Source: Candidatus Fusobacterium pullicola (GTDB lineage: Bacteria; Fusobacteriota; Fusobacteriia; Fusobacteriales; Fusobacteriaceae). Taken from it: a DNA stretch of 64,000 nt. Shown here one piece after another: positions 1 to 64,000 of this stretch. Each line of letters starts with the position of its first letter. Position 1 is the stretch's first letter. The translations under genes and the position numbers were made by a program. The stretch spans positions 1 through 64,000 of the forward strand of contig JAHLFN010000076.1 in the NCBI GenBank assembly GCA_018883725.1. Reading direction: 5' to 3'. Under the pieces are notes generated by a model. It was not told the origin of the DNA. It ran no database searches and saw nothing but the letters and a program-made list of their open reading frames with translations.

Positions 1-15
1 ACAAATAAAATTTTG

Positions 16-24
16 TGTTATAAT
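16..24 (+). promoter_or_regulatory. Extended -10 promoter for the GDSL hydrolase gene
   Basis: TGt followed by TATAAT lies about 32 bases before the start codon at 57. Any -35 element would fall near or beyond the window edge, so only the extended -10 can be seen. Confidence 0.55.
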
Positions 25-56
25 CAACTTATAAGAAATACTTGGGAGGAATTTAT

Positions 57-542
57 ATGCGTAAGATAATTATGTTAGGAGATAGCTTAATAGATTGGAA
101 TTATAAATCTCCATATGAAAATTATGGAAAAAACGGATATAGAACAAGAGATGTTCTTTGGCTATTAGAAGAAAACAAAAATATAGTAGGAGATATTGGA
201 ATACTACTAGTAGGAGTAAATGATTTTTTTACAAATATAGATATGGAAAAATCTAAAAATTATTATAATAGAATAGTAAATAAACTGGAGAAAAGAGTAT
301 CTAAAATAATTTTAATCTCTCTTCTTCCAACTGATAGAAAAATTACTAATGATAAAATAGTTCTTTTTAATCAATGGTTAGAAGAAAATTATAAAAAGTA
401 TTTTTTAAATTTGTATCCATTATTTATAGATAATAATTTAGAGATAAAAAGAGAGTATACAACTGATGGAATTCATTTAAATCATGCTGGATATGAGATA
501 TTTAATAATAAACTTGATGAAAAAATTAATGAAATAAGATAG
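57..542 (+). CDS. SGNH/GDSL-type esterase or lipase
   Basis: Cytoplasmic-looking hydrolase of about 161 residues; no signal peptide is seen. The family blocks are present in order: GDSLID near residue 9 carries the nucleophile Ser, GVND near residue 54 matches the Asn block, and DGIHLNHAG near residue 137 supplies the Asp-x-x-His pair. I start at 57, where GGGAGG sits seven bases upstream, rather than at the TTG at 42, which lies before that ribosome site. The family cleaves esters or thioesters (lysophospholipids, acetylated sugars); the substrate cannot be told from sequence. It is followed after 26 bases by a small membrane protein and then a MORN protein, which may be co-transcribed. Confidence 0.8.
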   Translation: MRKIIMLGDSLIDWNYKSPYENYGKNGYRTRDVLWLLEENKNIVGDIGILLVGVNDFFTNIDMEKSKNYYNRIVNKLEKRVSKIILISLLPTDRKITNDKIVLFNQWLEENYKKYFLNLYPLFIDNNLEIKREYTTDGIHLNHAGYEIFNNKLDEKINEIR

Positions 543-568
543 ATACATAAAAAATTTAGGAGTGGAAT

Positions 569-796
569 ATGGAAAATAATTTTTGGAAAGAATGGTTTAA
601 ATTAGTAGTAATGCTTATAGGGATACTTGTTATATGGATAGGATTTATTTTTATATGTGATAAGTATTTTGGAAAATCTTTTGAAGAGATGAGGTTTATT
701 CATTATTTTATTTTTATGGTATTGATATTAAAAGCAAAGAATATATTTTTAAAAAGAATAAAAAAGGATGAAGTTGATAGCGAAGAAAATAAATAA
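569..796 (+). CDS. Small two-helix membrane protein, function unknown
   Basis: A 75-residue protein that I do not recognise. It has one long hydrophobic segment around residues 9-30 and a second around residues 44-60, then a charged Lys/Glu-rich tail, so it is probably a two-pass inner membrane protein with a cytoplasmic tail. The site TTAGGAG about 8 bases before the ATG supports translation. It sits between the GDSL hydrolase and a MORN protein with short gaps on both sides, consistent with a three-gene unit. Confidence 0.6.
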   Translation: MENNFWKEWFKLVVMLIGILVIWIGFIFICDKYFGKSFEEMRFIHYFIFMVLILKAKNIFLKRIKKDEVDSEENK

Positions 797-822
797 ATTA
801 TAATAGAGAGAGAGGTTTTTAT

Positions 823-1398
823 ATGATAAGAGAAGAGGAGTTTTATAGAAAACAGATGGTAAATGGAGTTGTCTATATTATTGGAGAAAAAGAACCTTTT
901 TCTGGAGTAATAAATTTTAGATATAAAAATGGACAGTTAAAAGAGAGAGAAACTTTTATTTATGGAATAAAAGAGGGAGCAAATATTAGATACTACGAAA
1001 GTGGTCAAATAAAGGAGTCGAATGATTTTATAAATGGAAAGTTAAATGGCGACTCTATTCAGTACTATGAAAATGGTCAAATGAAAGAATCGATAGTTTT
1101 TAAAGATGATAGAATAAATGGAGATTGGGTAAAATACTATGAAGATGGAGCTATAAAATCTAGAGGGTATTTTATAGATGGAAAATTAAATGGAAAAAAA
1201 ATTAATTATTATCCAAATGGAAACATTATGGAAATAATAACTTTTAGAGATAATATACTTCATGGGGATTATATTTCTTATAGTGAAAATGGAGAAATTA
1301 GAATAAATGAACATTTTATAAACGGACTAATCGAAGGAGAGAATATTTACTATTATGAAGATGAAGAGATAAAGATAAGAGAAAAAAATAAAAAATAA
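823..1398 (+). CDS. MORN-repeat protein (YwqK-like), cytoplasmic
   Basis: A protein of 191 residues made almost entirely of about seven tandem units of roughly 22 residues with the pattern YYE(N/S)GQ-hydrophobic-K-E-(x)-F-(x)-(N/D)G. This is the MORN_2 variant often annotated as YwqK-family antitoxin. Such repeats form extended beta-hairpin sheets that bind proteins or lipids. No signal peptide or lipobox is visible, unlike the related lipoprotein at 4610. No toxin partner is recognisable next to it, so I do not call it an antitoxin. The ribosome site is the purine-rich AGAGAGAGG before the ATG. The unit ends at the hairpin at 1421-1466. Confidence 0.75.
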   Translation: MIREEEFYRKQMVNGVVYIIGEKEPFSGVINFRYKNGQLKERETFIYGIKEGANIRYYESGQIKESNDFINGKLNGDSIQYYENGQMKESIVFKDDRINGDWVKYYEDGAIKSRGYFIDGKLNGKKINYYPNGNIMEIITFRDNILHGDYISYSENGEIRINEHFINGLIEGENIYYYEDEEIKIREKNKK

Positions 1399-1420
1399 TC
1401 TTTGTCCATTAAACTAAATA

Positions 1421-1466
1421 AAAAACCTTAAGGCTTGTACTAAGAACAATTCTTAAGGTTTTTTTT
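1421..1466. terminator. Bidirectional intrinsic terminator
   Basis: Twelve-base arms AAAAACCTTAAG (1421-1432) and CTTAAGGTTTTT (1452-1463), followed by a run of eight T on the plus strand. It lies between two convergent genes and has A/T runs on both sides, so it can serve both. Confidence 0.85.
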
Positions 1467-1482
1467 GAAATAGATAAATATT

Positions 1483-2517
1483 TTATAAATAAGCTATCAA
1501 TAATTTTATAGTTTCAATGACTCCTTCAATATGAGTTCTTTCATAGTGATGAGAAGATTCTACACTCGGTCCTATACAACCACATTTGAAATCAAATCCT
1601 TGTAAAATAGCGGCACTTGCATCAGAACCATATCTATTATAAACATCAACCGTATATTTTATATTATTTAGTTCAGCTGCTTCCATAAGTTCAAGTCTTA
1701 CACTTAGGTCATAAGGAGTTTTATTATCTTTAGCAGCTATACTAACTTTTTTCTCATCTCCTAAAGCTTCTGCTCCAACTAGTCCAATATCTAGAGCTAT
1801 AAATTCATCCATATCATCTGGAATAACAGAAACTCCATGCCCTATCTCTTCATAATTAGAGATGTAAATATATAATCCATTTTTAGGTTTAAGATTATTA
1901 TCATTTAGATATTTAATATAACCAAGAACTTGAGCAATACAAATCTTATCGTCAATAAATCTTGATTTTATATATCCACTCTCTGTGATTACAGTACGAG
2001 GATCAAAAGATACAAAGTCCCCTACTCTTACTCCTAATTGCTCTGCATCTTCTTTAGTATAAATCTCTTCATCTAGTCTTACTTCCATAGTAGAAGCATT
2101 TCTAGGTATCTCTCTTGCTTCATCTCCATATATGTGAACAGAGCTTTTAACAGGGACTATAGTTCCCTCAATAGCATCTCCATCAAGAGTATGAACTAAA
2201 CAATTCTCTCCTTCTACTCCACCCCAATTTACACCACCTAAGTTTACAAGTTCTAGCCTACCATTTGGTTTTATTTTTTTAACCATAGCTCCAATAGTAT
2301 CAACATGGGCAGAAATCATTTTTTTATAATTATTATCTTCTCCCTCAATATAGGCAAGAATAGCTCCTTTTCTAGTTAAACTATAAGGAACATCTAACTG
2401 ATCTAACTCTGCTCCTATTCTTTCCATAGCTTCATCAGTATAACCTACTGGACTCGGAATATTTAAAAGATCCACAGCCATATCTAGTACATATTCAATA
2501 TCTAAGTTAATATCCAT
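1483..2517 (-). CDS. M42 family metallo-aminopeptidase
   Basis: Cytosolic dinuclear zinc/cobalt aminopeptidase of 344 residues, normal length for M42 (YsdC/FrvX/glutamyl aminopeptidase group). Visible metal-site motifs are AHVDTIG near residue 70, DDK near residue 190, the catalytic SNYEEIGHG near residue 219 and the ALD segment near residue 242; a late SSHHYERTH near residue 320 provides the last His ligand. It starts 20 bases downstream of the peptide-binding lipoprotein gene on the same strand, so imported peptides are probably trimmed by this enzyme. The start has an AAGGGAG site upstream. It ends at the shared terminator at 1421-1466. Confidence 0.88.
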   Translation of the reverse strand: MDINLDIEYVLDMAVDLLNIPSPVGYTDEAMERIGAELDQLDVPYSLTRKGAILAYIEGEDNNYKKMISAHVDTIGAMVKKIKPNGRLELVNLGGVNWGGVEGENCLVHTLDGDAIEGTIVPVKSSVHIYGDEAREIPRNASTMEVRLDEEIYTKEDAEQLGVRVGDFVSFDPRTVITESGYIKSRFIDDKICIAQVLGYIKYLNDNNLKPKNGLYIYISNYEEIGHGVSVIPDDMDEFIALDIGLVGAEALGDEKKVSIAAKDNKTPYDLSVRLELMEAAELNNIKYTVDVYNRYGSDASAAILQGFDFKCGCIGPSVESSHHYERTHIEGVIETIKLLIAYL

Positions 2518-2536
2518 AATAATTTCACTCCCTTTT

Positions 2537-4042
2537 TTATTTTTCTATATATAAATCTTTTAGATTGTGCATCATAGTAGGATTATATTCAAATCCTTTA
2601 ACTCTTTTATTAATACCTATATTTTCATTTTTGTAAAGTAATAACCCGAAAGGAGCATCATTTTGTAAAATCTCTTGAGCTTTAAAGAAAAGTTCTTTTC
2701 TCTCTTTAGGATCAGAAGCTAATTGAGCTTGTTCTATAATTTTATCTAATTTTTTATTTGTATAAAAAGCTCTATTTCCAGCTCCACCGTGAGAACTACT
2801 ATGTAATAATGGGAAAAATACAATATCAGCATCTGAAGTACCAGATACCCAACCACCAAGTAATGCCTGATGTTCACCTTGAGCTGTTTTTTGTAGGTAA
2901 GTTCCCCACTCGAGAGTTTCAATTGTCATGTCTATTCCAATCTCTTTTAAGTTAGCTTGTATAATTTGAGCTAATTGAAGTCTTGTAGTATTATCATTTA
3001 CAAATAAAGTAAATGAAGGATTTTCTATTCCAGATTTTTTTAAATACTCAATTGCTTTTTCTTTGTTATATGGATATCCCTTTACAGTGTCAGAGTAACC
3101 AAATACATTAGGATTTACTATAGAATTTGCCGGGATAGCTTTTCCCATAAAAATAGAATCAGACATACTTTTTTTATCAAGTGCATAGTTTACAGCTTTT
3201 CTAAAATTTTCATTATCAAAAGGTGCTTTTTCATTGTTAAAAGTTATATACTCAGTTGAAGTAGTAGGTTTAGATATAAGTTGTAATTTTGGATTTTTTT
3301 CAACAGTACTTCCATCAATGGCATCCATATTATAAGCTATATCTATTTCTCCAGTTTCAAGAGCAGCTAGTCTACTACTATTTTCAGTAATAGCTCTATA
3401 AGTTAAATTATCTATTTTAGGTTTTCCTTCAAAATAATTATCAAAAGATGTAAGTTCTATTTTTTCTCCACTTCCCCAATCAATAAATTTATAAGGACCA
3501 GTTCCCATAGGAGAAGTAGCAATCACGTCATTTTTAGCCAAAGTATCTTTTTCGTTTAAAATTGCAGTAATAGGATGAGCCAATCCAAAAAGCAATGGTG
3601 ATGACGGTTTACTTAGAACTAATTTGACAGTATAGTCATCAATCATTTCCACTTTTTTTATAGCATCAATCATAACTCTACTTGCTGGTTTATTAAGCAT
3701 TCTATTAATACTAAATACTACATCTTTTGAAGTAAGAGTATCTCCATTATGAAATTTAACTCCCTTTTTTAATTTTATAATAAGTTCTGTTGGAGTAGTA
3801 TACTCATAAGATTCTGCTAATTCTGGAACAACATTGCCATTTTCATCAATTTTTAATAGAGTATTAAATATTTGCTCAGTAATCGTAAGAGCAGGAATCT
3901 CATTATACATATTTGGATCCAAACTTTTTGGTTTTGAACCTTGTGAAACTACAACACTATTATTAATTTTTTCCTCTTTCTTTTCACTACATGCAGTTAT
4001 AAAAAGAGAGAGTCCTAACATAGCAAATACAAACTTTTTCAT
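2537..4042 (-). CDS. Peptide-type ABC transporter substrate-binding lipoprotein (SBP_bac_5)
   Basis: Family 5 extracytoplasmic solute receptor of 501 residues. It begins with a lipoprotein signal whose lipobox is LFITAC (Cys near residue 18), then the usual LAESYEYT and VKFHNGDTLTSKDVVFS motifs and the conserved GTGPYKFIDW segment. Family 5 members bind di- or oligopeptides, nickel or glutathione. No permease or ATPase genes are adjacent, so it probably works with a transporter encoded elsewhere. The next gene on the strand is an M42 aminopeptidase, favouring a peptide substrate. The site GGAGGGG lies just before the ATG. Confidence 0.87.
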   Translation of the reverse strand: MKKFVFAMLGLSLFITACSEKKEEKINNSVVVSQGSKPKSLDPNMYNEIPALTITEQIFNTLLKIDENGNVVPELAESYEYTTPTELIIKLKKGVKFHNGDTLTSKDVVFSINRMLNKPASRVMIDAIKKVEMIDDYTVKLVLSKPSSPLLFGLAHPITAILNEKDTLAKNDVIATSPMGTGPYKFIDWGSGEKIELTSFDNYFEGKPKIDNLTYRAITENSSRLAALETGEIDIAYNMDAIDGSTVEKNPKLQLISKPTTSTEYITFNNEKAPFDNENFRKAVNYALDKKSMSDSIFMGKAIPANSIVNPNVFGYSDTVKGYPYNKEKAIEYLKKSGIENPSFTLFVNDNTTRLQLAQIIQANLKEIGIDMTIETLEWGTYLQKTAQGEHQALLGGWVSGTSDADIVFFPLLHSSSHGGAGNRAFYTNKKLDKIIEQAQLASDPKERKELFFKAQEILQNDAPFGLLLYKNENIGINKRVKGFEYNPTMMHNLKDLYIEK

Positions 4043-4172
4043 AAAATCCCCTCCAAGTTTAATATTAATAGTTATATCTTACTATTGAAAATAAAATTTT
4101 AAAAATAGATAAAATATATGTTTTTCTTTCAATAGATATATAATTAAATAAACCAAGATTTAAAATTTTAAT

Positions 4173-4210
4173 AAAAAATGGCTGATACAATTTTTATTGT
4201 ATAGCCATTT
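4173..4210 (-). terminator. Intrinsic terminator of the TSCPD gene
   Basis: On the minus strand, AATGGCTATACAA pairs with a matching arm around 4177-4190 with one bulge, followed by a run of six T. It starts nine bases after the stop codon of the gene ending at 4219. Confidence 0.8.
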
Positions 4211-4218
4211 AGATAGTT

Positions 4219-4461
4219 TTAAGATAATGATTTTAAAATTTTAGCTAGTTGGTCAGGACAAGAAGTTCCTCTTCCTCTACAGTCAATTCCTTCTAATTTT
4301 TTTATAACTTCATCTTTATTCATTCCTAAGATAAGATTTTGAAGTCCATGAGTATTTCCATCGCATCCACCACAAAACTCTATTTCAGTAATAATTCCAT
4401 TTTCGTCAAACTCTACTCCGATCTCTTTTGCACAAATTTTTTCAGTTTTATAATATTTCAT
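4219..4461 (-). CDS. TSCPD domain protein (TIGR03905 type)
   Basis: An 80-residue protein carrying the name-giving TSCPDQLA motif near residue 67, a CGGCDGN cluster near residue 31 and a CRGRGTSC segment, five Cys in all, which suggests metal or redox chemistry. The family is widespread in anaerobes and has no settled function; related TSCPD domains occur at the C-terminus of some ribonucleotide reductases. It is a single-gene unit with AGGAGG before the start and its own terminator. Confidence 0.8.
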   Translation of the reverse strand: MKYYKTEKICAKEIGVEFDENGIITEIEFCGGCDGNTHGLQNLILGMNKDEVIKKLEGIDCRGRGTSCPDQLAKILKSLS

Positions 4462-4609
4462 AATATCCTCCTACAATTTTAATTCCATATAGGAGTATTA
4501 TACAAAAAAATATATAAAAATACAAGTTTTATAAAATTACATAGGTATTTATAAAAAATATGGTAAAATATTAATTAGAGAAAATAAACTTAGGAGGAAA
4601 TTATCTAAA

Positions 4610-5092
4610 ATGAAAAAATTATTAGTAACAGGATTTATTTTATTAGCTTTAACAGGATGTGGAAAAGAGATTGATATTTCACAAAAACAAGTAAGAAATG
4701 GAATTGTTTATACAGTAAATGCAACTGAGCCATATACTGGAAAAGTTATTGGAAAGTATAAAAATGGAAAAGAAAAGCTTCTTGAAAATTTTAAAGATGG
4801 AAAATTTAATGGAACTCAAACTTATTATTATGATAATGGACAAATTAAAGAAAAAATATCTTATGAAAATGGAGTACCAGTAGGGACTTATTATGAGTAT
4901 CATCAAAATGGAGAAATAGCATATACAGGACAATTTTCTAATGGTAAGAAAAATGGAGAGTGGAACAGATATACAGACGAGAAAAAATTAATTCTTACTG
5001 AGACATATAAAGATGGTAAATTAGAAGATGTTAAACAATTTATAGTAGATACAGACAAAATAAAAGGAAAAATAAATAGCTTATTTAATTAA
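4610..5092 (+). CDS. MORN-repeat lipoprotein
   Basis: A secreted lipoprotein of 160 residues: signal peptide with lipobox LALTGC (Cys near residue 17), then four to five MORN_2 repeats of the form YYDNGQIKEK and YHQNGEIAYTG. It resembles the non-lipidated MORN protein at 823 in repeat pattern and is probably a distant paralogue placed at the membrane surface. Partner and role are unknown. AGGAGG lies about ten bases before the ATG. No terminator was recognised directly after it. Confidence 0.8.
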   Translation: MKKLLVTGFILLALTGCGKEIDISQKQVRNGIVYTVNATEPYTGKVIGKYKNGKEKLLENFKDGKFNGTQTYYYDNGQIKEKISYENGVPVGTYYEYHQNGEIAYTGQFSNGKKNGEWNRYTDEKKLILTETYKDGKLEDVKQFIVDTDKIKGKINSLFN

Positions 5093-5220
5093 GTAAAATA
5101 TAGAAAATCAAACACTGTTCAAGTATAGGAAAAAACAATACTAAAAAAATAATACTTTGATACAAAATTGAAAAGTAATTAGTGAATTTTAAAAAAATAA
5201 AAAAAAAATTAAAATTACAC

Positions 5221-5249
5221 TTGATTTTTTTGTGATTTAGGAGTATACT
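5221..5249 (+). promoter_or_regulatory. Promoter of the 35-codon peptide unit
   Basis: TTGATT (5221-5226), a 17-base spacer and TATACT (5244-5249). It points at the tiny open frame at 5300. The spacing is ideal and no other gene lies before the next terminator. Confidence 0.75.
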
Positions 5250-5299
5250 TCTTTCTAACAACTAAAAATAATAATTTTATAAAAAGGAGAGAAGGGACT

Positions 5300-5407
5300 A
5301 TGTTAATGTTTAATGTAATAATATTTGTCATATGCATAATATTACTCATACAAATAGATATGAGTCTAATTTCATATACAAAAAATTACGTTAGGCATAT
5401 GGTATAG
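5300..5407 (+). CDS. Tiny hydrophobic peptide (35 residues), unknown
   Basis: A 35-codon frame preceded by AAAAAGGAGAGAAGGG. Residues 4-19 are almost all Ile, Leu, Val, Phe or Cys (FNVIIFVICIILLIQ), forming one predicted membrane helix; the tail is polar and basic (Lys28, Arg32, His33). It is the only reading frame in a self-contained unit with a consensus promoter upstream (5221-5249) and a terminator downstream (5469-5492). Size and shape resemble type I toxin peptides or small membrane regulators, but no antisense RNA was identified. The function is unknown and the coding call rests on architecture rather than homology. Confidence 0.5.
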   Translation: MLMFNVIIFVICIILLIQIDMSLISYTKNYVRHMV

Positions 5408-5468
5408 TTTTAACTTAGTAACTATAGAATTTAGATAGGATAGGAATATTTTATTTAAGTATAAAGAT

Positions 5469-5492
5469 ACAGCCTAATAAGGCTGTTTTTTT
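5469..5492 (+). terminator. Intrinsic terminator of the tiny-peptide unit
   Basis: ACAGCC (5469-5474), loop TAATAA, GGCTGT (5481-5486), then seven T. It ends the transcript from the promoter at 5221 at about 240 nt. Confidence 0.85.
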
Positions 5493-5544
5493 ATAACTAA
5501 AATTCTGTCCGTCTATAAGAGACTTAAATAACTTTTTATTAGCA

Positions 5545-5573
5545 TTGTTTTTAGTGGAATCAATATTTATATA
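5545..5573 (+). promoter_or_regulatory. Promoter of the liv operon
   Basis: TTGTTT (5545-5550), 17-base spacer, TATATA (5568-5573), about 22 bases before the livJ start codon. It lies downstream of the previous terminator, so livJ has its own promoter. Confidence 0.6.
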
Positions 5574-5594
5574 CATTTTAAAGGGGGAGTCAAA

Positions 5595-6743
5595 ATGAAA
5601 AAATTTACTTTAATGCTTTTAGGACTGTCGTTTCTAATTACAGCTTGCGGGGGAGAAAAGGAAGCTAAAACAGCAAAGGAGAGTAACACAATTAAAATTG
5701 GAGCTACAGCACCATTAACAGGACCAGTAGCAATTTATGGAGTTACAGCTACAAATGGTTCAAAATTAGCTATGGAAGAGATCAATAAAAATGGAGGAAT
5801 TTTAGGGAAACAAGTTGAGTTTCTTGTCCTCGATTCAAAGGGAGATGCTACTGAAGCGATTACTGCTTATAATAGACTTGTAGATGAGGGGATTGTAGCA
5901 TTTATTGGGGATGCTCCTTCTAAGCCTACACTAGCTATAGCTGAAGTTGCTGCTCAAGATAAGATGCCAATGATTACACCAACTGGAACACAATTTAACA
6001 TTACAGAAGCTGGACCAAACGTATTCCGTGTATGTTTTACAGATCCTTACCAAGGAGTAATTTTAGCTAATCTTGCTAAGAAAAATTTAGGAGCAAAAAC
6101 AGTAGCTATTTTAGTTAATAACTCAAGTGATTATTCTGATGGAGTTACAAAAGCATTTCTTGAAGAAGCAAATAAACTTGGATTAAAAATTGTTGCTAAA
6201 GAGGGATATGCTGAAGGAGATAAAGACTTTAGAGCTCAACTTACAAAGGTGGCATCAGCTAATCCAGATGTATTAGTTATTCCAGATTATTATGAACAAG
6301 CTGCTTTAATCTCTACACAAGCTAGAGAAGTTGGAGTTAAATCTACTCTTATTGGACCAGATGGTTGGGATGGAGTAACAAAAGCATTAGATCCATCTTC
6401 ATATAAGGCTATTGAGAATAGTTACTTTACTAACCACTACTCATTAGAAGATAAAAATGAAAAAGTACAAAATTTCGTAAAAGCATACAAAGCAAAATAT
6501 AATGAAGATCCATCATCATTTGCTGCTCTATCTTATGATGCTGCATACATTATGAAAGATGCAATTGAAAAAGCTGGTTCAACTGATAAAGAAGCTATTG
6601 TTAAAGCTATGAAAGGTATTGAATTTGATGGAGTTACTGGACACTTAAAATTTGATGATAAAAATAACCCGGTTAAAGCTGTAACTGTTTTAAAAATTGT
6701 AAATGGTAACTATACTTTTGATTCTGTAATTCAACCAGAATAG
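5595..6743 (+). CDS. livJ: Branched-chain amino acid ABC transporter, substrate-binding lipoprotein
   Basis: Type I periplasmic binding protein of 382 residues, the usual length. The lipobox is LITACG (Cys near residue 18). The mature part opens with IKIGATAPLTGPVA and includes NGGILGKQVEF and ILVNNSSDYSDG, typical of LivJ/LivK receptors for leucine, isoleucine and valine. It is the first gene of a five-gene operon (binding protein, two permeases, two ATPases). A GGGGGAG ribosome site precedes the ATG. A stable hairpin at 6779-6807 separates it from the permease gene, fitting a higher yield of the binding protein. Aromatic or other amino acid substrates cannot be excluded. Confidence 0.92.
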   Translation: MKKFTLMLLGLSFLITACGGEKEAKTAKESNTIKIGATAPLTGPVAIYGVTATNGSKLAMEEINKNGGILGKQVEFLVLDSKGDATEAITAYNRLVDEGIVAFIGDAPSKPTLAIAEVAAQDKMPMITPTGTQFNITEAGPNVFRVCFTDPYQGVILANLAKKNLGAKTVAILVNNSSDYSDGVTKAFLEEANKLGLKIVAKEGYAEGDKDFRAQLTKVASANPDVLVIPDYYEQAALISTQAREVGVKSTLIGPDGWDGVTKALDPSSYKAIENSYFTNHYSLEDKNEKVQNFVKAYKAKYNEDPSSFAALSYDAAYIMKDAIEKAGSTDKEAIVKAMKGIEFDGVTGHLKFDDKNNPVKAVTVLKIVNGNYTFDSVIQPE

Positions 6744-6778
6744 TATTAAAATTATAAAAAATTTAGTGTGGGAATTAG

Positions 6779-6807
6779 GAGTAGCTGAAGCTGATGCTTT
6801 AGCTCTC
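6779..6807 (+). other. Intercistronic hairpin between livJ and livH
   Basis: AGCTGAAGC, loop TGAT, GCTTTAGCT with one G-T pair, extended by GAG/CTC past a bulged T. There is no T-run after it, so it is not a classical terminator. It probably protects the 3' end of the livJ message or causes partial termination. Confidence 0.55.
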
Positions 6808-6872
6808 TAAAATTCTTAAAAGAACTTTATTCCTAGCTAAAATAACTATAAGACATTGAGAGGAGAGAAAAA

Positions 6873-7757
6873 ATGGAATTTATTATGCAAATTATTAATG
6901 GACTACAGATTGGTAGTATCTATGCACTAGTTTCACTTGGTTATACCATGGTTTATGGAATAGCACAACTTATTAACTTTGCACATGGGGATATTATTAT
7001 GGTGGGAGCTTATGTTTCACTATTTAGTATACCTGTTTTTACAAGAATGGGATTACCCGTATGGCTTACAGTAGTACCTGCTATTGTTATTTGTGTAGTC
7101 TTGGGTATGTTAACAGAGAGAATTGCATATAGACCACTTAGAAATTCACCAAGAATTTCTAACTTAATCACAGCCATAGGAGTAAGCTTATTCTTAGAGA
7201 ATTTATTTATGAAACTTTTTACCCCTAATACAAGAGCCTTTCCAAAAGTATTTACTCAAGAGCCTCTTAGATTTGGTGATATTTATTTAAATTATGGGAC
7301 TGTTGTAACTATTATATTAACTTTGATACTATCTATAGGGCTACAATATTTTATGAAAAAAACTAAGTATGGAAAAGCTATGCTAGCTACAAGTGAAGAT
7401 TATGGAGCAGCAAGACTTGTTGGTATTAATGTAAATAGTACTATACAGCTTACATTCGCAATAGGAAGTGGATTAGCTGCTATTGCTTCTGTATTATACG
7501 TTTCAGCTTACCCTCAAGTTCAACCTCTTATGGGATCAATGTTGGGAATAAAGGCATTTATAGCTGCGGTACTTGGTGGAATAGGAATTCTTCCAGGAGC
7601 AGTAATAGGAGGATTTATTCTTGGAATTGTAGAAAGTTTAACTAGAGCTTACTTGTCATCACAACTTGCAGATGCTTTTGTGTTTGCTATACTTATTATA
7701 GTTTTACTTTTTAAACCAACAGGACTTTTAGGAAAAAATTTAAGAGAAAAAGTATAG
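6873..7757 (+). CDS. livH: Branched-chain amino acid ABC permease LivH
   Basis: Inner membrane permease of 294 residues with about eight hydrophobic segments. It has family motifs GSIYALVSLGYTMVYG near residue 13 and LINFAHGDIIM near residue 34, and the ATPase-coupling EDYGAARLVGINV loop near residue 176. The C-terminus FKPTGLLGKN is typical of LivH. It forms the channel with LivM, encoded 12 bases downstream. The site GAGAGGAGAG lies before the ATG. Confidence 0.93.
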   Translation: MEFIMQIINGLQIGSIYALVSLGYTMVYGIAQLINFAHGDIIMVGAYVSLFSIPVFTRMGLPVWLTVVPAIVICVVLGMLTERIAYRPLRNSPRISNLITAIGVSLFLENLFMKLFTPNTRAFPKVFTQEPLRFGDIYLNYGTVVTIILTLILSIGLQYFMKKTKYGKAMLATSEDYGAARLVGINVNSTIQLTFAIGSGLAAIASVLYVSAYPQVQPLMGSMLGIKAFIAAVLGGIGILPGAVIGGFILGIVESLTRAYLSSQLADAFVFAILIIVLLFKPTGLLGKNLREKV

Positions 7758-7769
7758 GAGGAAAGAGAG

Positions 7770-8744
7770 ATGAATCAAACAAAGAGATGGAGTTATGCTT
7801 TAACTCTGGTTCTAATAGTTATTGGATATTTTTTATTAACTGGATTGATAAGTTCTGGAGCTATTTCAAGATATCAAACAACAGTAATGATTTTTATATG
7901 TATAAATATAATTTTGGCGGTAAGTTTGAATATAACAGTTGGTTGTCTTGGGCAGATAACAATTGGGCATGCTGGATTTATGTCTGTAGGAGCTTATGCA
8001 GCAGCACTATTTGCAAAATCTGGAATTGTAGCTGGGTTGCCCGGATATATTATAGCCTTAATTATTGGTGGAATTGTAGCTGGAATAATTGGAGTCATTA
8101 TTGGGATTCCTGCTTTAAGATTAAATGGAGATTATTTAGCTATTATTACTCTTGCTTTTGGAGAGATAATCAGAGTTTTAATAGAATATTTTGATTTTAC
8201 AGGAGGGGCTCAAGGACTTAGAGGAATTCCACGTTTTAATAAATTTGGAGTAATTTATATAATAATGGTATTATGTGTAGCTATGATGTTTTCACTTATG
8301 ACAAGTCGTCACGGAAGAGCAATTTTAGCTATTAGAGATGATGAAATTGCTAGTGGAGCATCTGGAATAAATACTACATATTATAAAACTTTTGCTTTTA
8401 CAGTTTCTGCTATATTTGCTGGGGTAGCTGGTGGAATATATGCTCAAAACATGGGAATTCTAGGAGCAAGACAATTTGATTTTAACTACTCTATAAATAT
8501 TTTAGTTATGGTAGTTTTAGGAGGAATGGGAAGTTTTACTGGTTCAATAATATCAGCAATTGCTTTAACAGTTTTACCTGAAGTATTGAGAGAGTTCTCA
8601 GATTATCGTATGATAGTTTACTCTTTACTACTAATTTTAACTATGATTTTCCGTCCAACTGGATTATTAGGACGTAAAGAGTTCCAAATCTCAAAATTGG
8701 TTGAAAAATTTATTACAAAAAGGGGGGCAACAAATGTCAAATAG
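7770..8744 (+). CDS. livM: Branched-chain amino acid ABC permease LivM
   Basis: Second permease subunit, 324 residues and about nine hydrophobic segments. Motifs include NITVGCLGQITIGHAGFMSVG near residues 54-74 and IRDDEIASGASGIN near residue 190, the EAA-like loop that contacts the ATPases. It ends with FRPTGLLGRKE. The last 11 bases overlap the livG start, consistent with translational coupling. AGGAGG lies just upstream of the ATG. Confidence 0.93.
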   Translation: MNQTKRWSYALTLVLIVIGYFLLTGLISSGAISRYQTTVMIFICINIILAVSLNITVGCLGQITIGHAGFMSVGAYAAALFAKSGIVAGLPGYIIALIIGGIVAGIIGVIIGIPALRLNGDYLAIITLAFGEIIRVLIEYFDFTGGAQGLRGIPRFNKFGVIYIIMVLCVAMMFSLMTSRHGRAILAIRDDEIASGASGINTTYYKTFAFTVSAIFAGVAGGIYAQNMGILGARQFDFNYSINILVMVVLGGMGSFTGSIISAIALTVLPEVLREFSDYRMIVYSLLLILTMIFRPTGLLGRKEFQISKLVEKFITKRGATNVK

Positions 8745-9585
8745 AATTTTACATGCTAAGGATATAAATATTACTTTTGGTGCTCTTAGAGCTGTAAGTG
8801 ATTTTAATTTAGAATTAAGAGAGAAGGAATTAGTTGGACTTATCGGACCAAATGGAGCTGGAAAGACAACTGTATTTAATATATTAACTGGGGTATATTC
8901 TGCTACATCTGGAACTTACACTTTTAATGGAATAGAGGTAAAGAAAACTCCTACATATAAATTAGTAAGAAGAGGACTTGCTAGAACTTTCCAAAACATT
9001 AGACTTTTTAAAAATATGAGTGTATTAGATAATGTATTAGTAGCAAATAACTTTAATATGAAATATGGAGTTTTTACTGGAATTTTCCGTTTACCAAAAT
9101 TTTGGTTAGAGGAGAGAAGAGCAAAGAAAAAAGCTTTAAAACTTCTAAGAATTTTCGATTTAGATAAGTATGCCGATACTCCAGCTGGAAGTTTACCATA
9201 CGGACAACAAAGAAAATTAGAAATAGCTCGTGCTATGGCTACTAATCCAAAAGTTTTATTATTAGATGAACCAGCAGCAGGAATGAATCCTACTGAAACT
9301 GAAGAGTTAATGAAAACTATAAAGTTAATAAGAGATAAGTTTGGAATAGCAATTTTATTAATAGAACATGATATGAAACTGGTTTTAGGAATTTGTGAAA
9401 GACTTATAGTTTTAGATCATGGAACAATTATAGCTAGTGGAGATCCACAAAAAGTTGTTAATGATCCAGCAGTTGTTACTGCTTATTTAGGTAAAGATGA
9501 TGATGAAATTGATGAAGAGGAAGAGGAAAATAAAAAAATCGCTTCAGTAAAAGCTGAGATATTTAATGATGAGGAGGAAGAGTAA
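8734..9585 (+). CDS. livG: Branched-chain amino acid ABC ATPase LivG, with acidic tail
   Basis: ATPase subunit of 283 residues from the ATG at 8734, which is preceded by GGGGGG; the in-frame TTG at 8701 lies upstream of that site and is less likely. Walker A is GPNGAGKTT, the signature region is LPYGQQRKLEIARA (here SGGQ is replaced by YGQQ, as is usual for LivG) and Walker B is VLLLDEPAAG. The last 35 or so residues after AYLGKDD form an extra acidic tail rich in Asp and Glu. The gene overlaps livM by 11 bases and livF by one base. Confidence 0.92.
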   Translation: MSNRILHAKDINITFGALRAVSDFNLELREKELVGLIGPNGAGKTTVFNILTGVYSATSGTYTFNGIEVKKTPTYKLVRRGLARTFQNIRLFKNMSVLDNVLVANNFNMKYGVFTGIFRLPKFWLEERRAKKKALKLLRIFDLDKYADTPAGSLPYGQQRKLEIARAMATNPKVLLLDEPAAGMNPTETEELMKTIKLIRDKFGIAILLIEHDMKLVLGICERLIVLDHGTIIASGDPQKVVNDPAVVTAYLGKDDDEIDEEEEENKKIASVKAEIFNDEEEE

Positions 9586-10307
9586 TGGAAAGAGATATTA
9601 TGTTAGAGGTTAAAGATTTACATGTGTATTATGATAATATACATGCCTTAAAAGGAATATCTTTGAAAGTAGGAAAAGGAGAAGTAGTATCTTTAATAGG
9701 TGCCAATGGAGCTGGAAAAACCACTACTCTTCAAACAATATCTGGACTTATTCAATCAAGAAGTGGTGAAGTTATATTCGAAGGGAAGGATATAACTAAA
9801 GTGGAGTGTCATAAAATATGTAAAATGGGAATAGCTCAAGTTCCTGAAGGAAGAAGAGTTTTTGCTAGACTTCCTGTAAAAGATAATTTAAAATTAGGTG
9901 CGTTTACAGTTGATGATACTCCAGAAAATCTTGAAAAAGATAGAGCTAAATTTTATGAAGTTTTTCCAAGAATGGGAGAAAGAAAAAATCAACTTGCTGG
10001 AACTTTATCTGGTGGAGAGCAACAGATGCTAGCTATGGGAAGAGCTCTTATGAGTAGACCAAAACTTCTTATATTAGATGAGCCTTCAATGGGATTATCA
10101 CCTTTATTTGTAAAAGAGATATTTTCTGTAATTAAAAGATTGAAAGAGGCTGGAACTACAATACTTTTAGTTGAACAAAATGCTAAGATGGCTCTTTCTG
10201 TTGCTGACTATGCTTATGTTATTGAAACTGGAAAGATTACTATGGAAGGAAAGGCCAAGGATCTATTAAATAATGCTGATGTAAAGAAAGCTTATTTAGG
10301 AGCTTAA
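9585..10307 (+). CDS. livF: Branched-chain amino acid ABC ATPase LivF
   Basis: Second ATPase subunit, 240 residues, normal length. Walker A GANGAGKTT, signature LSGGEQQMLAMGRAL, Walker B LLILDEPSMGLSP and switch His region LLVEQN are all intact. It begins at an ATG sharing one base with the livG stop and preceded by GAGGAGGAAGAG; an internal ATG at 9600 is an alternative start. Last gene of the operon, followed by a terminator. Confidence 0.93.
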   Translation: MERDIMLEVKDLHVYYDNIHALKGISLKVGKGEVVSLIGANGAGKTTTLQTISGLIQSRSGEVIFEGKDITKVECHKICKMGIAQVPEGRRVFARLPVKDNLKLGAFTVDDTPENLEKDRAKFYEVFPRMGERKNQLAGTLSGGEQQMLAMGRALMSRPKLLILDEPSMGLSPLFVKEIFSVIKRLKEAGTTILLVEQNAKMALSVADYAYVIETGKITMEGKAKDLLNNADVKKAYLGA

Positions 10308-10332
10308 TAAAAACTTTGTACCATTTTATAAG

Positions 10333-10367
10333 GGCTATTGTATAAAATTTGCAATAGCCTATTTTTT
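10333..10367 (+). terminator. Intrinsic terminator of the liv operon
   Basis: GGCTATTG (10333-10340) pairs with CAATAGCC (10352-10359), followed by TATTTTTTATT. Confidence 0.88.
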
Positions 10368-10458
10368 ATTAAAAAAATTCTCCGTTTATTCACTATATTG
10401 ATAGCAATTTTTATTTTTAATTAATTAAATATTTATCAATATATTTCCGATTTTATTT

Positions 10459-10507
10459 TGATATACAAAATATTTATATTGACTATTTTAATATTTTGTG
10501 ATATCAT
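10459..10507 (+). promoter_or_regulatory. nik operon promoter inside a long inverted-repeat operator
   Basis: Promoter TTGACT (10479-10484), 17-base spacer, TATCAT (10502-10507) with a TG extension. It is embedded in an inverted repeat: TGATATACAAAATATT (10459-10474) against AATATTTTGTGATATCA (10490-10506), matching except for one extra base. A third half-site ACAAAATATT lies at 10533-10542, just before the ribosome site. A weaker inverted pair, ATATTGATA (10395-10403) and TATCAATAT (10434-10442), lies upstream. Separated half-sites around a promoter resemble operators of the nickel repressor NikR, though the bases differ from the E. coli site and no nikR gene is in the window. Confidence 0.6.
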
Positions 10508-10555
10508 TGTGATGTTGTTAAAATATCTAAACACAAAATATTAGAGGTGAATAAA

Positions 10556-12151
10556 ATGAGATATTATTTGACAAAGTTTCTAGTTGGAACTTTAATTATA
10601 GCTGGAATGCTAGGCTGTGATGGCAAAGAGAATGAAAAAGTCATTAAAAATGAAAAAGAAAAGAAAGATGAGTTAGTATTTGTAAATTATAGGGATATTA
10701 GAGATTTAAATCCCCATCTTTATGCTGGAGAGATGTATGCACAAGAGATGTTATATGAAACTCTTGTTAATATTGGTCCGAATGGGTATGAGCCATGTCT
10801 TGCAGAGAGTTGGAGTATAAGTGAAGATGGAAAAGTATACACATTCAATATAAGAAAAGGAGTAACTTTTTCAGATGGAACAATTTGTGATGCCAATGCT
10901 ATTAAGGCAAACTTTGATGCTATTTTAGAAAATAAGAGCAGACATACTTGGTTAGAAATGATGCATCTTTTAGAAAGTGTGGATCTAGTAGATGATTACA
11001 CAATACAGATAAAATTAAGTAAACCATACTATCCAATGCTTACAGAATTAGGAGTAACTAGACCTTTTGCAATGATATCTCCAAAAGCTATGAAAAATGG
11101 TTCAACTAAGAATGGAGTAAATGCTTATATAGGAACGGGACCATATATCTTAAAAGATTTTGTGACAGATGAGTATGCTATATTTGAAGCTAATGAAAAT
11201 TATTGGGGAAAAGTTCCAGAAATTAAAAAGATTTTAGTAAAAGTAATTCCAGATAATCAAACTCGTATCTTAGCACTAGAGAAAGGAGAGATAGATTTAA
11301 TATTTGGAAAAAATATGATAGATGCTGATGCAGTAAATAAATATAAGAATAGTGATAAATTTACAGTAGCCCTATCTGAACCAACTTCAACTAGACAAAT
11401 TGTTATAAATACAAGTAATCCAATATTAAAAGATAAAAATATAAGATATGCTTTACAACATGCTACTAATAAAGAGGCTATATCTAAAGGAGTATTTTAT
11501 GGTTTAGAAAAGCCAGCTGATACATTGTTTTCAAAGACAACTCCTTATTGTAATATTGATCTAAAGCCATTTAATTTTGATATAGATTTAGCTAATAAAT
11601 ATTTAGATCAAAGTGGTTGGGTAAAAGGTAAGGATGGTATTCGTACTAAAAATGGTAAAAAATTAGAGTTAAATCTATTGTATAATAGTGATAGTGTTAC
11701 AGAGAAAACTATTTCTGAATATTTACAGGCAGAATATAAAAAAATAGGAATAGCTATAAATATTATAGGACAAGAAGAGCAATCTTATCGTGATAATATG
11801 AAAGCAGGAAATTTTGATATGGTATTTAATATTTGTTGGGGAACACCATATGATCCTCAATCTTCTTTAGCTGCAATGCGTCAACGTGTGTATGGAGATT
11901 ATGCAGCTCAATTAGGATTAGAAGATAAGGCAGAGATAGATGAGGCTATAACAAAAATTCTTGTTTCTACAGATGAAGAAGAAAGACAAAATTTATATAC
12001 ATTTGTATTGACAAGATTACATGAAGATGCTGTATATATTCCACTTACTTATGAGTGTAATAAAGCAATTTATACTTCTGATTTAAAAAATGTTAAATTT
12101 ACACAAACTCAATATGAAGTTCCATTTGCTGAAATGACTTTTGGAAATTAA
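10556..12151 (+). CDS. nikA: Nickel/metallophore ABC transporter substrate-binding lipoprotein
   Basis: Family 5 solute receptor of about 531 residues with lipobox GMLGC (Cys near residue 21). It carries the NikA/CntA hallmark DLNPHLYAGEMYAQEMLYE just after the mature start, then LAESWSISEDGKVYTFNIR and IGTGPYI. These proteins bind nickel (or cobalt) as a complex with histidine or a small chelator. I start at ATG 10556, spaced six bases from AGAGGTG; the GTG at 10547 lies inside that site. First gene of a six-gene operon with two permeases, two ATPases and a deacylase. Confidence 0.8.
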   Translation: MRYYLTKFLVGTLIIAGMLGCDGKENEKVIKNEKEKKDELVFVNYRDIRDLNPHLYAGEMYAQEMLYETLVNIGPNGYEPCLAESWSISEDGKVYTFNIRKGVTFSDGTICDANAIKANFDAILENKSRHTWLEMMHLLESVDLVDDYTIQIKLSKPYYPMLTELGVTRPFAMISPKAMKNGSTKNGVNAYIGTGPYILKDFVTDEYAIFEANENYWGKVPEIKKILVKVIPDNQTRILALEKGEIDLIFGKNMIDADAVNKYKNSDKFTVALSEPTSTRQIVINTSNPILKDKNIRYALQHATNKEAISKGVFYGLEKPADTLFSKTTPYCNIDLKPFNFDIDLANKYLDQSGWVKGKDGIRTKNGKKLELNLLYNSDSVTEKTISEYLQAEYKKIGIAINIIGQEEQSYRDNMKAGNFDMVFNICWGTPYDPQSSLAAMRQRVYGDYAAQLGLEDKAEIDEAITKILVSTDEEERQNLYTFVLTRLHEDAVYIPLTYECNKAIYTSDLKNVKFTQTQYEVPFAEMTFGN

Positions 12152-12163
12152 TTATAGGATACC

Positions 12164-12190
12164 ATAGGGATAGGCATAGCCTATCCCTAT
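12164..12190 (+). other. Perfect hairpin between nikA and nikB
   Basis: Twelve-base arms ATAGGGATAGGC and GCCTATCCCTAT around an ATA loop, followed only by TTATT. Without a proper T-run it probably acts as a partial terminator or as a stabiliser for the nikA message, as at the same place in the liv operon. Confidence 0.65.
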
Positions 12191-12208
12191 TTATTAAAAG
12201 GAGGAAAA

Positions 12209-13150
12209 GTGAAAAATTATATTATTAAAAGAATTTTGATGAGTATTCCATTACTTATTTGTATTTCCTTTGTTTGCTTTATATTTATAAATTTAATTCC
12301 TTCAGATCCAGCTGAAGTAGCTTTAAGAGTTAGACAAACTCCTATAATTACAGAGGAAGCTATTGCACAAGTAAGAGAAGAGTTAGGCTTAAATGATCCA
12401 TTTTTTATAAGATATATAAAGTGGTTTTTTCAGTGTTTAGCTTTAAATTTTGGAGTAAGTTATACAAATCCTACTCGTACAGTTTTAGGTGAGATAGGAA
12501 GATGTCTTCCAGCAACCTTACAATTAGCGGGACTTTCTTTAGTTTTTGTTATATTTTTAAGTTTACCTATTGGCTTTCTGTGTGCTGCATACAAAGATTC
12601 TTGGTTTGATAAAATTATGAGAGGAATTGTTTTTATGACTACAGCAATGCCAGCTTATTGGATAGGGTTATTAATGATTTGGTTAATAAGTATAAAACTT
12701 GATTTATTGCCTACAAGTGGGGCAGGTTCTTTTAAACATCTGATTTTACCAGCTTTTACAGTATCACTTACATATATATCTACATACATAAGACTAATTA
12801 GAAATAATATGTTAGAGAATATGAAAGAAGATTATGTTCTTTATGCTAATGTAAGAGGACTACAGCAAAAAAATATTTTAAGAAAGCATATTTTAAAAAA
12901 CTCTCTTCATTCATGTATTACAGCAATAGGAATGAGCATACCACAACTTATTGCAGGGACTATAGTAGTAGAAAATGTTTTTGCATGGCCAGGAATAGGA
13001 AAACTTTGTATAGCTTCTATTTTTAATAGAGATTATCCTGTGATACAGGCATATGTTTTAATGGTCGGAACACTTTTTGTTATGTTTAATTTAATATTTG
13101 ATATAATCCAATATGTTTCTGATCCAAGACTTAGAAAGGGGATGGATTAA
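12209..13150 (+). CDS. nikB: Nickel-type ABC permease NikB
   Basis: Inner membrane permease of 313 residues with about six membrane segments and the DppB/NikB-type N-terminus KRILMSIPLLICISF. The AAA-like loop ANVRGLQQKNILRKHILKN near residue 213 couples to the ATPases. It starts with GTG at 12209, preceded by AAAGGAGGAAAA; no better ATG is available. Five bases separate it from nikC. Confidence 0.85.
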   Translation: MKNYIIKRILMSIPLLICISFVCFIFINLIPSDPAEVALRVRQTPIITEEAIAQVREELGLNDPFFIRYIKWFFQCLALNFGVSYTNPTRTVLGEIGRCLPATLQLAGLSLVFVIFLSLPIGFLCAAYKDSWFDKIMRGIVFMTTAMPAYWIGLLMIWLISIKLDLLPTSGAGSFKHLILPAFTVSLTYISTYIRLIRNNMLENMKEDYVLYANVRGLQQKNILRKHILKNSLHSCITAIGMSIPQLIAGTIVVENVFAWPGIGKLCIASIFNRDYPVIQAYVLMVGTLFVMFNLIFDIIQYVSDPRLRKGMD

Positions 13151-13155
13151 AAAAT

Positions 13156-13980
13156 ATGATTAAAAGACTTTTAAAAAATAAGATGGCTTTAATATGTATA
13201 GCTTTAATTTTAATGTTAGTTTTTATGGGAATTTTTGCCCCACTAGTAGCACCAAATGATCCTTATGAAAATAATATTTTAAATAAATTTGCACCTTATT
13301 CATGGCAATATCCATTAGGAACTGATCATTTAGGAAGATGTGTTTTGTCAAGAATGATATATGGAATAAGACCTACACTTTTCTTATCATTAGTTACAAT
13401 GGTCGGAACTATCGGTATAGGAACGTTGATGGGATTGTTATCAGGATATTTTAAAGGAATAATTGATAATGTAATAATGAGAATAGTTGATATGATGCTT
13501 TCTTTCCCGAGCCAAATAATGATATTAGCTGTAGTAGCTTTATTAGGAGTAGATATTAGGAACGTTATTATAGCTAATGTTTTTATTAAATGGGCTTGGT
13601 ATGCAAGAATGATCAGAACAAATGTTATAAAATATACAGATAAAAATTTTATTCTTTTTTCAAGATGTATAGGCTCTGGAGAAAAATTTATACTTTTTAG
13701 GCATATGCTTCCTTGTATTGCTTCAGAAATGGCTGTATTAGCTACTTTAGATATTGGATGGGCTATTTTAAATATTTCTACTCTCTCTTTTTTAGGACTT
13801 GGAGTACAAGCTCCTATTCCCGAGTGGGGAGCTATGTTGAATGAGGCAAAAAATGTAATGACTACTAATCCAATACAAATGATAGCTCCAGGTGTAGCAG
13901 TAGTAATTTTAGTAGCAGCTTTTAATTTTTTAGGAGATTGTTTAAGAGATGCTTTTGATCCAAAGGAGGCAGAAATTTAA
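13156..13980 (+). CDS. nikC: Nickel-type ABC permease NikC
   Basis: Second permease subunit, 274 residues. It has the DppC/NikC-type LGTDHLGRCVLSRMIYG motif near residue 54 and the PEWGAMLNEA segment near residue 223 that follows the coupling loop. About six membrane segments. It pairs with NikB. Its stop overlaps the nikD start by one base (TAATG). Confidence 0.87.
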   Translation: MIKRLLKNKMALICIALILMLVFMGIFAPLVAPNDPYENNILNKFAPYSWQYPLGTDHLGRCVLSRMIYGIRPTLFLSLVTMVGTIGIGTLMGLLSGYFKGIIDNVIMRIVDMMLSFPSQIMILAVVALLGVDIRNVIIANVFIKWAWYARMIRTNVIKYTDKNFILFSRCIGSGEKFILFRHMLPCIASEMAVLATLDIGWAILNISTLSFLGLGVQAPIPEWGAMLNEAKNVMTTNPIQMIAPGVAVVILVAAFNFLGDCLRDAFDPKEAEI

Positions 13981-14819
13981 TGAAAAAAACGTTATTGAAG
14001 GTAGAAAATATTTCTATATTTTTGAGAAAAAAGAGTATAAAAAAAAGTTTAGTTGAAAATGTTTCTTTTGAATTAAAAGAGGGAGAGTGTCTTGGGATTC
14101 TAGGAGAGAGTGGAAGTGGGAAAAGTTTAACTTGCAAATCAATTATGGGATTATTAGATAATAAAACTTTTTTTACTGAAGGAAAAGCTATATATAATGG
14201 AGAAAATCTTTTGGAAGCAAAGGGTGAAGATCTAAGAAAATTAAGAGGAAAAGAAATTGCTATGATTTTACAAAATCCTATGACTTGCTTTGATCCTTTA
14301 TATACAGTAGGTTATCAAATAATGGAGACATTTGTAGAGCATACTTCACTTTCAGCTCAAGAGATAAAAAAGAAATCCATTGAAATTTTAGAAAAGATGC
14401 AGTTAAAAAATCCAGAAGATATTCTTTCAAAATTTCCTCATCAATTAAGTGGTGGAATGTTACAAAGAATAATGATAGGGCTAGCTTTATCGATGAATCC
14501 TAATTTTATAATAGCAGATGAACCAACTACAGCTATTGATGCTATTACACAATTTGAAATTATGAAAGAGTTTCAAAAAATAAAAAATAGCGGTAAAGTT
14601 GGAATGATTTTCATCTCACATGATTTAGGAGTAATTTCTGAAATAGCTGACTATATTATTGTAATGAACAAGGGAAAAATTGTTTCACAAGGAAAGAAGA
14701 ATGAAGTTTTTTCCAAAACTAAAGATGAATTTACCAAGATGTTAATAGAAAAAAAGTTAGCAGTTATGAATAGATATAAAAAGATTATGAAAGGGGAGAA
14801 AGATGTTATTAGAGGCTAA
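13980..14819 (+). CDS. nikD: Nickel-type ABC ATPase NikD
   Basis: ATPase of 279 residues. Walker A is GESGSGKSL, the signature is LSGGMLQRIMIGLAL (as in NikD) and Walker B is FIIADEPTTAID, followed by ISHDLGVI for the switch His. The signature with GGM is typical of the D subunit of nickel and peptide importers. It overlaps nikC by one base and nikE by 17 bases, so translation is coupled. Confidence 0.87.
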   Translation: MKKTLLKVENISIFLRKKSIKKSLVENVSFELKEGECLGILGESGSGKSLTCKSIMGLLDNKTFFTEGKAIYNGENLLEAKGEDLRKLRGKEIAMILQNPMTCFDPLYTVGYQIMETFVEHTSLSAQEIKKKSIEILEKMQLKNPEDILSKFPHQLSGGMLQRIMIGLALSMNPNFIIADEPTTAIDAITQFEIMKEFQKIKNSGKVGMIFISHDLGVISEIADYIIVMNKGKIVSQGKKNEVFSKTKDEFTKMLIEKKLAVMNRYKKIMKGEKDVIRG

Positions 14820-15600
14820 AAATATAAATGTAAGTTTTAAAAAGGAGAATCAAAAAACAATTTTTGGTAAAGAAAGACAACAGGTTATTAAAAATGTATC
14901 CCTTTCATTAAAAAAGGGAGAATGTCTTGGAATAATAGGAGAGAGTGGAAGTGGGAAATCTACTTTAGGAAAAACTTTAATTGGACTTTTAAAACCAGAC
15001 AGTGGAAATATAATTTTTGATGGAGTAGATATGTATAATGCTACTAAAGAGGAAAAAAGAAAGATACAACAGAAGATAAGTATTGTATTTCAAGATTATA
15101 CATCTTCTGCCAATCCTCGTTTTTTAGTCAAAGATATTATAGGGGAATCTTTGAGAGTATTAGAGAGAAAGCTTGGAAAAAAAATAGATAAGGTTAGTAA
15201 AATAAAAGAGCTATTGGAAACAGTAGGCTTAAATGAAGGTTTTATGAATAGATACCCTCATGAATTAAGTGGTGGACAATTACAAAGAGTATGTATAGCT
15301 AGAGCCGTAGCTACAGAACCACAATTTATTCTTTTAGATGAAGCTATTAGTTCTTTAGATGCTTCTACTCAAACTCAAGTAATGGATTTACTAAAAAATT
15401 TGCAGAATAAATATAAATTATCATATATTTTTATTACCCATGACTTACCATCTGTTACATATATATGTGATAAAGTGCTATTTTTTCATGATGGAGAAAT
15501 TGTAGAAAAGGTAGAGGATATTTATAAACTTTCAAAAGTAAAAAGTTCTTATGCTAAAAAATTATTAAATTCTATTTTAGAAATAGATTTTGATAATTAA
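14803..15600 (+). CDS. nikE: Nickel-type ABC ATPase NikE
   Basis: ATPase of 265 residues. Walker A GESGSGKST, signature LSGGQLQRVCIARAV, and a Walker B of FILLDEAISSLD. The DEA(I/V)SSLD form, rather than DEPTSALD, is characteristic of NikE/CntF proteins and supports metal over peptide transport. A GGGGAG site precedes the ATG, inside the end of nikD. Confidence 0.88.
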   Translation: MLLEAKNINVSFKKENQKTIFGKERQQVIKNVSLSLKKGECLGIIGESGSGKSTLGKTLIGLLKPDSGNIIFDGVDMYNATKEEKRKIQQKISIVFQDYTSSANPRFLVKDIIGESLRVLERKLGKKIDKVSKIKELLETVGLNEGFMNRYPHELSGGQLQRVCIARAVATEPQFILLDEAISSLDASTQTQVMDLLKNLQNKYKLSYIFITHDLPSVTYICDKVLFFHDGEIVEKVEDIYKLSKVKSSYAKKLLNSILEIDFDN

Positions 15601-15652
15601 AATTATTTAAAAGATTTTAACTATAAAGTAATTATTGATTAAGGAGTAAAAT

Positions 15653-16591
15653 ATGGAATTTAAATTAGGAAATATAGTTTGTAAATTAGGAGAGAAAGTT
15701 TCAGGATTTTGGGATATTGAAGGATATAGTATTCCTACTACTATAATAAATGGGAAAAAAAGTGGAAAAATAGTAGCTATATCTTCTGGAATACATAATT
15801 GTGAATATGTGGGAATACAGAGTGCTATTGAACTTTCTCAAGAGATAGATCCAGTAAATATAAATGGGACAGTTATAATATTTCATCCAGTTAATTATTC
15901 AGGTTTCTTTCATAAAATTCCAGCTGTGATGCCTGAGGATAACAAGAACTTAAATAGAGCTTTTCCAGGAATTGAGAATGGAAGTACAGCGGATAAGATA
16001 GCCTATCACTTTTCTAAGTTTCTTTATCCTCAATTGGATTTTTTTATAGATTTACATGGTGGAGACTTATATGAAAGAGCTACAAATTTTGTATACTCTC
16101 CAGGAATAGGAGATAATAAAGTTATAGAAGTATCTCACGAAGTTGCTCAAGTACTTTCTGTTCCTTATAGAGTAAGATCTTCAGCTAAAACAGGAGCATA
16201 TAATTCTGCAGCTATTCAAGGAGTTCCCTCTATGTTAATTGAAAGAGGGGGAAATGGACTTTGGAACAATGAAGAAGTGAAAGAGTATAAAAAGGATATT
16301 CTTTCTGTTTTAGGATACTTCAATATTATAGACTTTTTAAATGAGAAGAATTTAAATCAAAAAGAGATTAGTATAGCTGAATATATTTCTTCTGAAGTAG
16401 ATGGATTTTGGTATCCTAGATATAAAGCTGGAGAAAAATTTAATGAAGGAGATTTGTTAGGAGAAATCAAAGATTGCTTTGGAAATATTATTACTTCATA
16501 CTATGCAGAATTTGATGGAGTTATACTATATGGAGTCTTTTCATTAGCAATAAAAAAATCTGAAGAAATCTTAGCTTATGGTAAAATTTAA
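15653..16591 (+). CDS. M14-type deacylase (succinylglutamate desuccinylase/aspartoacylase family)
   Basis: Zinc amidohydrolase-like protein of 312 residues. Zinc ligands are visible as GIHNCEYVG near residue 46 (His-x-x-Glu) and FIDLHGGD near residue 127 (His), with LNRAFPG supplying the substrate Arg and MLIERGG near residue 201 the catalytic Glu. The last 70 residues form the beta-barrel domain usual in AstE/AspA. The family removes acyl groups from N-acyl amino acids. It follows nikE by 52 bases with no terminator between, suggesting that it processes the ligand imported by the transporter, for example an acylated or peptide-like metal chelator. The actual substrate is unknown. Confidence 0.75.
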   Translation: MEFKLGNIVCKLGEKVSGFWDIEGYSIPTTIINGKKSGKIVAISSGIHNCEYVGIQSAIELSQEIDPVNINGTVIIFHPVNYSGFFHKIPAVMPEDNKNLNRAFPGIENGSTADKIAYHFSKFLYPQLDFFIDLHGGDLYERATNFVYSPGIGDNKVIEVSHEVAQVLSVPYRVRSSAKTGAYNSAAIQGVPSMLIERGGNGLWNNEEVKEYKKDILSVLGYFNIIDFLNEKNLNQKEISIAEYISSEVDGFWYPRYKAGEKFNEGDLLGEIKDCFGNIITSYYAEFDGVILYGVFSLAIKKSEEILAYGKI

Positions 16592-16609
16592 ATTGTTTCA
16601 AATTTTTTC

Positions 16610-16638
16610 TTGCAATTTATTAAAAGTTATGATATCAT
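16610..16638 (+). promoter_or_regulatory. pyrG promoter
   Basis: TTGCAA (16610-16615), 17-base spacer, TATCAT (16633-16638) with a TG extension. Transcripts would carry a leader of about 120 bases containing the hairpins at 16670-16691 and 16711-16738 before pyrG. Confidence 0.7.
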
Positions 16639-16710
16639 AAATACGTTAATTAAAAAAGTATATATGAGTAAGAAAACAAAGAACTTTTCTTAAAAAATAA
16701 AAAACTAGCA

Positions 16711-16738
16711 AGGCGAATTTTTTTTTTCGCCTTTTTTT
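16711..16738 (+). terminator. Terminator in the pyrG leader (probable attenuator)
   Basis: AGGCGAA (16711-16717) and TTCGCCT (16726-16732) around an all-T loop, followed by seven T. It lies after the pyrG promoter and before its start codon, so it can cut off leader transcripts. It may also stop read-through from the nik operon. A smaller hairpin, AAGAAAA/TTTTCTT at 16670-16691, precedes it. Confidence 0.8.
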
Positions 16739-16767
16739 ATTTATTAAATTTTTTAGGAGGTTATTAA

Positions 16768-18363
16768 ATGAATACAAAATATATTTTTGTCACTGGAGGA
16801 GTTGTATCATCACTTGGAAAGGGAATTACTGCTGCCTCATTAGGAAATTTATTAAAAGCTAGAGGATATAATGTAACTATTCAAAAATTTGATCCATATA
16901 TAAATGTTGATCCGGGAACAATGAATCCATATGAGCATGGAGAGGTATTTGTTACAGATGATGGAGCTGAAACAGATTTAGACTTAGGACACTATGAGAG
17001 ATTTATTGATGAAAATTTAACAAAATATAATAATATAACTACTGGAAAAATCTATCAAACAGTTATAGAGAGAGAAAGAAATGGAGAGTATCTTGGAAAA
17101 ACTGTACAAGTAGTTCCTCATATAACTAATGAGATAAAATCAAAAATAGAGATAGCTGGAAAAGTTAATAACTCTGATATAGTTATAACAGAGATTGGTG
17201 GTACAGTAGGAGATATAGAATCAACACCGTTTTTGGAATCTATCAGACAATTTAAATATGATATAGGACGTGAAAATGTATTGTATATTCATGTTGCTTT
17301 AGTTCCATATCTAAAAGCAGCAGGAGAGTTAAAAACAAAACCAGCACAACACTCTGTTAAAGAGTTAATGAGTTTAGGAATTCGTCCAGATATTTTAGTT
17401 TGTAGAACAGAGCACGATTTAAATGAAGGATTAAGAAAAAAATTAGCTATGTTCTGTGATATAGACTATGATGCTGTAATAGAAGCTAAAGATGCTAGTA
17501 CTATTTATGAAATTCCTTTAATTATGGAAAAAGAAGGTTTAGCAAATGTTACTTGCAAAAAACTAGGTATAGAGAATAGAAAAGCTGACTTAGCTCCATG
17601 GGAAAAAATAGTTTATGATATTAAAAATCCTAAATCAGAAGTAAAAATAGCTGTAGTAGGAAAATATGTTGAATTAAAAGATGCGTATATAAGTATAAAT
17701 GAATCATTAGAACATGCTGCTTATTCATTAGGATACAAAGCTAGAATAAAATATATACAAGCTGAAAATCTAGATGTAGAATCTTTAAAAGGATATCAAG
17801 GAATATTAGTACCTGGAGGATTTGGTAATAGAGGAGTAGAGGGAAAAATAGCAGCTATCAAATATGCTAGAGAAAACAAAATCCCTTTCTTAGGAATATG
17901 TTTAGGTATGCAATTATCAGTTGTAGAATTTGCTAGAAATGTTTTAGGATATGCTGATGCTAATTCAAGTGAATTAGATGAAAATACAACTCATCCAGTA
18001 ATTCATATAATGGAAGATCAAAAATATATTGAAAAAATGGGTGGAACAATGAGATTGGGAGCTTATCCATGTGTTTTAGGAGATGGAACTTTAGCTCAAG
18101 AACTATATGGCTCTAAAGAGATAAGTGAAAGACATAGACATAGATATGAGTATAATAATCTATATAGAGAAGAGTTAGAAAAAGCTGGATTGAAAGTTTC
18201 TGGAACATCTCCAGATAATAACCTTGTAGAGATAGTAGAATTATCTAAAGATGTTCATCCATTCTATATTGCTGGACAATTCCATCCAGAATTTAAGACA
18301 AGACCAAATAATCCACATCCATTATTCAAAGGATTTATAGAAGCTAGTGCTAAAATAAAATAA
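16768..18363 (+). CDS. pyrG: CTP synthase
   Basis: Glutamine-hydrolysing CTP synthase of 531 residues, full length. The N-terminal synthetase domain starts with [17 protein letters not shown] (ATP loop). The C-terminal class I amidotransferase domain has GICLGMQ with the nucleophile Cys near residue 378 and a late HPEF with catalytic His and Glu near residue 510. It converts UTP to CTP in the cytosol. It is a monocistronic unit with its own promoter, leader terminator and 3' terminator. AGGAGG lies seven bases before the ATG. Confidence 0.97.
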
Positions 18364-18374
18364 TAAAAGTATAG

Positions 18375-18415
18375 AAAAGGAGATTTTACTTTTGAATAAG
18401 TAGAATTTCCTTTTT
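18375..18415 (+). terminator. Intrinsic terminator of pyrG
   Basis: Arms AAAAGGAGATTTTACTT (18375-18391) and AAGTAGAATTTCCTTTT (18398-18414) pair along all 17 positions with two G-T pairs, ending in a T-run. Confidence 0.85.
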
Positions 18416-18448
18416 GATATAGAATATTAATTTAAAATTAAATATTTT

Positions 18449-18477
18449 TTGACAAAAAAGAATAAATATGTTACTAT
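18449..18477 (+). promoter_or_regulatory. Promoter of the queuosine operon
   Basis: Consensus TTGACA (18449-18454), 17-base spacer, TACTAT (18472-18477) with a TG extension. It starts transcription just ahead of the preQ1 aptamer. Confidence 0.8.
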
Positions 18478-18497
18478 GTGAAAAAGAATACAAAAAA

Positions 18498-18541
18498 AGA
18501 CAGTTCATTTGTACCATCCTGTCTATAAACAAAACTAGGGC
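18498..18541 (+). promoter_or_regulatory. preQ1-I riboswitch aptamer
   Basis: P1 stem AGACAG/CTGTCT encloses a loop with TTC and ACCATC, and is followed by the A-rich tail ATAAACAAAACTAGGG, which closes the H-type pseudoknot (GG of the tail with CC of the loop). This matches the preQ1-I class, whose tail reads close to TAAACAAAACTAGG. It sits 117 bases before queD, the first gene of a complete preQ1 pathway, and upstream of a terminator at 18572-18629. That is the layout of a transcriptional OFF switch. Confidence 0.85.
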
Positions 18542-18571
18542 TCTTTTTTTATTATAATTTTTTGAATAATA

Positions 18572-18629
18572 GAAAAGTTCCTTTTTTATTGCTTGTTTAT
18601 AGAGTAGAAGGGTAACTTTTCTTTTTTTA
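18572..18629 (+). terminator. Terminator between the preQ1 aptamer and queD
   Basis: GAAAAGTT (18572-18579) pairs with AACTTTTC (18614-18621), with CC/GG continuing the stem, followed by TTTTTTTATTTTT. It is the probable expression platform of the riboswitch. How the aptamer tail competes with it needs folding to settle. Confidence 0.7.
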
Positions 18630-18658
18630 TTTTTAAAGTTATGATGGAGGAAGTTTAT

Positions 18659-19087
18659 ATGTATACATTAATTAGTGAAGCAAGTTTTGATAGTGCTCAT
18701 TTTTTATTAGGATATAATGGAAAGTGTAAAAATATTCATGGACATCGTTGGACAGTAAAAATGGAGATATATGGAGATAAGTTAAAAAAAGAGGGGCATT
18801 TGAGAGGAATGCTAATAGATTTTGGGGATATAAAGGGAATGTTAAAAGAATTAGCTGATTATTTTGATCACTCTTTTATTATAGAAAAAAACAGTATGAG
18901 AGAGATAACATTAAATGCTTTAAAAGAAGATGGGTTTAGAATTATTGAGGTAGATTTTAGACCAACAGCAGAAAATTTCTCAAAATATATCTTTGATTAT
19001 TTTAAAGAGAAAAATATCCCAGTAAAAAAAGTAATAGTATATGAAACACCAAATAATTGTGCTACATATAGTGAGGAGATCAGATAA
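18659..19087 (+). CDS. queD: 6-carboxy-5,6,7,8-tetrahydropterin synthase
   Basis: Enzyme of 142 residues making 6-carboxytetrahydropterin from dihydroneopterin triphosphate, the second step towards queuosine. It has zinc ligands in SFDSAHFL (His near residue 15) and NIHGHRW (near residue 29), and the DFGDIK motif near residue 54. I start at the ATG at 18659, eight bases after GGAGG; the upstream ATG at 18641 would place that site inside the gene. It overlaps queE by one base. Confidence 0.93.
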   Translation: MYTLISEASFDSAHFLLGYNGKCKNIHGHRWTVKMEIYGDKLKKEGHLRGMLIDFGDIKGMLKELADYFDHSFIIEKNSMREITLNALKEDGFRIIEVDFRPTAENFSKYIFDYFKEKNIPVKKVIVYETPNNCATYSEEIR

Positions 19088-19755
19088 TGGCAAATTTTAA
19101 GGTTGTAGAAATTTTTGAGAGTATTAATGGTGAGGGAAGAAAAGCTGGACAACTAGCTATTTTTGTGAGATTACAAAAGTGTAATTTACATTGTAGTTAC
19201 TGTGATACAATGTGGGCTAATGGTGATGATGCTCCATATACTTTAATGAGTGAAGATGAGATATACGATAGAATAATAAAAAGTGGAATAAAAAATATAA
19301 CTCTTACTGGAGGAGAACCTCTTTTACATGAGAATGTAGAAACATTATTAAAGAAAATAGGAGAGAATCCAGAGTTAAGTTTAGAGATAGAAACAAATGG
19401 AAGCATACCTCTTGAAAAATTCTCTAAATTAGAAAACCCACCATCATTTACTATGGATTATAAATTACCAAGTAGCAAAATGGAAGGTACTATGTGTTTG
19501 GACAATTTTAAATATTTAGAAGATAAAGATACAGTAAAATTTGTAGCTGGAACTATAGAAGATTTGAGAAAAGCGAAGGAAATAATTGAAAAATATAATT
19601 TAATAGGAAAATGTGCTGTATATTTTAGTCCAGTATTTGGATCTATAGACCCAGTTGAGATAGTGGAATTTATGAAAGAGAATAAATTAAATGGAGTAAA
19701 TCTACAATTACAACTTCATAAATTTATATGGGATCCAGAAAGTAAAGGTGTATAA
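19087..19755 (+). CDS. queE: 7-carboxy-7-deazaguanine synthase (radical SAM)
   Basis: Radical SAM enzyme of 222 residues, third step of the pathway. It opens with [14 protein letters not shown], and the iron-sulfur Cys cluster appears as CNLHCSYCD near residue 32. The SAM-binding LTGGEPLL follows near residue 75. TAATG overlaps couple it to queD upstream and folE downstream. Confidence 0.93.
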
Positions 19756-20330
19756 TGATAGATAAAGAAGCGATTGAAAAACATATAAGAGGAATACTCA
19801 TAGCATTAGGTGATGATCCAGATAGAGAAGGACTTATAGAAACACCTAAAAGGGTAGCTAACATGTATGCTGAAATTTTTCAAGGTATGAATTATACAAA
19901 TGATGAGATAGTTGATATGTATAATAAAAGTTTTGAAGTTTCAGATACTTTAGATAGTCAAGATATGGTTATAGTTAAGGATATAGAGATTTTTAGTTGT
20001 TGTGAACATCACTTAGCTTTGATGTATGATATGAGTGTGACAGTAGCATATATTCCTAAAAATAGAGTAATTGGACTTAGTAAGATTGCAAGAATATGTG
20101 ATATGGTAGGAAAGAGATTACAACTACAGGAAAGAATAGGAAGAGATATTGCAGAAATTTTAAGTAAAATAATAGGCTCGAAGGATATAGCTGTTTTAAT
20201 TAAAGGAAAACATGGATGTATGACAGCTAGAGGAATAAATAAAACAAACAGTTTTACAGAAACCTCTACATTTATGGGAGAGTTTAAGAATAACTATATG
20301 TTACAAAATAGATTGTTTAGTAGATTATAA
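19755..20330 (+). CDS. folE: GTP cyclohydrolase I
   Basis: Enzyme of 191 residues that converts GTP to dihydroneopterin triphosphate, the entry point for both folate and queuosine. Zinc and catalytic motifs are present: [11 protein letters not shown] near residue 78, [11 protein letters not shown] near residue 103 and HGCMTARGI near residue 154. Its place inside the que operon, in a TAATG overlap with queE, implies that it feeds preQ1 synthesis and is under the same riboswitch. Confidence 0.95.
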
Positions 20331-20343
20331 AGGAGATAAACAT

Positions 20344-21042
20344 ATGAGAGTATTAGTATTGTTGAGTGGTGGAGTAGATAGTTCAACATGTCTAGCTATG
20401 GCAGTAGATAAATATGGAAAAGATAATGTTGTGGCTCTATCAGCTTCTTATGGACAAAAGCATACAAAAGAACTAGAATCAGCTAGAAAAGTAGCAAATT
20501 ATTATCAAGTAGAATTATTAGAGATAAATTTAGGGAAAATTTTCTCATTTAGTAATTGCTCTTTGCTTTCTCACTCTGATGAGGATATCCCACAAGGGAG
20601 TTATGATAGTCAATTAAAAGAGAGTGATGGAGAGAGAATTTCTACTTATGTTCCTTTTAGAAATGGATTATTTTTATCTACAGCAGCTAGTATAGCTCTT
20701 TCTAAAAATTGTCAAATTATATATTATGGAGCTCATAGTGATGATTCAGCAGGAAATGCCTATCCAGATTGTAGTCCAGAATTTAATGAAGCTATGAACC
20801 AAGCTATTTATCTAGGGAGTGGAAAGGAAGTAAGAATAGAAGCTCCATTTGTAAATATGCATAAAAGTGATATTGTGAAAAAGGGACTTGAATTAAATTT
20901 ACCGTATGAACTTACATGGAGTTGTTATGAAGGAAAAGAACACTCTTGTGGAAAGTGTGGAACTTGTATAGATAGAGAGAAAGCTTTTGAAATAAATGGA
21001 GCTATAGATCCATTAGTAAAAATAAGAAGAGGAGATAAATAA
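20344..21042 (+). CDS. queC: 7-cyano-7-deazaguanine synthase
   Basis: ATP-dependent enzyme of 232 residues converting carboxydeazaguanine to preQ0. The PP-loop [15 protein letters not shown] is near residue 6 and the zinc cluster C-(x)n-CGKCGTC near residue 200 ([17 protein letters not shown]). The AAGGAG site precedes the ATG by eight bases. The stop overlaps the queF start. Confidence 0.95.
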
Positions 21043-21524
21043 TGAGAGATTTAAAAGATTTAACACTATTAGGAAATCAAGGGATAAAATATCCAGATAA
21101 TTATGCACCTGAAATTTTAGAGACATTTGATAATAAGCATCCAGATAATGATTATTTTGTAAAATTTAATTGCCCAGAGTTTACAAGCCTTTGCCCTATT
21201 ACAGGTCAACCAGATTTTGCTAATATAATAATATCATATGTTCCAAATATTAAAATGGTTGAAAGTAAATCATTAAAACTATATCTTTTTAGTTTCCGTA
21301 ATCACGGAGATTTCCATGAAGATTGTGTAAATATTATAATGAAAGATCTAATAAAATTAATGGATCCTAAATATATAGAAGTATGGGGAAAATTTACTCC
21401 AAGAGGTGGAATTTCAATAGATCCATATTGTAACTATGGAAAAAAAGGAACTAAGTGGGAAGAGATAGCTATGACAAGATTAGCTAACCATGATATGTAT
21501 CCAGAAAAAGTAGATAATAGATAG
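21042..21524 (+). CDS. queF: NADPH-dependent preQ0 reductase
   Basis: Short, single-domain QueF of 160 residues (B. subtilis type) that reduces preQ0 to preQ1, the ligand of the riboswitch upstream. The nucleophile Cys lies in [13 protein letters not shown] near residue 51, with the proton-donor Asp shortly after. The QueF motif reads [15 protein letters not shown] near residue 74. Last gene of the operon. Confidence 0.95.
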
Positions 21525-21530
21525 TAGATC

Positions 21531-21556
21531 AAAAGGGAGCTTTTAAACTCCCTTTT
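21531..21556. terminator. Bidirectional terminator after queF
   Basis: AAAAGGGAG (21531-21539) pairs with CTCCCTTTT (21548-21556). It lies between convergent genes and has A/T runs on both sides. Confidence 0.82.
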
Positions 21557-21568
21557 ATATTTTCAATA

Positions 21569-22531
21569 TTATGACATAGAAGAATTAGAAATCTTAGAAA
21601 GAGTATATTTTTTTTGTAAGCCACTATTAAAAATTAAAGTATCTTCATTTATAGTAACTTCATTTTTTAAAGATGATCCACTCTCTAATACAAGAGAGTA
21701 GTATTTAATCTCTTTTTTATTAATCTCTCTCTCCTCGTCATAAGTCATATCAGCTTCAAAATTCTTTTCTGGAATTTTAAGAAAATTTCTAAGCTCAATA
21801 AGATTATTTGGATAGCTCTGATTAAAAAGAATTTTATTTATAAAATTTCTTCCAATTTCAGCATAATTTTCCTCTTCTATATATACGTAGGCATCAGTTC
21901 TCTTAGTATATGGAATAGCTAATTTATTTATAAACCCTAATGTGATATGAGCATCTGCTCCAATAAGCTTTAGAAGTTTTATTAATTTTTCATCTCCAGT
22001 TCCACCTAAAGTAACTAAAACAATTTCAGGGATAAAAAATCTTACCTTATGGTAATTCTTTAAAATTTTATCATGTGTATTCTCATCTATTATTAGAATA
22101 CCAGTTTTATTTTGATAATATAACCAAGGAGATTTTTTATCATAAAGATCAAGCTTATAATTAAAAGTATCTCTGTTATCAATTAAAAACTTATCAATAT
22201 TTAAATCATTATTTTGCTCATAAAGCTTTATAAAATTAAAGTAATCAAAGTTTTCTAAATTATTAGGTGTGATAATTCCTCTTACTAATAGATCATTTGC
22301 TAAAAACTCTTTTTTAGAAAGAATGAGTACATTTTTCATATATTCATCTTTAGAAGGATTAAAAAAGTATTTTTTAATTTTTTCTAATAGGTTTAAATTC
22401 TTATTTGCATTAGAGGTAAAATATAAAAATATTAAATACTCAGTTTCACTATCAAGTAAAATATTTTGAATCTCTTCATTAAAATTTTCATATGTTAGTA
22501 GGGCTATTTTCTTTATCTTATTATTTATCAT
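21569..22531 (-). CDS. Hypothetical protein, 320 residues
   Basis: I do not recognise a family. The protein is soluble-looking, with no signal peptide or clear membrane segment, and is rich in Lys, Asn, Ile and Leu. A glycine-rich stretch VLVTLGGTGDEKLIKLLKLIG near residues 172-192 suggests a Rossmann-like nucleotide or sugar-binding core, and the C-terminal 60 residues after TYDEEREINKKE look like a separate module ending in a Ser-rich tail. It has a GGAAG site before the ATG and is a single-gene unit converging on the que operon. Confidence 0.6.
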   Translation of the reverse strand: MINNKIKKIALLTYENFNEEIQNILLDSETEYLIFLYFTSNANKNLNLLEKIKKYFFNPSKDEYMKNVLILSKKEFLANDLLVRGIITPNNLENFDYFNFIKLYEQNNDLNIDKFLIDNRDTFNYKLDLYDKKSPWLYYQNKTGILIIDENTHDKILKNYHKVRFFIPEIVLVTLGGTGDEKLIKLLKLIGADAHITLGFINKLAIPYTKRTDAYVYIEEENYAEIGRNFINKILFNQSYPNNLIELRNFLKIPEKNFEADMTYDEEREINKKEIKYYSLVLESGSSLKNEVTINEDTLIFNSGLQKKYTLSKISNSSMS

Positions 22532-22658
22532 TTTTTCTTCCTTTTATTTAAAATCTGTCTACATATTTTATCACGTTTTTTTAAAAAATGAAATTAAATT
22601 TTTATAAATATTGTCTATTTTTTATGGATAAAAGAACTAATTTAATACTACAATTTTA

Positions 22659-22687
22659 TTTACTATTTTCCATTTTTATTATATAAT
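22659..22687 (+). promoter_or_regulatory. Promoter of the DUF969-DUF979-pcp operon
   Basis: TTTACT (22659-22664), 17-base spacer, TATAAT (22682-22687), about 48 bases before the DUF969 start. Confidence 0.6.
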
Positions 22688-22734
22688 AATAAATGCAAAT
22701 TAATTTATTATATAAATAGTAGGAGGATATAGTA

Positions 22735-23409
22735 ATGTTTAAATTAATTGGTGTCCTATTGATATTGGTAGGATTTACTTTAAAGTTAGATACTATTGCT
22801 GTAGTATTACTTGCTGGAATAGCTACAGGTCTAGTATCATCAATGGATTTTATGGAGATTTTAAGTGTTTTAGGAAGTGCCTTTGTATCAACTAGATATA
22901 TGACGCTTTTACTTTTAACTCTAGCTACTGTAGGTATATTGGAGAGAAACGGATTAAGAGAGAGAGCAGCAAAATGTATATCATCTCTAAATGGAGCTAC
23001 TTGTGGTAAGGTTATGACACTATATGTAATCATAAGAACTATAGCAGGAGCGATGTCTTTAAGATTAGGAGGACATGTTCAGTTTATAAGACCACTAGTT
23101 TATCCGATGGCTAAGGGTGCTGCTGAAAGAGAAGGTAAACTTACAAAAGAGTTAGATGAAGAGTTAAAAGGATTGGCTAACAGTATGGAAAACTATGGGA
23201 ATTTCTATGGACAAAATGTATTTATAGCTTCATCTGGAGTTTTATTAATACTAGGAACGCTGAAAGAATCTGGAATAACAGGAGTAGAGGCTTATGACAT
23301 AGCCAAGGCTAGTATTCCTATGGCAATAATAGCTATAGTATTAGCTGGAATTAGAAACTATATATTTGATAAAAAAGTAAGAATGAAGAAAGGTGATATT
23401 AATGGTTAA
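22735..23409 (+). CDS. DUF969 membrane protein
   Basis: Inner membrane protein of 224 residues with about five hydrophobic segments and a conserved central LRLGGHVQFIRPLVYPMA near residues 102-119. It fits DUF969, which occurs next to DUF979 in many bacteria; the two are probably halves of one transporter. The pair is followed by pyroglutamyl peptidase here, so a substrate such as pyroglutamate or pyroglutamyl peptides is inferred. AGGAGG precedes the ATG. Confidence 0.85.
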   Translation: MFKLIGVLLILVGFTLKLDTIAVVLLAGIATGLVSSMDFMEILSVLGSAFVSTRYMTLLLLTLATVGILERNGLRERAAKCISSLNGATCGKVMTLYVIIRTIAGAMSLRLGGHVQFIRPLVYPMAKGAAEREGKLTKELDEELKGLANSMENYGNFYGQNVFIASSGVLLILGTLKESGITGVEAYDIAKASIPMAIIAIVLAGIRNYIFDKKVRMKKGDING

Positions 23410-24316
23410 TACACTTCTTGAAATAATGTATATAATTTGTGGAATTATTTTGATTGTATGTGGTATATATGCCCTAGTTGATAATGCTAATCCTAAAAAA
23501 ATTGGAACGGCAGCTTTCTGGATAATATTTGGAGTTATATTTATAGTTGGACCATATATAAATCCAGCAATAATAGGAGCTTTGCTTTTAGTAATGGGAG
23601 CACTTACAGCTACAAAGAGTGTAAGATTAGGAAGTCTACAAAATAGTAGTGAAGAGTATAGAATAGCTCAAGAGGAAAAAGTTGGAAATAAAATATTTAT
23701 TCCAGCTCTATCTATTGGAGTAGTAGCTTTTTCAGTTGCACAATTTACTAAATTGGGTGGACTTGTAGGATTAGGAGTAGGAGCTTTAGTTTCTCTTCTT
23801 TTAACTATGTTAGTAACTAAAGAGAGTGTAAAAAATATACCTTATGATTCATCAAGAATGTTACAACAGATGGGAGCTAGTGTTATTCTACCACAACTTT
23901 TAGGAGCTTTAGGAGCTCTATTTGCTAAAGCAGGAGTAGGAGAGGTTGTAGCTGGAATAATGAGTGGGATTATCCCTGATGGAAGTAGATTATTTGGAGT
24001 AGTAGGATATTGTATAGCTATGGCGGTATTTACTATGATAATGGGAAATGCCTTCGCAGCCTTTGCTGTAATTACTGCTGGAATTGGAGTTCCATTTGTT
24101 ATTAATCTTGGAGGAAATCCAGCAATAGTAGGAGCTTTGGGACTTACAGCTGGATATTGTGGAACTCTTATGACACCAATGGCAGCAAATTTTAATATTG
24201 TTCCAGCTTCTATTCTTGAAATGGAAAATAAAAATGGTATAATATTAGTACAAGCTCCAATAGCTATAATATTATTATTTATTCACATAGTACTTATGTA
24301 TATGTTAGCTTTTTAA
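23402..24316 (+). CDS. DUF979 membrane protein
   Basis: Inner membrane protein of 304 residues with eight or more hydrophobic segments, including GNAFAAFAVITAGIGVPFV and GLTAGYCGTLMTPMAANFN late in the protein, typical of DUF979. I choose ATG 23402, about eight bases after AAAGG, over the GTG at 23393. It overlaps DUF969 by eight bases, so the two products are probably made in equal amounts and act together. Confidence 0.85.
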   Translation: MVNTLLEIMYIICGIILIVCGIYALVDNANPKKIGTAAFWIIFGVIFIVGPYINPAIIGALLLVMGALTATKSVRLGSLQNSSEEYRIAQEEKVGNKIFIPALSIGVVAFSVAQFTKLGGLVGLGVGALVSLLLTMLVTKESVKNIPYDSSRMLQQMGASVILPQLLGALGALFAKAGVGEVVAGIMSGIIPDGSRLFGVVGYCIAMAVFTMIMGNAFAAFAVITAGIGVPFVINLGGNPAIVGALGLTAGYCGTLMTPMAANFNIVPASILEMENKNGIILVQAPIAIILLFIHIVLMYMLAF

Positions 24317-24333
24317 AAATTTAGGAGGTAAAA

Positions 24334-24975
24334 ATGAAATTATTAATTACAGGATTTGATCCTTTTGGAGGAGAAAAAATAAATCCAGCTTGGGAAGCTG
24401 TAAAAGGATTACCAGATAATATAGATGGAGTAGAGGTAATAAAATTACAAATACCAACTGTATTTAAAAAATCAGCTCAAAAATTATATGAAAATATAGA
24501 TGCTGTAAAACCAGATGTTGTTATATGTGTAGGACAAGCTGGTGGAAGATATGAGTTTTGCGTAGAAAGAGTAGCTATAAACTTAGATGATGGTAGAATA
24601 CCAGATAATGAAGGTTATCAACCTATTGATGTAAAAGTTTTTGAAGATGGAGAAAATGCATACTTCACAAACTTACCAATTAAAGCTATGGTAGAGGAAG
24701 TTAAAAAAGCTGGTGTTCCTGCTGCTGTATCAAATACTGCTGGAACTTATGTATGTAACCATATAATGTACTCTTTACTTTACTACATCAATAAAAATAA
24801 TTTAAATATAAAAGGTGGATTTATCCATGTTCCTTATATTACAGAGCAAGTATTAGATAAAAAGAATACACCATATATGGATTTAAAAACTATAACTAAA
24901 GGATTAGAAGCTTCAATAAAAGCGATAAAAAATTATGAAGCAGATATAAAAGTTTCTGGTGGTAAAGAGTTTTAG
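24334..24975 (+). CDS. pcp: Pyroglutamyl-peptidase I
   Basis: Cytosolic Cys peptidase (C15) of 213 residues that removes N-terminal pyroglutamate from peptides. It opens with the family motif [19 protein letters not shown]; the catalytic Glu is in [13 protein letters not shown] near residue 80, Cys in [19 protein letters not shown] near residue 144, and His in GFIHVPY near residue 167. It lies 17 bases after DUF979 with a good AGGAGG site, so it is co-transcribed with the putative transporter. Confidence 0.95.
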
Positions 24976-24984
24976 TTAAAACTT

Positions 24985-25023
24985 AAAAGGAGAGGATTTT
25001 TTTAAATCTTTCTCCTTTTATTT
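24985..25023. terminator. Bidirectional terminator after pcp
   Basis: AAAAGGAGA (24985-24993) pairs with TCTCCTTTT (25011-25019), with GATT/AATC continuing inside, followed by ATTTTAAT. The two flanking genes converge on it. Confidence 0.8.
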
Positions 25024-25937
25024 TAATCTAAAAGAGTTAATAACTCTGAATAACTTTTATTCTCAATTAAGACTCCTGACAAATTCTCGTTAATGAATTT
25101 ATTTAATCTCAATAAAATAAATGTAAGATTTACTTTTTTTATAGCTATCTCTAAGGCTCTCTTTTCTCCTAATTCTAATTTTCTATATTTTTCATATTCC
25201 TTTAGAAAAAGAGAAATATGATACTCCTCTTCATTTTTAGGAAATTTATATATTTTTATCCAATAATTAATTACAATAGCAATATCAAATATGAGAGCTC
25301 CACTTTGTGCCTCATTAAAATCTAAAATACCAACTATATGGTTATTTTTTATAAGAACATTATCTGGGAAAATATCATTGTGAACTATTCCTCTTGGAAG
25401 AAGAGAGAAGTCAAAATTTTTAATCTCATCATATGTTTTAAGAATTTTTCTCTTTTCTCCTAAAGATATATTTAGTTTGTTAAAGTTAATTTTATTATAA
25501 TAAAATTGTAAGTCAATTCTTGATTTTCTATTTAACTCTTGATTTAATGAAAAACTATGGAATTTTCCAAGATATTTACCAATCTCATAAAGGCAATTTG
25601 CATTGAAAATTTTCAGAGGCTCTCCTTCTATAAAATAGAATAGAGCTATCATCCTATTTTTATAAACTACATAATTTTTTCCAAGAATAGTTTTTACCGG
25701 AGTACAACAAGGAATAATATTTTTTAAATTTAATAAGAGTTCTAATTCTTGATTTTCTTCAAAAATACCTCTTTTTCCTTCAAATACTCTCAATACAAAC
25801 TTTTTATCAAAGCTTTCAATATAGTAATTAGTATTAAGAATACCACTTTCTATTTTTTTGAAAGTTTTAAAAGAGATTCCGTAGTTATTTAATATATTAA
25901 TTACATCATTTTTATCTAAATTTGTATATACTGCCAT
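25023..25937 (-). CDS. Aminoglycoside-phosphotransferase-fold kinase, probable homoserine kinase (type II)
   Basis: Protein of 304 residues with the APH fold. The N-terminus MAVYTNLDKNDVINILNNYG followed by ESGILNTNYYI matches the alternative homoserine kinase family found in proteobacteria. The catalytic loop is IVHNDIFPDNVLI near residue 187 and the metal-binding segment VGILDFNEAQ near residue 205. It would make phosphohomoserine for threonine synthesis. No other thr gene is adjacent, so another small-molecule kinase role (choline-like, for example) remains possible. AGGAGG precedes the start. Confidence 0.65.
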   Translation of the reverse strand: MAVYTNLDKNDVINILNNYGISFKTFKKIESGILNTNYYIESFDKKFVLRVFEGKRGIFEENQELELLLNLKNIIPCCTPVKTILGKNYVVYKNRMIALFYFIEGEPLKIFNANCLYEIGKYLGKFHSFSLNQELNRKSRIDLQFYYNKINFNKLNISLGEKRKILKTYDEIKNFDFSLLPRGIVHNDIFPDNVLIKNNHIVGILDFNEAQSGALIFDIAIVINYWIKIYKFPKNEEEYHISLFLKEYEKYRKLELGEKRALEIAIKKVNLTFILLRLNKFINENLSGVLIENKSYSELLTLLD

Positions 25938-25967
25938 TATTCCTCCTAGATTTATCCCAGTTATATC

Positions 25968-25997
25968 TTAACATTTTTAAGAGAACTATGCTATAAT
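25968..25997 (+). promoter_or_regulatory. Promoter of the HAD nucleotidase gene
   Basis: TTAACA (25968-25973), 18-base spacer, TGc followed by TATAAT (25992-25997), 36 bases before the start codon. Confidence 0.6.
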
Positions 25998-26032
25998 AAA
26001 ATAAAAAATAGTTTTATTTAAGGAGAAAAGAG

Positions 26033-26719
26033 ATGAATTATGATTTAGTTTTATTTGATATTGATGGTACTCTATTAGATTTTGATATGACAGAAAAAAT
26101 AGCTTTAGAAGATACTTGTAGAGAGTATGGATTTCCTTACAATGAAGAGATGTTGAATGTATATCATCAAATAAATGTTGAATGTTGGAAACAATTAGAA
26201 GAAGGTTTAATTAATAAAGAAGAGCTAGCTTTTATAAGATTTGATAGATTTTTTAAAAAATTTAATCTAAAAGGAGAACCGATTGAATTTAATACAAAAT
26301 ATAGAAGTAGACTTGGAGAGGGAGCTTATCTTATAAAAAATGCTGTTGAAATTTGTAAAATTCTATATGGTAAAGTAGATTTAGCAGTAGCATCTAATGG
26401 TGGAAAGGATATACAATATAACAGATTAAGAAAAGTTGACTTAAAAAAATATTTCAAATATTTATTTATTTCAGAAGAGATTGGATATAATAAACCGGAT
26501 ATTAGATTTTTTGAAACAGTTTTTGAAAAAGCTAATGTAATATCTCCAGAGAGAGTGTTGATAATAGGGGATTCTATATCAGCTGATATTCAAGGAGGAA
26601 ATATCGCGGGAATTAAGACATGCTGGTACAATCCTAAAGGGATAAAAGATGACAAGGCTATAAAAAAGGATTTTATTATTAAAGATTTAATGGAATTAGA
26701 AAAAATTATTTTGGGGTAG
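26033..26719 (+). CDS. HAD hydrolase, YjjG-type pyrimidine nucleotidase
   Basis: HAD-superfamily phosphatase of 228 residues. Motif I is LFDIDGTLLDFD near residue 7 (nucleophile and acid Asp), motif II is VASNGG near residue 121, the motif III Lys is in GYNKPDIRFF near residue 150 and motif IV is IGDSISADIQGG near residue 178. The helical cap with CWKQLEEG resembles YjjG, which removes phosphate from non-canonical pyrimidine nucleotides. AAGGAG precedes the ATG. Its stop codon lies inside the terminator hairpin. Confidence 0.82.
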   Translation: MNYDLVLFDIDGTLLDFDMTEKIALEDTCREYGFPYNEEMLNVYHQINVECWKQLEEGLINKEELAFIRFDRFFKKFNLKGEPIEFNTKYRSRLGEGAYLIKNAVEICKILYGKVDLAVASNGGKDIQYNRLRKVDLKKYFKYLFISEEIGYNKPDIRFFETVFEKANVISPERVLIIGDSISADIQGGNIAGIKTCWYNPKGIKDDKAIKKDFIIKDLMELEKIILG

Positions 26720-26737
26720 CATAGCTATCCCTTATTT
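26713..26737 (+). terminator. Terminator overlapping the HAD stop codon
   Basis: GGGGTAGC (26713-26720), loop ATA, GCTATCCC (26724-26731), then TTATTTT. The TAG stop at 26717 is inside the left arm. Confidence 0.78.
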
Positions 26738-26742
26738 TCTCC

Positions 26743-26840
26743 AAAAAATAGGGAAACCCTAACCTTGGGTAAGTTAGGGTCATATGGGTTTTGTTCACTT
26801 TCGTGAACTTATGGGTATTAGAAACAAACTGTCATTGTTC
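26743..26840 (-). ncRNA. Candidate free-standing small RNA of about 98 nt
   Basis: A minus-strand unit with its own strong promoter (26847-26878) and a 3' end made of CCCTAAC/GTTAGGG, then TAGGG-TTT-CCCTA and six T. It contains a perfect GTTCAC-GAAA-GTGAAC hairpin (26793-26808). Three unpaired ACCCA elements occur: ACCCATAAG, ACCCATATG and ACCCAAGG. No reading frame of note and no downstream gene in the same direction exists, since the HAD gene converges on it. C-rich single-stranded motifs are a usual seed type in trans-acting sRNAs. The stems CCCTAAC/GTTAGGG and TAGGG/CCCTA share bases, so two folds exclude each other. I cannot assign a known family. Confidence 0.6.
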
Positions 26841-26846
26841 TACATA

Positions 26847-26878
26847 ATTATACTATCATACTCTTATGGAATTGTCAA
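26847..26878 (-). promoter_or_regulatory. Promoter of the candidate sRNA
   Basis: On the minus strand, TTGACA (26873-26878) is followed 17 bases later by TAGTAT (26850-26855), overlapping a TATAAT (26847-26852) at 20-base spacing. It lies about 65 bases after the eutH stop codon. Confidence 0.7.
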
Positions 26879-26943
26879 TGTATATTTAAATTATTTGCCA
26901 ATTTTATAATCTCAATTTGCTTATTCTTTAATCAATAAATATA

Positions 26944-28041
26944 TTAATTCAGATGTTTTTTGTTTCTGAACTCCTTATTATATATATAATTAGCCACAAA
27001 CATCGCTGATATTCCACCAACAATTTTAGTAATAATAACAGGAAAAACTAAATTTTTATCTATTCCAGCTGTAAATCCTAAATGACTTCCAAGCACAAAA
27101 GCTCCACTTACAGAAAAGGCTATATTTAACAATTTTCCTCTTTCATCCATATCTTTTAAAATATTGAACATAGGAATATTATGTGCTAAACATGCAATAA
27201 AACCAGCTGTTGACTTTTCGTTTACTCTAAACATTTTCCCTATAGAAGTAAGCGGCTTTGTAAATACTGTTGTAACAAAATATAGCATAGGGAAAGCTCC
27301 AGCTAAAGTTATTGCTATGCTTCCAACTGTTTTTATTCCATCCATTATAGGCAACATATTTTTGACTAAAACAACCCCTGTTAAAGTCTCTAAAATTTGT
27401 AGAGCTAATCCAATAGTAGTAAGTATGAACATAAATTTTCCAAAAATAAAAAACCCTTTTGCAACTCCCTTTGGAAATTTTAATAGTGCCCAACATATGA
27501 AAATTGTAAAAGCTATAATTGGAATTAAATCTAAAAGAAGAATTTTTATTGAAAATCCAGCTACAATTCCTCCTATCAAACATCCTAATGGAATAGTAGA
27601 GATCCCAGCTAATATTCCTTTAGATAAATATTTTTCATCTTCTTTCTCAATTATTCCTAAAGCTACTGGAATAGAAAAAGATAAAGTTGTTCCCATAGTA
27701 GCACTCAAAAATAGACCAGAGAACATAGCACTATCATGAGTTGAGGCTAACTCTTGAGATAATATATACCCACCCATATCACTAGCAAGTATTGTTCCAG
27801 CAAACATAGCCGGGTCTGCTCCAATAATTCTGTAAAAAGGAGAAATTATTGGTTTTAAAAATGATGAGATAACTGGAGAAAAGGAGATGATTCCAAGCAT
27901 AGCTAGAGCAAGAGTTCCCATTGTCATCATACCATCTTCAAATCTTTTTCCATATCCAAATCTATTTCCAAATATTCGGTCTATAGCCCCTACAAACATA
28001 AAAAATACCATAATATAGATAATTATCTTATTAATACTCAT
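26944..28041 (-). CDS. eutH: Ethanolamine permease EutH
   Basis: Inner membrane transporter of 365 residues with ten or more hydrophobic segments, the length of EutH. Family motifs are FEDGMMTMGTLALAMLGI near residues 35-52, IGADPAMFAGTILASDMGGY near residues 72-91 and FIACLAHNIPMF near residue 286. EutH moves ethanolamine into the cell for B12-dependent breakdown. No other eut gene is in the window, so it is an orphan copy or the rest of the pathway lies elsewhere. AGGATT is a weak ribosome site before the ATG. Confidence 0.9.
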   Translation of the reverse strand: MSINKIIIYIMVFFMFVGAIDRIFGNRFGYGKRFEDGMMTMGTLALAMLGIISFSPVISSFLKPIISPFYRIIGADPAMFAGTILASDMGGYILSQELASTHDSAMFSGLFLSATMGTTLSFSIPVALGIIEKEDEKYLSKGILAGISTIPLGCLIGGIVAGFSIKILLLDLIPIIAFTIFICWALLKFPKGVAKGFFIFGKFMFILTTIGLALQILETLTGVVLVKNMLPIMDGIKTVGSIAITLAGAFPMLYFVTTVFTKPLTSIGKMFRVNEKSTAGFIACLAHNIPMFNILKDMDERGKLLNIAFSVSGAFVLGSHLGFTAGIDKNLVFPVIITKIVGGISAMFVANYIYNKEFRNKKHLN

Positions 28042-28146
28042 AAATCAATCCTCTTAAAAAATAATCCTATTTATTATATAATATTTTCTAAAAAAATGCT
28101 ATAATCAAATTAAAGGAATATATACTAAATCACAGTGGGTGGGAAT

Positions 28147-29052
28147 ATGGTAAAAAGTGTTTTGTTTTTTAGTATAGTGTGTATGACTAATATTCTATAT
28201 GGAGAGTTTAGAGAAATTACTCCGTTGGAAAATATTTCAATAATCGAGATAGAAAATATTAATCAAGATAAAGGTATGAAAAGAATTGAAAAAAAATCTA
28301 GAGATAATTCAATAAAATATGAAAATAGTAGACTCAATGAAGGGTGTGAATTAAAAGAGGAGAATAAAATAGAATATATTGAGAACGGTGATGAAGTTAA
28401 AGAGGTAATAGAGAAAAATAGTGTACCTCTAATATCTGAAGAACAATTGATTCAAATTATAAATATGGCTAAAAATTCCCCTCTTCCAGAAAATAATGTG
28501 GAAAATAAAGAGAATAGTATAATATCAAAAGAAAGTGATATGATTCAACAACCAGATTTTTTAATAGATATAAAAAATAAATTAGATAAATATAGTTTTT
28601 CTGATAAAAGTGAAGATATATACGGTGGACAGATTACAGCAAAGGAGATAACTTCAGATAAAATTATAGATAATCTTGAATTTGGTTTAGGAGTTGCTTA
28701 TAAAAATAGTGAATACGATAATTCACAATATGAAAATAAAAATTCTGATATATGGAGTCATACTCCAATATATGCAACTGGAAAGTATAGACTTTCTAGT
28801 GATGAGGATAGTAGCAAGTATTTGAAATTAAATTTAGGATATGCTATTGGGGAGTATGAAGAAAATGAAGAGTATTTAGAAAGAAAAAATCAAAGTGGGA
28901 TGTACTATGGTATAGGAGCAGGAGTTGAGTATACAGATCTTTCATTAGATTTAATATATCAGGTAAATAAAGATGCTTATGAAAAATGGGATAATTCAAC
29001 TAAAGATGACTCAAGAATAACATTTTCAATAGACTATAAGTTAAGTTTTTAA
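28147..29052 (+). CDS. Outer-membrane beta-barrel protein with long linker
   Basis: Secreted protein of about 301 residues. A signal peptide of about 20 residues (VKSVLFFSIVCMTNILYG) is followed by roughly 130 charged, low-complexity residues rich in Glu, Asn and Lys, then a C-terminal half with alternating strand pattern (LEFGLGVAYKNSEY, YLKLNLGYAIGEYE, YYGIGAGVEYTDLSL) ending in SIDYKLSF. The terminal Phe marks an outer-membrane barrel. The linker may span the periplasm or bind peptidoglycan. I start at ATG 28147; the upstream GTG at 28135 lies within the GTGGGTGGG that serves as a weak ribosome site. Confidence 0.7.
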   Translation: MVKSVLFFSIVCMTNILYGEFREITPLENISIIEIENINQDKGMKRIEKKSRDNSIKYENSRLNEGCELKEENKIEYIENGDEVKEVIEKNSVPLISEEQLIQIINMAKNSPLPENNVENKENSIISKESDMIQQPDFLIDIKNKLDKYSFSDKSEDIYGGQITAKEITSDKIIDNLEFGLGVAYKNSEYDNSQYENKNSDIWSHTPIYATGKYRLSSDEDSSKYLKLNLGYAIGEYEENEEYLERKNQSGMYYGIGAGVEYTDLSLDLIYQVNKDAYEKWDNSTKDDSRITFSIDYKLSF

Positions 29053-29094
29053 ACTTAACTTATAGTCTAGATATTTAATAGTCTAGATATTTAA
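29031..29094. repeat. 18-base palindrome plus duplicated 16-mer, convergent terminator
   Basis: Perfect 18-base arms AGACTATAAGTTAAGTTT (29031-29048) and its complement (29051-29068) overlap the last codons of the outer-membrane protein gene. The right arm runs into two exact tandem copies of TAGTCTAGATATTTAA (29063-29078 and 29079-29094), then eight T. The whole lies between convergent genes and probably ends both transcripts. Confidence 0.8.
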
Positions 29095-30032
29095 TTTTTT
29101 TTAAGATGCTCTAGATATTTTTCAATATTGTGTGCTACCTCAGCTCCATCAGCTACTGCTGTAACTATCTGTCTTAAATTTTTAGGTCTAATATCGCCAG
29201 CAACAAAAACTCCATTGACGTCACTCATTAAATTTTTATCTGTAGGAATAAATCCAGCTTCATCAATTTCAACTTTTCCTTTAAATAGTTGACTTTGTGG
29301 AGCATAACCTATAAAAACGAAAGTACCAAACGTTTCATCAGTACTTGCTTGATACTCTGTTATTTCACCGGTACAGTTATTTTTAAATTTAGCACTTCTA
29401 GGTAAAAAATCTCCACTCATCTCTAAGATTTCAGTATTAAATTTTACCTCTATTTTAGGATGAGTTAAAACTTTATCAGCTATTGATTTAGCACAAGTAA
29501 ATTCTGGCTCTCTAGCAATTATTGTTACCTTTCTAGCAAATTTTGTTAAAAATATAGCTTCTTCAGCAGCAGCATAACCAGCTCCTATTACAAATACATC
29601 CATATCTGTAAAAAATTCCCCATCACAAGTAGCACAGTAAGCAACTCCTCTTCCCTCATACTCTTTTTCTCCTATAAATCCAACTTTTCTAGGAGTAGCT
29701 CCTGTAGCAATTACAACAGTAAAAGCGTGGTATTCATTAGATTTAGTTTTTATAATTTTTATGTCATTACTTAAATCTAAGTCAATAACTTCATCACTAA
29801 GAAATTCAACACCAAAATTTAAAGCTTGTTGTTTTAGATTTTCAGCATACTTAGCTCCAGTTGTTTCAATTATTCCAGGATAATTTACAACTTCATTGGT
29901 AACAGTTATTTGACCTCCAGGAATAGATTTTTCAATTATTAGTGTATTTAATTTGGCTCTTCCACCATAGATACCGGCTGTAAGTCCAGCTGGACCAGCA
30001 CCTATTATAATCATATCATATATTTTATTCAT
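29091..30032 (-). CDS. trxB: Thioredoxin-disulfide reductase
   Basis: Cytosolic FAD/NADPH enzyme of 313 residues, normal length. The FAD-binding GAGPAGLTAGIYGGRA is near residue 12, the redox-active pair is CATC in VAYCATCDGEFF near residue 136, the NADPH-binding GAGYAAAEEA follows near residue 152, and the C-terminal GVFVAGDIRPKNLRQI binds FAD. It reduces thioredoxin. Ala replaces the usual Ser in the GxGxSA segment, a mild variation. GGAAGTGAG precedes the start. Confidence 0.92.
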   Translation of the reverse strand: MNKIYDMIIIGAGPAGLTAGIYGGRAKLNTLIIEKSIPGGQITVTNEVVNYPGIIETTGAKYAENLKQQALNFGVEFLSDEVIDLDLSNDIKIIKTKSNEYHAFTVVIATGATPRKVGFIGEKEYEGRGVAYCATCDGEFFTDMDVFVIGAGYAAAEEAIFLTKFARKVTIIAREPEFTCAKSIADKVLTHPKIEVKFNTEILEMSGDFLPRSAKFKNNCTGEITEYQASTDETFGTFVFIGYAPQSQLFKGKVEIDEAGFIPTDKNLMSDVNGVFVAGDIRPKNLRQIVTAVADGAEVAHNIEKYLEHLKKN

Positions 30033-30079
30033 TTTCTCACTTCCATACTAATTTTTTTGTCATAACTAAATGTATATTG

Positions 30080-30108
30080 ATTATAAGATTTTAAGTAAGA
30101 AAAGTCAA
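30080..30108 (-). promoter_or_regulatory. trxB promoter
   Basis: Minus strand TTGACT (30103-30108), 17-base spacer, TATAAT (30080-30085), about 48 bases before the trxB start. Confidence 0.78.
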
Positions 30109-30212
30109 CTAATTTTATCATAAATATTTAAAGATAATACTTTTAATTTAACAATAACAATATTTTTTATTAAACTTATATTATTTATATTATTAAAAAA
30201 ATAAAAAAACTT

Positions 30213-30241
30213 TTGTAAAAGTATTTATTTCATAGTATAAT
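30213..30241 (+). promoter_or_regulatory. Promoter of the mini recombinase gene
   Basis: TTGTAA (30213-30218), 17-base spacer, TATAAT (30236-30241), 48 bases before the ATG at 30289. An intact promoter argues against long-standing decay. Confidence 0.65.
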
Positions 30242-30288
30242 ATAAATTATAAACTTTTAAAGTTTTTATTATATAAAAAGGAGGAAAA

Positions 30289-30844
30289 ATGATAACTAGA
30301 ACATTAACAGAAGAGGAGTTAAGAGAAATTTTTTTTATGTAAAAATGGATATAGTGATGAAAAAATAAAAATTAGAGCAAACAAACAGATTTATTTAATA
30401 TTTTTAATTCAACTGAATACTGGATTGAGAGTAGGAGATGTTTTAAGATTAAAGAAAAGAAATTTTAATAATAATTTTCTATATTTAAAGGAGCAAAAAA
30501 CAGGAAAAATACAAAATAGAAAGATAAATAGAGAGTTAGTTCAAAAAATAGAGGAATATTGTTTAGTAAGAGAGTTAGAAAATGAAGAGAATTTATTTGA
30601 TATAAAGGTAAGATGGGTACAAAGATATATACAGATTATAGCTCAAATATTAGGAATGAGAGATATATCTACCCATAGTTTTAGAAAAACATATGCTCAC
30701 TTACAATATATAAATAATCAATGTAATATAGAACTAGTGAGAAAACTTTTAAATCACTCTTCAATTGCTATAACTCAAAGATATTTAGGTATTACAGATG
30801 AAGAGGTAAATTTAGCATCAGAAAGATTTAAAATTATTTTCTAA
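30289..30844 (+). pseudogene. Catalytic-domain-only tyrosine recombinase, frameshifted in a run of eight T
   Basis: The frame opens at ATG 30289 after AAAGGAGG and stops after 17 codons because of eight T at 30329-30336. With one T fewer the frame reads on as LREIFLCKNGYSDEKIKIRA and joins the long frame ending at 30844, giving about 184 residues. All catalytic parts then follow: Arg in NTGLRVGDVL, Lys in EQKTGK, HSFRK, LLNHSS and the Tyr in TQRYLG. There is no SAM-like core-binding domain, so it resembles short FimB/FimE-type invertases rather than XerC/D. It may be a phase-variable gene, one rescued by transcript slippage, or a sequencing error. HU is encoded next. Confidence 0.7.
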
Positions 30845-30850
30845 AATCTA

Positions 30851-30879
30851 TTTACAAAATTAAATTTTGATAGTATATA
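30851..30879 (+). promoter_or_regulatory. Promoter of the HU gene
   Basis: TTTACA (30851-30856), 17-base spacer, TATATA (30874-30879), 38 bases before the HU start. It separates HU expression from the recombinase gene. Confidence 0.6.
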
Positions 30880-30916
30880 TAATATTAACAAAAGAACATC
30901 AATAGGAGGGATTACA

Positions 30917-31189
30917 ATGACAAAGAAAGAATTTATAGATTTATATGCTGAAAAAGGAAATTTAACTAAAAAAGAAGCTGAAAAAGGTATCAATCTTTTT
31001 CTTGCAAGTGTGGAAGAGGCTTTAGTTAAAGGAGAAGAGGTTTCTTTTGTTGGTTGGGGAAAATGGGAGATAGTAGAGAGAGCTGGTAGAGATGTAAGAA
31101 ATCCTAGAACAAAAGAAATTATAAAGATCGAGCCTAAAAAAATAGTTAAGTTTAAAACTGGAAAAATATTGGCTGATAAAATTAAATAG
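30917..31189 (+). CDS. HU-family DNA-bending protein
   Basis: Histone-like protein of 90 residues, the standard HU length. It has the two-helix N-terminus TKKEFIDLYAEKGNLTKKEAE, then the beta-arm region VSFVGWGKWEIVERAGRDVRN with the DNA-intercalating RNPRT motif near residue 64. It binds and bends DNA as a dimer. It lies next to a tyrosine recombinase, whose reactions often need such a factor, but it has its own promoter and terminator. AGGAGG precedes the ATG. Confidence 0.93.
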   Translation: MTKKEFIDLYAEKGNLTKKEAEKGINLFLASVEEALVKGEEVSFVGWGKWEIVERAGRDVRNPRTKEIIKIEPKKIVKFKTGKILADKIK

Positions 31190-31194
31190 TTTTC

Positions 31195-31224
31195 AAAAAA
31201 CCTGTATTTTACAGGTTTTTTCTT
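31195..31224 (+). terminator. Terminator of the HU gene
   Basis: AAAAAACCTGTA (31195-31206) and TACAGGTTTTTT (31210-31221) around a TTT loop, then CTTTAG. Confidence 0.88.
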
Positions 31225-31302
31225 TAGTATTTTTTTAATTTGTGATATAATTCTACATATAAAATAGGGGGATGATATTTAATCAGTTATAGAGGTGAAA
31301 TT

Positions 31303-32886
31303 TTGAGAGTAAGTATTAATAATATTATTATTTCATTAGGAAAAGATCAAGAGAAAGAGATAATAAAAGAGATAGAAAAAAGGGGAGTAAAGAGAAATAA
31401 TATAAAAAGTATTATCTGGAGTAAAAGATCTATTGATAGTAGAAAGAAAACAGATATTAAGTTGATATATAATTTAGAGGTAGAATTGAATAAACCAATT
31501 GATATTACAACTTTAAATAATATATCTTTAGCTAAAGATGTAGAAAAGGTAAATAGAGAGCCAATTAGTTCAATAGAAAAAGAGGTAGCAATAATTGGAG
31601 CTGGACCTGCTGGTCTTTTTGCTGCTCTTAGATTGGCTGAATATGGATTTACTCCTATTGTGTTTGAAAGAGGAGAAGAGGTAGATAAAAGAGATATTAC
31701 AACAGAGAACTTTGTTAAAAACTCTATTTTAAATCCAAATTCTAATATACAGTTTGGAGAAGGTGGAGCTGGAACATATTCTGATGGAAAATTGAATACA
31801 AGAATAAAGAGTGAATATATGGATAAAATATTTGAAACTTTAGTTGAATGTGGAGCTCCCTCAAATATATTATGGGATTATAAACCACATGTTGGAACCG
31901 ACATTTTAAAAGTTGTTGTTAAAAATATGAGAGAGAAAATAAAATCATTAGGTGGGAAATTCTTTTTTAACCATAAGCTTGAGAATTTACATATAAAGGA
32001 TGGAAAAGTAACTGGAATCGATATAATAAACTCAGTTGGAGAACTTGAATTTCATCCCTTTAAATCTGTAATATTAGCTATTGGGCATTCAGCAAGAGAT
32101 ACCTATAGAATGTTACATAAAAATGGAGTGCATATGGAAAGTAAGCCTTTTGCTATAGGAGCTAGAATTGAACATCCTAGATGTGATATAGATAGAATGC
32201 AGTATGGTAAATTTGCCGATAATGAACTTTTAGGATCAGCAACTTATAGTGTAACATATAATAACAGGGCAGAGGAAAGAGGAGTCTTTTCTTTCTGTAT
32301 GTGCCCAGGAGGAGTTATAGTAAATGCTTCATCAGAGCTTAATACTTCATTAGTCAATGGAATGAGCTATTCTCAAAGAGATGGAAGATTTTCTAACTCA
32401 GCTATTGTTGTAGGAGTTAAGGAGAATGACTTTGGAAGTCATCTGTTTGCTGGTATGGAGTTTCAAGAAAAATTAGAGAGAAAAACTTATGAATTGGGAC
32501 AAGGGTATGGAGCTTTATATCAAGGAGTTTTAGATTTTATAGGAAATAGAAAGACTAGCTATGAGATAGAGAGTAGTTATGAAATGAAAAAAACATCATA
32601 TAATCTAAATGAGTTTTTCCCAGAAGTAATAGTTGATAATATGAAATCTGCTTTTCAATATTGGAGTAAAAATCCTATGTTTATATCACCAAATGCTAAC
32701 CTTATAGCTCCAGAGACAAGAACTTCTGCTCCTGTAAGAATAGTAAGGGATATAACAGGAATGTCTATCAATGTTCAAGGACTTTATCCAATAGGAGAGG
32801 GAGCTGGATATGCTGGTGGAATAACTAGTGCTGGTGTAGATGGTGTAAAAATTGTTGATTTAGCTTTCACTAGGATAAAAGCTTAA
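31303..32886 (+). CDS. FAD-dependent dehydrogenase-like protein (COG2509 type)
   Basis: Cytosolic flavoprotein of 527 residues. An N-terminal domain of about 90 residues precedes the FAD-binding VAIIGAGPAGLFAALRLAEYG near residues 89-109; further motifs are GEGGAGTYSDGKLNTR near residue 150 and the C-terminal GLYPIGEGAGYAGGITSAG near residue 497, typical of this uncharacterised dehydrogenase family. No substrate is known. It starts at a TTG, seven bases after GAGGTG; no in-frame ATG fits better. The next gene, an alcohol dehydrogenase, starts 24 bases later. Confidence 0.82.
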   Translation: MRVSINNIIISLGKDQEKEIIKEIEKRGVKRNNIKSIIWSKRSIDSRKKTDIKLIYNLEVELNKPIDITTLNNISLAKDVEKVNREPISSIEKEVAIIGAGPAGLFAALRLAEYGFTPIVFERGEEVDKRDITTENFVKNSILNPNSNIQFGEGGAGTYSDGKLNTRIKSEYMDKIFETLVECGAPSNILWDYKPHVGTDILKVVVKNMREKIKSLGGKFFFNHKLENLHIKDGKVTGIDIINSVGELEFHPFKSVILAIGHSARDTYRMLHKNGVHMESKPFAIGARIEHPRCDIDRMQYGKFADNELLGSATYSVTYNNRAEERGVFSFCMCPGGVIVNASSELNTSLVNGMSYSQRDGRFSNSAIVVGVKENDFGSHLFAGMEFQEKLERKTYELGQGYGALYQGVLDFIGNRKTSYEIESSYEMKKTSYNLNEFFPEVIVDNMKSAFQYWSKNPMFISPNANLIAPETRTSAPVRIVRDITGMSINVQGLYPIGEGAGYAGGITSAGVDGVKIVDLAFTRIKA

Positions 32887-32910
32887 TATAAAAAATAGGG
32901 AGGGATTAAT

Positions 32911-34083
32911 ATGAAAAATTTTAATTACAATATTCCTACAAAAGTTCTTTTTGGAAAAGGAAAAGTTAAAGAGGTAGGAAAAGAAGCAAAAAAATATGGA
33001 GATAAAGTTTTATTGGTTTATGGTAAAGGTAGTGTTAAAAAGAGCGGACTTTTTGATATAGTGGTAAATAGTTTAAAAGATGCTGGAATACATATCTATG
33101 AACTTCCAAATATAGATCCTAATCCGAGAATAGATTCTGTATATCAAGGTGCAGAGTTATGTAGAAAAGTGGGAATAAATCTTATAATTGCAATGGGTGG
33201 TGGAAGTGTTATAGATTGTTCAAAGGCTATTGCAGCACAAGCTAACTATTGTGGAGATGTTTGGCAAGATTTATATGTAGAACAAAAGTTAGATACATTA
33301 ACTTCTACTTTACCAATAGCTTCTATTCTTACCCTTGCTGCTACTGGAAGTGAAATGAATGGAAATAGTGTTATTTCAAATATGCATACTAATCAAAAAT
33401 TATCAATAGGGCATGATATATTAAGACCAGTATTTTCTATTTTAGATCCAGAATATACTTTTACTGTAAATAAATATCATACAGCTGCTGGAATAGTAGA
33501 TATATTAAGCCATCTATTTGAACAATACTTTACTCCTGACCACGAAGGGTATTTACAAAATCGTATGATGGAAGCTATGATGAAAACAGTTATTGAGTAT
33601 GGACCAATAGCTTATAATGAACTAGATAACTATGAAGCTAGAGCAAATCTTATGTGGACAAGTTCTCTTGCTCTAAATGGTATGGTATCTTATGGAAAAG
33701 TGGAAACTGATTGGGCAACTCATAGAATGGAACATGAGCTAAGTGCTTTTTATGATATTACTCATGGAGTTGGACTTGGAATACTTACACCATATTGGAT
33801 GAAATATGTTTTATCAGAGGATAATGTACATAGATTTGTGGAATATGGAAGAAACGTATGGAAGATACACGGACATGATAATATGGAGATAGCAAATAAA
33901 GCTATAGATAAAACTAGAGAATTCTTTAACTCTTTAAATATTCCTCAAACTTTAAGAGAAGTAGGAATTGATGATAGTAAATTAGAAAAAATGGCAGAGC
34001 AAGCTACAATGTTTGGAGCTATTGGAACCATGAAAAAATTATATAAGGAAGATGTTTTAGCTATTTATAAAATGGCTTTATGA
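32911..34083 (+). CDS. Iron-containing alcohol dehydrogenase (butanol dehydrogenase type)
   Basis: Group III alcohol dehydrogenase of 390 residues. The N-terminus NYNIPTKVLFGKGKV and the NAD(P)-binding MGGGSVIDCSKAIAA near residue 96 are standard. Metal ligands lie in SHLFEQYF near residue 197 and HRMEHELSAFYDITHGVGL near residue 270. It resembles BdhA/YqhD enzymes that reduce aldehydes to alcohols with NADPH or NADH during fermentation. GGGAGG precedes the ATG. Probably co-transcribed with the FAD gene upstream. Confidence 0.9.
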   Translation: MKNFNYNIPTKVLFGKGKVKEVGKEAKKYGDKVLLVYGKGSVKKSGLFDIVVNSLKDAGIHIYELPNIDPNPRIDSVYQGAELCRKVGINLIIAMGGGSVIDCSKAIAAQANYCGDVWQDLYVEQKLDTLTSTLPIASILTLAATGSEMNGNSVISNMHTNQKLSIGHDILRPVFSILDPEYTFTVNKYHTAAGIVDILSHLFEQYFTPDHEGYLQNRMMEAMMKTVIEYGPIAYNELDNYEARANLMWTSSLALNGMVSYGKVETDWATHRMEHELSAFYDITHGVGLGILTPYWMKYVLSEDNVHRFVEYGRNVWKIHGHDNMEIANKAIDKTREFFNSLNIPQTLREVGIDDSKLEKMAEQATMFGAIGTMKKLYKEDVLAIYKMAL

Positions 34084-34134
34084 AAAAAATTAAAAGATAT
34101 AAAAAATAATTATTAAATATAGGGAGCTGATATT

Positions 34135-34842
34135 ATGAGTTACAATGATTATTTTGGAAAAAATGTAACAAATATAAGCACAGAAGTAAGTAATACTTTT
34201 GTAAGAAAAGTGATGTTAAATATGATAGGAGGACTATTAGTGACTACATTGGTTCCTATCTATGTATTTTTTATTAATCAAGGTTTGATGTATACTTTAG
34301 CTAAATATTTAAATATTGTAGCTTTAGGAGAAATAGTTTTAGTTTTTGTATTAACTTTAGGTTTGAAAAAGATGTCATCTGGTACTGCTAGACTTTTATT
34401 TTATATATATGCACTAATGAATGGAATACTACTTTCAAGCTTAACTTTTATTTTTCAACCAGTATCTATACTATATACTTTAGCGGTTACGATTATTATG
34501 TTTGTAGTAATTGGAATATATGGTTATACCACAAAAGAAGATTTAACAAAATATGGAAATTTCTTAACTACAGGATTAATAACTATTATTATAATTTCAT
34601 TAATTAATTTTTTTGTGAAAGCACCAATGCTATATTGGATAGGGACTATATTAGGAGTTGTAATATTTTCAGCACTAATAGCTTTTGATATTAATAGAAT
34701 AAAAGGTATTGCTTCTGATATGGTTGGTAATGATGAGGAAACAATGAAAAAATTAGGTATAATTGGAGCTTTGAATTTATATCTAGATTTTATTAATCTA
34801 TTCCTGTATTTATTAAGAATTTTTGGAAAGAAAAGAGATTAG
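34135..34842 (+). CDS. Bax inhibitor-1 / YccA family membrane protein
   Basis: Inner membrane protein of 235 residues with seven hydrophobic segments, the BI-1 topology. The late segment FDINRIKGIA near residue 183 and the C-terminal ALNLYLDFINLFLYLLRIFG are characteristic. Bacterial members such as YetJ are pH-dependent calcium leak channels and YccA modulates FtsH; which role applies cannot be told. GGGAG precedes the ATG. Nine bases separate it from the outer-membrane protein gene downstream. Confidence 0.85.
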   Translation: MSYNDYFGKNVTNISTEVSNTFVRKVMLNMIGGLLVTTLVPIYVFFINQGLMYTLAKYLNIVALGEIVLVFVLTLGLKKMSSGTARLLFYIYALMNGILLSSLTFIFQPVSILYTLAVTIIMFVVIGIYGYTTKEDLTKYGNFLTTGLITIIIISLINFFVKAPMLYWIGTILGVVIFSALIAFDINRIKGIASDMVGNDEETMKKLGIIGALNLYLDFINLFLYLLRIFGKKRD

Positions 34843-34851
34843 GTGTAAGTT

Positions 34852-35757
34852 ATGAAAAAGTATTTTGGAATCATTTTTTTATTAACCTCTTCTCTCCTAC
34901 TTGCAAAAGAAAATTTTAATAATATGGGAGAGATACATAGTAAAATATTATCAAATAGAGGTAAAGAACAATTCAGAAAGAATATAATATTTAAAAAATT
35001 TGAAAGATCTGGGTATAGTAATAGTAATCAATATTTAGAGTATATTGGTGAGATAGAAAATAAATATGATAATGATTTATCTGAATATGATGTTAAGACA
35101 AAGGGATTTATGATGGGAACAAATAGTAATCTAATCTCTAACCCTAATACATATATCGGAGTAGGATTTGGATATTTAAAATCAAAAGTAGATTATCATA
35201 ATGAAGATGGAAAAATTAGAACTTATGGAATTGATTACTATATTGGACAAAATATTGATAATTGGTTATTTATAGGGAAAGCTGGGTATAGTGAAAGTAA
35301 AAATAGCTACGAAGATTATAGATATAGAACAAAAGATTACTCTCTAGGAGTAGAGGGAGGCTATATGTACTCTTTAGGAGAAAAGAGTATTGTCTATCCA
35401 TATTTAGCTTTTGATTGGAACCAATATACAATGAAGGCTCATAATGATATTAAAGATAACGAAGATAGAGTAGGAAGTGGAGCTATTGGAATAACATATG
35501 CTCAAGAGCTTGGAGAAAAGTTTTTACTTACTACATCTGGAGAATGGAATTATGATTTTTCTGAAAGAAAAGAAATTAAAATTAATGATGGAAGCAAAAT
35601 AAAAGGATTGGAAGTAGGAAGAGAGACAGGAGTATTTAATATTAAACTTGGATATTATGTTGATCCTGATTTTTTAGTTAGCTTAGGATATAGTAGTTTT
35701 TTAAATAAAAATTATTATTATGATATGTTTACCTTTACTCTTTCACATAACTTCTAA
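34852..35757 (+). CDS. Outer-membrane beta-barrel (autotransporter-barrel-like) protein
   Basis: Secreted protein of 301 residues with a signal peptide of about 18 residues (KKYFGIIFLLTSSLLLA). From about residue 75 it is built of amphipathic strands (KGFMMGTNSNLISNP, YIGVGFGYLKSKVDY, LFIGKAGYSESKNSY) and it ends in FTFTLSHNF with a terminal Phe. This resembles the 12-strand translocator barrel of autotransporters, common in Fusobacterium, but there is almost no passenger. It may be a small stand-alone barrel or a remnant. It is coupled to the BI-1 gene. The ribosome site AGGTG is weak. Confidence 0.75.
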   Translation: MKKYFGIIFLLTSSLLLAKENFNNMGEIHSKILSNRGKEQFRKNIIFKKFERSGYSNSNQYLEYIGEIENKYDNDLSEYDVKTKGFMMGTNSNLISNPNTYIGVGFGYLKSKVDYHNEDGKIRTYGIDYYIGQNIDNWLFIGKAGYSESKNSYEDYRYRTKDYSLGVEGGYMYSLGEKSIVYPYLAFDWNQYTMKAHNDIKDNEDRVGSGAIGITYAQELGEKFLLTTSGEWNYDFSERKEIKINDGSKIKGLEVGRETGVFNIKLGYYVDPDFLVSLGYSSFLNKNYYYDMFTFTLSHNF

Positions 35758-35786
35758 TTGACAAAAATATATTAATTTGTTATAAT
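35758..35786 (+). promoter_or_regulatory. Perfect consensus promoter of a very short RNA
   Basis: TTGACA (35758-35763), 17-base spacer, TATAAT (35781-35786) with a TG extension: a full consensus match. The -35 box begins at the base after the stop codon of the preceding gene. Confidence 0.8.
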
Positions 35787-35791
35787 AATTT

Positions 35792-35843
35792 TAACAACCC
35801 TTGGGAAGCTACCTATATGGACTAGGTGGCTTTTCTTTTTTTA
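35792..35843 (+). ncRNA. Candidate RNA of about 50 nt ending in a terminator
   Basis: From the promoter at 35758 the expected start is near 35792. The transcript has about 14 unpaired bases including ACAACCCTTGGG, then the arms AAGCTACCTA (35806-35815) and TAGGTGGCTT (35823-35832) with one G-T pair, then TTCTTTTTTTATTTTTT. No frame fits and the genes beyond run the other way, so it is not a leader. It is either a very short sRNA, a decoy, or a strong outer-membrane-gene terminator with a fortuitous promoter. Confidence 0.5.
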
Positions 35844-35875
35844 TTTTTTGAAATTGTTATCTAACTACTTATAAT

Positions 35876-35910
35876 AAAAAAATCCTCAGTAGTAATTTAC
35901 TGAAGATTTT
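35876..35910 (-). terminator. Terminator of the Fic gene
   Basis: Minus strand AAAATCTTCAGTA pairs with TACTGAGGATTTT with one mismatch, followed by a T-run (35876-35882). Confidence 0.75.
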
Positions 35911-35922
35911 ACGTATTTATTA

Positions 35923-37002
35923 TTAATCCAATATTTCTTTAAGTGTATTACTAATAATTCTTGTTAGAGTTTTTTTGAGTTTAAAGTAATCAAATCTAAC
36001 GTTACTAAATTATCTAAATGACGTCTTAAAGTTTGAATACTTTTTATCTCTTTTACATATTTCAGTAGCTCTTTATCAGGTAATGGATTTTCTTTGGCAA
36101 AAATATAGTTTTGAATATATATGAACAATATATTACATTCAACTTTTGAAAGATTATGAGAGCTTTCTATATTTTCTATATATTTTTTTGCATAATTAAG
36201 TTTTAATATCTTATCCTTAAGCATCTGTATAATACTTTTTTGACCATTAACAATAAAATTTAACATTCCAATTACAAAGAATGTTACTTCTCCATAATTT
36301 TTTACTTTTGAAGTATTTAAGAAAAGTTCAGCATATTTTTTCTATCTTCAAATATTGAATAAGAAAGAGATAAACCTGTATAAATATCTACTTTTCTTGC
36401 TAAATACATAGAGAAAAGAAATCTTCCAAATCTTCCATTTCCATCATAGAACGGATGGATATACTCAAAATAATAATGAACAATAGAAGCTTTCAATAAA
36501 GATGGGATATCCTTTCTATTCATAAACTTAATTAAGTCATTAATATGTTCTACTATAGTTTCTTCTGAAGGGTCTCCACTATGTATATTACTAGCTCCAT
36601 TTGAAACATTTATTCTTCCTTTTCTAAATAAAGTTCCATCTAATTTATTTTCTGGATTTTTTAAAATATCCTCTGAGAATATATCATCATACATTTTTCT
36701 TATCTGTTCTGGAGAATCAATATTTTCAATATTATTTAATATAATCTGAGTGTATTTATTAACAATACCAGAGTAACGAGTAGTTTTCTTTTCAAAAATA
36801 TTTTTTCTTGTAGAAGATTAATTTCGTTTATAGGTAAACAGAATAAAGAATATTGCTCTTTTATTACTCTTTCTCCTCTTAATATAGGATAAATTTTTAA
36901 TTCGGTATTATAAGTACAACAATTCTCAATTCTTTTTTGATATTCTTCAACTACATTTTCTCCTTTAAAATGTAATTTTTCTAAACTTTCATATTGAACC
37001 AT
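35923..37002 (-). pseudogene. Fic-family protein gene with three single-base frameshifts
   Basis: The Fic core HPFYDGNGRFGR (His, Asp, Asn and Arg of the AMP-transfer site) is intact near the middle. The frame is broken at three homopolymers: five A at 36794-36798, six T at 36336-36341 and seven T at 35970-35976. Adding one base at each restores a continuous protein of about 360 residues from MVQYESLEKLHF to SNTLKEILD with no other lesion. The C-terminal part looks like a winged-helix module, as in many Fic/DOC regulators. The gene keeps a terminator. It is either very recently inactivated or damaged only in the assembly. Confidence 0.8.
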
Positions 37003-37193
37003 TTTATAAAAATCTCCTATATTATATTTATTGTTATATTATACTATACTTTATAGCAAAATAATATCAAAAAGTTAAATTACCTAATTAACTTTAATCC
37101 ATCATCTAATTAGAACTTTTAGAATAGATTAAAAATTAATATTCCTCTCTGCTCCAATTTATGATATAATTAGTATAAGATAAAGGAGTGGTT

Positions 37194-38075
37194 ATGGAAA
37201 AGAAAGTTGAAACAAGAGAAGATAGAGTAAAAAACAAGTGGATTGGAGCTCACGTATCTACAACTGGTGGTGTATTTAATGCTCCAATAAATGCTAATAA
37301 AATAGGAGCAAGAGCATTTGCACTATTTACTAAAAATCAGAGAAGATGGGAAGCAAAGCCCTTGACAGAAGAGGATATAATGGAGTTTAAAAATAATCTA
37401 AAAAAATATGGATATTCTCCAGAATATATATTACCTCATGATAGTTATCTTATTAATTTAGGAGCTGAAGATTTAGAGAAAAGGGAAAAATCTTTAAATG
37501 CTTTTATTGATGAAATAAGAAGGTGTGAACAATTAGGACTAAAATATCTTAATACTCATCCTGGAAGTCATATTAACGAAATAAGTGAAGAAAAGTGTAT
37601 AGAAAATATAGCTGACTCCATAAATAAGGCTTTAGCTGTAACAAAAGATGTAGTTGTTGTACTAGAAAATACAGCAGGACAAGGTTCTAATATGGGTTAT
37701 AAATTTTCGCATATAGGTAAGATTATAGATAAAATAGAGGATAAAAGCAGAATAGGAGTTTGTTTAGATACTTGTCATACTTTGGCAGGAGGATATGAGT
37801 TAAAAGATGAAGATGGATACAATAAAACTATGGAGGAGTTTGAGAAAGAGATAGGATTTAAATATCTTAGAGGAATTCACTTAAATGACTCAAAATTTGA
37901 TACTGGAAGTAAAAAGGATAGGCATGACAGTATAGGAAAAGGAGTTTTAGGTGAAGAATTTTTTATTAGATTTATGAATGATAAAAGATTTGATAATATT
38001 CCCATAATTTTAGAAACTATCGATGATACTATTTGGAAAGAGGAAATAGAATATTTATATAGCTTGATTAAATAA
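37194..38075 (+). CDS. nfo: Endonuclease IV (AP endonuclease)
   Basis: Zinc-dependent AP endonuclease of 293 residues that cuts DNA at abasic sites. The opening WIGAHVSTTGGVFNAP and the metal-site motifs NTHPGSH near residue 124, VVLENTAGQG near residue 158, GVCLDTCHTLAGGY near residue 191, HLNDSK near residue 229 and DRHDSIGKG near residue 241 are all present. I start at ATG 37194, seven bases after AAAGGAG, rather than at the GTG six bases upstream. A short N-terminal extension precedes the core. Confidence 0.94.
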   Translation: MEKKVETREDRVKNKWIGAHVSTTGGVFNAPINANKIGARAFALFTKNQRRWEAKPLTEEDIMEFKNNLKKYGYSPEYILPHDSYLINLGAEDLEKREKSLNAFIDEIRRCEQLGLKYLNTHPGSHINEISEEKCIENIADSINKALAVTKDVVVVLENTAGQGSNMGYKFSHIGKIIDKIEDKSRIGVCLDTCHTLAGGYELKDEDGYNKTMEEFEKEIGFKYLRGIHLNDSKFDTGSKKDRHDSIGKGVLGEEFFIRFMNDKRFDNIPIILETIDDTIWKEEIEYLYSLIK

Positions 38076-38091
38076 TAAGGGAGGCTTTAAT

Positions 38092-38598
38092 ATGGATTTT
38101 TTAACAAGAAGAAGTATTAGAAAATATCAAGACAGAAAAGTGGAAAAAGAAGTTATTGAGCAATTGATGAAAACAGCTGTTGTATCTCCAAGTGGAAGAA
38201 ATGGGAGACCATATGAGTTTGTAGTTGTTGATGATAAAGAAATTATTAAGAAGTTAGCTCATTCTAAAGAGAGCGGAGCTCAATTTGCAGAAAATGCACC
38301 TCTAATGATAGTAACATTATATCACGAATATCCAACAGGAGAAGATGATGCTTGTATAGCAAGCACTATTATTCAGTTAAAAGCTCATGAATTGGGATTA
38401 GGATCTTGTTGGTTACAAACTAAAGGAAAAATCGGAACTAATGGTAAAACTTGTCATGAAAATATCAGAGAGATATTAAATATCCCAGAAGATATTCATA
38501 TAAGTAATATGATATCGTTAGAATATCCAGCTGAAGAGAGACCAGCATATACAGAAAAAGATATGGATATGACTAAGGTACATTTTAATAAATGGTAA
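38092..38598 (+). CDS. Nitroreductase family protein
   Basis: FMN-dependent oxidoreductase of 168 residues. FMN phosphate contacts are seen in RRSIRKYQDRKV near residue 6 and the PSGRNGRPYEFVVV loop near residue 33; the LGLGSCWLQ segment near residue 101 is typical. The substrate is unknown. It lies 17 bases after nfo with GGGAGG upstream, so the two may share a transcript. It ends at the terminator at 38603. Confidence 0.87.
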   Translation: MDFLTRRSIRKYQDRKVEKEVIEQLMKTAVVSPSGRNGRPYEFVVVDDKEIIKKLAHSKESGAQFAENAPLMIVTLYHEYPTGEDDACIASTIIQLKAHELGLGSCWLQTKGKIGTNGKTCHENIREILNIPEDIHISNMISLEYPAEERPAYTEKDMDMTKVHFNKW

Positions 38599-38602
38599 AA
38601 TA

Positions 38603-38648
38603 AAAAAGAGTTATTATAGGCAAAGCTATAGTAACTCTTTTTATATTT
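38603..38648 (+). terminator. Terminator after the nitroreductase gene
   Basis: Seventeen-base arms AAAAAGAGTTATTATAG (38603-38619) and CTATAGTAACTCTTTTT (38626-38642), with one T-G pair, then ATATTTT. Confidence 0.9.
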
Positions 38649-38680
38649 TGTATAGCAGCTTCTTTTAAATTAAATTATTT

Positions 38681-38722
38681 GTAACATATGTTACTGAAAA
38701 GAATATAAAATTATGATATTAT
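38681..38722 (+). promoter_or_regulatory. Crp/Fnr-like palindrome and promoter of the cupin gene
   Basis: GTAACATATGTTAC (38681-38694) is a perfect 14-base palindrome. TATTAT at 38717-38722 is the best -10; no consensus -35 is seen. The expected start is near 38729, so the palindrome is centred about 41.5 bases upstream, the class II activator position used by Crp/Fnr proteins. The GTAAC-N4-GTTAC form resembles sites of Fnr-like regulators of anaerobes such as HcpR. That identity is an inference. Confidence 0.5.
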
Positions 38723-38763
38723 ATTCTCAAGTAAAAGATAGTTTAGTTTGGAGGTAAATAAAT

Positions 38764-39096
38764 ATGGACGGTATTATAAAAAATATAGAAAGATCTAAAT
38801 CAGTTTCTCTAAAGTCACAAATAGAGTATAAGGAAAATTCAATTGAGCAATTAATACTTGCTAAAAATCAAGGTGTAACTATGATTCTTTTTTCTTTTGA
38901 TAAAGGAAAGGAGATTCCTACTCATACAGCTAATGGAGACGCTTTTGTTACTTGTTTAGAAGGGGAAGGAAAAATTATTTTAGGTGGCAAAGAACATATT
39001 CTTAAAGAAGGGGATTATATTCTTATGCCAGCAAAAGAACCACATTCAGTTCATGCATTAGAAAAATTCAAAATGTTACTTACTATAGTGATGTAA
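38764..39096 (+). CDS. Cupin-domain protein
   Basis: Single small cupin of 110 residues. Motif 1 begins at PTHTANGDAFVTCLEGEG near residue 58 and motif 2 is EGDYILMPAKEPHSVHAL near residue 82, giving metal-binding His residues. Such proteins are sensors, isomerases or oxygen-dependent enzymes; none can be chosen here. TTTGGAGG precedes the ATG. It is a single-gene unit behind a palindromic operator and may belong to a redox or nitrosative stress response. Confidence 0.85.
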   Translation: MDGIIKNIERSKSVSLKSQIEYKENSIEQLILAKNQGVTMILFSFDKGKEIPTHTANGDAFVTCLEGEGKIILGGKEHILKEGDYILMPAKEPHSVHALEKFKMLLTIVM

Positions 39097-39099
39097 AAA

Positions 39100-39124
39100 A
39101 TAGGAAGAGATTTTCTCTTCCTAT
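39100..39124. terminator. Bidirectional hairpin terminator
   Basis: ATAGGAAGAGA (39100-39110), loop TTT, TCTCTTCCTAT (39114-39124), flanked by A-run and AT-rich sequence between convergent genes. It overlaps the 3' end of the minus-strand gene. Confidence 0.75.
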
Positions 39125-39669
39125 AAATTATTTATTAGTTTTTTTAATGCTTTTCCTACAGCTTTATCTTGTTCAGCTTTTTTCAGCTTATTTAGTAACC
39201 AGTTCAACTCTTTTTCATCAATAGAAAGATTAGTCTTAATATAATTTTCTAACATCTCTATCTCCTGAGGCAATAGTGCTTTTCTAGTAGATTGGTTAAT
39301 TTCACCAACTGTACCTTTTCCTTCTAAGAATGAGATTATTTTATTCCAATTACTATATAAATCAGTTTTTCTAAGTAACATTATAGACTTATAGTCTAAT
39401 TGTGGTATTTCAGAATATCCTTTTCTTTTAAGATATAACCTTATTTCCTCGTCCTTGTATGTATCTATTAAAATTTCTCCAGCTTTTTTAGAGTTCATTA
39501 TTTTAGGAAGTTTACTATCTTTTCCCTTTGTTCTCAAATACTTAGATAAAGGGATTACTTGAACAGCTTTAAAAAATTCTATAAAAAACTCGTTATTTGA
39601 ATATTCTTCGGGAATTATATTATCTTCTATTAACTCAATCATATCATCTATCTTTTTAAAATCTAGCAT
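39121..39669 (-). CDS. Hypothetical helical protein, 182 residues
   Basis: I do not recognise a family. It is predicted soluble and mostly alpha-helical, rich in Lys, Glu, Ile and Leu, with no signal peptide. The last 40 residues (NWLLNKLKKAEQDKAVGKAL) look like an amphipathic or coiled-coil helix. It has AAGGAG before the start and is a single-gene unit convergent with the cupin gene. Nothing in the context suggests a role. Confidence 0.55.
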   Translation of the reverse strand: MLDFKKIDDMIELIEDNIIPEEYSNNEFFIEFFKAVQVIPLSKYLRTKGKDSKLPKIMNSKKAGEILIDTYKDEEIRLYLKRKGYSEIPQLDYKSIMLLRKTDLYSNWNKIISFLEGKGTVGEINQSTRKALLPQEIEMLENYIKTNLSIDEKELNWLLNKLKKAEQDKAVGKALKKLINNL

Positions 39670-39786
39670 ATATTACTCCTTTTTTATTTTATATTTAAAT
39701 TATAACATTTACTTTTATAAAAGTAAATTTGAAAGTTAGTGTAATATATGGTACTATTAAAGAAAGAATAATTTTTGGAGGATAAA

Positions 39787-40467
39787 ATGAGATTAGATAA
39801 ATTTTTAACAGAGTGTGGTTTAGGAAGTAGAAGAGAGGTAAAGAAACTTTTGGATAATGGAAAAATACAAGTAAATGGAGTTATTGTAAAAAATCCACAA
39901 ACTAATATAAAGGAAAATAGTGATATAATAGAGTATGCAGGGAATAAATTAGAGTATAAAGAATTTAGATATTATATAATGAATAAAAAAGCTGGATATA
40001 TTACTGCTACAGAAGATCCAAAGGAGAAAACTGTAATGGAATTATTACCAGAGTGGGTTATAAAAAAAGATTTAGCCCCAGTTGGAAGATTAGATAAGGA
40101 TACAGAAGGATTGTTATTGTTTACCAATGATGGTAAATTAGCTCATTCACTTCTTTCACCTAAAAAACATGTAGATAAAACTTATTATGCAAAATTGGAA
40201 AAGGAGATAGGAGAAGAGGAGATTAAAAAACTTGAAAATGGAGTAGATATAGGAGGATATATCACTCAACCAGCAAAAGCTAAAATTGTTGGTGAAAAAG
40301 AGATAGAGCTTATAATTAGAGAGGGGAAGTTTCATCAAGTGAAAAAAATGTTAGAAGCGGTAAATAATAAAGTTATCTATTTAAAGAGATTAACTTTTGG
40401 TAAATTAGAATTAAGAAATATGGAGTTGGGTGAAGTTATAGAAATTGAGTTAGAAGATATTATATAA
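39787..40467 (+). CDS. RsuA/RluB-type pseudouridine synthase
   Basis: RNA modification enzyme of 226 residues. The N-terminal S4 RNA-binding domain is RLDKFLTECGLGSRREVKKLL; the catalytic Asp lies in the family motif APVGRLDKDTEGLLLFTNDG near residues 101-120. RsuA and RluB modify 16S or 23S rRNA; the target cannot be fixed from sequence alone. I start at ATG 39787, seven bases after TTGGAGG, because the TTG at 39775 forms part of that site. Confidence 0.9.
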   Translation: MRLDKFLTECGLGSRREVKKLLDNGKIQVNGVIVKNPQTNIKENSDIIEYAGNKLEYKEFRYYIMNKKAGYITATEDPKEKTVMELLPEWVIKKDLAPVGRLDKDTEGLLLFTNDGKLAHSLLSPKKHVDKTYYAKLEKEIGEEEIKKLENGVDIGGYITQPAKAKIVGEKEIELIIREGKFHQVKKMLEAVNNKVIYLKRLTFGKLELRNMELGEVIEIELEDII

Positions 40468-40585
40468 TTTTTTGAAAAGAAGAAAAAATATTAAAATCAG
40501 TCATAGTTTTACTTAAAAACATTTTTATTTCTTTTAAAAAGTTTATATTTTATAAAAAATATAATAGGACTTTTAAGGAGAGGTT

Positions 40586-41563
40586 ATGGATATTATAAAA
40601 AGAGGAGAAACGAGATTAGATACTCCACGAAGAAAAAAAAGAGAAAAAGAGAATAGAAAAAGTATCTTTGAAATATATCGTTCTCAAAAGACAATAAAAG
40701 ATTATCTCTTTTATCTTAAAGATTTTTTACAATATATATATGAAGGTGAAGATATTAGAAGTGATGAACTTATAGATTTAATGAAAGATATAGAGAAGCA
40801 GGATATTGAAGATTATTTAACACATTTAATAGAGGATAGAAAAATGAAAAAAACATCTATTAATAAAATTATATCCGCATTAAAATCTTTGTATAAAGAG
40901 ATGGAAAAAAATGGATTTCCCAATCCCTTTAGATATGTCGAATTATTTAAAGTATCAAGAAATATTGACAATGTTTTGAAATTGTCAGCAGAAGATATAA
41001 AAAATATTATAGGACATTATAAAATAAACGGTGAAAAAGAATATAGAAATATAACTATCTTATATACTCTTTTCTATACTGGAATGAGAAGTTCAGAACT
41101 TATAAATTTAAAATTTAAACATCTTCTTAATAGAGAGGGAAGCTACTTTATAAAGCTCGAAGAAACAAAGAGTGGAAAAGAACAATATAAATCTATATAT
41201 CCAACTCTTGTTGAAAAATTATTGGAATATAAAAGATATAAACAACAGTTTTTTTCTATTTCTGATAATGATATAGAAGAGCAGTATATATTTAATAGTT
41301 CAATTGAAAAAAATACAAAATTAGCATATAGAACATTATATGATATAATACAAAATTTTGGAAAGATAATAGGAAAAGATATCAGTCCTCATAATATTCG
41401 TCATGCTGTAGCAACCGAGTTATCTTTGAATGGGGCAGATATATTAGAAATAAGAGATTTCTTAGGTCATTCTGATACAAGAGTTACAGAAGTTTATATT
41501 AATGCTAAATCAGTACTGGAAAAAAGAGTTTTAGAAAAACTTCCAGATTTAGAGAAAATATAA
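40586..41563 (+). CDS. XerC/XerD-type tyrosine recombinase
   Basis: Full two-domain recombinase of 325 residues. An N-terminal SAM-like core-binding domain covers about residues 35-120. The catalytic domain has Arg in YTGMRSSELINL near residue 167, Lys in EETKSGKE near residue 197, SPHNIRHAVATEL near residue 270, LGHSD near residue 295 and the Tyr in EVYINAK near residue 306. The first 30 residues are very basic. No phage or conjugative genes are adjacent, so it may be the chromosomal dimer-resolution recombinase or an integrase of an old island. AAGGAGAGG precedes the ATG. Confidence 0.88.
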   Translation: MDIIKRGETRLDTPRRKKREKENRKSIFEIYRSQKTIKDYLFYLKDFLQYIYEGEDIRSDELIDLMKDIEKQDIEDYLTHLIEDRKMKKTSINKIISALKSLYKEMEKNGFPNPFRYVELFKVSRNIDNVLKLSAEDIKNIIGHYKINGEKEYRNITILYTLFYTGMRSSELINLKFKHLLNREGSYFIKLEETKSGKEQYKSIYPTLVEKLLEYKRYKQQFFSISDNDIEEQYIFNSSIEKNTKLAYRTLYDIIQNFGKIIGKDISPHNIRHAVATELSLNGADILEIRDFLGHSDTRVTEVYINAKSVLEKRVLEKLPDLEKI

Positions 41564-41839
41564 ATTAATGGTTAAATAATAAAAAATAAAGAAACGATAA
41601 TTTTAATTATAAAATTCATATATAAAATTGTAGAAAATAATTATTTAATTTCATTGTTATAATTTATATTATTTAAAATAAAATAAAAAAATTTAAGAAT
41701 ATATTACGTTTTATAAAAATAATAAAAACAAAAATAATTATTTAACAACTAACCAAACCAAATATAAATTTTAATTATATTTGGTTGTGTTATTAAATTT
41801 AGTTAAATAAAAATTATTTCGAATAATTTATTGATTGTA
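41564..41839. other. Very AT-rich gene-free stretch with one hairpin
   Basis: No gene is visible in these roughly 280 bases. A TGTTATAAT extended -10 box occurs at 41655-41663 without a convincing -35. A hairpin AACCAAATATAA (41756-41767) with TTATATTTGGTT (41775-41786), followed by GTGTTATT, may end the recombinase transcript or a short RNA. AACCAA is repeated just before the left arm. A recombinase target site here is possible but not demonstrable. Confidence 0.4.
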
Positions 41840-41880
41840 AGTATTAAAAATAGGGAGTAACACTCCCTATTTTTAATACT
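41840..41880 (-). terminator. Long perfect hairpin terminator of nagA
   Basis: Nineteen-base arms AGTATTAAAAATAGGGAGT (41840-41858) and its exact complement (41862-41880) around an AAC loop. It overlaps the nagA stop codon at 41873. Confidence 0.82.
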
Positions 41881-43012
41881 CTATTCCCTTTGCAATAACT
41901 TTTTTTAAATTTAAATGTTTATCTAGAAAAACTATATCAGCAAAATATCCAGGTTGAAGCTTTCCATATTCATTATCTATCTTAACAGCTTTAGCTGGAT
42001 ATAGAGTTGCCATTCTGATGGCTTCTTCTAAAGTTATATCACAATATTTAACTAAATTTTTAACTCCAACATCCATTGTAAGTGCAGAACCACCTAAAGT
42101 TCCATCTTCTCCAAAGCATTTTCCATCTTTGTAATAAACTTTATTTCCTTCAAAATAGAAATATTCCATATTAGTTCCCACAGGAGCTACAGCATCAGTA
42201 ACTAAGTATAATCTTTCTCCCATAATTTTTATAGCTGATTTAATTGCTGAATAGTGGCAATGGAATCCATCGACAATTACTCCAGCATGAATATCGCTAT
42301 CAAAAATTGCTCCAACAGCACCAGGGTTTCTATGGTTAAATGAAGACATCCCATTATACAGATGAGTAGCTAGAGTTACTCCATACCCTTCTTTCTCTTT
42401 TAACTCTTCATAAGTTCCATTTGTATGACCTAAAGCTACGTTAATTCCAGCTTTGTGTAGCTTAGTAATAAATTTCTTATCTGTTTTTTCTGGAGCTAAA
42501 GTAATTATTCTTACATTTTCTTTTCCAGATTCAACAATTCTATCTATGATTTTGTCTTCAGCTTCTCTTATAAATTTAGGATTATGTATTCCTTTCTTTT
42601 CTAGACTAATATATGGTCCCTCTATATGCAATCCTATGACACCATATTTTTCTTTGTCTAAATTTTCTACTAGAGATATAGCTTTTAAAATATTCTCATC
42701 ACTTGTTGTAATAAGAGTAGGGGTAAATGAAGTACACCCTGATTTTAAATTTGTTTTATACATTGTTTCTATTGTCTCTTTGCTTATATCATCGTTAAAA
42801 AGTACTCCACCACATCCATTAAGTTGTAAATCTATAAATCCTGGTGTTACATAGCTTCCATTAGCATCAATCGTCTCTATCTTTGTTCCATCTTTTTTAA
42901 ATGTCTCTTCATCTAATATATCAACTATTTTATCATCTTCAAATATTAATACTTTTTCTTTATAGAACTTATTTCCTATAAATAACTCTCCATTTATAAT
43001 AGCCTTTTTCAT
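41873..43012 (-). CDS. nagA: N-acetylglucosamine-6-phosphate deacetylase
   Basis: Cytosolic amidohydrolase of 379 residues that turns GlcNAc-6-phosphate into glucosamine-6-phosphate. Metal and substrate motifs: TPGFIDLQLNGCGG near residue 56, GLHIEGPYIS near residue 127, NVALGHTNGTYEE near residue 190, THLYNGMSSFNHRNPG near residue 212 and YLVTDAVAPVG near residue 269. It follows nagB by 69 bases that include a hairpin. GGAG lies before the ATG. Confidence 0.95.
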   Translation of the reverse strand: MKKAIINGELFIGNKFYKEKVLIFEDDKIVDILDEETFKKDGTKIETIDANGSYVTPGFIDLQLNGCGGVLFNDDISKETIETMYKTNLKSGCTSFTPTLITTSDENILKAISLVENLDKEKYGVIGLHIEGPYISLEKKGIHNPKFIREAEDKIIDRIVESGKENVRIITLAPEKTDKKFITKLHKAGINVALGHTNGTYEELKEKEGYGVTLATHLYNGMSSFNHRNPGAVGAIFDSDIHAGVIVDGFHCHYSAIKSAIKIMGERLYLVTDAVAPVGTNMEYFYFEGNKVYYKDGKCFGEDGTLGGSALTMDVGVKNLVKYCDITLEEAIRMATLYPAKAVKIDNEYGKLQPGYFADIVFLDKHLNLKKVIAKGIEY

Positions 43013-43032
43013 AGTTTCTCCTTTTTAAAATA

Positions 43033-43065
43033 AGGGAAAGCTACATAATTAACGCAACTTTCCCT
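43033..43065 (-). other. Hairpin between nagB and nagA
   Basis: AGGGAAAG (43033-43040) and CTTTCCCT (43058-43065), followed on the minus strand by only TATTTT. It could reduce nagA expression relative to nagB by partial termination. Confidence 0.5.
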
Positions 43066-43081
43066 AGTTGATTTAAATATT

Positions 43082-43909
43082 TTATTTATTTTCGTTGTAT
43101 AAATCAGCTAATAATTTTTCTGAATCTAAGTTTTCTTTCTCTATATCTTTAAAATATCTGTAAGTGCTTACTTTTAACTCTGAACAAGCAGCTTCATCTG
43201 AAACAATAATACCACTTCTATGTAGTTGAAGAGCTGAGATAGTCCACATATGGTTTACTCCTTCCTCTACTCCATGTTGAAGAGCTCTAGCTTTATTTGC
43301 ACCTGTTACCATGATTAAAACCTCTTTAGCATCTAATATAGTTCCAACTCCAACAGTTAAAGCAAGTTTAGGAACTTTATTGATATCTCCACCGAAGAAT
43401 CTAGAGTTAGCTATTATTGTATCCATTGTTAACTCCTTATCTCTAGTTCTTGATGAAAGAGATGATCCAGGCTCATTAAATGCTATATGTCCATCTGGAC
43501 CAATTCCTCCTAAGAATAGATGAATACCACCGTAAGATTTTATTTTATCTTCATATCTTTGACACTCTGCTTTATAATCTTTTGCCATACCATCTAAAAT
43601 ATTGATATTTTCCTTTGGAATATTAATATGAGCAAAGAAATTATGATGCATATAGTAGTGATAGCTTTGATCATTATCAGGTGTAAGTCCTACATATTCA
43701 TCCATATTAAATGTAACTACATTTTCAAAAGAAACAATTCCATCTTTGTTTAATTGGATTAATCTCTTATACATTTCTAATGGTGTTCCTCCAGTAGGTA
43801 GTCCTAGTACAAAAGGTCTCTCTTTAGTTGGCTTAAACTCATTAATTTTTCTTGCTACATATACTGCTGCCCAATCTCCTACATTTTTATCAGTAATAAT
43901 TACTCTCAT
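43082..43909 (-). CDS. nagB: Glucosamine-6-phosphate deaminase
   Basis: Isomerase/deaminase of 275 residues making fructose-6-phosphate and ammonia from glucosamine-6-phosphate. The substrate loop is [16 protein letters not shown] near residue 35, catalytic Asp is in [10 protein letters not shown] near residue 72 and the His/Glu pair in [18 protein letters not shown] near residues 137-154. It links amino sugar use to glycolysis with NagA encoded next. AGGAGG precedes the start. Confidence 0.96.
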
Positions 43910-43930
43910 TTTTATTCCTCCTAATTAAAT

Positions 43931-44785
43931 TTATTTTATTTTAAACCCTTGAACTAATTCAATAGCATCAAAGATATAGTCTTGCATATTTTTATTTTCT
44001 AACATCATTTTTATATATAACATATCTATTACAGTTAATTGTGATATTCTTGGTGATAATGCTGTTGATCTAAAATTATTTTTCATCTCTACAGTACTCA
44101 ATTTTATATCAGCTAAATCCCTTATAGGATTAGGAGCTATACTAGTCATAGCAATAACCTTTATTCCTTTGCTTTTAGCAATTTTTGTTATATTGTACAT
44201 CTCCATTGTTTTACCACTGTGAGAGATAACAAAGAGAACATCATTTGCTCCCATTGTACTTAAACAACTTAGTTGCATATGAGTATCCGTTTCTATTAAT
44301 GCATGTTTTCCAAGTTCTAAAAGTTTATAGAAAAAATCTTTTGCTACTATACCTGAGAATCCAATTCCAGCTAACATTACTTTGTCTGCTTTAGAAAGAG
44401 CTATTACTGCTTTCTCTAATTCCTCAAAATCAGTAACATCACATGTATCACTTATAGCTGTTATATTTTCAGTAGCAATTTTTCTTCCAATTATTTCAAA
44501 ACTATCCTCGGCTTTAATCTCTTCGTGCATAATATTTATATGAGATTCAGCTTTTCTATTTCCCAAATCTTGACTTAATGAAAGTTTAAAATCTGGAAAT
44601 CCTTTAAAACCTAATCTTTTAGCAAATCTAACCACAGTAGCTTGACTTGTATTGGTAATATTTGCTAATTCATAAGTATTAAATTCTTTAATCTTTTCGG
44701 GATGTTCTAAAATATATTTTCCTACTTTTTTTTCAGTAGAACTCATATCCTTTAACATACTTTCAATTTTAATAAGTACCCCCAT
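43931..44785 (-). CDS. MurR/RpiR-family transcriptional regulator
   Basis: DNA-binding regulator of 284 residues: an N-terminal winged helix-turn-helix (YELANITNTSQATVVRFAKR near residues 38-57) and a C-terminal SIS sugar-phosphate-binding domain (IGFSGIVAKDFFYKL and VLFVISHSGKTMEMYN). It lies immediately upstream of nagB-nagA on the same strand, so it most probably senses an amino sugar phosphate and controls that pathway. GGAGG precedes the ATG, 11 bases after the radical SAM gene. Confidence 0.9.
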   Translation of the reverse strand: MGVLIKIESMLKDMSSTEKKVGKYILEHPEKIKEFNTYELANITNTSQATVVRFAKRLGFKGFPDFKLSLSQDLGNRKAESHINIMHEEIKAEDSFEIIGRKIATENITAISDTCDVTDFEELEKAVIALSKADKVMLAGIGFSGIVAKDFFYKLLELGKHALIETDTHMQLSCLSTMGANDVLFVISHSGKTMEMYNITKIAKSKGIKVIAMTSIAPNPIRDLADIKLSTVEMKNNFRSTALSPRISQLTVIDMLYIKMMLENKNMQDYIFDAIELVQGFKIK

Positions 44786-44796
44786 TATAAGTCCTC

Positions 44797-45705
44797 CTAT
44801 TTTTTCATACTTCCTTGAGTAACATTTTCCTCTTTCATAAGTTTATCAATACTATTTAAAACATCTCTTTTGTTCAAACTCCAAAGTGGACCGATTAAAC
44901 TATTTTTATCTCCATCACCTGTTACTCTGTGTATAACTATATTATACGATAAATTTGCCAAAATTTTAACTATTTTTTTCACATATTCATCTTTTTTTTG
45001 TAATTTTAATTCATTTCTATTATAAAGTTCTTCTAAAATGGTATTTTTAATAACATGAAGTAGATGAATTTTAACTCCCCAAGTTCCACATTCCTCTGCA
45101 AATACAGCTGTTTTCAGTGGGTCTTCTTCATCTTCATAAGGAAGTCCAACAATAATATGAGTTACAAACTTAATTTTTCTTTCATTTAATTTTTTAGTAG
45201 CATCTATATAAGTTTGCAATGGATATTGACGATTAATTCTTCTAGCTACCTCTTCATTTATAGTTTGTAATCCTAATTCTATCCAAATAAAATATTTTTT
45301 ATTTAATTCATCTAACAAATCTAATACATCCTCTCCTAAACAATCTGGTCTAGTAGCAATAGCCAGTCCAACCACTCTAGGATGAGATAAGGCTCTTGTA
45401 TAAATCTCTCTCAAATAATTTACATCAGCATATGTATTTGTAAAATTTTGAAAATAAGCTATAACTTCACCTTCTGGAAATTTCTTTTCTATTAATTTTA
45501 ATTGTTCTTCAATTTGATTATATATTTCATCTCCACGTTTTCCAGCAAAATCTCCACTACCTCTTTCACTACAAAATATACACCCTTTTTTACTTAATTT
45601 TCCATCTCTATTAGGGCAAGTAAAGCCTCCGTCAAGAGAAACTTTATATATTTTTTTTCCAAAAGTTAATTTAAAATAATTATCTAAACTATTATATCTT
45701 TTCAT
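44797..45705 (-). CDS. TIGR01212-family radical SAM protein (YhcC-like)
   Basis: Radical SAM protein of 302 residues. Unlike the classic CxxxCxxC, the first Cys is far from the pair: FTCPNRDG, then KGCIFC about 12 residues on. The family motifs ERGSGDFAGKR near residue 47 and YFQNFTNTYAD near residue 84 are present, as in YhcC/TIGR01212. No reaction is established. It sits between a lipoprotein gene and the nag regulator, probably within a longer transcript. Confidence 0.87.
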   Translation of the reverse strand: MKRYNSLDNYFKLTFGKKIYKVSLDGGFTCPNRDGKLSKKGCIFCSERGSGDFAGKRGDEIYNQIEEQLKLIEKKFPEGEVIAYFQNFTNTYADVNYLREIYTRALSHPRVVGLAIATRPDCLGEDVLDLLDELNKKYFIWIELGLQTINEEVARRINRQYPLQTYIDATKKLNERKIKFVTHIIVGLPYEDEEDPLKTAVFAEECGTWGVKIHLLHVIKNTILEELYNRNELKLQKKDEYVKKIVKILANLSYNIVIHRVTGDGDKNSLIGPLWSLNKRDVLNSIDKLMKEENVTQGSMKK

Positions 45706-45737
45706 TTTTTCCTCTATAAATTTTGTTACAATATTCT

Positions 45738-46195
45738 TTATTTTTTAAGAATCATAATCTTTTCTATTCCACTTTTAAAAGTTTTTTTAACTTGTATTTC
45801 ATCTTCAACTACAGATATTATTTCATAAGTATTTCCATTAGAAATCCAAGTTTTTCCTACTATAAGAGGAGCTTTTAATACTATTTCTCCAGAATTTATA
45901 TCAAGAGTAGATAAATCTGCTACTTGAGCTTCTCCAGTGAATAAAAGCAAGATCTCTTCATTATTTAAGTAATAAACTCTTTGAACAGTTGTAGCTGTAT
46001 CTATTGTATTTTCTACTAAAAATTTTTTACCATCTAACTCTATTATATTAGAGTCTATTCTATAATTAGCATTCTCAAATCCTCCAGAATAGTTTGATCA
46101 TTTTCTACAAAAAAGTCTTCTACTTTTAATTTATGAGTACTTGTACAACCTAGAAAAAATAAACTTCCTATAAAAATTGCTAACTTTATTTTCAT
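45738..46195 (-). pseudogene. Lipoprotein gene with one single-base frameshift
   Basis: Starting at ATG 46195 after AAAGGAG, the product opens with a signal peptide and lipobox FFLGCTS (Cys near residue 16). The frame stops after about 46 codons. Adding one base near 46087, where CAAACTATTCTGG would read CAAACTATTTCTGG, joins it to GGFENANYRIDSN and on to the end at 45738, about 152 residues in all. The rest is a plausible small beta-rich protein. The family is unknown. Either a recent mutation or an assembly error. Confidence 0.65.
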
Positions 46196-46201
46196 TTATC
46201 T

Positions 46202-46915
46202 CTACTCCTTTACTAATATTTTACCATCTTTATAAAATGGTAAAATATCATATTTATCTATTGTAAAACAATGTTTCATATCTTCTATAAAACCGATAGA
46301 TTTCAAATACTCATAGTGTTTAGTTCCAGTTAAAGTTAAGGCTATATCTTTAGAATTTTCTGCTATAATTTTTAATGCTATAGCTATATCAGATAATTCT
46401 ATATTTTTTTGTTTAGTTACTCTTTTGATTATTTCTCCAGCACAAAGTGCATCATCCAACGAAAAATTATCATCAGTACCAGAACATATAATTACTATAT
46501 CTTTATTATCTTCTATAATTTGTTTAACTATTCTTCCTATATTTAAAAAAGATGCTATATATATTCTCTCTGCTCCAATGGCACTTTTTTCTATTGCTCT
46601 TGTTCCGTTGCTAGTAGTCATATACATATTTCTACCTTCTATTAACTCTTTTGAATATTCTAGCGGAGAATTACCACAATCAAATCCAACTATTTTAATT
46701 CCCTTTCTTTCTCCACAAAGTAAAGGATTAGTATCTTTCTTAGAATTTTCTAAAACAGATTCAATATCTTTGTATGGATATATAGCCTTTACACCATTTG
46801 CTAAAGCAGTTGTTATAACACTAGTAGCTCTTAAAACATCTATTATAATAGCTGTTTTTCCTTTTACTTTCTCTTGAGTAATATTACCAGCAATATCAAT
46901 TACATCTATTTTCAT
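46202..46915 (-). CDS. 2-phosphosulfolactate phosphatase family protein (ComB)
   Basis: Protein of 237 residues with the ComB motifs IIDVLRATSVITTALANG near residues 24-41, LLCGERKG near residue 65, FDCGNSPLEY near residue 78 and MTTSNGTRAIE near residue 98. The founding enzyme makes sulfolactate in coenzyme M synthesis of methanogens; bacterial members may serve sulfolactate or an unknown phosphate ester. No sulfonate genes are adjacent. First gene of the minus-strand group running down to nagA. GGGAGGAG precedes the start. Confidence 0.85.
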   Translation of the reverse strand: MKIDVIDIAGNITQEKVKGKTAIIIDVLRATSVITTALANGVKAIYPYKDIESVLENSKKDTNPLLCGERKGIKIVGFDCGNSPLEYSKELIEGRNMYMTTSNGTRAIEKSAIGAERIYIASFLNIGRIVKQIIEDNKDIVIICSGTDDNFSLDDALCAGEIIKRVTKQKNIELSDIAIALKIIAENSKDIALTLTGTKHYEYLKSIGFIEDMKHCFTIDKYDILPFYKDGKILVKE

Positions 46916-46948
46916 ATCTCCTCCCTATTTATACTCTTTCCTAATAAG

Positions 46949-46977
46949 AGAATATCCTATTATTTGTGAAAAGTCAA
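46949..46977 (-). promoter_or_regulatory. Promoter of the comB-to-nagA gene group
   Basis: Minus strand TTGACT (46972-46977), 17-base spacer, TATTCT (46949-46954), 34 bases before the comB start and right after the terminator of the transporter operon upstream. Confidence 0.68.
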
Positions 46978-46980
46978 ATA

Positions 46981-47028
46981 AAAAAGCTACCATTCTAACT
47001 TTTTACTTAGAATTTGGTAGCTTTTTTT
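46981..47028 (-). terminator. Terminator of the amino acid ABC operon
   Basis: AAAAAGCTACCA and TGGTAGCTTTTT arms with TTCTAA/TTAGAA continuing inside and T-runs on both sides. It begins directly after the stop at 47030. Confidence 0.85.
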
Positions 47029-47029
47029 A

Positions 47030-47755
47030 TTAGTTAAAATATTTTTCTATTAATTTATCATAAGTTCCATTTGCTTTTATTTCAGTTAAAGCTTTTTCAA
47101 TTTTTTCTAATAGAGCTTTATCGTTTTTTCTTATAGCTATAGCGTACTCTTCTTTTGCTGCATCAGCCTCAGCTAATTTTAATCCTGGATTTTGTTTTAC
47201 ATAATTTTTAGCTGGTTCAGAGTCTAAAACAACAGCATCAGCCTTATCAGCTTTTAAAGCCATTATACCAGCATAAGCAGCGTTAAATCTTTCTATTTTA
47301 ACTCCTTCTATCTCACTTACAACAGTATCACCAGTAAATCCTAACATAACTCCAACTCTTTTTCCTTTTAAGTCCTCAAAAGATTTTATACTGTTATCTC
47401 CTTCTTTTACTATTATAACTTGACTAGCTGTATAATAAGGTTGTGTAAATGCAACTGTTTTCATTCTCTCTTCAGTAGCTGTCATTCCTGCTATTACAAC
47501 ATCAACTTTCTTTAATTGTAAAGCTGGTAATAACCCATCAAAAGCCATATCCTGGATTTTTATATCAGCATTTAATACTTTTCCAATCTCGTTCATTAAT
47601 TCAATATCAAATCCTGTTATTTTTCCATTTTCTAAATATTCAAATGGAGGAAATTCAGCATTTGTTCCAACATATATTTTTTCTTTAGCTAAAGCTGTAG
47701 CCGATAAAGATAGCACCATTATTCCAATTAAAGCTTTTTTTAATAGTTTTTTCAT
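47030..47755 (-). CDS. Polar amino acid ABC transporter, periplasmic binding protein
   Basis: Family 3 solute receptor of 241 residues with a cleavable signal peptide (LIGIMVLSLSATALA, cut near residue 23) and no lipobox. The mature protein opens KIYVGTNAEFPPFEYLENG, then KITGFDIELMNEIG and DVVIAGMTATEERMK, as in receptors for arginine, lysine, histidine, glutamine or cystine. Specificity is not certain; the arginine-rich leader at 49408-49494 favours basic amino acids. Third gene of the operon, 35 bases after the ATPase gene, with AGGAGAA before the ATG. Confidence 0.9.
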   Translation of the reverse strand: MKKLLKKALIGIMVLSLSATALAKEKIYVGTNAEFPPFEYLENGKITGFDIELMNEIGKVLNADIKIQDMAFDGLLPALQLKKVDVVIAGMTATEERMKTVAFTQPYYTASQVIIVKEGDNSIKSFEDLKGKRVGVMLGFTGDTVVSEIEGVKIERFNAAYAGIMALKADKADAVVLDSEPAKNYVKQNPGLKLAEADAAKEEYAIAIRKNDKALLEKIEKALTEIKANGTYDKLIEKYFN

Positions 47756-47790
47756 AATAAATATTCTCCTTTTTTATTAAGATTTTTTAA

Positions 47791-48519
47791 TTATTTATTT
47801 AATACTTTATTTAAGAATTCTTGTGTTCTTTCATGTTTAGGATTAAAGAATAATTCATTTGGAGTAGTATCCTCTAATATGTTTCCTCTATCCATGAAGA
47901 AAATTCTATTTGCAACATTTTTAGCAAATCCCATCTCATGAGTTACTATAAGCATTGTCATTCCCTCTTCAGCTAACTCTCTCATTACATCTAGAACCTC
48001 TTTTATCATTTCAGGGTCTAGAGCTGATGTAGGTTCATCAAATAACATTATTTCAGGCTCCATTGCTAAAGCTCTAGCAATAGCTATTCTTTGTTTTTGT
48101 CCTCCAGATAATTGGTTTGGATAACTACTTGCTTTATCTTTAAGTCCAACTTTTTCAAGTAAAACAAGAGCTTTCTTCTCGGCAACTTCTTGAGATATAT
48201 TTTTTAATTTCATAGGTGCTAATGTTAAATTTTCCATAACAGTTTTATGTGGAAATAGATTAAAGTGTTGAAACACCATCCCTACTTTTTGACGAATTAA
48301 ATTTATATCAGTTTTTTCATCCATTATATCTTGATCTTTTATATATATATGTCCACTTGTTGGTTCTTCCAATTTATTGATACATCTTAAAAATGTAGAT
48401 TTTCCACTTCCAGATGGTCCAATAATAGCAATAATATCACCTTTATTAACCTTAGCATCTATTCCTTTTAATACTTCTAAATTTCCATAACTTTTACATA
48501 ATTTTTCAATCTTAATCAC
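47791..48519 (-). CDS. Polar amino acid ABC transporter ATPase
   Basis: ATPase of 242 residues of the GlnQ/ArtP/HisP group. Walker [10 protein letters not shown] near residue 33, the Q-loop [14 protein letters not shown] near residue 82, signature [15 protein letters not shown] near residue 136, Walker [16 protein letters not shown] and switch His IVTHEM are all intact. It overlaps the permease gene by eight bases. Confidence 0.93.
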
Positions 48520-49222
48520 TTACTTTCAACCCCTTTTCTATTCCTCTCATAAATTTAGTAAACATAGCTGTCATAATTAAATAGATAAGACCTACAGCTA
48601 ATAGTGGTTCTACACCTCTATATGTTTGACTTGTAATAATATTAGCCGAACGTAATAAGTCAACTCCACCTATAAATCCAACTATAGATGTTTCTTTTAA
48701 TAAAGTTATAAATTCACTTACAAGTGCTGGTAAAATTTTCTTAACAGCTTGAGGTATAATTATCTCTTTCATAGCTTGACCATAATTCATTCCTAAAGCT
48801 CTTGCAGCTTCCATTTGTCCTTTATCTAATCCTTCTATTCCAGCTCTTATTATTTCAGCAACATAAGCACCAGAGTTAATACCAAATGAGATAGCAGCTA
48901 TTACTAAAATAGGTGTATCTCTTAAGCTTCCTACAAATATTAAGTTTGCTAAAATCATAAGTTGTACCACTGCTGGTGTTCCTCTTATTAAATCAACATA
49001 AGCAAAGGCCAATTTTGAAAGTGGGTTAAATTTTTTCCATTTTTCACTATGTTTAAATGGATAAAAATGTGAAAGTTGTAATAGAGCTATAAATATTCCT
49101 AGAGCAACTCCTATTATAGCTGCCAAAGCTGTTGTTCCTACAGAAAAGGCAAGTCCATTTAATATATATTTATATCTCTCACCTCCTATAAAAATATCTT
49201 TCAGTAGTGCTAAATACTCCAT
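48512..49222 (-). CDS. Polar amino acid ABC transporter permease
   Basis: Inner membrane permease of 236 residues with about five hydrophobic segments of the HisM/GlnP family. It has [16 protein letters not shown] near residue 95 and the EAA coupling loop [22 protein letters not shown] near residues 158-179. It is the first gene of the operon and lies behind a leader with a peptide frame and a terminator. AAGGAGG precedes the ATG. Confidence 0.93.
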
Positions 49223-49267
49223 TTTTCCTCCTTAATACTTTTAATTATTATATATTTTTATTTTTTA

Positions 49268-49302
49268 TAAAAAAAAATACAGACACTAAAAATGTCTGTA
49301 TT
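49268..49302 (-). terminator. Attenuator terminator in the amino acid transporter leader
   Basis: Minus strand AATACAGACA, loop TTTTTAG, TGTCTGTATT, then a long T-run. It lies between the leader peptide and the permease gene. A rival hairpin CCAATAT/ATATTGG (49320-49350) lies just upstream. Confidence 0.88.
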
Positions 49303-49407
49303 ACATACCCTTAAATAATCCAATATCACTAATATATTACTTAATATTGGTTACTCTTTTATGCTCATGAAAAAAATAAAATTACCTTCTTCAATCTTTT
49401 CAAAAAG

Positions 49408-49494
49408 TTAGTATAATGCAGTCATTTTAATAGACAAGGCTATATTATTATAAATTTTATCTCTATAATTCCTCATCCTAAAATTCCTTAACAT
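49408..49494 (-). CDS. Arginine-rich leader peptide (28 residues)
   Basis: A 28-codon frame with a strong AAAGGAGGAAGTAAA site. It opens MLRNFRMRNYRDK: four arginines, encoded by AGG, AGG, AGG and AGA, within the first 11 residues. The rest has no repeated residue theme and ends in MTALY. It follows a consensus promoter and precedes a paired hairpin set with a terminator before an amino acid transporter operon. This is the architecture of translation-coupled attenuation or nascent-peptide sensing. Arginine as the signal is inferred from the codon content. Confidence 0.72.
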   Translation of the reverse strand: MLRNFRMRNYRDKIYNNIALSIKMTALY

Positions 49495-49524
49495 TTTACT
49501 TCCTCCTTTTTTTAATTTTATTCG

Positions 49525-49553
49525 ATTATACCCCATATCGTTAAAAAAGTCAA
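49525..49553 (-). promoter_or_regulatory. Promoter of the leader and amino acid ABC operon
   Basis: Minus strand TTGACT (49548-49553), 17-base spacer, TATAAT (49525-49530), 31 bases before the leader peptide start. Confidence 0.85.
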
Positions 49554-49576
49554 TTATTTTTTCTTGTTTTTAGAAA

Positions 49577-50767
49577 TTATTTTTTATTATATTCCTCTAG
49601 AGCTCTTCTTAAAACTATCATAGCATTTTCAATATCATCAACATTTGTACAGAATGAAAATCTTACTTCCTGCTCTCCCATGCCCTCTGTTTGATAAAAT
49701 CCTGGCCCAGGAGCTATAAGTAGAGTCTTTCCATCATAAGAGTAATCCGTTAATAACCATTTAGCAAATTTTTCAGCATTATCTACAGGAAGTTTTGCAA
49801 AAATATAAAAAGCTCCTTGAGGCTTAGAACAGATTACACCAGGTATTTTACTTAAATATCCATACATTAGATCTCTTCTACTTTTATACTTTAATCTTAC
49901 ATCCTCAAAATAGCTATCCATTGTATTTATAAGGTTTGCTGCAGCATGTTGCTCAATTGTAGAAACACATAGTCTAGCTTGACAAAACTTTAAAATATAA
50001 TTCATTAATTCATGATTTTTACTAGCTATAAGCCCTATTCTAGCACCACAAGCACTATAGTGTTTTGATATGCTATCTACTAATATTACTCTATCTTTTA
50101 AATCTTCCATCTTCATAACTGATGTATATGGGCTATCATCATATACAAATTGTCTATATACTTCATCAGCTATTATATATAGATCATATTTTTTAGCTAT
50201 TTCTCCAATCATTCTAATCTCTTCTTCTGTATAAACAGTTCCAGTTGGATTTACTGGATTAGAAAACATAATAGCTCTTGTTTTAGGTGTAATTAATTTC
50301 TCTATCTCTTCTTGAGAAGGGAGATGGAAATTATTCTCTATAGTAGTAGGAATAGGCTTAACCTTTGCTCCTGAAAAAGCTGAGAAACTTGAATAATTTG
50401 AATAGAAAGGCTCTGGAACTAGTATCTCTTCACCTTCATTGCAAATAGCCATAATTGTAAATAAAATAGCTTCACTACCACCTTGTGTAATTAAGATATC
50501 ATCTACATCTATATCAATTCCACTAGCTTTATAACTTTTTACAAAACTTTCTCTTAATTTTAAAATTCCTTTTGAATCTGAGTATGTAACAATTTTTTCT
50601 TTATAGTTATTTAAACCTTCAAAAAAAGAATCTGGTGTTACTATATTAGGTTGTCCTATATTTAATTTATATACTTTAATTCCTCTTTTTTCTGCTTCAT
50701 CTGCAAGAGGTATCAACTTTCTTATTGGTGAAAAATTCATCTCTATTGCTCTATTGGATATCTTCAT
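49577..50767 (-). CDS. PLP-dependent aminotransferase (class I/II)
   Basis: Aminotransferase of 396 residues. It opens FSPIRKLIPLADEAEKRG and has KLNIGQPNIVTPD near residue 38. The catalytic region has NPVNPTGTVYTEEE near residue 171, DEVYRQFVYDD near residue 201 and the PLP Lys in DSISKHYSACGARIG near residue 233, and ends with RFSFCTN. This resembles aspartate or aromatic aminotransferases; the substrate cannot be fixed. I start at ATG 50767 with GGGAGAG upstream; the earlier in-frame ATG at 50785 would place that site inside the gene. Confidence 0.88.
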   Translation of the reverse strand: MKISNRAIEMNFSPIRKLIPLADEAEKRGIKVYKLNIGQPNIVTPDSFFEGLNNYKEKIVTYSDSKGILKLRESFVKSYKASGIDIDVDDILITQGGSEAILFTIMAICNEGEEILVPEPFYSNYSSFSAFSGAKVKPIPTTIENNFHLPSQEEIEKLITPKTRAIMFSNPVNPTGTVYTEEEIRMIGEIAKKYDLYIIADEVYRQFVYDDSPYTSVMKMEDLKDRVILVDSISKHYSACGARIGLIASKNHELMNYILKFCQARLCVSTIEQHAAANLINTMDSYFEDVRLKYKSRRDLMYGYLSKIPGVICSKPQGAFYIFAKLPVDNAEKFAKWLLTDYSYDGKTLLIAPGPGFYQTEGMGEQEVRFSFCTNVDDIENAMIVLRRALEEYNKK

Positions 50768-50841
50768 AACTCTCCCTCTTTTCAATTTTAATTTTCATTC
50801 ATTAATTTTATCATAACTTTAAAAAAAATTCAAAATATTTA

Positions 50842-50889
50842 TTAAAATAAAAATAGGAGTTGTATCATATATTGAATTTTACAACTCCC
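50842..50889 (-). terminator. Terminator of the symporter gene
   Basis: Minus strand GGAGTTGTA (50880-50888) and TACAACTCC (50856-50864), then TATTTTTATTTT. Confidence 0.83.
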
Positions 50890-50909
50890 ATTTCTAGTTT
50901 TACTATATT

Positions 50910-52241
50910 TTATTTATTATAAGTTTCTTCATTTAACATATTTTCACTCTTAGCCACATATATACTAGCAGCACTATCTCCTATTACATTTAGAGAAGTT
51001 ACTAACATCTCTATAGGTCTATTAATAGCTAGTATTAATGAATAAGTAAGTATTGCTGTATCATTAACATATCCAAGTCCAGATAGTATTGTAAATAGTA
51101 CTATTGCTCCAGCTCCAGGTGCCGCTGGTGTTCCAACTGAAGCTATTAGTGCAAGAACTCCAATAACAAATATATTAGCAAGTCCTAACTCGTATCCAGC
51201 TGTACTTGCCACAAATACTGCAGCAATAACTTGCATAATAGCAGTTCCATTCATATTAGTAGTCATTCCTAGTGGAAGTACAAATGAAGCTATATCCTCA
51301 TTAACTCCAAGTTCTTCTACAGTAGTTTTTGTATTTAATGGTAAAGTAGCTGCAGATGAAGATGTAGAAAATCCAAATAAAGCTACCTTAGAAGCTTTTC
51401 TTATAAATGGTAAAGGACTTAATCTTGTTGAAGCTACTATTAAAAGTGAATATCCAAATATTAAGAATAAAAGTAATGTTATTGTTGTAGATACTACGTA
51501 AATTAAAGCTGGTTTTAAGTGCTCTACTCCGTAAGCAGCAAATGTTCTAGTTAATAAAACAAATATAGCTATTGGTCCAAAAGTATTTATAACAAATGAT
51601 AAAAACTTTATAACAATATCATTAATCTCTTGTAAAAATCCTTTTACATAGTGTGTTTTATCCCCAAGTGAATTAATACAAAGTCCAGTAGATACAGCTA
51701 AGAATACAGCCGCTAAAACTCCACCATTTTGTGAAAACGCTGCAAATATATTATTTGGAACTATTTGCATAATCATAAGAAGTGGATTACTTCCAGTTTT
51801 TCCTGTTACTACATTAACACCTGATTCAATTTGGATGTTAAAAGCTCCAGACATATTTAAAGCCATTCCAACAAATCCAGCTAAAGTTAAAGCTAATACT
51901 GATGATACTAAAAAGAATCCTAAAGTTTTATAAGATATACGTCCTAGTTTTCTTGTATCACTGATATGACATATAGCAAGAGTTATTGATGTATATACCA
52001 TTGGTATAATTACTAACTGTAATGAATTTATAAATAGTTGTCCTATTATATAAAATAAACCGATTGCTCTTTCTCCACCTTTAGCTCCTATATCTTGGAA
52101 CAGTAAGAAGTTTAAAAATTTCCAAGCTCCACTTTCTACTCCTACTTTTTCCCTTAAAAAGATACATAAAAATCCAGCAATGATACCTAACACTAGAGCT
52201 ATACTCATTTTAATAGCTAGTGTATTAGAGTGTTTTTTCAT
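50910..52241 (-). CDS. Dicarboxylate/amino acid:cation symporter (DAACS)
   Basis: Inner membrane transporter of 443 residues with eight long helices and two hairpin loops. The Ser-rich hairpin is STSSSAATLPLNTKTT near residues 294-309, the conserved TM7 motif is TTNMNGTAI near residue 331 and the second hairpin is ASVGTPAAPGAG near residue 367. Members carry glutamate, aspartate, C4-dicarboxylates, serine or cystine with sodium or protons. AGGAGG precedes the start. It is a single-gene unit. Confidence 0.9.
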   Translation of the reverse strand: MKKHSNTLAIKMSIALVLGIIAGFLCIFLREKVGVESGAWKFLNFLLFQDIGAKGGERAIGLFYIIGQLFINSLQLVIIPMVYTSITLAICHISDTRKLGRISYKTLGFFLVSSVLALTLAGFVGMALNMSGAFNIQIESGVNVVTGKTGSNPLLMIMQIVPNNIFAAFSQNGGVLAAVFLAVSTGLCINSLGDKTHYVKGFLQEINDIVIKFLSFVINTFGPIAIFVLLTRTFAAYGVEHLKPALIYVVSTTITLLLFLIFGYSLLIVASTRLSPLPFIRKASKVALFGFSTSSSAATLPLNTKTTVEELGVNEDIASFVLPLGMTTNMNGTAIMQVIAAVFVASTAGYELGLANIFVIGVLALIASVGTPAAPGAGAIVLFTILSGLGYVNDTAILTYSLILAINRPIEMLVTSLNVIGDSAASIYVAKSENMLNEETYNK

Positions 52242-52286
52242 TTATTTTTTCCTCCTAATAATTAATTAAAAAAATTCCTAAAAATT

Positions 52287-52315
52287 ATTATATTCTAAAA
52301 TTTAAAATATGTCAA
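52287..52315 (-). promoter_or_regulatory. Consensus promoter of the symporter gene
   Basis: Minus strand TTGACA (52310-52315), 17-base spacer, TATAAT (52287-52292): a full consensus match, 46 bases before the start codon. Confidence 0.85.
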
Positions 52316-52344
52316 AGAGTTTTTCACAATTTTGTCATAATATT

Positions 52345-52396
52345 TTAGAAAAATAAATAGAGAAATTTTCTCAATTAAGAAAAAACTTCTCTATTA
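52345..52396 (-). terminator. Terminator of the cobalamin operon
   Basis: Minus strand AATAGAGAA (52388-52396) and TTCTCTATT (52356-52364), then TATTTTTC. It lies 16 bases after the stop of cbiJ. Confidence 0.72.
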
Positions 52397-52411
52397 GTTT
52401 AGTATATTTTA

Positions 52412-53164
52412 TTAAGGCTTTTTTAGTACCCTTTTTAACAATATTTCTATATCATTACTAAGATTAGGATAAATAATATTTGGTCTACTTAAAAATACAA
52501 CTTCAACTCCAGTTTCATCAGCAGCTTCTATTTTTTCTCTTTCTCCTCCAGTATCTCCAGCTTGTTTTGTTACTAAATATTTAATATCGTACTGTTCTAT
52601 CATAGCTTTATTCATATTTTTAGTAAAGGGTCCTTGCATAGCTATTATATTTTTAGGTAAAATACCAGCATCTTCACATCTCTTAACCATATCCCATTTT
52701 GGTAAAATCCTAAAATAACAATTATCTAGATTTTTTAATTCAGAAAAGTATGGGATATTATTACTTCCTAATGTAACTAATACCCTTCCCTCTACTCCTC
52801 CTAAATAATTTATAAGAGTAGCAATATTATCAAATTCCTTATATTTTTGAGGGAGTAAAGAGATCTCCTCTCTTTCAAATCTAAAGTATTCTATATTTTT
52901 TTCACTACTTACTTTTAAGGCATTTTGTGAAACTTCTACAGCATATGGATGTGATAAATCTACAATCATATCTATTTTATTCTCTTCAACAAATTCTAAC
53001 ATCATAGAATAAGTGAGTTTTTTACTAATAACTTTTATTGGTAAATTTTCAAGTAACTTGCCTCCATACTCTGTAGCTGTAGTAACTATTATATCTTTTC
53101 TTATCGGACAAATTTTTTCAAGAAAATCTCTGGAATCTTTCGTTCCACCAATTATCCAAATCAT
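52412..53164 (-). CDS. cbiJ: Cobalt-precorrin-6A reductase
   Basis: NAD(P)H-dependent reductase of 250 residues, normal for CbiJ/CobK. It starts IWIIGGTKDSRDFLE, then has VTTATEYGGKLL near residue 28 and DLSHPYAVEVS near residue 68; VTKQAGDTGGEREKIEAA near residue 202 is the conserved C-terminal motif. It reduces the corrin ring double bond after CbiT. Last gene of the operon; it overlaps cbiH by four bases (ATGA). Confidence 0.92.
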   Translation of the reverse strand: MIWIIGGTKDSRDFLEKICPIRKDIIVTTATEYGGKLLENLPIKVISKKLTYSMMLEFVEENKIDMIVDLSHPYAVEVSQNALKVSSEKNIEYFRFEREEISLLPQKYKEFDNIATLINYLGGVEGRVLVTLGSNNIPYFSELKNLDNCYFRILPKWDMVKRCEDAGILPKNIIAMQGPFTKNMNKAMIEQYDIKYLVTKQAGDTGGEREKIEAADETGVEVVFLSRPNIIYPNLSNDIEILLKRVLKKP

Positions 53165-53892
53165 AGATGATATCCTCTAGGAGTTATCATTTTTCCATCT
53201 TTTACATATGTCTTTGAGTTTCCAACTATAACAACAGTAAACATATCAATCTCATGATTTAACATATCTTCTAAAGTTGTTAAAGTATAATTTTCATCCT
53301 CTCTACCCACATGTCTTAATAGTGCCACGGGAGTTGTTGCAGCCTTATACTTTAACATAATCTCTCTAGCTTCTACTATTTGCTCAGTTCTTCCCTTACT
53401 TTTTGGATTATAAAGAGATATAACAAAATCTCCATCACTAGCTCTATCTATTCTTTTAGTGATAACCTCCCAATCAGTTAATAAATCACTTAAACTAATA
53501 ATAGCTTGATCGTGCATAAGAGGTGCTCCTACAAGTGAAGCTCCTGCTACTGATGAAGTAATTCCAGGTATGATTTCTACTTCAATTCCACTACCTAAAG
53601 CTACCTCTATCATTATACCAGCCATTCCATAGATACCTGCATCTCCACTACTGATTAACGCAACTTTTTTTCCTTCTTTAGCTAGTTCTAGAACTTTTTC
53701 ACATCTATCTATCTCTTTTTTCATTCCAGAGACATAGAACTCTTTTTCACTAAACTCATCTTTTACTAAATCTACATAAGTAATATATCCAGCTATTATA
53801 TCTACATTTTTAAGTGTATTGTATGCTCTAATACTAATATCTTCCATATTTCCTGGACCTATTCCTACTACATATATTTTTCCTTTATTCAT
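53161..53892 (-). CDS. cbiH: Cobalt-precorrin-3B C17-methyltransferase
   Basis: SAM-dependent uroporphyrinogen-type methyltransferase of 243 residues. Motifs KIYVVGIGPGNMEDISIRA at the start, ALISSGDAGIYGMAG near residue 83 and PGITSSVAGASLVGAPLMHD near residues 107-126 identify CobJ/CbiH. It contracts the ring and methylates C17. I start at ATG 53892, about ten bases after GAGGAG, rather than 18 bases further upstream. It overlaps the end of cbiG by eight bases. Confidence 0.92.
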   Translation of the reverse strand: MNKGKIYVVGIGPGNMEDISIRAYNTLKNVDIIAGYITYVDLVKDEFSEKEFYVSGMKKEIDRCEKVLELAKEGKKVALISSGDAGIYGMAGIMIEVALGSGIEVEIIPGITSSVAGASLVGAPLMHDQAIISLSDLLTDWEVITKRIDRASDGDFVISLYNPKSKGRTEQIVEAREIMLKYKAATTPVALLRHVGREDENYTLTTLEDMLNHEIDMFTVVIVGNSKTYVKDGKMITPRGYHL

Positions 53893-54871
53893 CTCCAAAC
53901 TTCTCCTCATAAATTGATATTGTTATTCCATTATAAATAAATTTTTGTTCTAAAAATTTTCCATCTCTATTAGAAGCTAATAAAGCACATGGTTCAGAAA
54001 CACATGAAACTCCTATCTGCTTTTTTACAAACTCTGAGCCAACAAACATATTCTCTATACTCAAAATTTTATCTCTAGATATGATTTCTAATTCCTTATC
54101 CAGCTCTCTAACAAATTCAATCAAACCTTCTTCATCGGCTTTAATATCCACAGTTGAAAATTTCTTAATACTCTCATATGCAAGATTATGTTTTTCCATT
54201 ACTTCATTTAATGCTTTTCTTATTTCACTCTTTTGAGTTCCCCTCCTACATCCTATTCCAATAATTAGGTTTCTAGGGTATAATCTCATCACATCTATAT
54301 TTTTTTTGTTCGAAACAATAACTATACCATCAGCCTCATCACTTTTGTTAAATTTTACATTCTGTGGAAGAAGTATGTCTACTCTTTTGTTATCTACTAT
54401 TAGAGCCGTTAGCTCTTTAGCTTTTTTTAGAGATTCCATCTCACAATTTAGTTTTTGTGCCAATGTATCTATAGCTATCTTTCCTGTAACATCTGAACTA
54501 GTGGTTATTATAGGGAGAAGAGAGCAAGAATTAGCAATCCTATATGTTAAATCATTGGCTCCACCAATATGTCCAGATAGAAGAGAGATTACAAAGTTTT
54601 TTCCCTCATCTATCACAAGAACAGCGGGGTCTATATCTTTACTTTTAATGAGAGGGGCTATTTTTCTAACTACTATTCCAGTTGCCATAATAAAAATATG
54701 TCCATCATAACTATCGAACTTGTTTTCTAGCTCAGTATTAAAATTTTCAATCTGTATAGTATTTTTAAATTGAAATTTTTTAAGAGTGTAGATATCTCCT
54801 CCCAACTTCTCTCCAATATCAATAGCTACTTCACTAGCTCCTCTTGTTACACTCCATATAGCTAGTTTCAT
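53885..54871 (-). CDS. cbiG: Cobalt-precorrin-5A hydrolase
   Basis: CbiG of 328 residues that opens the lactone of cobalt-precorrin-5A and releases acetaldehyde. The N-terminal part has FIMATGIVVRKIAPLI near residue 59 and VISLLSGHIGGANDLT near residue 92; the C-terminal domain has LIIGIGCRRGTQKSEI near residue 203 and VSCVSEPCALLAS near residue 294, matching CbiG. CbiG marks the anaerobic, cobalt-early pathway. The gap to cbiF is three bases. Confidence 0.92.
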   Translation of the reverse strand: MKLAIWSVTRGASEVAIDIGEKLGGDIYTLKKFQFKNTIQIENFNTELENKFDSYDGHIFIMATGIVVRKIAPLIKSKDIDPAVLVIDEGKNFVISLLSGHIGGANDLTYRIANSCSLLPIITTSSDVTGKIAIDTLAQKLNCEMESLKKAKELTALIVDNKRVDILLPQNVKFNKSDEADGIVIVSNKKNIDVMRLYPRNLIIGIGCRRGTQKSEIRKALNEVMEKHNLAYESIKKFSTVDIKADEEGLIEFVRELDKELEIISRDKILSIENMFVGSEFVKKQIGVSCVSEPCALLASNRDGKFLEQKFIYNGITISIYEEKFGDE

Positions 54872-54874
54872 CTT

Positions 54875-55633
54875 CTATTCTACTCCCTTTCTAAACTCAT
54901 GAGTGAATGTCTTATCATATAGTTTAGATTTTTCATATACATCACCTAGAAAATCTCCAACTAAGATTTGAGCTGTTTTAGATATTCCAGCCTCTTTTAC
55001 TTGTTGTTCTATAGTTTCTAAAGTTCCCATAACAATTTTTTCATCAGGCCAACTAGCTCTTTGAACAACAGCTATTGGTGTTGTCATAGGATATGAGGTA
55101 GCCAATCTTTTTACTACTTCTCCTATCATATGTACAGATAGAAAAATTGCCATAGAAGCTCTATGAGTTGCTAAGCTTTCTAAAGACTCTTTTTCAGGAA
55201 CAGGTGTTCTTCCCTCTAACCTTGTACATATTACAGTTTGAGATATTGAAGGAAGAGTAAACTCTTTTTTTACCGCAGCAGCAGAAGCTAAGAAAGAGCT
55301 TACTCCAGGAATTACTTCATACTCTATTCCATGCTCATCTAAGATATCCATCTGTTCTCTATGTGCTCCAAAAATAGCTGGGTCCCCTGTATGAACTCTA
55401 GCTACCTTTTTACCTCTCTTTGCTCCTTCAATTGTAATTTCCATAACCTCTTCTAATGTCATCGAAGCTGAATTGTAAATTTCTGCTCCCTCTTTATGAC
55501 AATCTATTACCTCTTTTGGCACTAATGAACCAGCATATATTATAATATCTGCCTCTTTTACAATTCTTTGCCCTTTAACAGTTATTAATTCTGGGTCTCC
55601 AGGTCCAGCTCCTATAAAGAAAACTTTTTCCAT
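54875..55633 (-). CDS. cbiF: Cobalt-precorrin-4 C11-methyltransferase
   Basis: Methyltransferase of 252 residues. The SAM-site motifs FIGAGPGDPELITVKG, IIYAGSLVPKEV near residue 34 and RVHTGDPAIFGAHREQMD near residues 79-96 are those of CbiF/CobM, with PGVSSFLASAAAVKKE further on. It acts after CbiH. It overlaps the end of cbiL by 22 bases. Confidence 0.94.
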   Translation of the reverse strand: MEKVFFIGAGPGDPELITVKGQRIVKEADIIIYAGSLVPKEVIDCHKEGAEIYNSASMTLEEVMEITIEGAKRGKKVARVHTGDPAIFGAHREQMDILDEHGIEYEVIPGVSSFLASAAAVKKEFTLPSISQTVICTRLEGRTPVPEKESLESLATHRASMAIFLSVHMIGEVVKRLATSYPMTTPIAVVQRASWPDEKIVMGTLETIEQQVKEAGISKTAQILVGDFLGDVYEKSKLYDKTFTHEFRKGVE

Positions 55634-56340
55634 TCTTCAAAACCTCCCTTTTTATAAATCATTGTAGTAAAATATGGGATATCTTCTTTAGTAAGTTGAG
55701 ATATATCATAAAAAACTTTCTCTGTATCCTTTCCACTATTTGATACCATTATGATATTATTCATATTATTTGTTTTTATCAGTGCTTCTCTTAATTTTTC
55801 GAAATTTCTCATAACTTTCATAAAAACAATATTTTCACTCTCAGCTAACTCTTTTTCAATATCTGTATTTTCATTAAGTGATACTATTTTTAACGATTCA
55901 TCTCCCATAACTATTGGGAAATTAAATCTTGATGACATATCAGCAAAAGAGGAAATTCCCGGAATAGTTTCCACTTGTGATTTATATTTATCTTGCATAT
56001 TTTCTAATAGGTATACATATGTACTATATGTCATTGAATCTCCTATTGTAAGAAATCCTATATTTTTTCCCTCATCAAGTAACTTTTCGATTACTCTTGT
56101 ATTAAACTTTCTTCCTTCTATTCTATCCAATGGATTTTTTAACATTGGAAATTCCATAAATACTATCTCTATATCCTCTTTTAAATACTCTTTAGCAATC
56201 TCATATGCTGTACTTCCTTCAGCTTTCTTAGCTTCTGGGACTATTACTACATCTAATTTTTTTAGAGTATTTACAGCCTTAATAGTTATTTGCTCTGGGT
56301 CTCCTACCCCTACACCTATACCATAAAATTTATTTGTCAT
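55612..56340 (-). CDS. cbiL: Cobalt-precorrin-2 C20-methyltransferase
   Basis: Methyltransferase of 242 residues. It starts KFYGIGVGVGDPEQITIKA, then VVIVPEAKK near residue 31, the FLTIGDSMTYSTYVYLLE segment near residue 94 and a PGISSFADMSSRFN motif near residue 125, matching CbiL/CobI. It begins the methylation series on the cobalt-containing ring. A 25-base gap separates it from cbiT. Confidence 0.93.
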   Translation of the reverse strand: MTNKFYGIGVGVGDPEQITIKAVNTLKKLDVVIVPEAKKAEGSTAYEIAKEYLKEDIEIVFMEFPMLKNPLDRIEGRKFNTRVIEKLLDEGKNIGFLTIGDSMTYSTYVYLLENMQDKYKSQVETIPGISSFADMSSRFNFPIVMGDESLKIVSLNENTDIEKELAESENIVFMKVMRNFEKLREALIKTNNMNNIIMVSNSGKDTEKVFYDISQLTKEDIPYFTTMIYKKGGFEEWKKFSL

Positions 56341-56365
56341 CTATTCTCTCCTTTTTATATCTTTC

Positions 56366-56944
56366 TTATAAAGAATTTTTATCTACAGTAATTATATAAA
56401 TAGGATTCTCTCCATACATCATTGTATATGGACCTATTTTTTTACCTCTTGATACCATCATATTTACCACTTCTATATCTTTAAATCCATACTCCTTTAA
56501 TAAACTCATTGTATCATTCAGACTTTCTAGAGCTATAGTATTAATTACAAGTCTAGCATCAACAGTTGAATATTTTATAAAGTGTTCTAATATATTTTTC
56601 ATACTTCCAGTCGAACCACCTATAAACATTCTATCATATGCTATATTAGGAATAGCTTCTGGAGCTCTTCCATGTATTAACTCATAATTAGTTAGATTAA
56701 ATTTTTTTATATTTTCTTTTATAGTCTCTAATCCTTTTTCCTCTTTTTCAATTCCTATTACTTTTCCATTGGAAATATATGTAGCACACTCAATACCTAT
56801 AGTTCCTGTTCCAGCTCCTACATCTATCAATATAGAGTTAGGTTTTAACTGAAGTTTGGCAACTGTTACGGCTCTTACTTCTTGTTTTGTCATAGGTAAT
56901 TCCCCTTGAACAAAATCCTTATCATATATATGCAAATTTTTCAC
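56366..56944 (-). CDS. cbiT: Cobalt-precorrin-6B C15-methyltransferase (decarboxylating)
   Basis: Rossmann-type methyltransferase of 192 residues, stand-alone CbiT (the second half of CobL). It opens KNLHIYDKDFVQGELPMTKQ, then SAM motif LIDVGAGTGTIGIECA near residue 39 and MFIGGSTGSMKNILEH near residue 104. It methylates C15 and removes a carboxylate. It partners with CbiE encoded 13 bases upstream. Confidence 0.94.
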   Translation of the reverse strand: MKNLHIYDKDFVQGELPMTKQEVRAVTVAKLQLKPNSILIDVGAGTGTIGIECATYISNGKVIGIEKEEKGLETIKENIKKFNLTNYELIHGRAPEAIPNIAYDRMFIGGSTGSMKNILEHFIKYSTVDARLVINTIALESLNDTMSLLKEYGFKDIEVVNMMVSRGKKIGPYTMMYGENPIYIITVDKNSL

Positions 56945-56957
56945 TTCCTTTTCTCTT

Positions 56958-57590
56958 TTAAATATTAAGTTTTCTTACTATAACAATATTTATAGCAAAC
57001 TCTCTATTTAACTTTTCATACTCCTTAATATCTATAAAGGTAATTTTCTCATCTGGATAGGAAAGTCTCTCTCCTACTACAATCTCTACATCCCTATAAC
57101 CAGCATTATATATATTCTTAGCAATAGCATATGGAGTATTTATTCCATCAGTAAGTAATACTATACCCTTTTCTCCTGCAAATATCTCTATATATTCTGT
57201 CTCTCTTCCATGTACACTAAGAAGTCTATAATCTTGCCATGCCTCTCCTATACGAGAAAAAAGATATTGATATGAAGATATCCCTGGAATTACATTTAAC
57301 TCTTCCCTTGAGTAATTTTTTCTCATAAAGCTAAGTAGACTATAAAAACCTGTATCCCCAGATACTATCACACAGATATTTTTATCTCTATGACTATTTA
57401 TATAACTTATCAGTTCGGTAAGTTTTCCCAAGGTATATTTTTCACAAGTAGGTAGGAGTAGAGAGGATATCTCCTCTAATTGCCTTGCCCCTCCTACTGC
57501 TACCTCACACTTTTTTATAATATCTATACCACCCTTAGTAATATAATCTATATTTCCCGGCCCAAGTCCAACTATATTAATCTTTTTCAG
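56958..57590 (-). CDS. cbiE: Cobalt-precorrin-7 C5-methyltransferase, apparent CTG start
   Basis: Reading only from the first ATG (57431) gives 157 residues that lack the N-terminal SAM motif. The same frame continues upstream without a stop through the family N-terminus KKINIVGLGPGNIDYITKGG to 57590, giving 210 residues, the expected CbiE length. The codon aligned with the usual initiator Met is CTG at 57590, preceded by CAGGTGAG; a TAG lies just before it, so no ATG is possible. ATT at 57581 is a less likely alternative. Other motifs: VIVSGDTGFYSLLSF and PGISSYQYLFSRIG. It overlaps cbiD by 14 bases. Confidence 0.82.
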   Translation of the reverse strand: MKKINIVGLGPGNIDYITKGGIDIIKKCEVAVGGARQLEEISSLLLPTCEKYTLGKLTELISYINSHRDKNICVIVSGDTGFYSLLSFMRKNYSREELNVIPGISSYQYLFSRIGEAWQDYRLLSVHGRETEYIEIFAGEKGIVLLTDGINTPYAIAKNIYNAGYRDVEIVVGERLSYPDEKITFIDIKEYEKLNREFAINIVIVRKLNI

Positions 57591-58701
57591 CTAACTCACC
57601 TGCCATTTGGTAAAAATTTTTACTACAACCAAGTGTATCTCCTTTGAAAGAGAAGAGTAAAACTTCACACTCTAACTCTTCTCTAGAGTATTCCTCTACC
57701 TTTCTTTTTACTTTATTAGCTATAAAAGAGAAAAACTCTTTTTTTTCAATATAATCACAAGCTTCTTCCACAGTGTTAGAGCTCAATATCTTAGTTATAT
57801 TTTCAGAACTCTCTCCACATAAAAAGGCATTTGCTCCCATTATCTCCATACGTGCATCTGCCACTCTACTATGAGTATTAAATATTCCACCAGCTATTTT
57901 AATAGCTTTCCCTATATGTCCAAGTAAGAGAATTTTCTTGAAGCCAAGTTTTACAGCAGAGTCTATCATAAAGCCCACATAATTACTTATGACAGTTGTT
58001 TGTTCTAAGTCTAAGTTTAACCTTTCACAATAATTTTTACTATAATTACCAAATGTAAAAATACACCAATCTCTATTTTTATCCATTCTTAGTACTTTTA
58101 ACTCTACGAACATAGAGTCTTTAAGAGCTTCTTCACTCATGGGTTTGACAATACCAGTTGATCCAAGAATAGATATTCCTCCTACTATCCCAAGTTTAGG
58201 ATTAAAGGTTTTTTTAGCTTTCTCCCGCCCCTCTGGCACATATATAGTTACTATCGCTTTTTTATTTTCCTTTTCTAATATTTCATTAACTATTTTTTCT
58301 ATCATTTTTTGAGGCCCTGGATTTATAGCAGATTTACCTATCTCAACCTGTAAACCAAGCTTAGTAACCCTTCCTACTCCTCTTCCACCAATTAAAACAA
58401 ATCTATCAAAATACAGTCCTCTTTCTACTTCAGGTAGTTTATCTACTAATTTTACTTTTGTACATATGTGTATGCCATTAGTTACATCAGGGTCATCTCC
58501 AGCATACTTTATAATAGATACACTTACCGAATTTTTTCTAACTTTTATTTTATTTACTGGAACTAAAATTTCCTCTCCATTTAGAACTGTAAATTTTATT
58601 TTTTCTAAATAGTTATTATTTAAAAGAGCCTCTAATCCAGCTTTTATACCAACAGCAGAACAAGTCCCAGTGGTATATCCATACTTTAGATTTTCAGACA
58701 T
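57577..58701 (-). CDS. cbiD: Cobalt-precorrin-5B C1-methyltransferase
   Basis: CbiD of 374 residues, normal length. The opening LKYGYTTGTCSAVGIKAGLEA, KYAGDDPDVTNGIHI near residue 65, GGRGVGRVTKLGLQVEIGKS near residues 108-127 and INPGPQKMI are diagnostic. It methylates C1 in the anaerobic pathway. The stop codon lies inside the start region of cbiE. It abuts cbiC with no gap. Confidence 0.95.
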   Translation of the reverse strand: MSENLKYGYTTGTCSAVGIKAGLEALLNNNYLEKIKFTVLNGEEILVPVNKIKVRKNSVSVSIIKYAGDDPDVTNGIHICTKVKLVDKLPEVERGLYFDRFVLIGGRGVGRVTKLGLQVEIGKSAINPGPQKMIEKIVNEILEKENKKAIVTIYVPEGREKAKKTFNPKLGIVGGISILGSTGIVKPMSEEALKDSMFVELKVLRMDKNRDWCIFTFGNYSKNYCERLNLDLEQTTVISNYVGFMIDSAVKLGFKKILLLGHIGKAIKIAGGIFNTHSRVADARMEIMGANAFLCGESSENITKILSSNTVEEACDYIEKKEFFSFIANKVKRKVEEYSREELECEVLLFSFKGDTLGCSKNFYQMAGELAEKD

Positions 58702-59349
58702 TTAAAATCCCTCTCTTTTATACATCTGATAAAGTATTCCATGTAAAATAGATACAGCTACAGTACTTCCTCCCTTTCTTCCATTTATAGTTATATATGG
58801 AAGTTTTAATTCTTTAAATACCTCTTTTGATTCAGCAGCTCCTACAAATCCAACTGGAACTCCTACTACAAGAGCAGGCTTTTTAATCTCTCCCTTTTCT
58901 ATCATCTCTTTTAGTTGAAATAAAGCTGTTGGGGCATTTCCTATTAAAAATATTTTTGTTTCCTCATCTTTTCCAGCTTTTTCCATTCCTACTATTGAAC
59001 GAGTAACCCCTCTTTCTTTAGCCTCTTTTATAACCTCTTCATCAGATACTAAACAATAGGCTGTTGAATTAAATTTTCCTAAAACTAACTTACTTAAACC
59101 ATTTACTATCATATTTGTATCACAATAAATTTTACACCCATCTTTTAAAGCTTCCATTCCACTCTCGACAGCTCCATTATGAAACTCTATCAAATCAGCA
59201 TACTCAAAATCAGCAGTTGTATGTATTACTCTTTTCACGATAGGAAGAGTTTTCTCATCAAATTTTTCTCTCTTTTCTCCTAACTCTTCCTCTATTATTT
59301 CAAAACTTCTCTTCTCAATATCTTGAGGAACTTTTATATATGTACTCAT
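58702..59349 (-). CDS. cbiC: Cobalt-precorrin-8 methylmutase
   Basis: Mutase of 215 residues that moves a methyl group from C11 to C12 to form cobyrinic acid. Family motifs: IEKRSFEIIEEEL near residue 10, the catalytic His in VIHTTADFEYADLI near residue 43, and LVVGVPVGFVGAAESKE near residue 160. The tail ingredients NGRKGGSTVAVSILHG are typical. It follows cbiA by six bases. Confidence 0.95.
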   Translation of the reverse strand: MSTYIKVPQDIEKRSFEIIEEELGEKREKFDEKTLPIVKRVIHTTADFEYADLIEFHNGAVESGMEALKDGCKIYCDTNMIVNGLSKLVLGKFNSTAYCLVSDEEVIKEAKERGVTRSIVGMEKAGKDEETKIFLIGNAPTALFQLKEMIEKGEIKKPALVVGVPVGFVGAAESKEVFKELKLPYITINGRKGGSTVAVSILHGILYQMYKREGF

Positions 59350-59355
59350 TTAATT

Positions 59356-60678
59356 TTACTCCTTTATCTGTCCATTTATTATTTTATCTAAATAATCTAA
59401 ACTTTTAAAAAAATGTATATGTGGATAACCAGCTCTACAATTTTTTTCTTTAAAGACACAAGACCACTCTTTACCATTAGGTTTTACGGCTTTATATTTT
59501 CTACTATCCTTTTCTATATCATATATTTTTGAATAGTGAAATTCGTGTCCTCTTCCTACAAGACTCTCATCTTCATGAAGAGATATATAACCAAATCTAG
59601 AAATATCTAGTCTATCTTTCATTTCTATACTACATTTTATAATATCACACATAGGAAAATATTTGTCATCTAGTAATTTTATTCCAGAGCTAAGGTACAT
59701 AAACCCACCACACTCGCCATAGATTTTTCCATTTTTATTATAATATTCTTTTATACTATTCATCATCTCTATGTTATTTGATAATTCCTTAGCATAATTT
59801 TCTGGATAACCTCCACCAAAATATAGTAAATCTACTTCTGGTATTTTTTTATCAGTTATGGGAGAAAAGGGAATTAATTCTATTCCTAACTCCTCCATAA
59901 GTTCAAGGTTATCGTTATAGTAAAAACTAAAGGCTCTATCTTTGGCTACTCCTATTTTCACTCCACTATATCTATTTTTTATATTTTCAAATGGATTATC
60001 TACTTTCTCTCTCTCTCCAAGTTCAGCTATTTCAAGAAGTTTTTTTATATTGATAGTTTTCATTAATACTTCTTTCAATTTTTCAACTTTAAATTTTAAA
60101 TTATCTATCTCTCCAGCTTGTAAAAGTCCAAGATGTCTGCTTCCAATCTCAAAGTTTTCATCTTTAGGTATATAGCCAACACACTCTATCTCTGTATATT
60201 TTTCTATTGCCTCTTTGTAATGTTTGTACATAGCTTCAGTGGTTCTATTAATTATTATACCAGCTATTTTAACTCTATTATCTAACATTTTATATCCAAG
60301 TACTTCAGCAGCTATACTTGTACTCTTTCCACCACCACTAACTATCAAAATAACTGGGAGGTCTAGTACTCTCGATAAATGTGCCGAACTATTATTATCT
60401 AAGCCATGATCCATTCCATCATATAGTCCCATCACTCCTTCAACTATTGAGATTCCTTTATGATGTTTATAGAAAGAGTATTTCACTCCCTCCTCTCCCA
60501 TCATAAACAAATCTAAGTTATAGCTTTTATTTCCAGTTACAAATTGATGAAATGTTGTATCTATATAATCTGGACCTACTTTAAATGGAGAAACATTTTC
60601 AAAGAGTGACATAAGTCCCATTGATACAGTAGTTTTTCCTATTCCACTACTTACTCCAGCTATCATAAAACCTTTCAC
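59356..60678 (-). CDS. cbiA: Cobyrinic acid a,c-diamide synthase
   Basis: Amidotransferase of 440 residues. The N-terminal ATP-binding domain has GVSSGIGKTTVSMGLM near residue 8 and KVGPDYIDTTFH near residue 34. The glutaminase domain has LLYFGGGYPENYAKELS near residue 286 and the nucleophile Cys in YGECGGFMYLS near residue 329. It amidates side chains a and c using glutamine. It overlaps cobD by four bases. Confidence 0.95.
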   Translation of the reverse strand: MKGFMIAGVSSGIGKTTVSMGLMSLFENVSPFKVGPDYIDTTFHQFVTGNKSYNLDLFMMGEEGVKYSFYKHHKGISIVEGVMGLYDGMDHGLDNNSSAHLSRVLDLPVILIVSGGGKSTSIAAEVLGYKMLDNRVKIAGIIINRTTEAMYKHYKEAIEKYTEIECVGYIPKDENFEIGSRHLGLLQAGEIDNLKFKVEKLKEVLMKTINIKKLLEIAELGEREKVDNPFENIKNRYSGVKIGVAKDRAFSFYYNDNLELMEELGIELIPFSPITDKKIPEVDLLYFGGGYPENYAKELSNNIEMMNSIKEYYNKNGKIYGECGGFMYLSSGIKLLDDKYFPMCDIIKCSIEMKDRLDISRFGYISLHEDESLVGRGHEFHYSKIYDIEKDSRKYKAVKPNGKEWSCVFKEKNCRAGYPHIHFFKSLDYLDKIINGQIKE

Positions 60679-61733
60679 TTTACCACCTCAGCAAGATTTT
60701 TTAATACCTTCATATTGTTTTCTCTATCTTTGATAGCAAGTCTAATATAGTAATTATTTAATCCTACAAAGTTAGATGCATCTCTTATGACTATTCCTCT
60801 CTCTATCAATTTTTCTCTTACTTCATTAGAACTCTTATTTAAAAGTTGTATCAAAATAAAATTTGTGTTAGTTCTATATGTTTTTATTCCCTCTATCTTT
60901 AGAGTTTCATTATAAAACCAAACTTTTTCCTCTTCTATCCAACTTTCACTCTTTTCTATATACTCTTTATCCCGTAACATAGTTTTTCCTGCTATATCAG
61001 CGAAGCTATTTATACTCCAAGGCTCTTTATATTTAGGAAGAGTTTTCATTATCTTTTCATCATAACTTATTCCATATCCTAATCTCAACCCTGGTACAGC
61101 AAAAAACTTTGTTAATGCTCTCATTACAAATATATTGCTATCCTTTAAATTTACAGCTGTAAATTTTTCCCAACCTTTTATAAATTCTATAAAAGCTTCA
61201 TCTATGAAAAGCTTTATATTTCTTTTTTTCAACTCCTCATTTATTTTTTTTATATTTTCAATGGATATAAAATTTCCAGTTGGATTGTTAGGATTACACA
61301 TTACTACTAAGTCACATTGAGGTATAGAGTCTATAAATTTTTCCATATTCAAATTAAAATCTTCTTTTTCATCTAATACAAAATAATCTATTTCACAATC
61401 TATACTCTCCAAAGCCCTTCTATATTCAGCAAAGGTAGGAGCCACTATTAAAGCCTTTTTAGGTTTTAAACTCTTCATATATAGAAAAAGCATTTCTGTA
61501 GCTCCATTTCCTACTACTATATTTTCTATATCAACATTATTATACTTTCCAATGCTCTCTCTTAATTCTATGTAATCTGGGTCTGGGTATTTTTCTAATA
61601 TATCAAAATTTTCTATCACACTTTTTTTAAATTTCTCAGGGGTTCCCAAAGGATTTATATTAGAACTATAATCTAATAATTCTCCTTTTCCCTCTCTTTT
61701 TAATCTATATATATTTCCACCGTGTAAGTCCAT
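60675..61733 (-). CDS. cobD: Threonine-phosphate decarboxylase, CobD type
   Basis: PLP enzyme of about 352 residues giving aminopropanol phosphate for the nucleotide loop. The opening DLHGGNIYRLKREG is characteristic of CobD rather than HisC; DYSSNINPLGTPEK, MCNPNNPTGNF near residue 146, FIDEAFIEFI near residue 178 and the PLP Lys in RALTKFFAVPGLRLGYG near residues 205-221 follow. I start at ATG 61733, which shares one base with the cbiB stop; the earlier in-frame ATG at 61790 would lie deep in cbiB. A GGAGTG site precedes it. Confidence 0.9.
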   Translation of the reverse strand: MDLHGGNIYRLKREGKGELLDYSSNINPLGTPEKFKKSVIENFDILEKYPDPDYIELRESIGKYNNVDIENIVVGNGATEMLFLYMKSLKPKKALIVAPTFAEYRRALESIDCEIDYFVLDEKEDFNLNMEKFIDSIPQCDLVVMCNPNNPTGNFISIENIKKINEELKKRNIKLFIDEAFIEFIKGWEKFTAVNLKDSNIFVMRALTKFFAVPGLRLGYGISYDEKIMKTLPKYKEPWSINSFADIAGKTMLRDKEYIEKSESWIEEEKVWFYNETLKIEGIKTYRTNTNFILIQLLNKSSNEVREKLIERGIVIRDASNFVGLNNYYIRLAIKDRENNMKVLKNLAEVVK

Positions 61734-62692
61734 TATATCAACACTCCTATTAATTGAGATAAAATTATAAACGTAGCTAATCCTACCCAAGATGAAACAT
61801 ATAGAAGTTTTACTGCTTTTTTCACATCAGTTAAAGAAAAATCTCTTATCTTATCTCCAATAGTGGGTTTATCATGCCATTTTCCAAAATAGCTAGTTCT
61901 TCCACCAAACTGTACTTCCAATGCTCCAGCAAAAGCAGCTTCAGAATGACCAGAGTTTGGACTAGAATGATTTAATCTATCTCTATAAAAAATCTTCCAA
62001 GCATTTTTATAATTCATTCTTAAAATAAAAGCTCCAATAGGAATAATAAATCCTCCAGCTAACCTAGCAGGAATAAAATTAGCTATATCATCTATCTTAG
62101 CAGATATCATTCCAAAATCTATATATTTATCATTTTTATATCCCACCATAGAATCTAAAGTATTTATTGCTTTATATCCCATAGCAAAAGGAAGAGCAAG
62201 AGATACTCCCTCCATAGAAAAGAAGCTTCCTACAAAGGCAAAAAACATAGGGGCAATAACTCCATCTACTGTATTCTCACTTATTGTCTCTAATATACTT
62301 CTTACTATTTGGGTAATGTCCATACTATTAGTATCTCTACTTACTAAATAAGATAACTCCTTTTTAGCTTTTTCCATATCTCCTTCTGCTAGAATATTAC
62401 TAACTCTAATTCCTTCATCAGCTAGACTTTTAGTTGCCAAAGTTGTATATAGGAAAAATACTTCCAATATGGTTGAAATTTTTGTGATATAGAAAGAGAT
62501 AATAAAAGTAATTACTATTGTTAAGATAGCTAATAATCCACCTGTAATTTTTTTACACTTAAATCTATATAGGAGTTTTTCCAGTATCTCTATTAATTTT
62601 CCAATAAATCTTACAGGGTGTGGAAACCAATATGGATCTCCTAAAATTAAATCTAATATATAGGCTATACTATATCTTATTATAAAGCTCAT
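61733..62692 (-). CDS. cbiB: Adenosylcobinamide-phosphate synthase
   Basis: Inner membrane enzyme of 319 residues with about five hydrophobic segments. It opens YILDLILGDPYWFPHPVRFIG, then has YLVSRDTNSMD near residue 108, ETISENTVDGVIAPMFF near residue 126 and NSGHSEAAFAGALEVQFGG near residues 244-262, all CbiB hallmarks. It joins the aminopropanol arm made by CobD to cobyric acid. It lies between cbiP and cobD, close to both partners of its reaction. Confidence 0.95.
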   Translation of the reverse strand: MSFIIRYSIAYILDLILGDPYWFPHPVRFIGKLIEILEKLLYRFKCKKITGGLLAILTIVITFIISFYITKISTILEVFFLYTTLATKSLADEGIRVSNILAEGDMEKAKKELSYLVSRDTNSMDITQIVRSILETISENTVDGVIAPMFFAFVGSFFSMEGVSLALPFAMGYKAINTLDSMVGYKNDKYIDFGMISAKIDDIANFIPARLAGGFIIPIGAFILRMNYKNAWKIFYRDRLNHSSPNSGHSEAAFAGALEVQFGGRTSYFGKWHDKPTIGDKIRDFSLTDVKKAVKLLYVSSWVGLATFIILSQLIGVLI

Positions 62693-62693
62693 C

Positions 62694-64000
62694 TTATTCT
62701 CCTAATATCTCATATATTTTATCAATATCAACATTTTCTCTAAAAATCTTTTCCAATTTATCTAATTGTTGTTCTCTATATTCATCAAATGTTATTCCTT
62801 TCATTTGAAGTTCGATTCCCTTTTTTGCTCTCACTTTGTTTAGTATATTTCTAGTTATCTTTTCATTCTCAAATATTCCATGAAGATATGTTGCAAAGAT
62901 ATTCTCTCCCTTTACCACAGTAACTATTCTATCTTCATCATTGACCTTACTTTCATTTCCAAAAGTTACTCCTTGATGTATTTCGTATCCCTTTATCTCT
63001 TCTTCTTCAAGTCCTTCAAGTAATCCTGTACAATTAGAAAGCTTCCCTTCATACTGTGTAGTATTTTTTTCTTTTTCCATTACTGTTTCTAGTTCTAATA
63101 ATCCCAATCCTGGTATCTCTTTAATTTCACTTTCAATTCCATATGGATCTTTTATTTTTTCTCCTAACATTTGAAAGCCACCACAGATACCTATTATTAC
63201 CTTACCATTCTTTGAAGCTTTTATAATCTCTGTTGCTATTCCATTATCCTTTAACTCTTTTAAATCATCAATTGTATTTTTAGTTCCCGGGATAATAATG
63301 ATATCCTCTTCTCCCATTTCATCTACAGAATTTATATATTTTATATTTATATCTTCAACCATTCTTAAGGCATCTATATCAGTAAAATTAGAAATATGTT
63401 TTAATTTTATAACAGAGATATTTATTCCCTTTTTCTTTTGTAATCTCTTAAATCTTTCTGTTACACTATCTTCGTCCTCAATATCCACATTAGTATAAGG
63501 CATCACTCCAATCACAGGAATACCAGTTAATTTTTCTATCTCTTCCAATCCAGATTTCAAAATATTTATATCCCCTCTAAACTTGTTTATAATTACTCCC
63601 TTTACTCTTGCTCTTTCCTTTTCTGACATCAACATTATAGTTCCATAGATAGATGCAAAAACTCCACCTCTATCTATATCAGCTACTAAGATTACTGGAG
63701 AATCTGCCATCTCCGCCATTTTCATATTTGCTATATCTTCACCTTTAATATTTATTTCAACTGGACTTCCTGCTCCTTCAAGTATAGATATATCATAATT
63801 TTCTCTTATATAATCATATGATTTCATAATTTCTGGTTTTAAAGATGTTTTAAATTTACCATACTCTATTCCACTCATGTTTCCAATAGATTTTCCATTG
63901 ACTATAATTTGAATTTTTCTATCTGTTGTAGGTTTTAATAGAATTGGATTCATATACGCTTCTGGCTCTATCATACAAGCATATGCTTGCACTACTTGAG
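62694..64000 (-). CDS. cbiP: Cobyric acid synthase, N-terminus beyond the window
   Basis: Partial gene cut by the window edge. The visible part begins inside the CobQ/CbiP motif QVVQAYACMIEPEAYMNPIL (plus TTDRKIQIIVNG), so about 50 residues including the Walker A loop are missing; the GTG at 63992 is an internal codon. It has VILVADIDRGGVFASIYGT (near the start), MPYTNVDIEDEDS, and the glutaminase parts IIIPGTKNTIDDL and nucleophile Cys in IIGICGGFQMLGEKI. It amidates side chains b, d, e and g. One base separates it from cbiB. The operon promoter must lie further upstream. Confidence 0.93.
   Translation of the reverse strand, partial: QVVQAYACMIEPEAYMNPILLKPTTDRKIQIIVNGKSIGNMSGIEYGKFKTSLKPEIMKSYDYIRENYDISILEGAGSPVEINIKGEDIANMKMAEMADSPVILVADIDRGGVFASIYGTIMLMSEKERARVKGVIINKFRGDINILKSGLEEIEKLTGIPVIGVMPYTNVDIEDEDSVTERFKRLQKKKGINISVIKLKHISNFTDIDALRMVEDINIKYINSVDEMGEEDIIIIPGTKNTIDDLKELKDNGIATEIIKASKNGKVIIGICGGFQMLGEKIKDPYGIESEIKEIPGLGLLELETVMEKEKNTTQYEGKLSNCTGLLEGLEEEEIKGYEIHQGVTFGNESKVNDEDRIVTVVKGENIFATYLHGIFENEKITRNILNKVRAKKGIELQMKGITFDEYREQQLDKLEKIFRENVDIDKIYEILGE

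Follow-up and report, generated by a model that had tools for sequence, protein, structure and literature searches.

Arginine-codon leaders with the features of a transcription attenuator ahead of arginine import and biosynthesis genes in Fusobacteriota

Described attenuators and the leader of the window

In 2010, leader-peptide attenuators were known only from Proteobacteria, Actinobacteria and some Firmicutes (PMC2965389). Those of the trp/his/leu type, from Proteobacteria and Actinobacteria, combine a short ORF bearing a cluster of end-product codons with alternative helices 1:2, 2:3 and 3:4 and an intrinsic terminator before the operon. For arginine, the nearest precedents are the orf34/SpeFL leader of Salmonella speF, a short Arg-codon ORF whose translation speed depends on arginine supply and which acts via Rho, translation and RNase G on polyamine synthesis (PMC6386406), and the rbfL leader of Staphylococcus aureus, whose rare AGG/AGA codons sense arginine by pausing and which blocks translation initiation of a biofilm regulator at low arginine (PMC13009471). 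Neither is a case of intrinsic-terminator transcription attenuation of arginine biosynthesis or import.

The leader described here lies upstream of an amino-acid ABC importer operon (Table 1) in the window, by which we mean the whole 64,000-nucleotide stretch of DNA that was analysed. Its plan is that of the trp/his/leu-type attenuators, but the amino acid is arginine, the phylum is Fusobacteriota, the start codon of the leader is included in helix 1:2, and many copies carry tandem terminators and a kink-turn-like module. Unlike orf34/SpeFL, these leaders have intrinsic terminators before arginine import or biosynthesis genes and a peptide sequence that is not conserved; in contrast to rbfL, low arginine would here raise the transcription of arginine genes. 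Arginine attenuation in Fusobacteria did not come up in a literature search; its coverage was incomplete, and consequently priority cannot be firmly claimed. The arginine attenuator family is real and, to the extent that this could be checked, undescribed.

Table 1. Features of the leader and of the operon behind it (positions in the window)
Feature	Position	Strand	Basis or remark
Promoter TTGACT-17-TATAAT, sigma70-type	49525..49553	-	11/12 matches, top promoter match of the region; hexamers kept in genus alignment
Shine-Dalgarno AGGAGG of leader ORF	49502..49507	-	GGAGG part at 49506-49502
Leader ORF MLRNFRMRNYRDKIYNNIALSIKMTALY	ATG 49494, stop 49408	-	28 codons; Arg at AGG3, AGG6, AGG8, AGA11
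Segment 1: start codon and Arg codons, 5' arm of anti-antiterminator helix 1:2	49461..49494	-	duplex -15.9 kcal/mol; covariation between genera
Segment 2 (CCTTGTCTATTAAAATGACTGCATT): 3' arm of helix 1:2	49415..49454	-	folding, duplex, covariation
Antiterminator part of segment 2 (AAATGACTGCATTATACTAACTTTTT)	49402..49427	-	pairs with terminator 5' arm; predicted -9.9 kcal/mol
Module GAAAAGATT-hairpin-ATGAGCATA, fits kink-turn consensus	49360..49401	-	invariant flanks, covarying stem
CCAATAT...ATATTGG hairpin, probably a degenerate first terminator (T1)	49320..49350	-	relatives have hairpin and U-run there
Segment 3: terminator 5' arm and bases immediately ahead	49291..49312	-	2:3 pairing test
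Intrinsic terminator, 12-bp stem and U-run	49268..49302	-	terminator match at 49302-49276; predicted -12.0 kcal/mol
Amino-acid ABC permease, first gene of operon	48512..49222	-	ATG at 49222; family search
Amino-acid ABC ATPase	47791..48519	-	family search
Substrate-binding protein, arginine-type by similarity	47030..47755	-	matches 6svf, 4prs, E 1e-61 to 1e-63

The preliminary description of this DNA had listed a promoter, an AGGAGG site, a 28-codon Arg-rich frame, a CCAATAT hairpin and a T-run terminator ahead of the permease gene, and every one of these elements was correct. The leader ORF, whose translation is predicted, has its own Shine-Dalgarno site and stands between the promoter and the first structural gene; it is enriched in Arg codons, and the intrinsic terminator follows before that gene. 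In the long ORFs of the window, Arg makes up 3.2% of codons and AGG 0.16%, AGG accounting for just 26 of 518 Arg codons (5%), so that the cluster in the leader is not due to chance: by hand calculation, the binomial probability of four Arg within codons 2-11 is about 2e-4, and that of three AGG about 5e-7. The 266-nt leader folds 5.5 standard deviations better than dinucleotide shuffles of it.

Directly upstream of the leader promoter is a gene for a PLP-dependent aminotransferase of the PRK07568 family (window 49577-50785). An aminotransferase of this family also lies upstream in genomes G001, G002 and G005 (and in G004, as judged from the visible end), while G006-G010 have a different gene at this position.

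Distribution of the leaders and the genes behind them

Below, g1-g14 denote genera, G followed by digits genomes, and L followed by digits leader loci. In a DNA search, the leader of the window aligned in 10 of 12 congeneric genomes before the same operon, with the Arg positions kept, and the remaining two genomes also carry the leader (L064 and L136). Homologues of it, with Arg codons and terminators, were traced to at least 13 genera belonging to two families. In each of the 53 leaders examined, 2-6 Arg codons lie close to the start and an intrinsic terminator stands ahead of the gene. AGG dominates them, as compared with 5% of Arg codons in the window genes, and it does so also in the leaders found via argC; those retrieved with the AGGATRAGG pattern are biased towards this codon. 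The conservation of AGG is in part due to pairing with CCUURUC rather than to coding.

Searches were made with two probes, the module GAAAAGATT...ATGAGYATA (probe 1) and GGAGG-ATG-AGGATRAGG (probe 2). Probe 1 led to leaders in g8, namely MLTMKRIRRSKEKHS before the same importer, and MLFRIRRMRR... and MMFRISRTRR... before argC (TIGR01850, 443 bits against a cut-off of 234). Probe 2 led to argC leaders in Leptotrichiaceae (e.g., MKMIRRIRDN...), to importers in g2, g3 and g14, and to M20 amidohydrolases in g4, while a variant of the module, GCAAAGATT, gave two further importer leaders in g13. The same importer is found behind an Arg-codon leader in g1, g2, g3, g8, g13 and g14; argC is so placed in g1, g5, g8, g13, g14 and Leptotrichiaceae, and in g12 Arg leaders precede argC-like/argB operons.

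As a test independent of the leader, the upstream regions of every argC in the family were inspected, which brought up Arg leaders in G002, G030, G033, G052, G054, G056 and G058, together with those of the argC-like/argB operons in g12. An Arg leader precedes argC in 10 of the 13 Fusobacteriaceae genomes with an above-cut-off argC, a count that includes three g8 genomes found through the leader, the rest having been found via argC. Upstream inspection revealed no Arg leader before argC in G043, G038 and G039, where argC follows argG and an argH-like gene closely precedes argG. Some argC operons of g13 and g14 have two Arg leaders in tandem. At L099, L100, L101 and L107, such tandem leaders, each with its terminator, lie upstream of a single argC operon; the pair at L101 reads MLIRRSRMRR... 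and then MRRYRRIRSK...

In the window genome, the substrate-binding protein of the importer has as its top solved-structure matches the amino-acid-binding protein entries 6svf and 4prs of T. maritima, which we take to be the arginine-binding protein of that organism. Its best NCBIfam model is the lysine/arginine/ornithine binding subfamily, with a score below the cut-off of that model. Since no argC above cut-off was found in the window genome, the organism could plausibly obtain its arginine by import. The preliminary description had taken the operon for an importer of arginine or a related basic amino acid under an Arg-codon attenuator; comparison lends support to this assignment, through the leaders that precede argC operons and the arginine-type match of the binding protein. 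Fusobacteriaceae also seem, from profile searches, to be without the usual arginine repressor: none of 61 genomes gave an ArgR match above cut-off with either the N- or the C-terminal Pfam model, while controls did give matches.

Genes of other kinds were found behind such leaders. An M20 amidohydrolase with the same Arg leader occurs in Fusobacterium and in a second genus (L038, L039, L042, L043, L053 and L127-L129), and its substrate may be an arginine-containing compound. An NhaC-like antiporter with a weak resemblance to ArcD (L012-L014) is preceded by a short leader, MLLRHERHGISNL or MLLRRESQGISNL, and tandem terminators. The weak DNA matches L015-L030 were discarded as coding sequence or as sequence resembling a promoter; the exception was L029, through which the M20 leaders were found.

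Alternative helices and the proposed switch

Helices 1:2, 2:3 and 3:4 are mutually exclusive, and the equilibrium fold favours 3:4. In permutation tests that ignore relatedness within genera, helix 1:2 had a mean of -17.5 kcal/mol for cognate arms and -13.3 kcal/mol for permuted ones (27 representatives), with 0 of 50,000 permutations reaching the cognate value; its start-codon part, taken alone, also beat all permutations. Pairing of segment 2 with the terminator 5' arm is located at +54 to +93 in most leaders, and in the same type of test the cognate total for helix 2:3 was matched or beaten by 6 of 20,000 permutations (26 leaders). For these predicted helices, covariation between genera is very strong for 1:2 and weaker, or moderate, for 2:3.

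The effect of a ribosome was modeled by masking, on transcripts that stop short of the 3' arm of the terminator. Sequestration of the 5' arm was 0.44 without a ribosome, 0.60 with a ribosome at the Arg codons and 0.51 with one at the stop codon. The gain from the Arg-codon mask exceeded that obtained with swapped arms (p = 2e-6 relative to no ribosome, and 0.016 relative to a ribosome at the stop). For the leader of the window alone, the stop mask did not bring arm sequestration below the Arg-codon mask (0.48 vs 0.44), and in its 2:3 pairing, 6 of 25 swapped arms outdid the cognate one. In equilibrium folds of the full-length RNA, the terminator prevails (about 0.9) with or without a masked ribosome. 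Therefore, the switch would have to act co-transcriptionally.

We consider it very probable that the leader works like a classical attenuator, controlling transcription through the ribosome and sensing charged tRNA-Arg; on the best reading, charging is sensed mostly at the rare AGG codon. The dependence on arginine and on Arg-tRNA charging, the order of events and the direction of regulation are what we infer, as follows. RNA polymerase would transcribe the leader and a ribosome would start on the leader ORF. When Arg-tRNA is short, the ribosome would stall on the AGG/AGA codons at positions 3-11 and, because it would then cover segment 1, segment 2 would be free to pair with segment 3; the terminator could not form in time, and the importer genes would be transcribed. 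When arginine is plentiful, the ribosome would reach the stop codon in or near segment 2 and cover that segment, allowing the terminator to form. If the leader is not translated, segment 1, with the start and AGG codons, would pair with segment 2 and the terminator would form as well.

The kink-turn-like module, the leader peptide and their alternative readings

Between segment 2 and the terminator, 26 leaders of g1, g8, g13 and g14 carry a module, G[AC]AAAGAUU-hairpin-AUGAGYAUA, that is the part of the leader without an explanation from known systems. Its flanks are invariant and its stem covaries: 98% of cells are paired, the covariation score is 0.54 as against 0.28 when shuffled, double changes number 26 as against 7.4 in shuffles, and sliding controls were lower. 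Written as two strands, the module has a three-base AAA bulge, tandem G.A/A.G, a U.U pair and two stems, and by sequence it fits the kink-turn consensus. It shares with kink-turns of the box C/D, SAM-I and glycine T-box kind the three-base bulge, the tandem sheared G.A/A.G, the U.U at 3b.3n and the two flanking stems, but its -1 pair is C-G only in g13 and g14, being A.G in g1 and g8. Two other readings were dropped: a second mini-ORF, MSIK, at the module (ATGAGYATAAA), whose AUG has no Shine-Dalgarno site and whose bases fit the module, and a sarcin-ricin motif, as many copies have AGCA.

A pattern scan of genome contigs did not reveal the module outside Fusobacteriota; it gave one true match (F. 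mortiferum, L093), the others falling mostly within long reading frames. At locus L176 (G054:C40:1500-2700, about 770-850), a copy of the module with a terminator stands ahead of an APC-type permease, with no visible Arg leader ORF. An L7Ae-type RNA-binding domain was matched inside an open frame of ~186 aa at G000:C67:34588-34824, and the encoded protein is a candidate binder of the module.

In most leaders, a first hairpin with a U-run follows directly after the module, and the main terminator comes next. The first hairpin of the window leader, CCAATAT, has no U-run. The preliminary description had listed this hairpin ahead of the terminator. It is not a central element of the switch; relatives have a hairpin and a U-run at that place, and in the light of this comparison it is probably the worn-down first terminator of a tandem pair.

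The Arg-codon leader and the module might form a dual-input device, that is, two sensors on one RNA (one for tRNA-Arg charging, the other for a small molecule or a protein of the L7Ae type) that drive the tandem terminators and replace ArgR phylum-wide. We regard this elaboration as unlikely. Less probable still is that the module is itself the sensor, as in a riboswitch or a protein-binding leader, and the ORF is secondary. The invariant flanks and covarying stem in four genera, the copy at L176 and the L7Ae-type protein encoded in 11 of the 12 genomes of the genus would suit such a sensor. However, the argC leaders of Leptotrichiaceae and several others keep the Arg ORF and helix 1:2 without the module, and Rfam 15 gave no match above the gathering score at either threshold, returning two weak chance matches to snoRNAs.

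The peptide itself offers another reading. At the N-terminus, the leaders of the genus keep M-[LVK]-R-x-x-R-[IM]-R, as such or shifted, and many leaders share the N-terminal R-[IM]-R motif, as might be expected of a nascent peptide of the SpeFL/TnaC kind that halts its ribosome by binding a metabolite, be it arginine, ornithine or another, in the ribosome tunnel; the orf34/SpeFL leader of Salmonella is an arginine-responsive precedent (PMC6386406). However, an arrest peptide should be conserved up to its arrest site, and only the Arg cluster is common to the leaders. Beyond it the sequence differs between genera, length ranges from 13 to 50 codons and the stop moves, while some leaders do without R-x-R altogether (L103, LRNFRIM; L102, KRTSYTR). 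We therefore give very little credence to an arrest peptide. The conserved nascent chain suspected in the preliminary description was thus not borne out, and the alignment across Fusobacterium that it had called for upheld the Arg positions and not the C-terminal half. The nucleotides downstream of the Arg cluster are constrained by RNA pairing, not by the peptide. Least probable of all is a leader that senses slowed ribosomes in general, for example through macrolide-type stalling at +x+ motifs: R-I-R and R-M-R do recall Arg-Leu-Arg, the motif of ribosome stalling in antibiotic-resistance leaders (PMC8632094), but the downstream genes concern arginine biosynthesis and amino-acid transport, not resistance, and several leaders have no R-x-R.

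An attenuator responding to the charging of tRNA-Arg suggests how a medically relevant phylum may control its arginine supply without ArgR, and it would add arginine genes, and the Fusobacteriota, to the range of leader-peptide attenuation. The shared leader lets the substrate of the importer and the roles of poorly annotated genes, such as the M20 amidohydrolase and the NhaC-like antiporter, be predicted. A conserved kink-turn-like module within a peptide-leader attenuator is unexpected, and it is testable.
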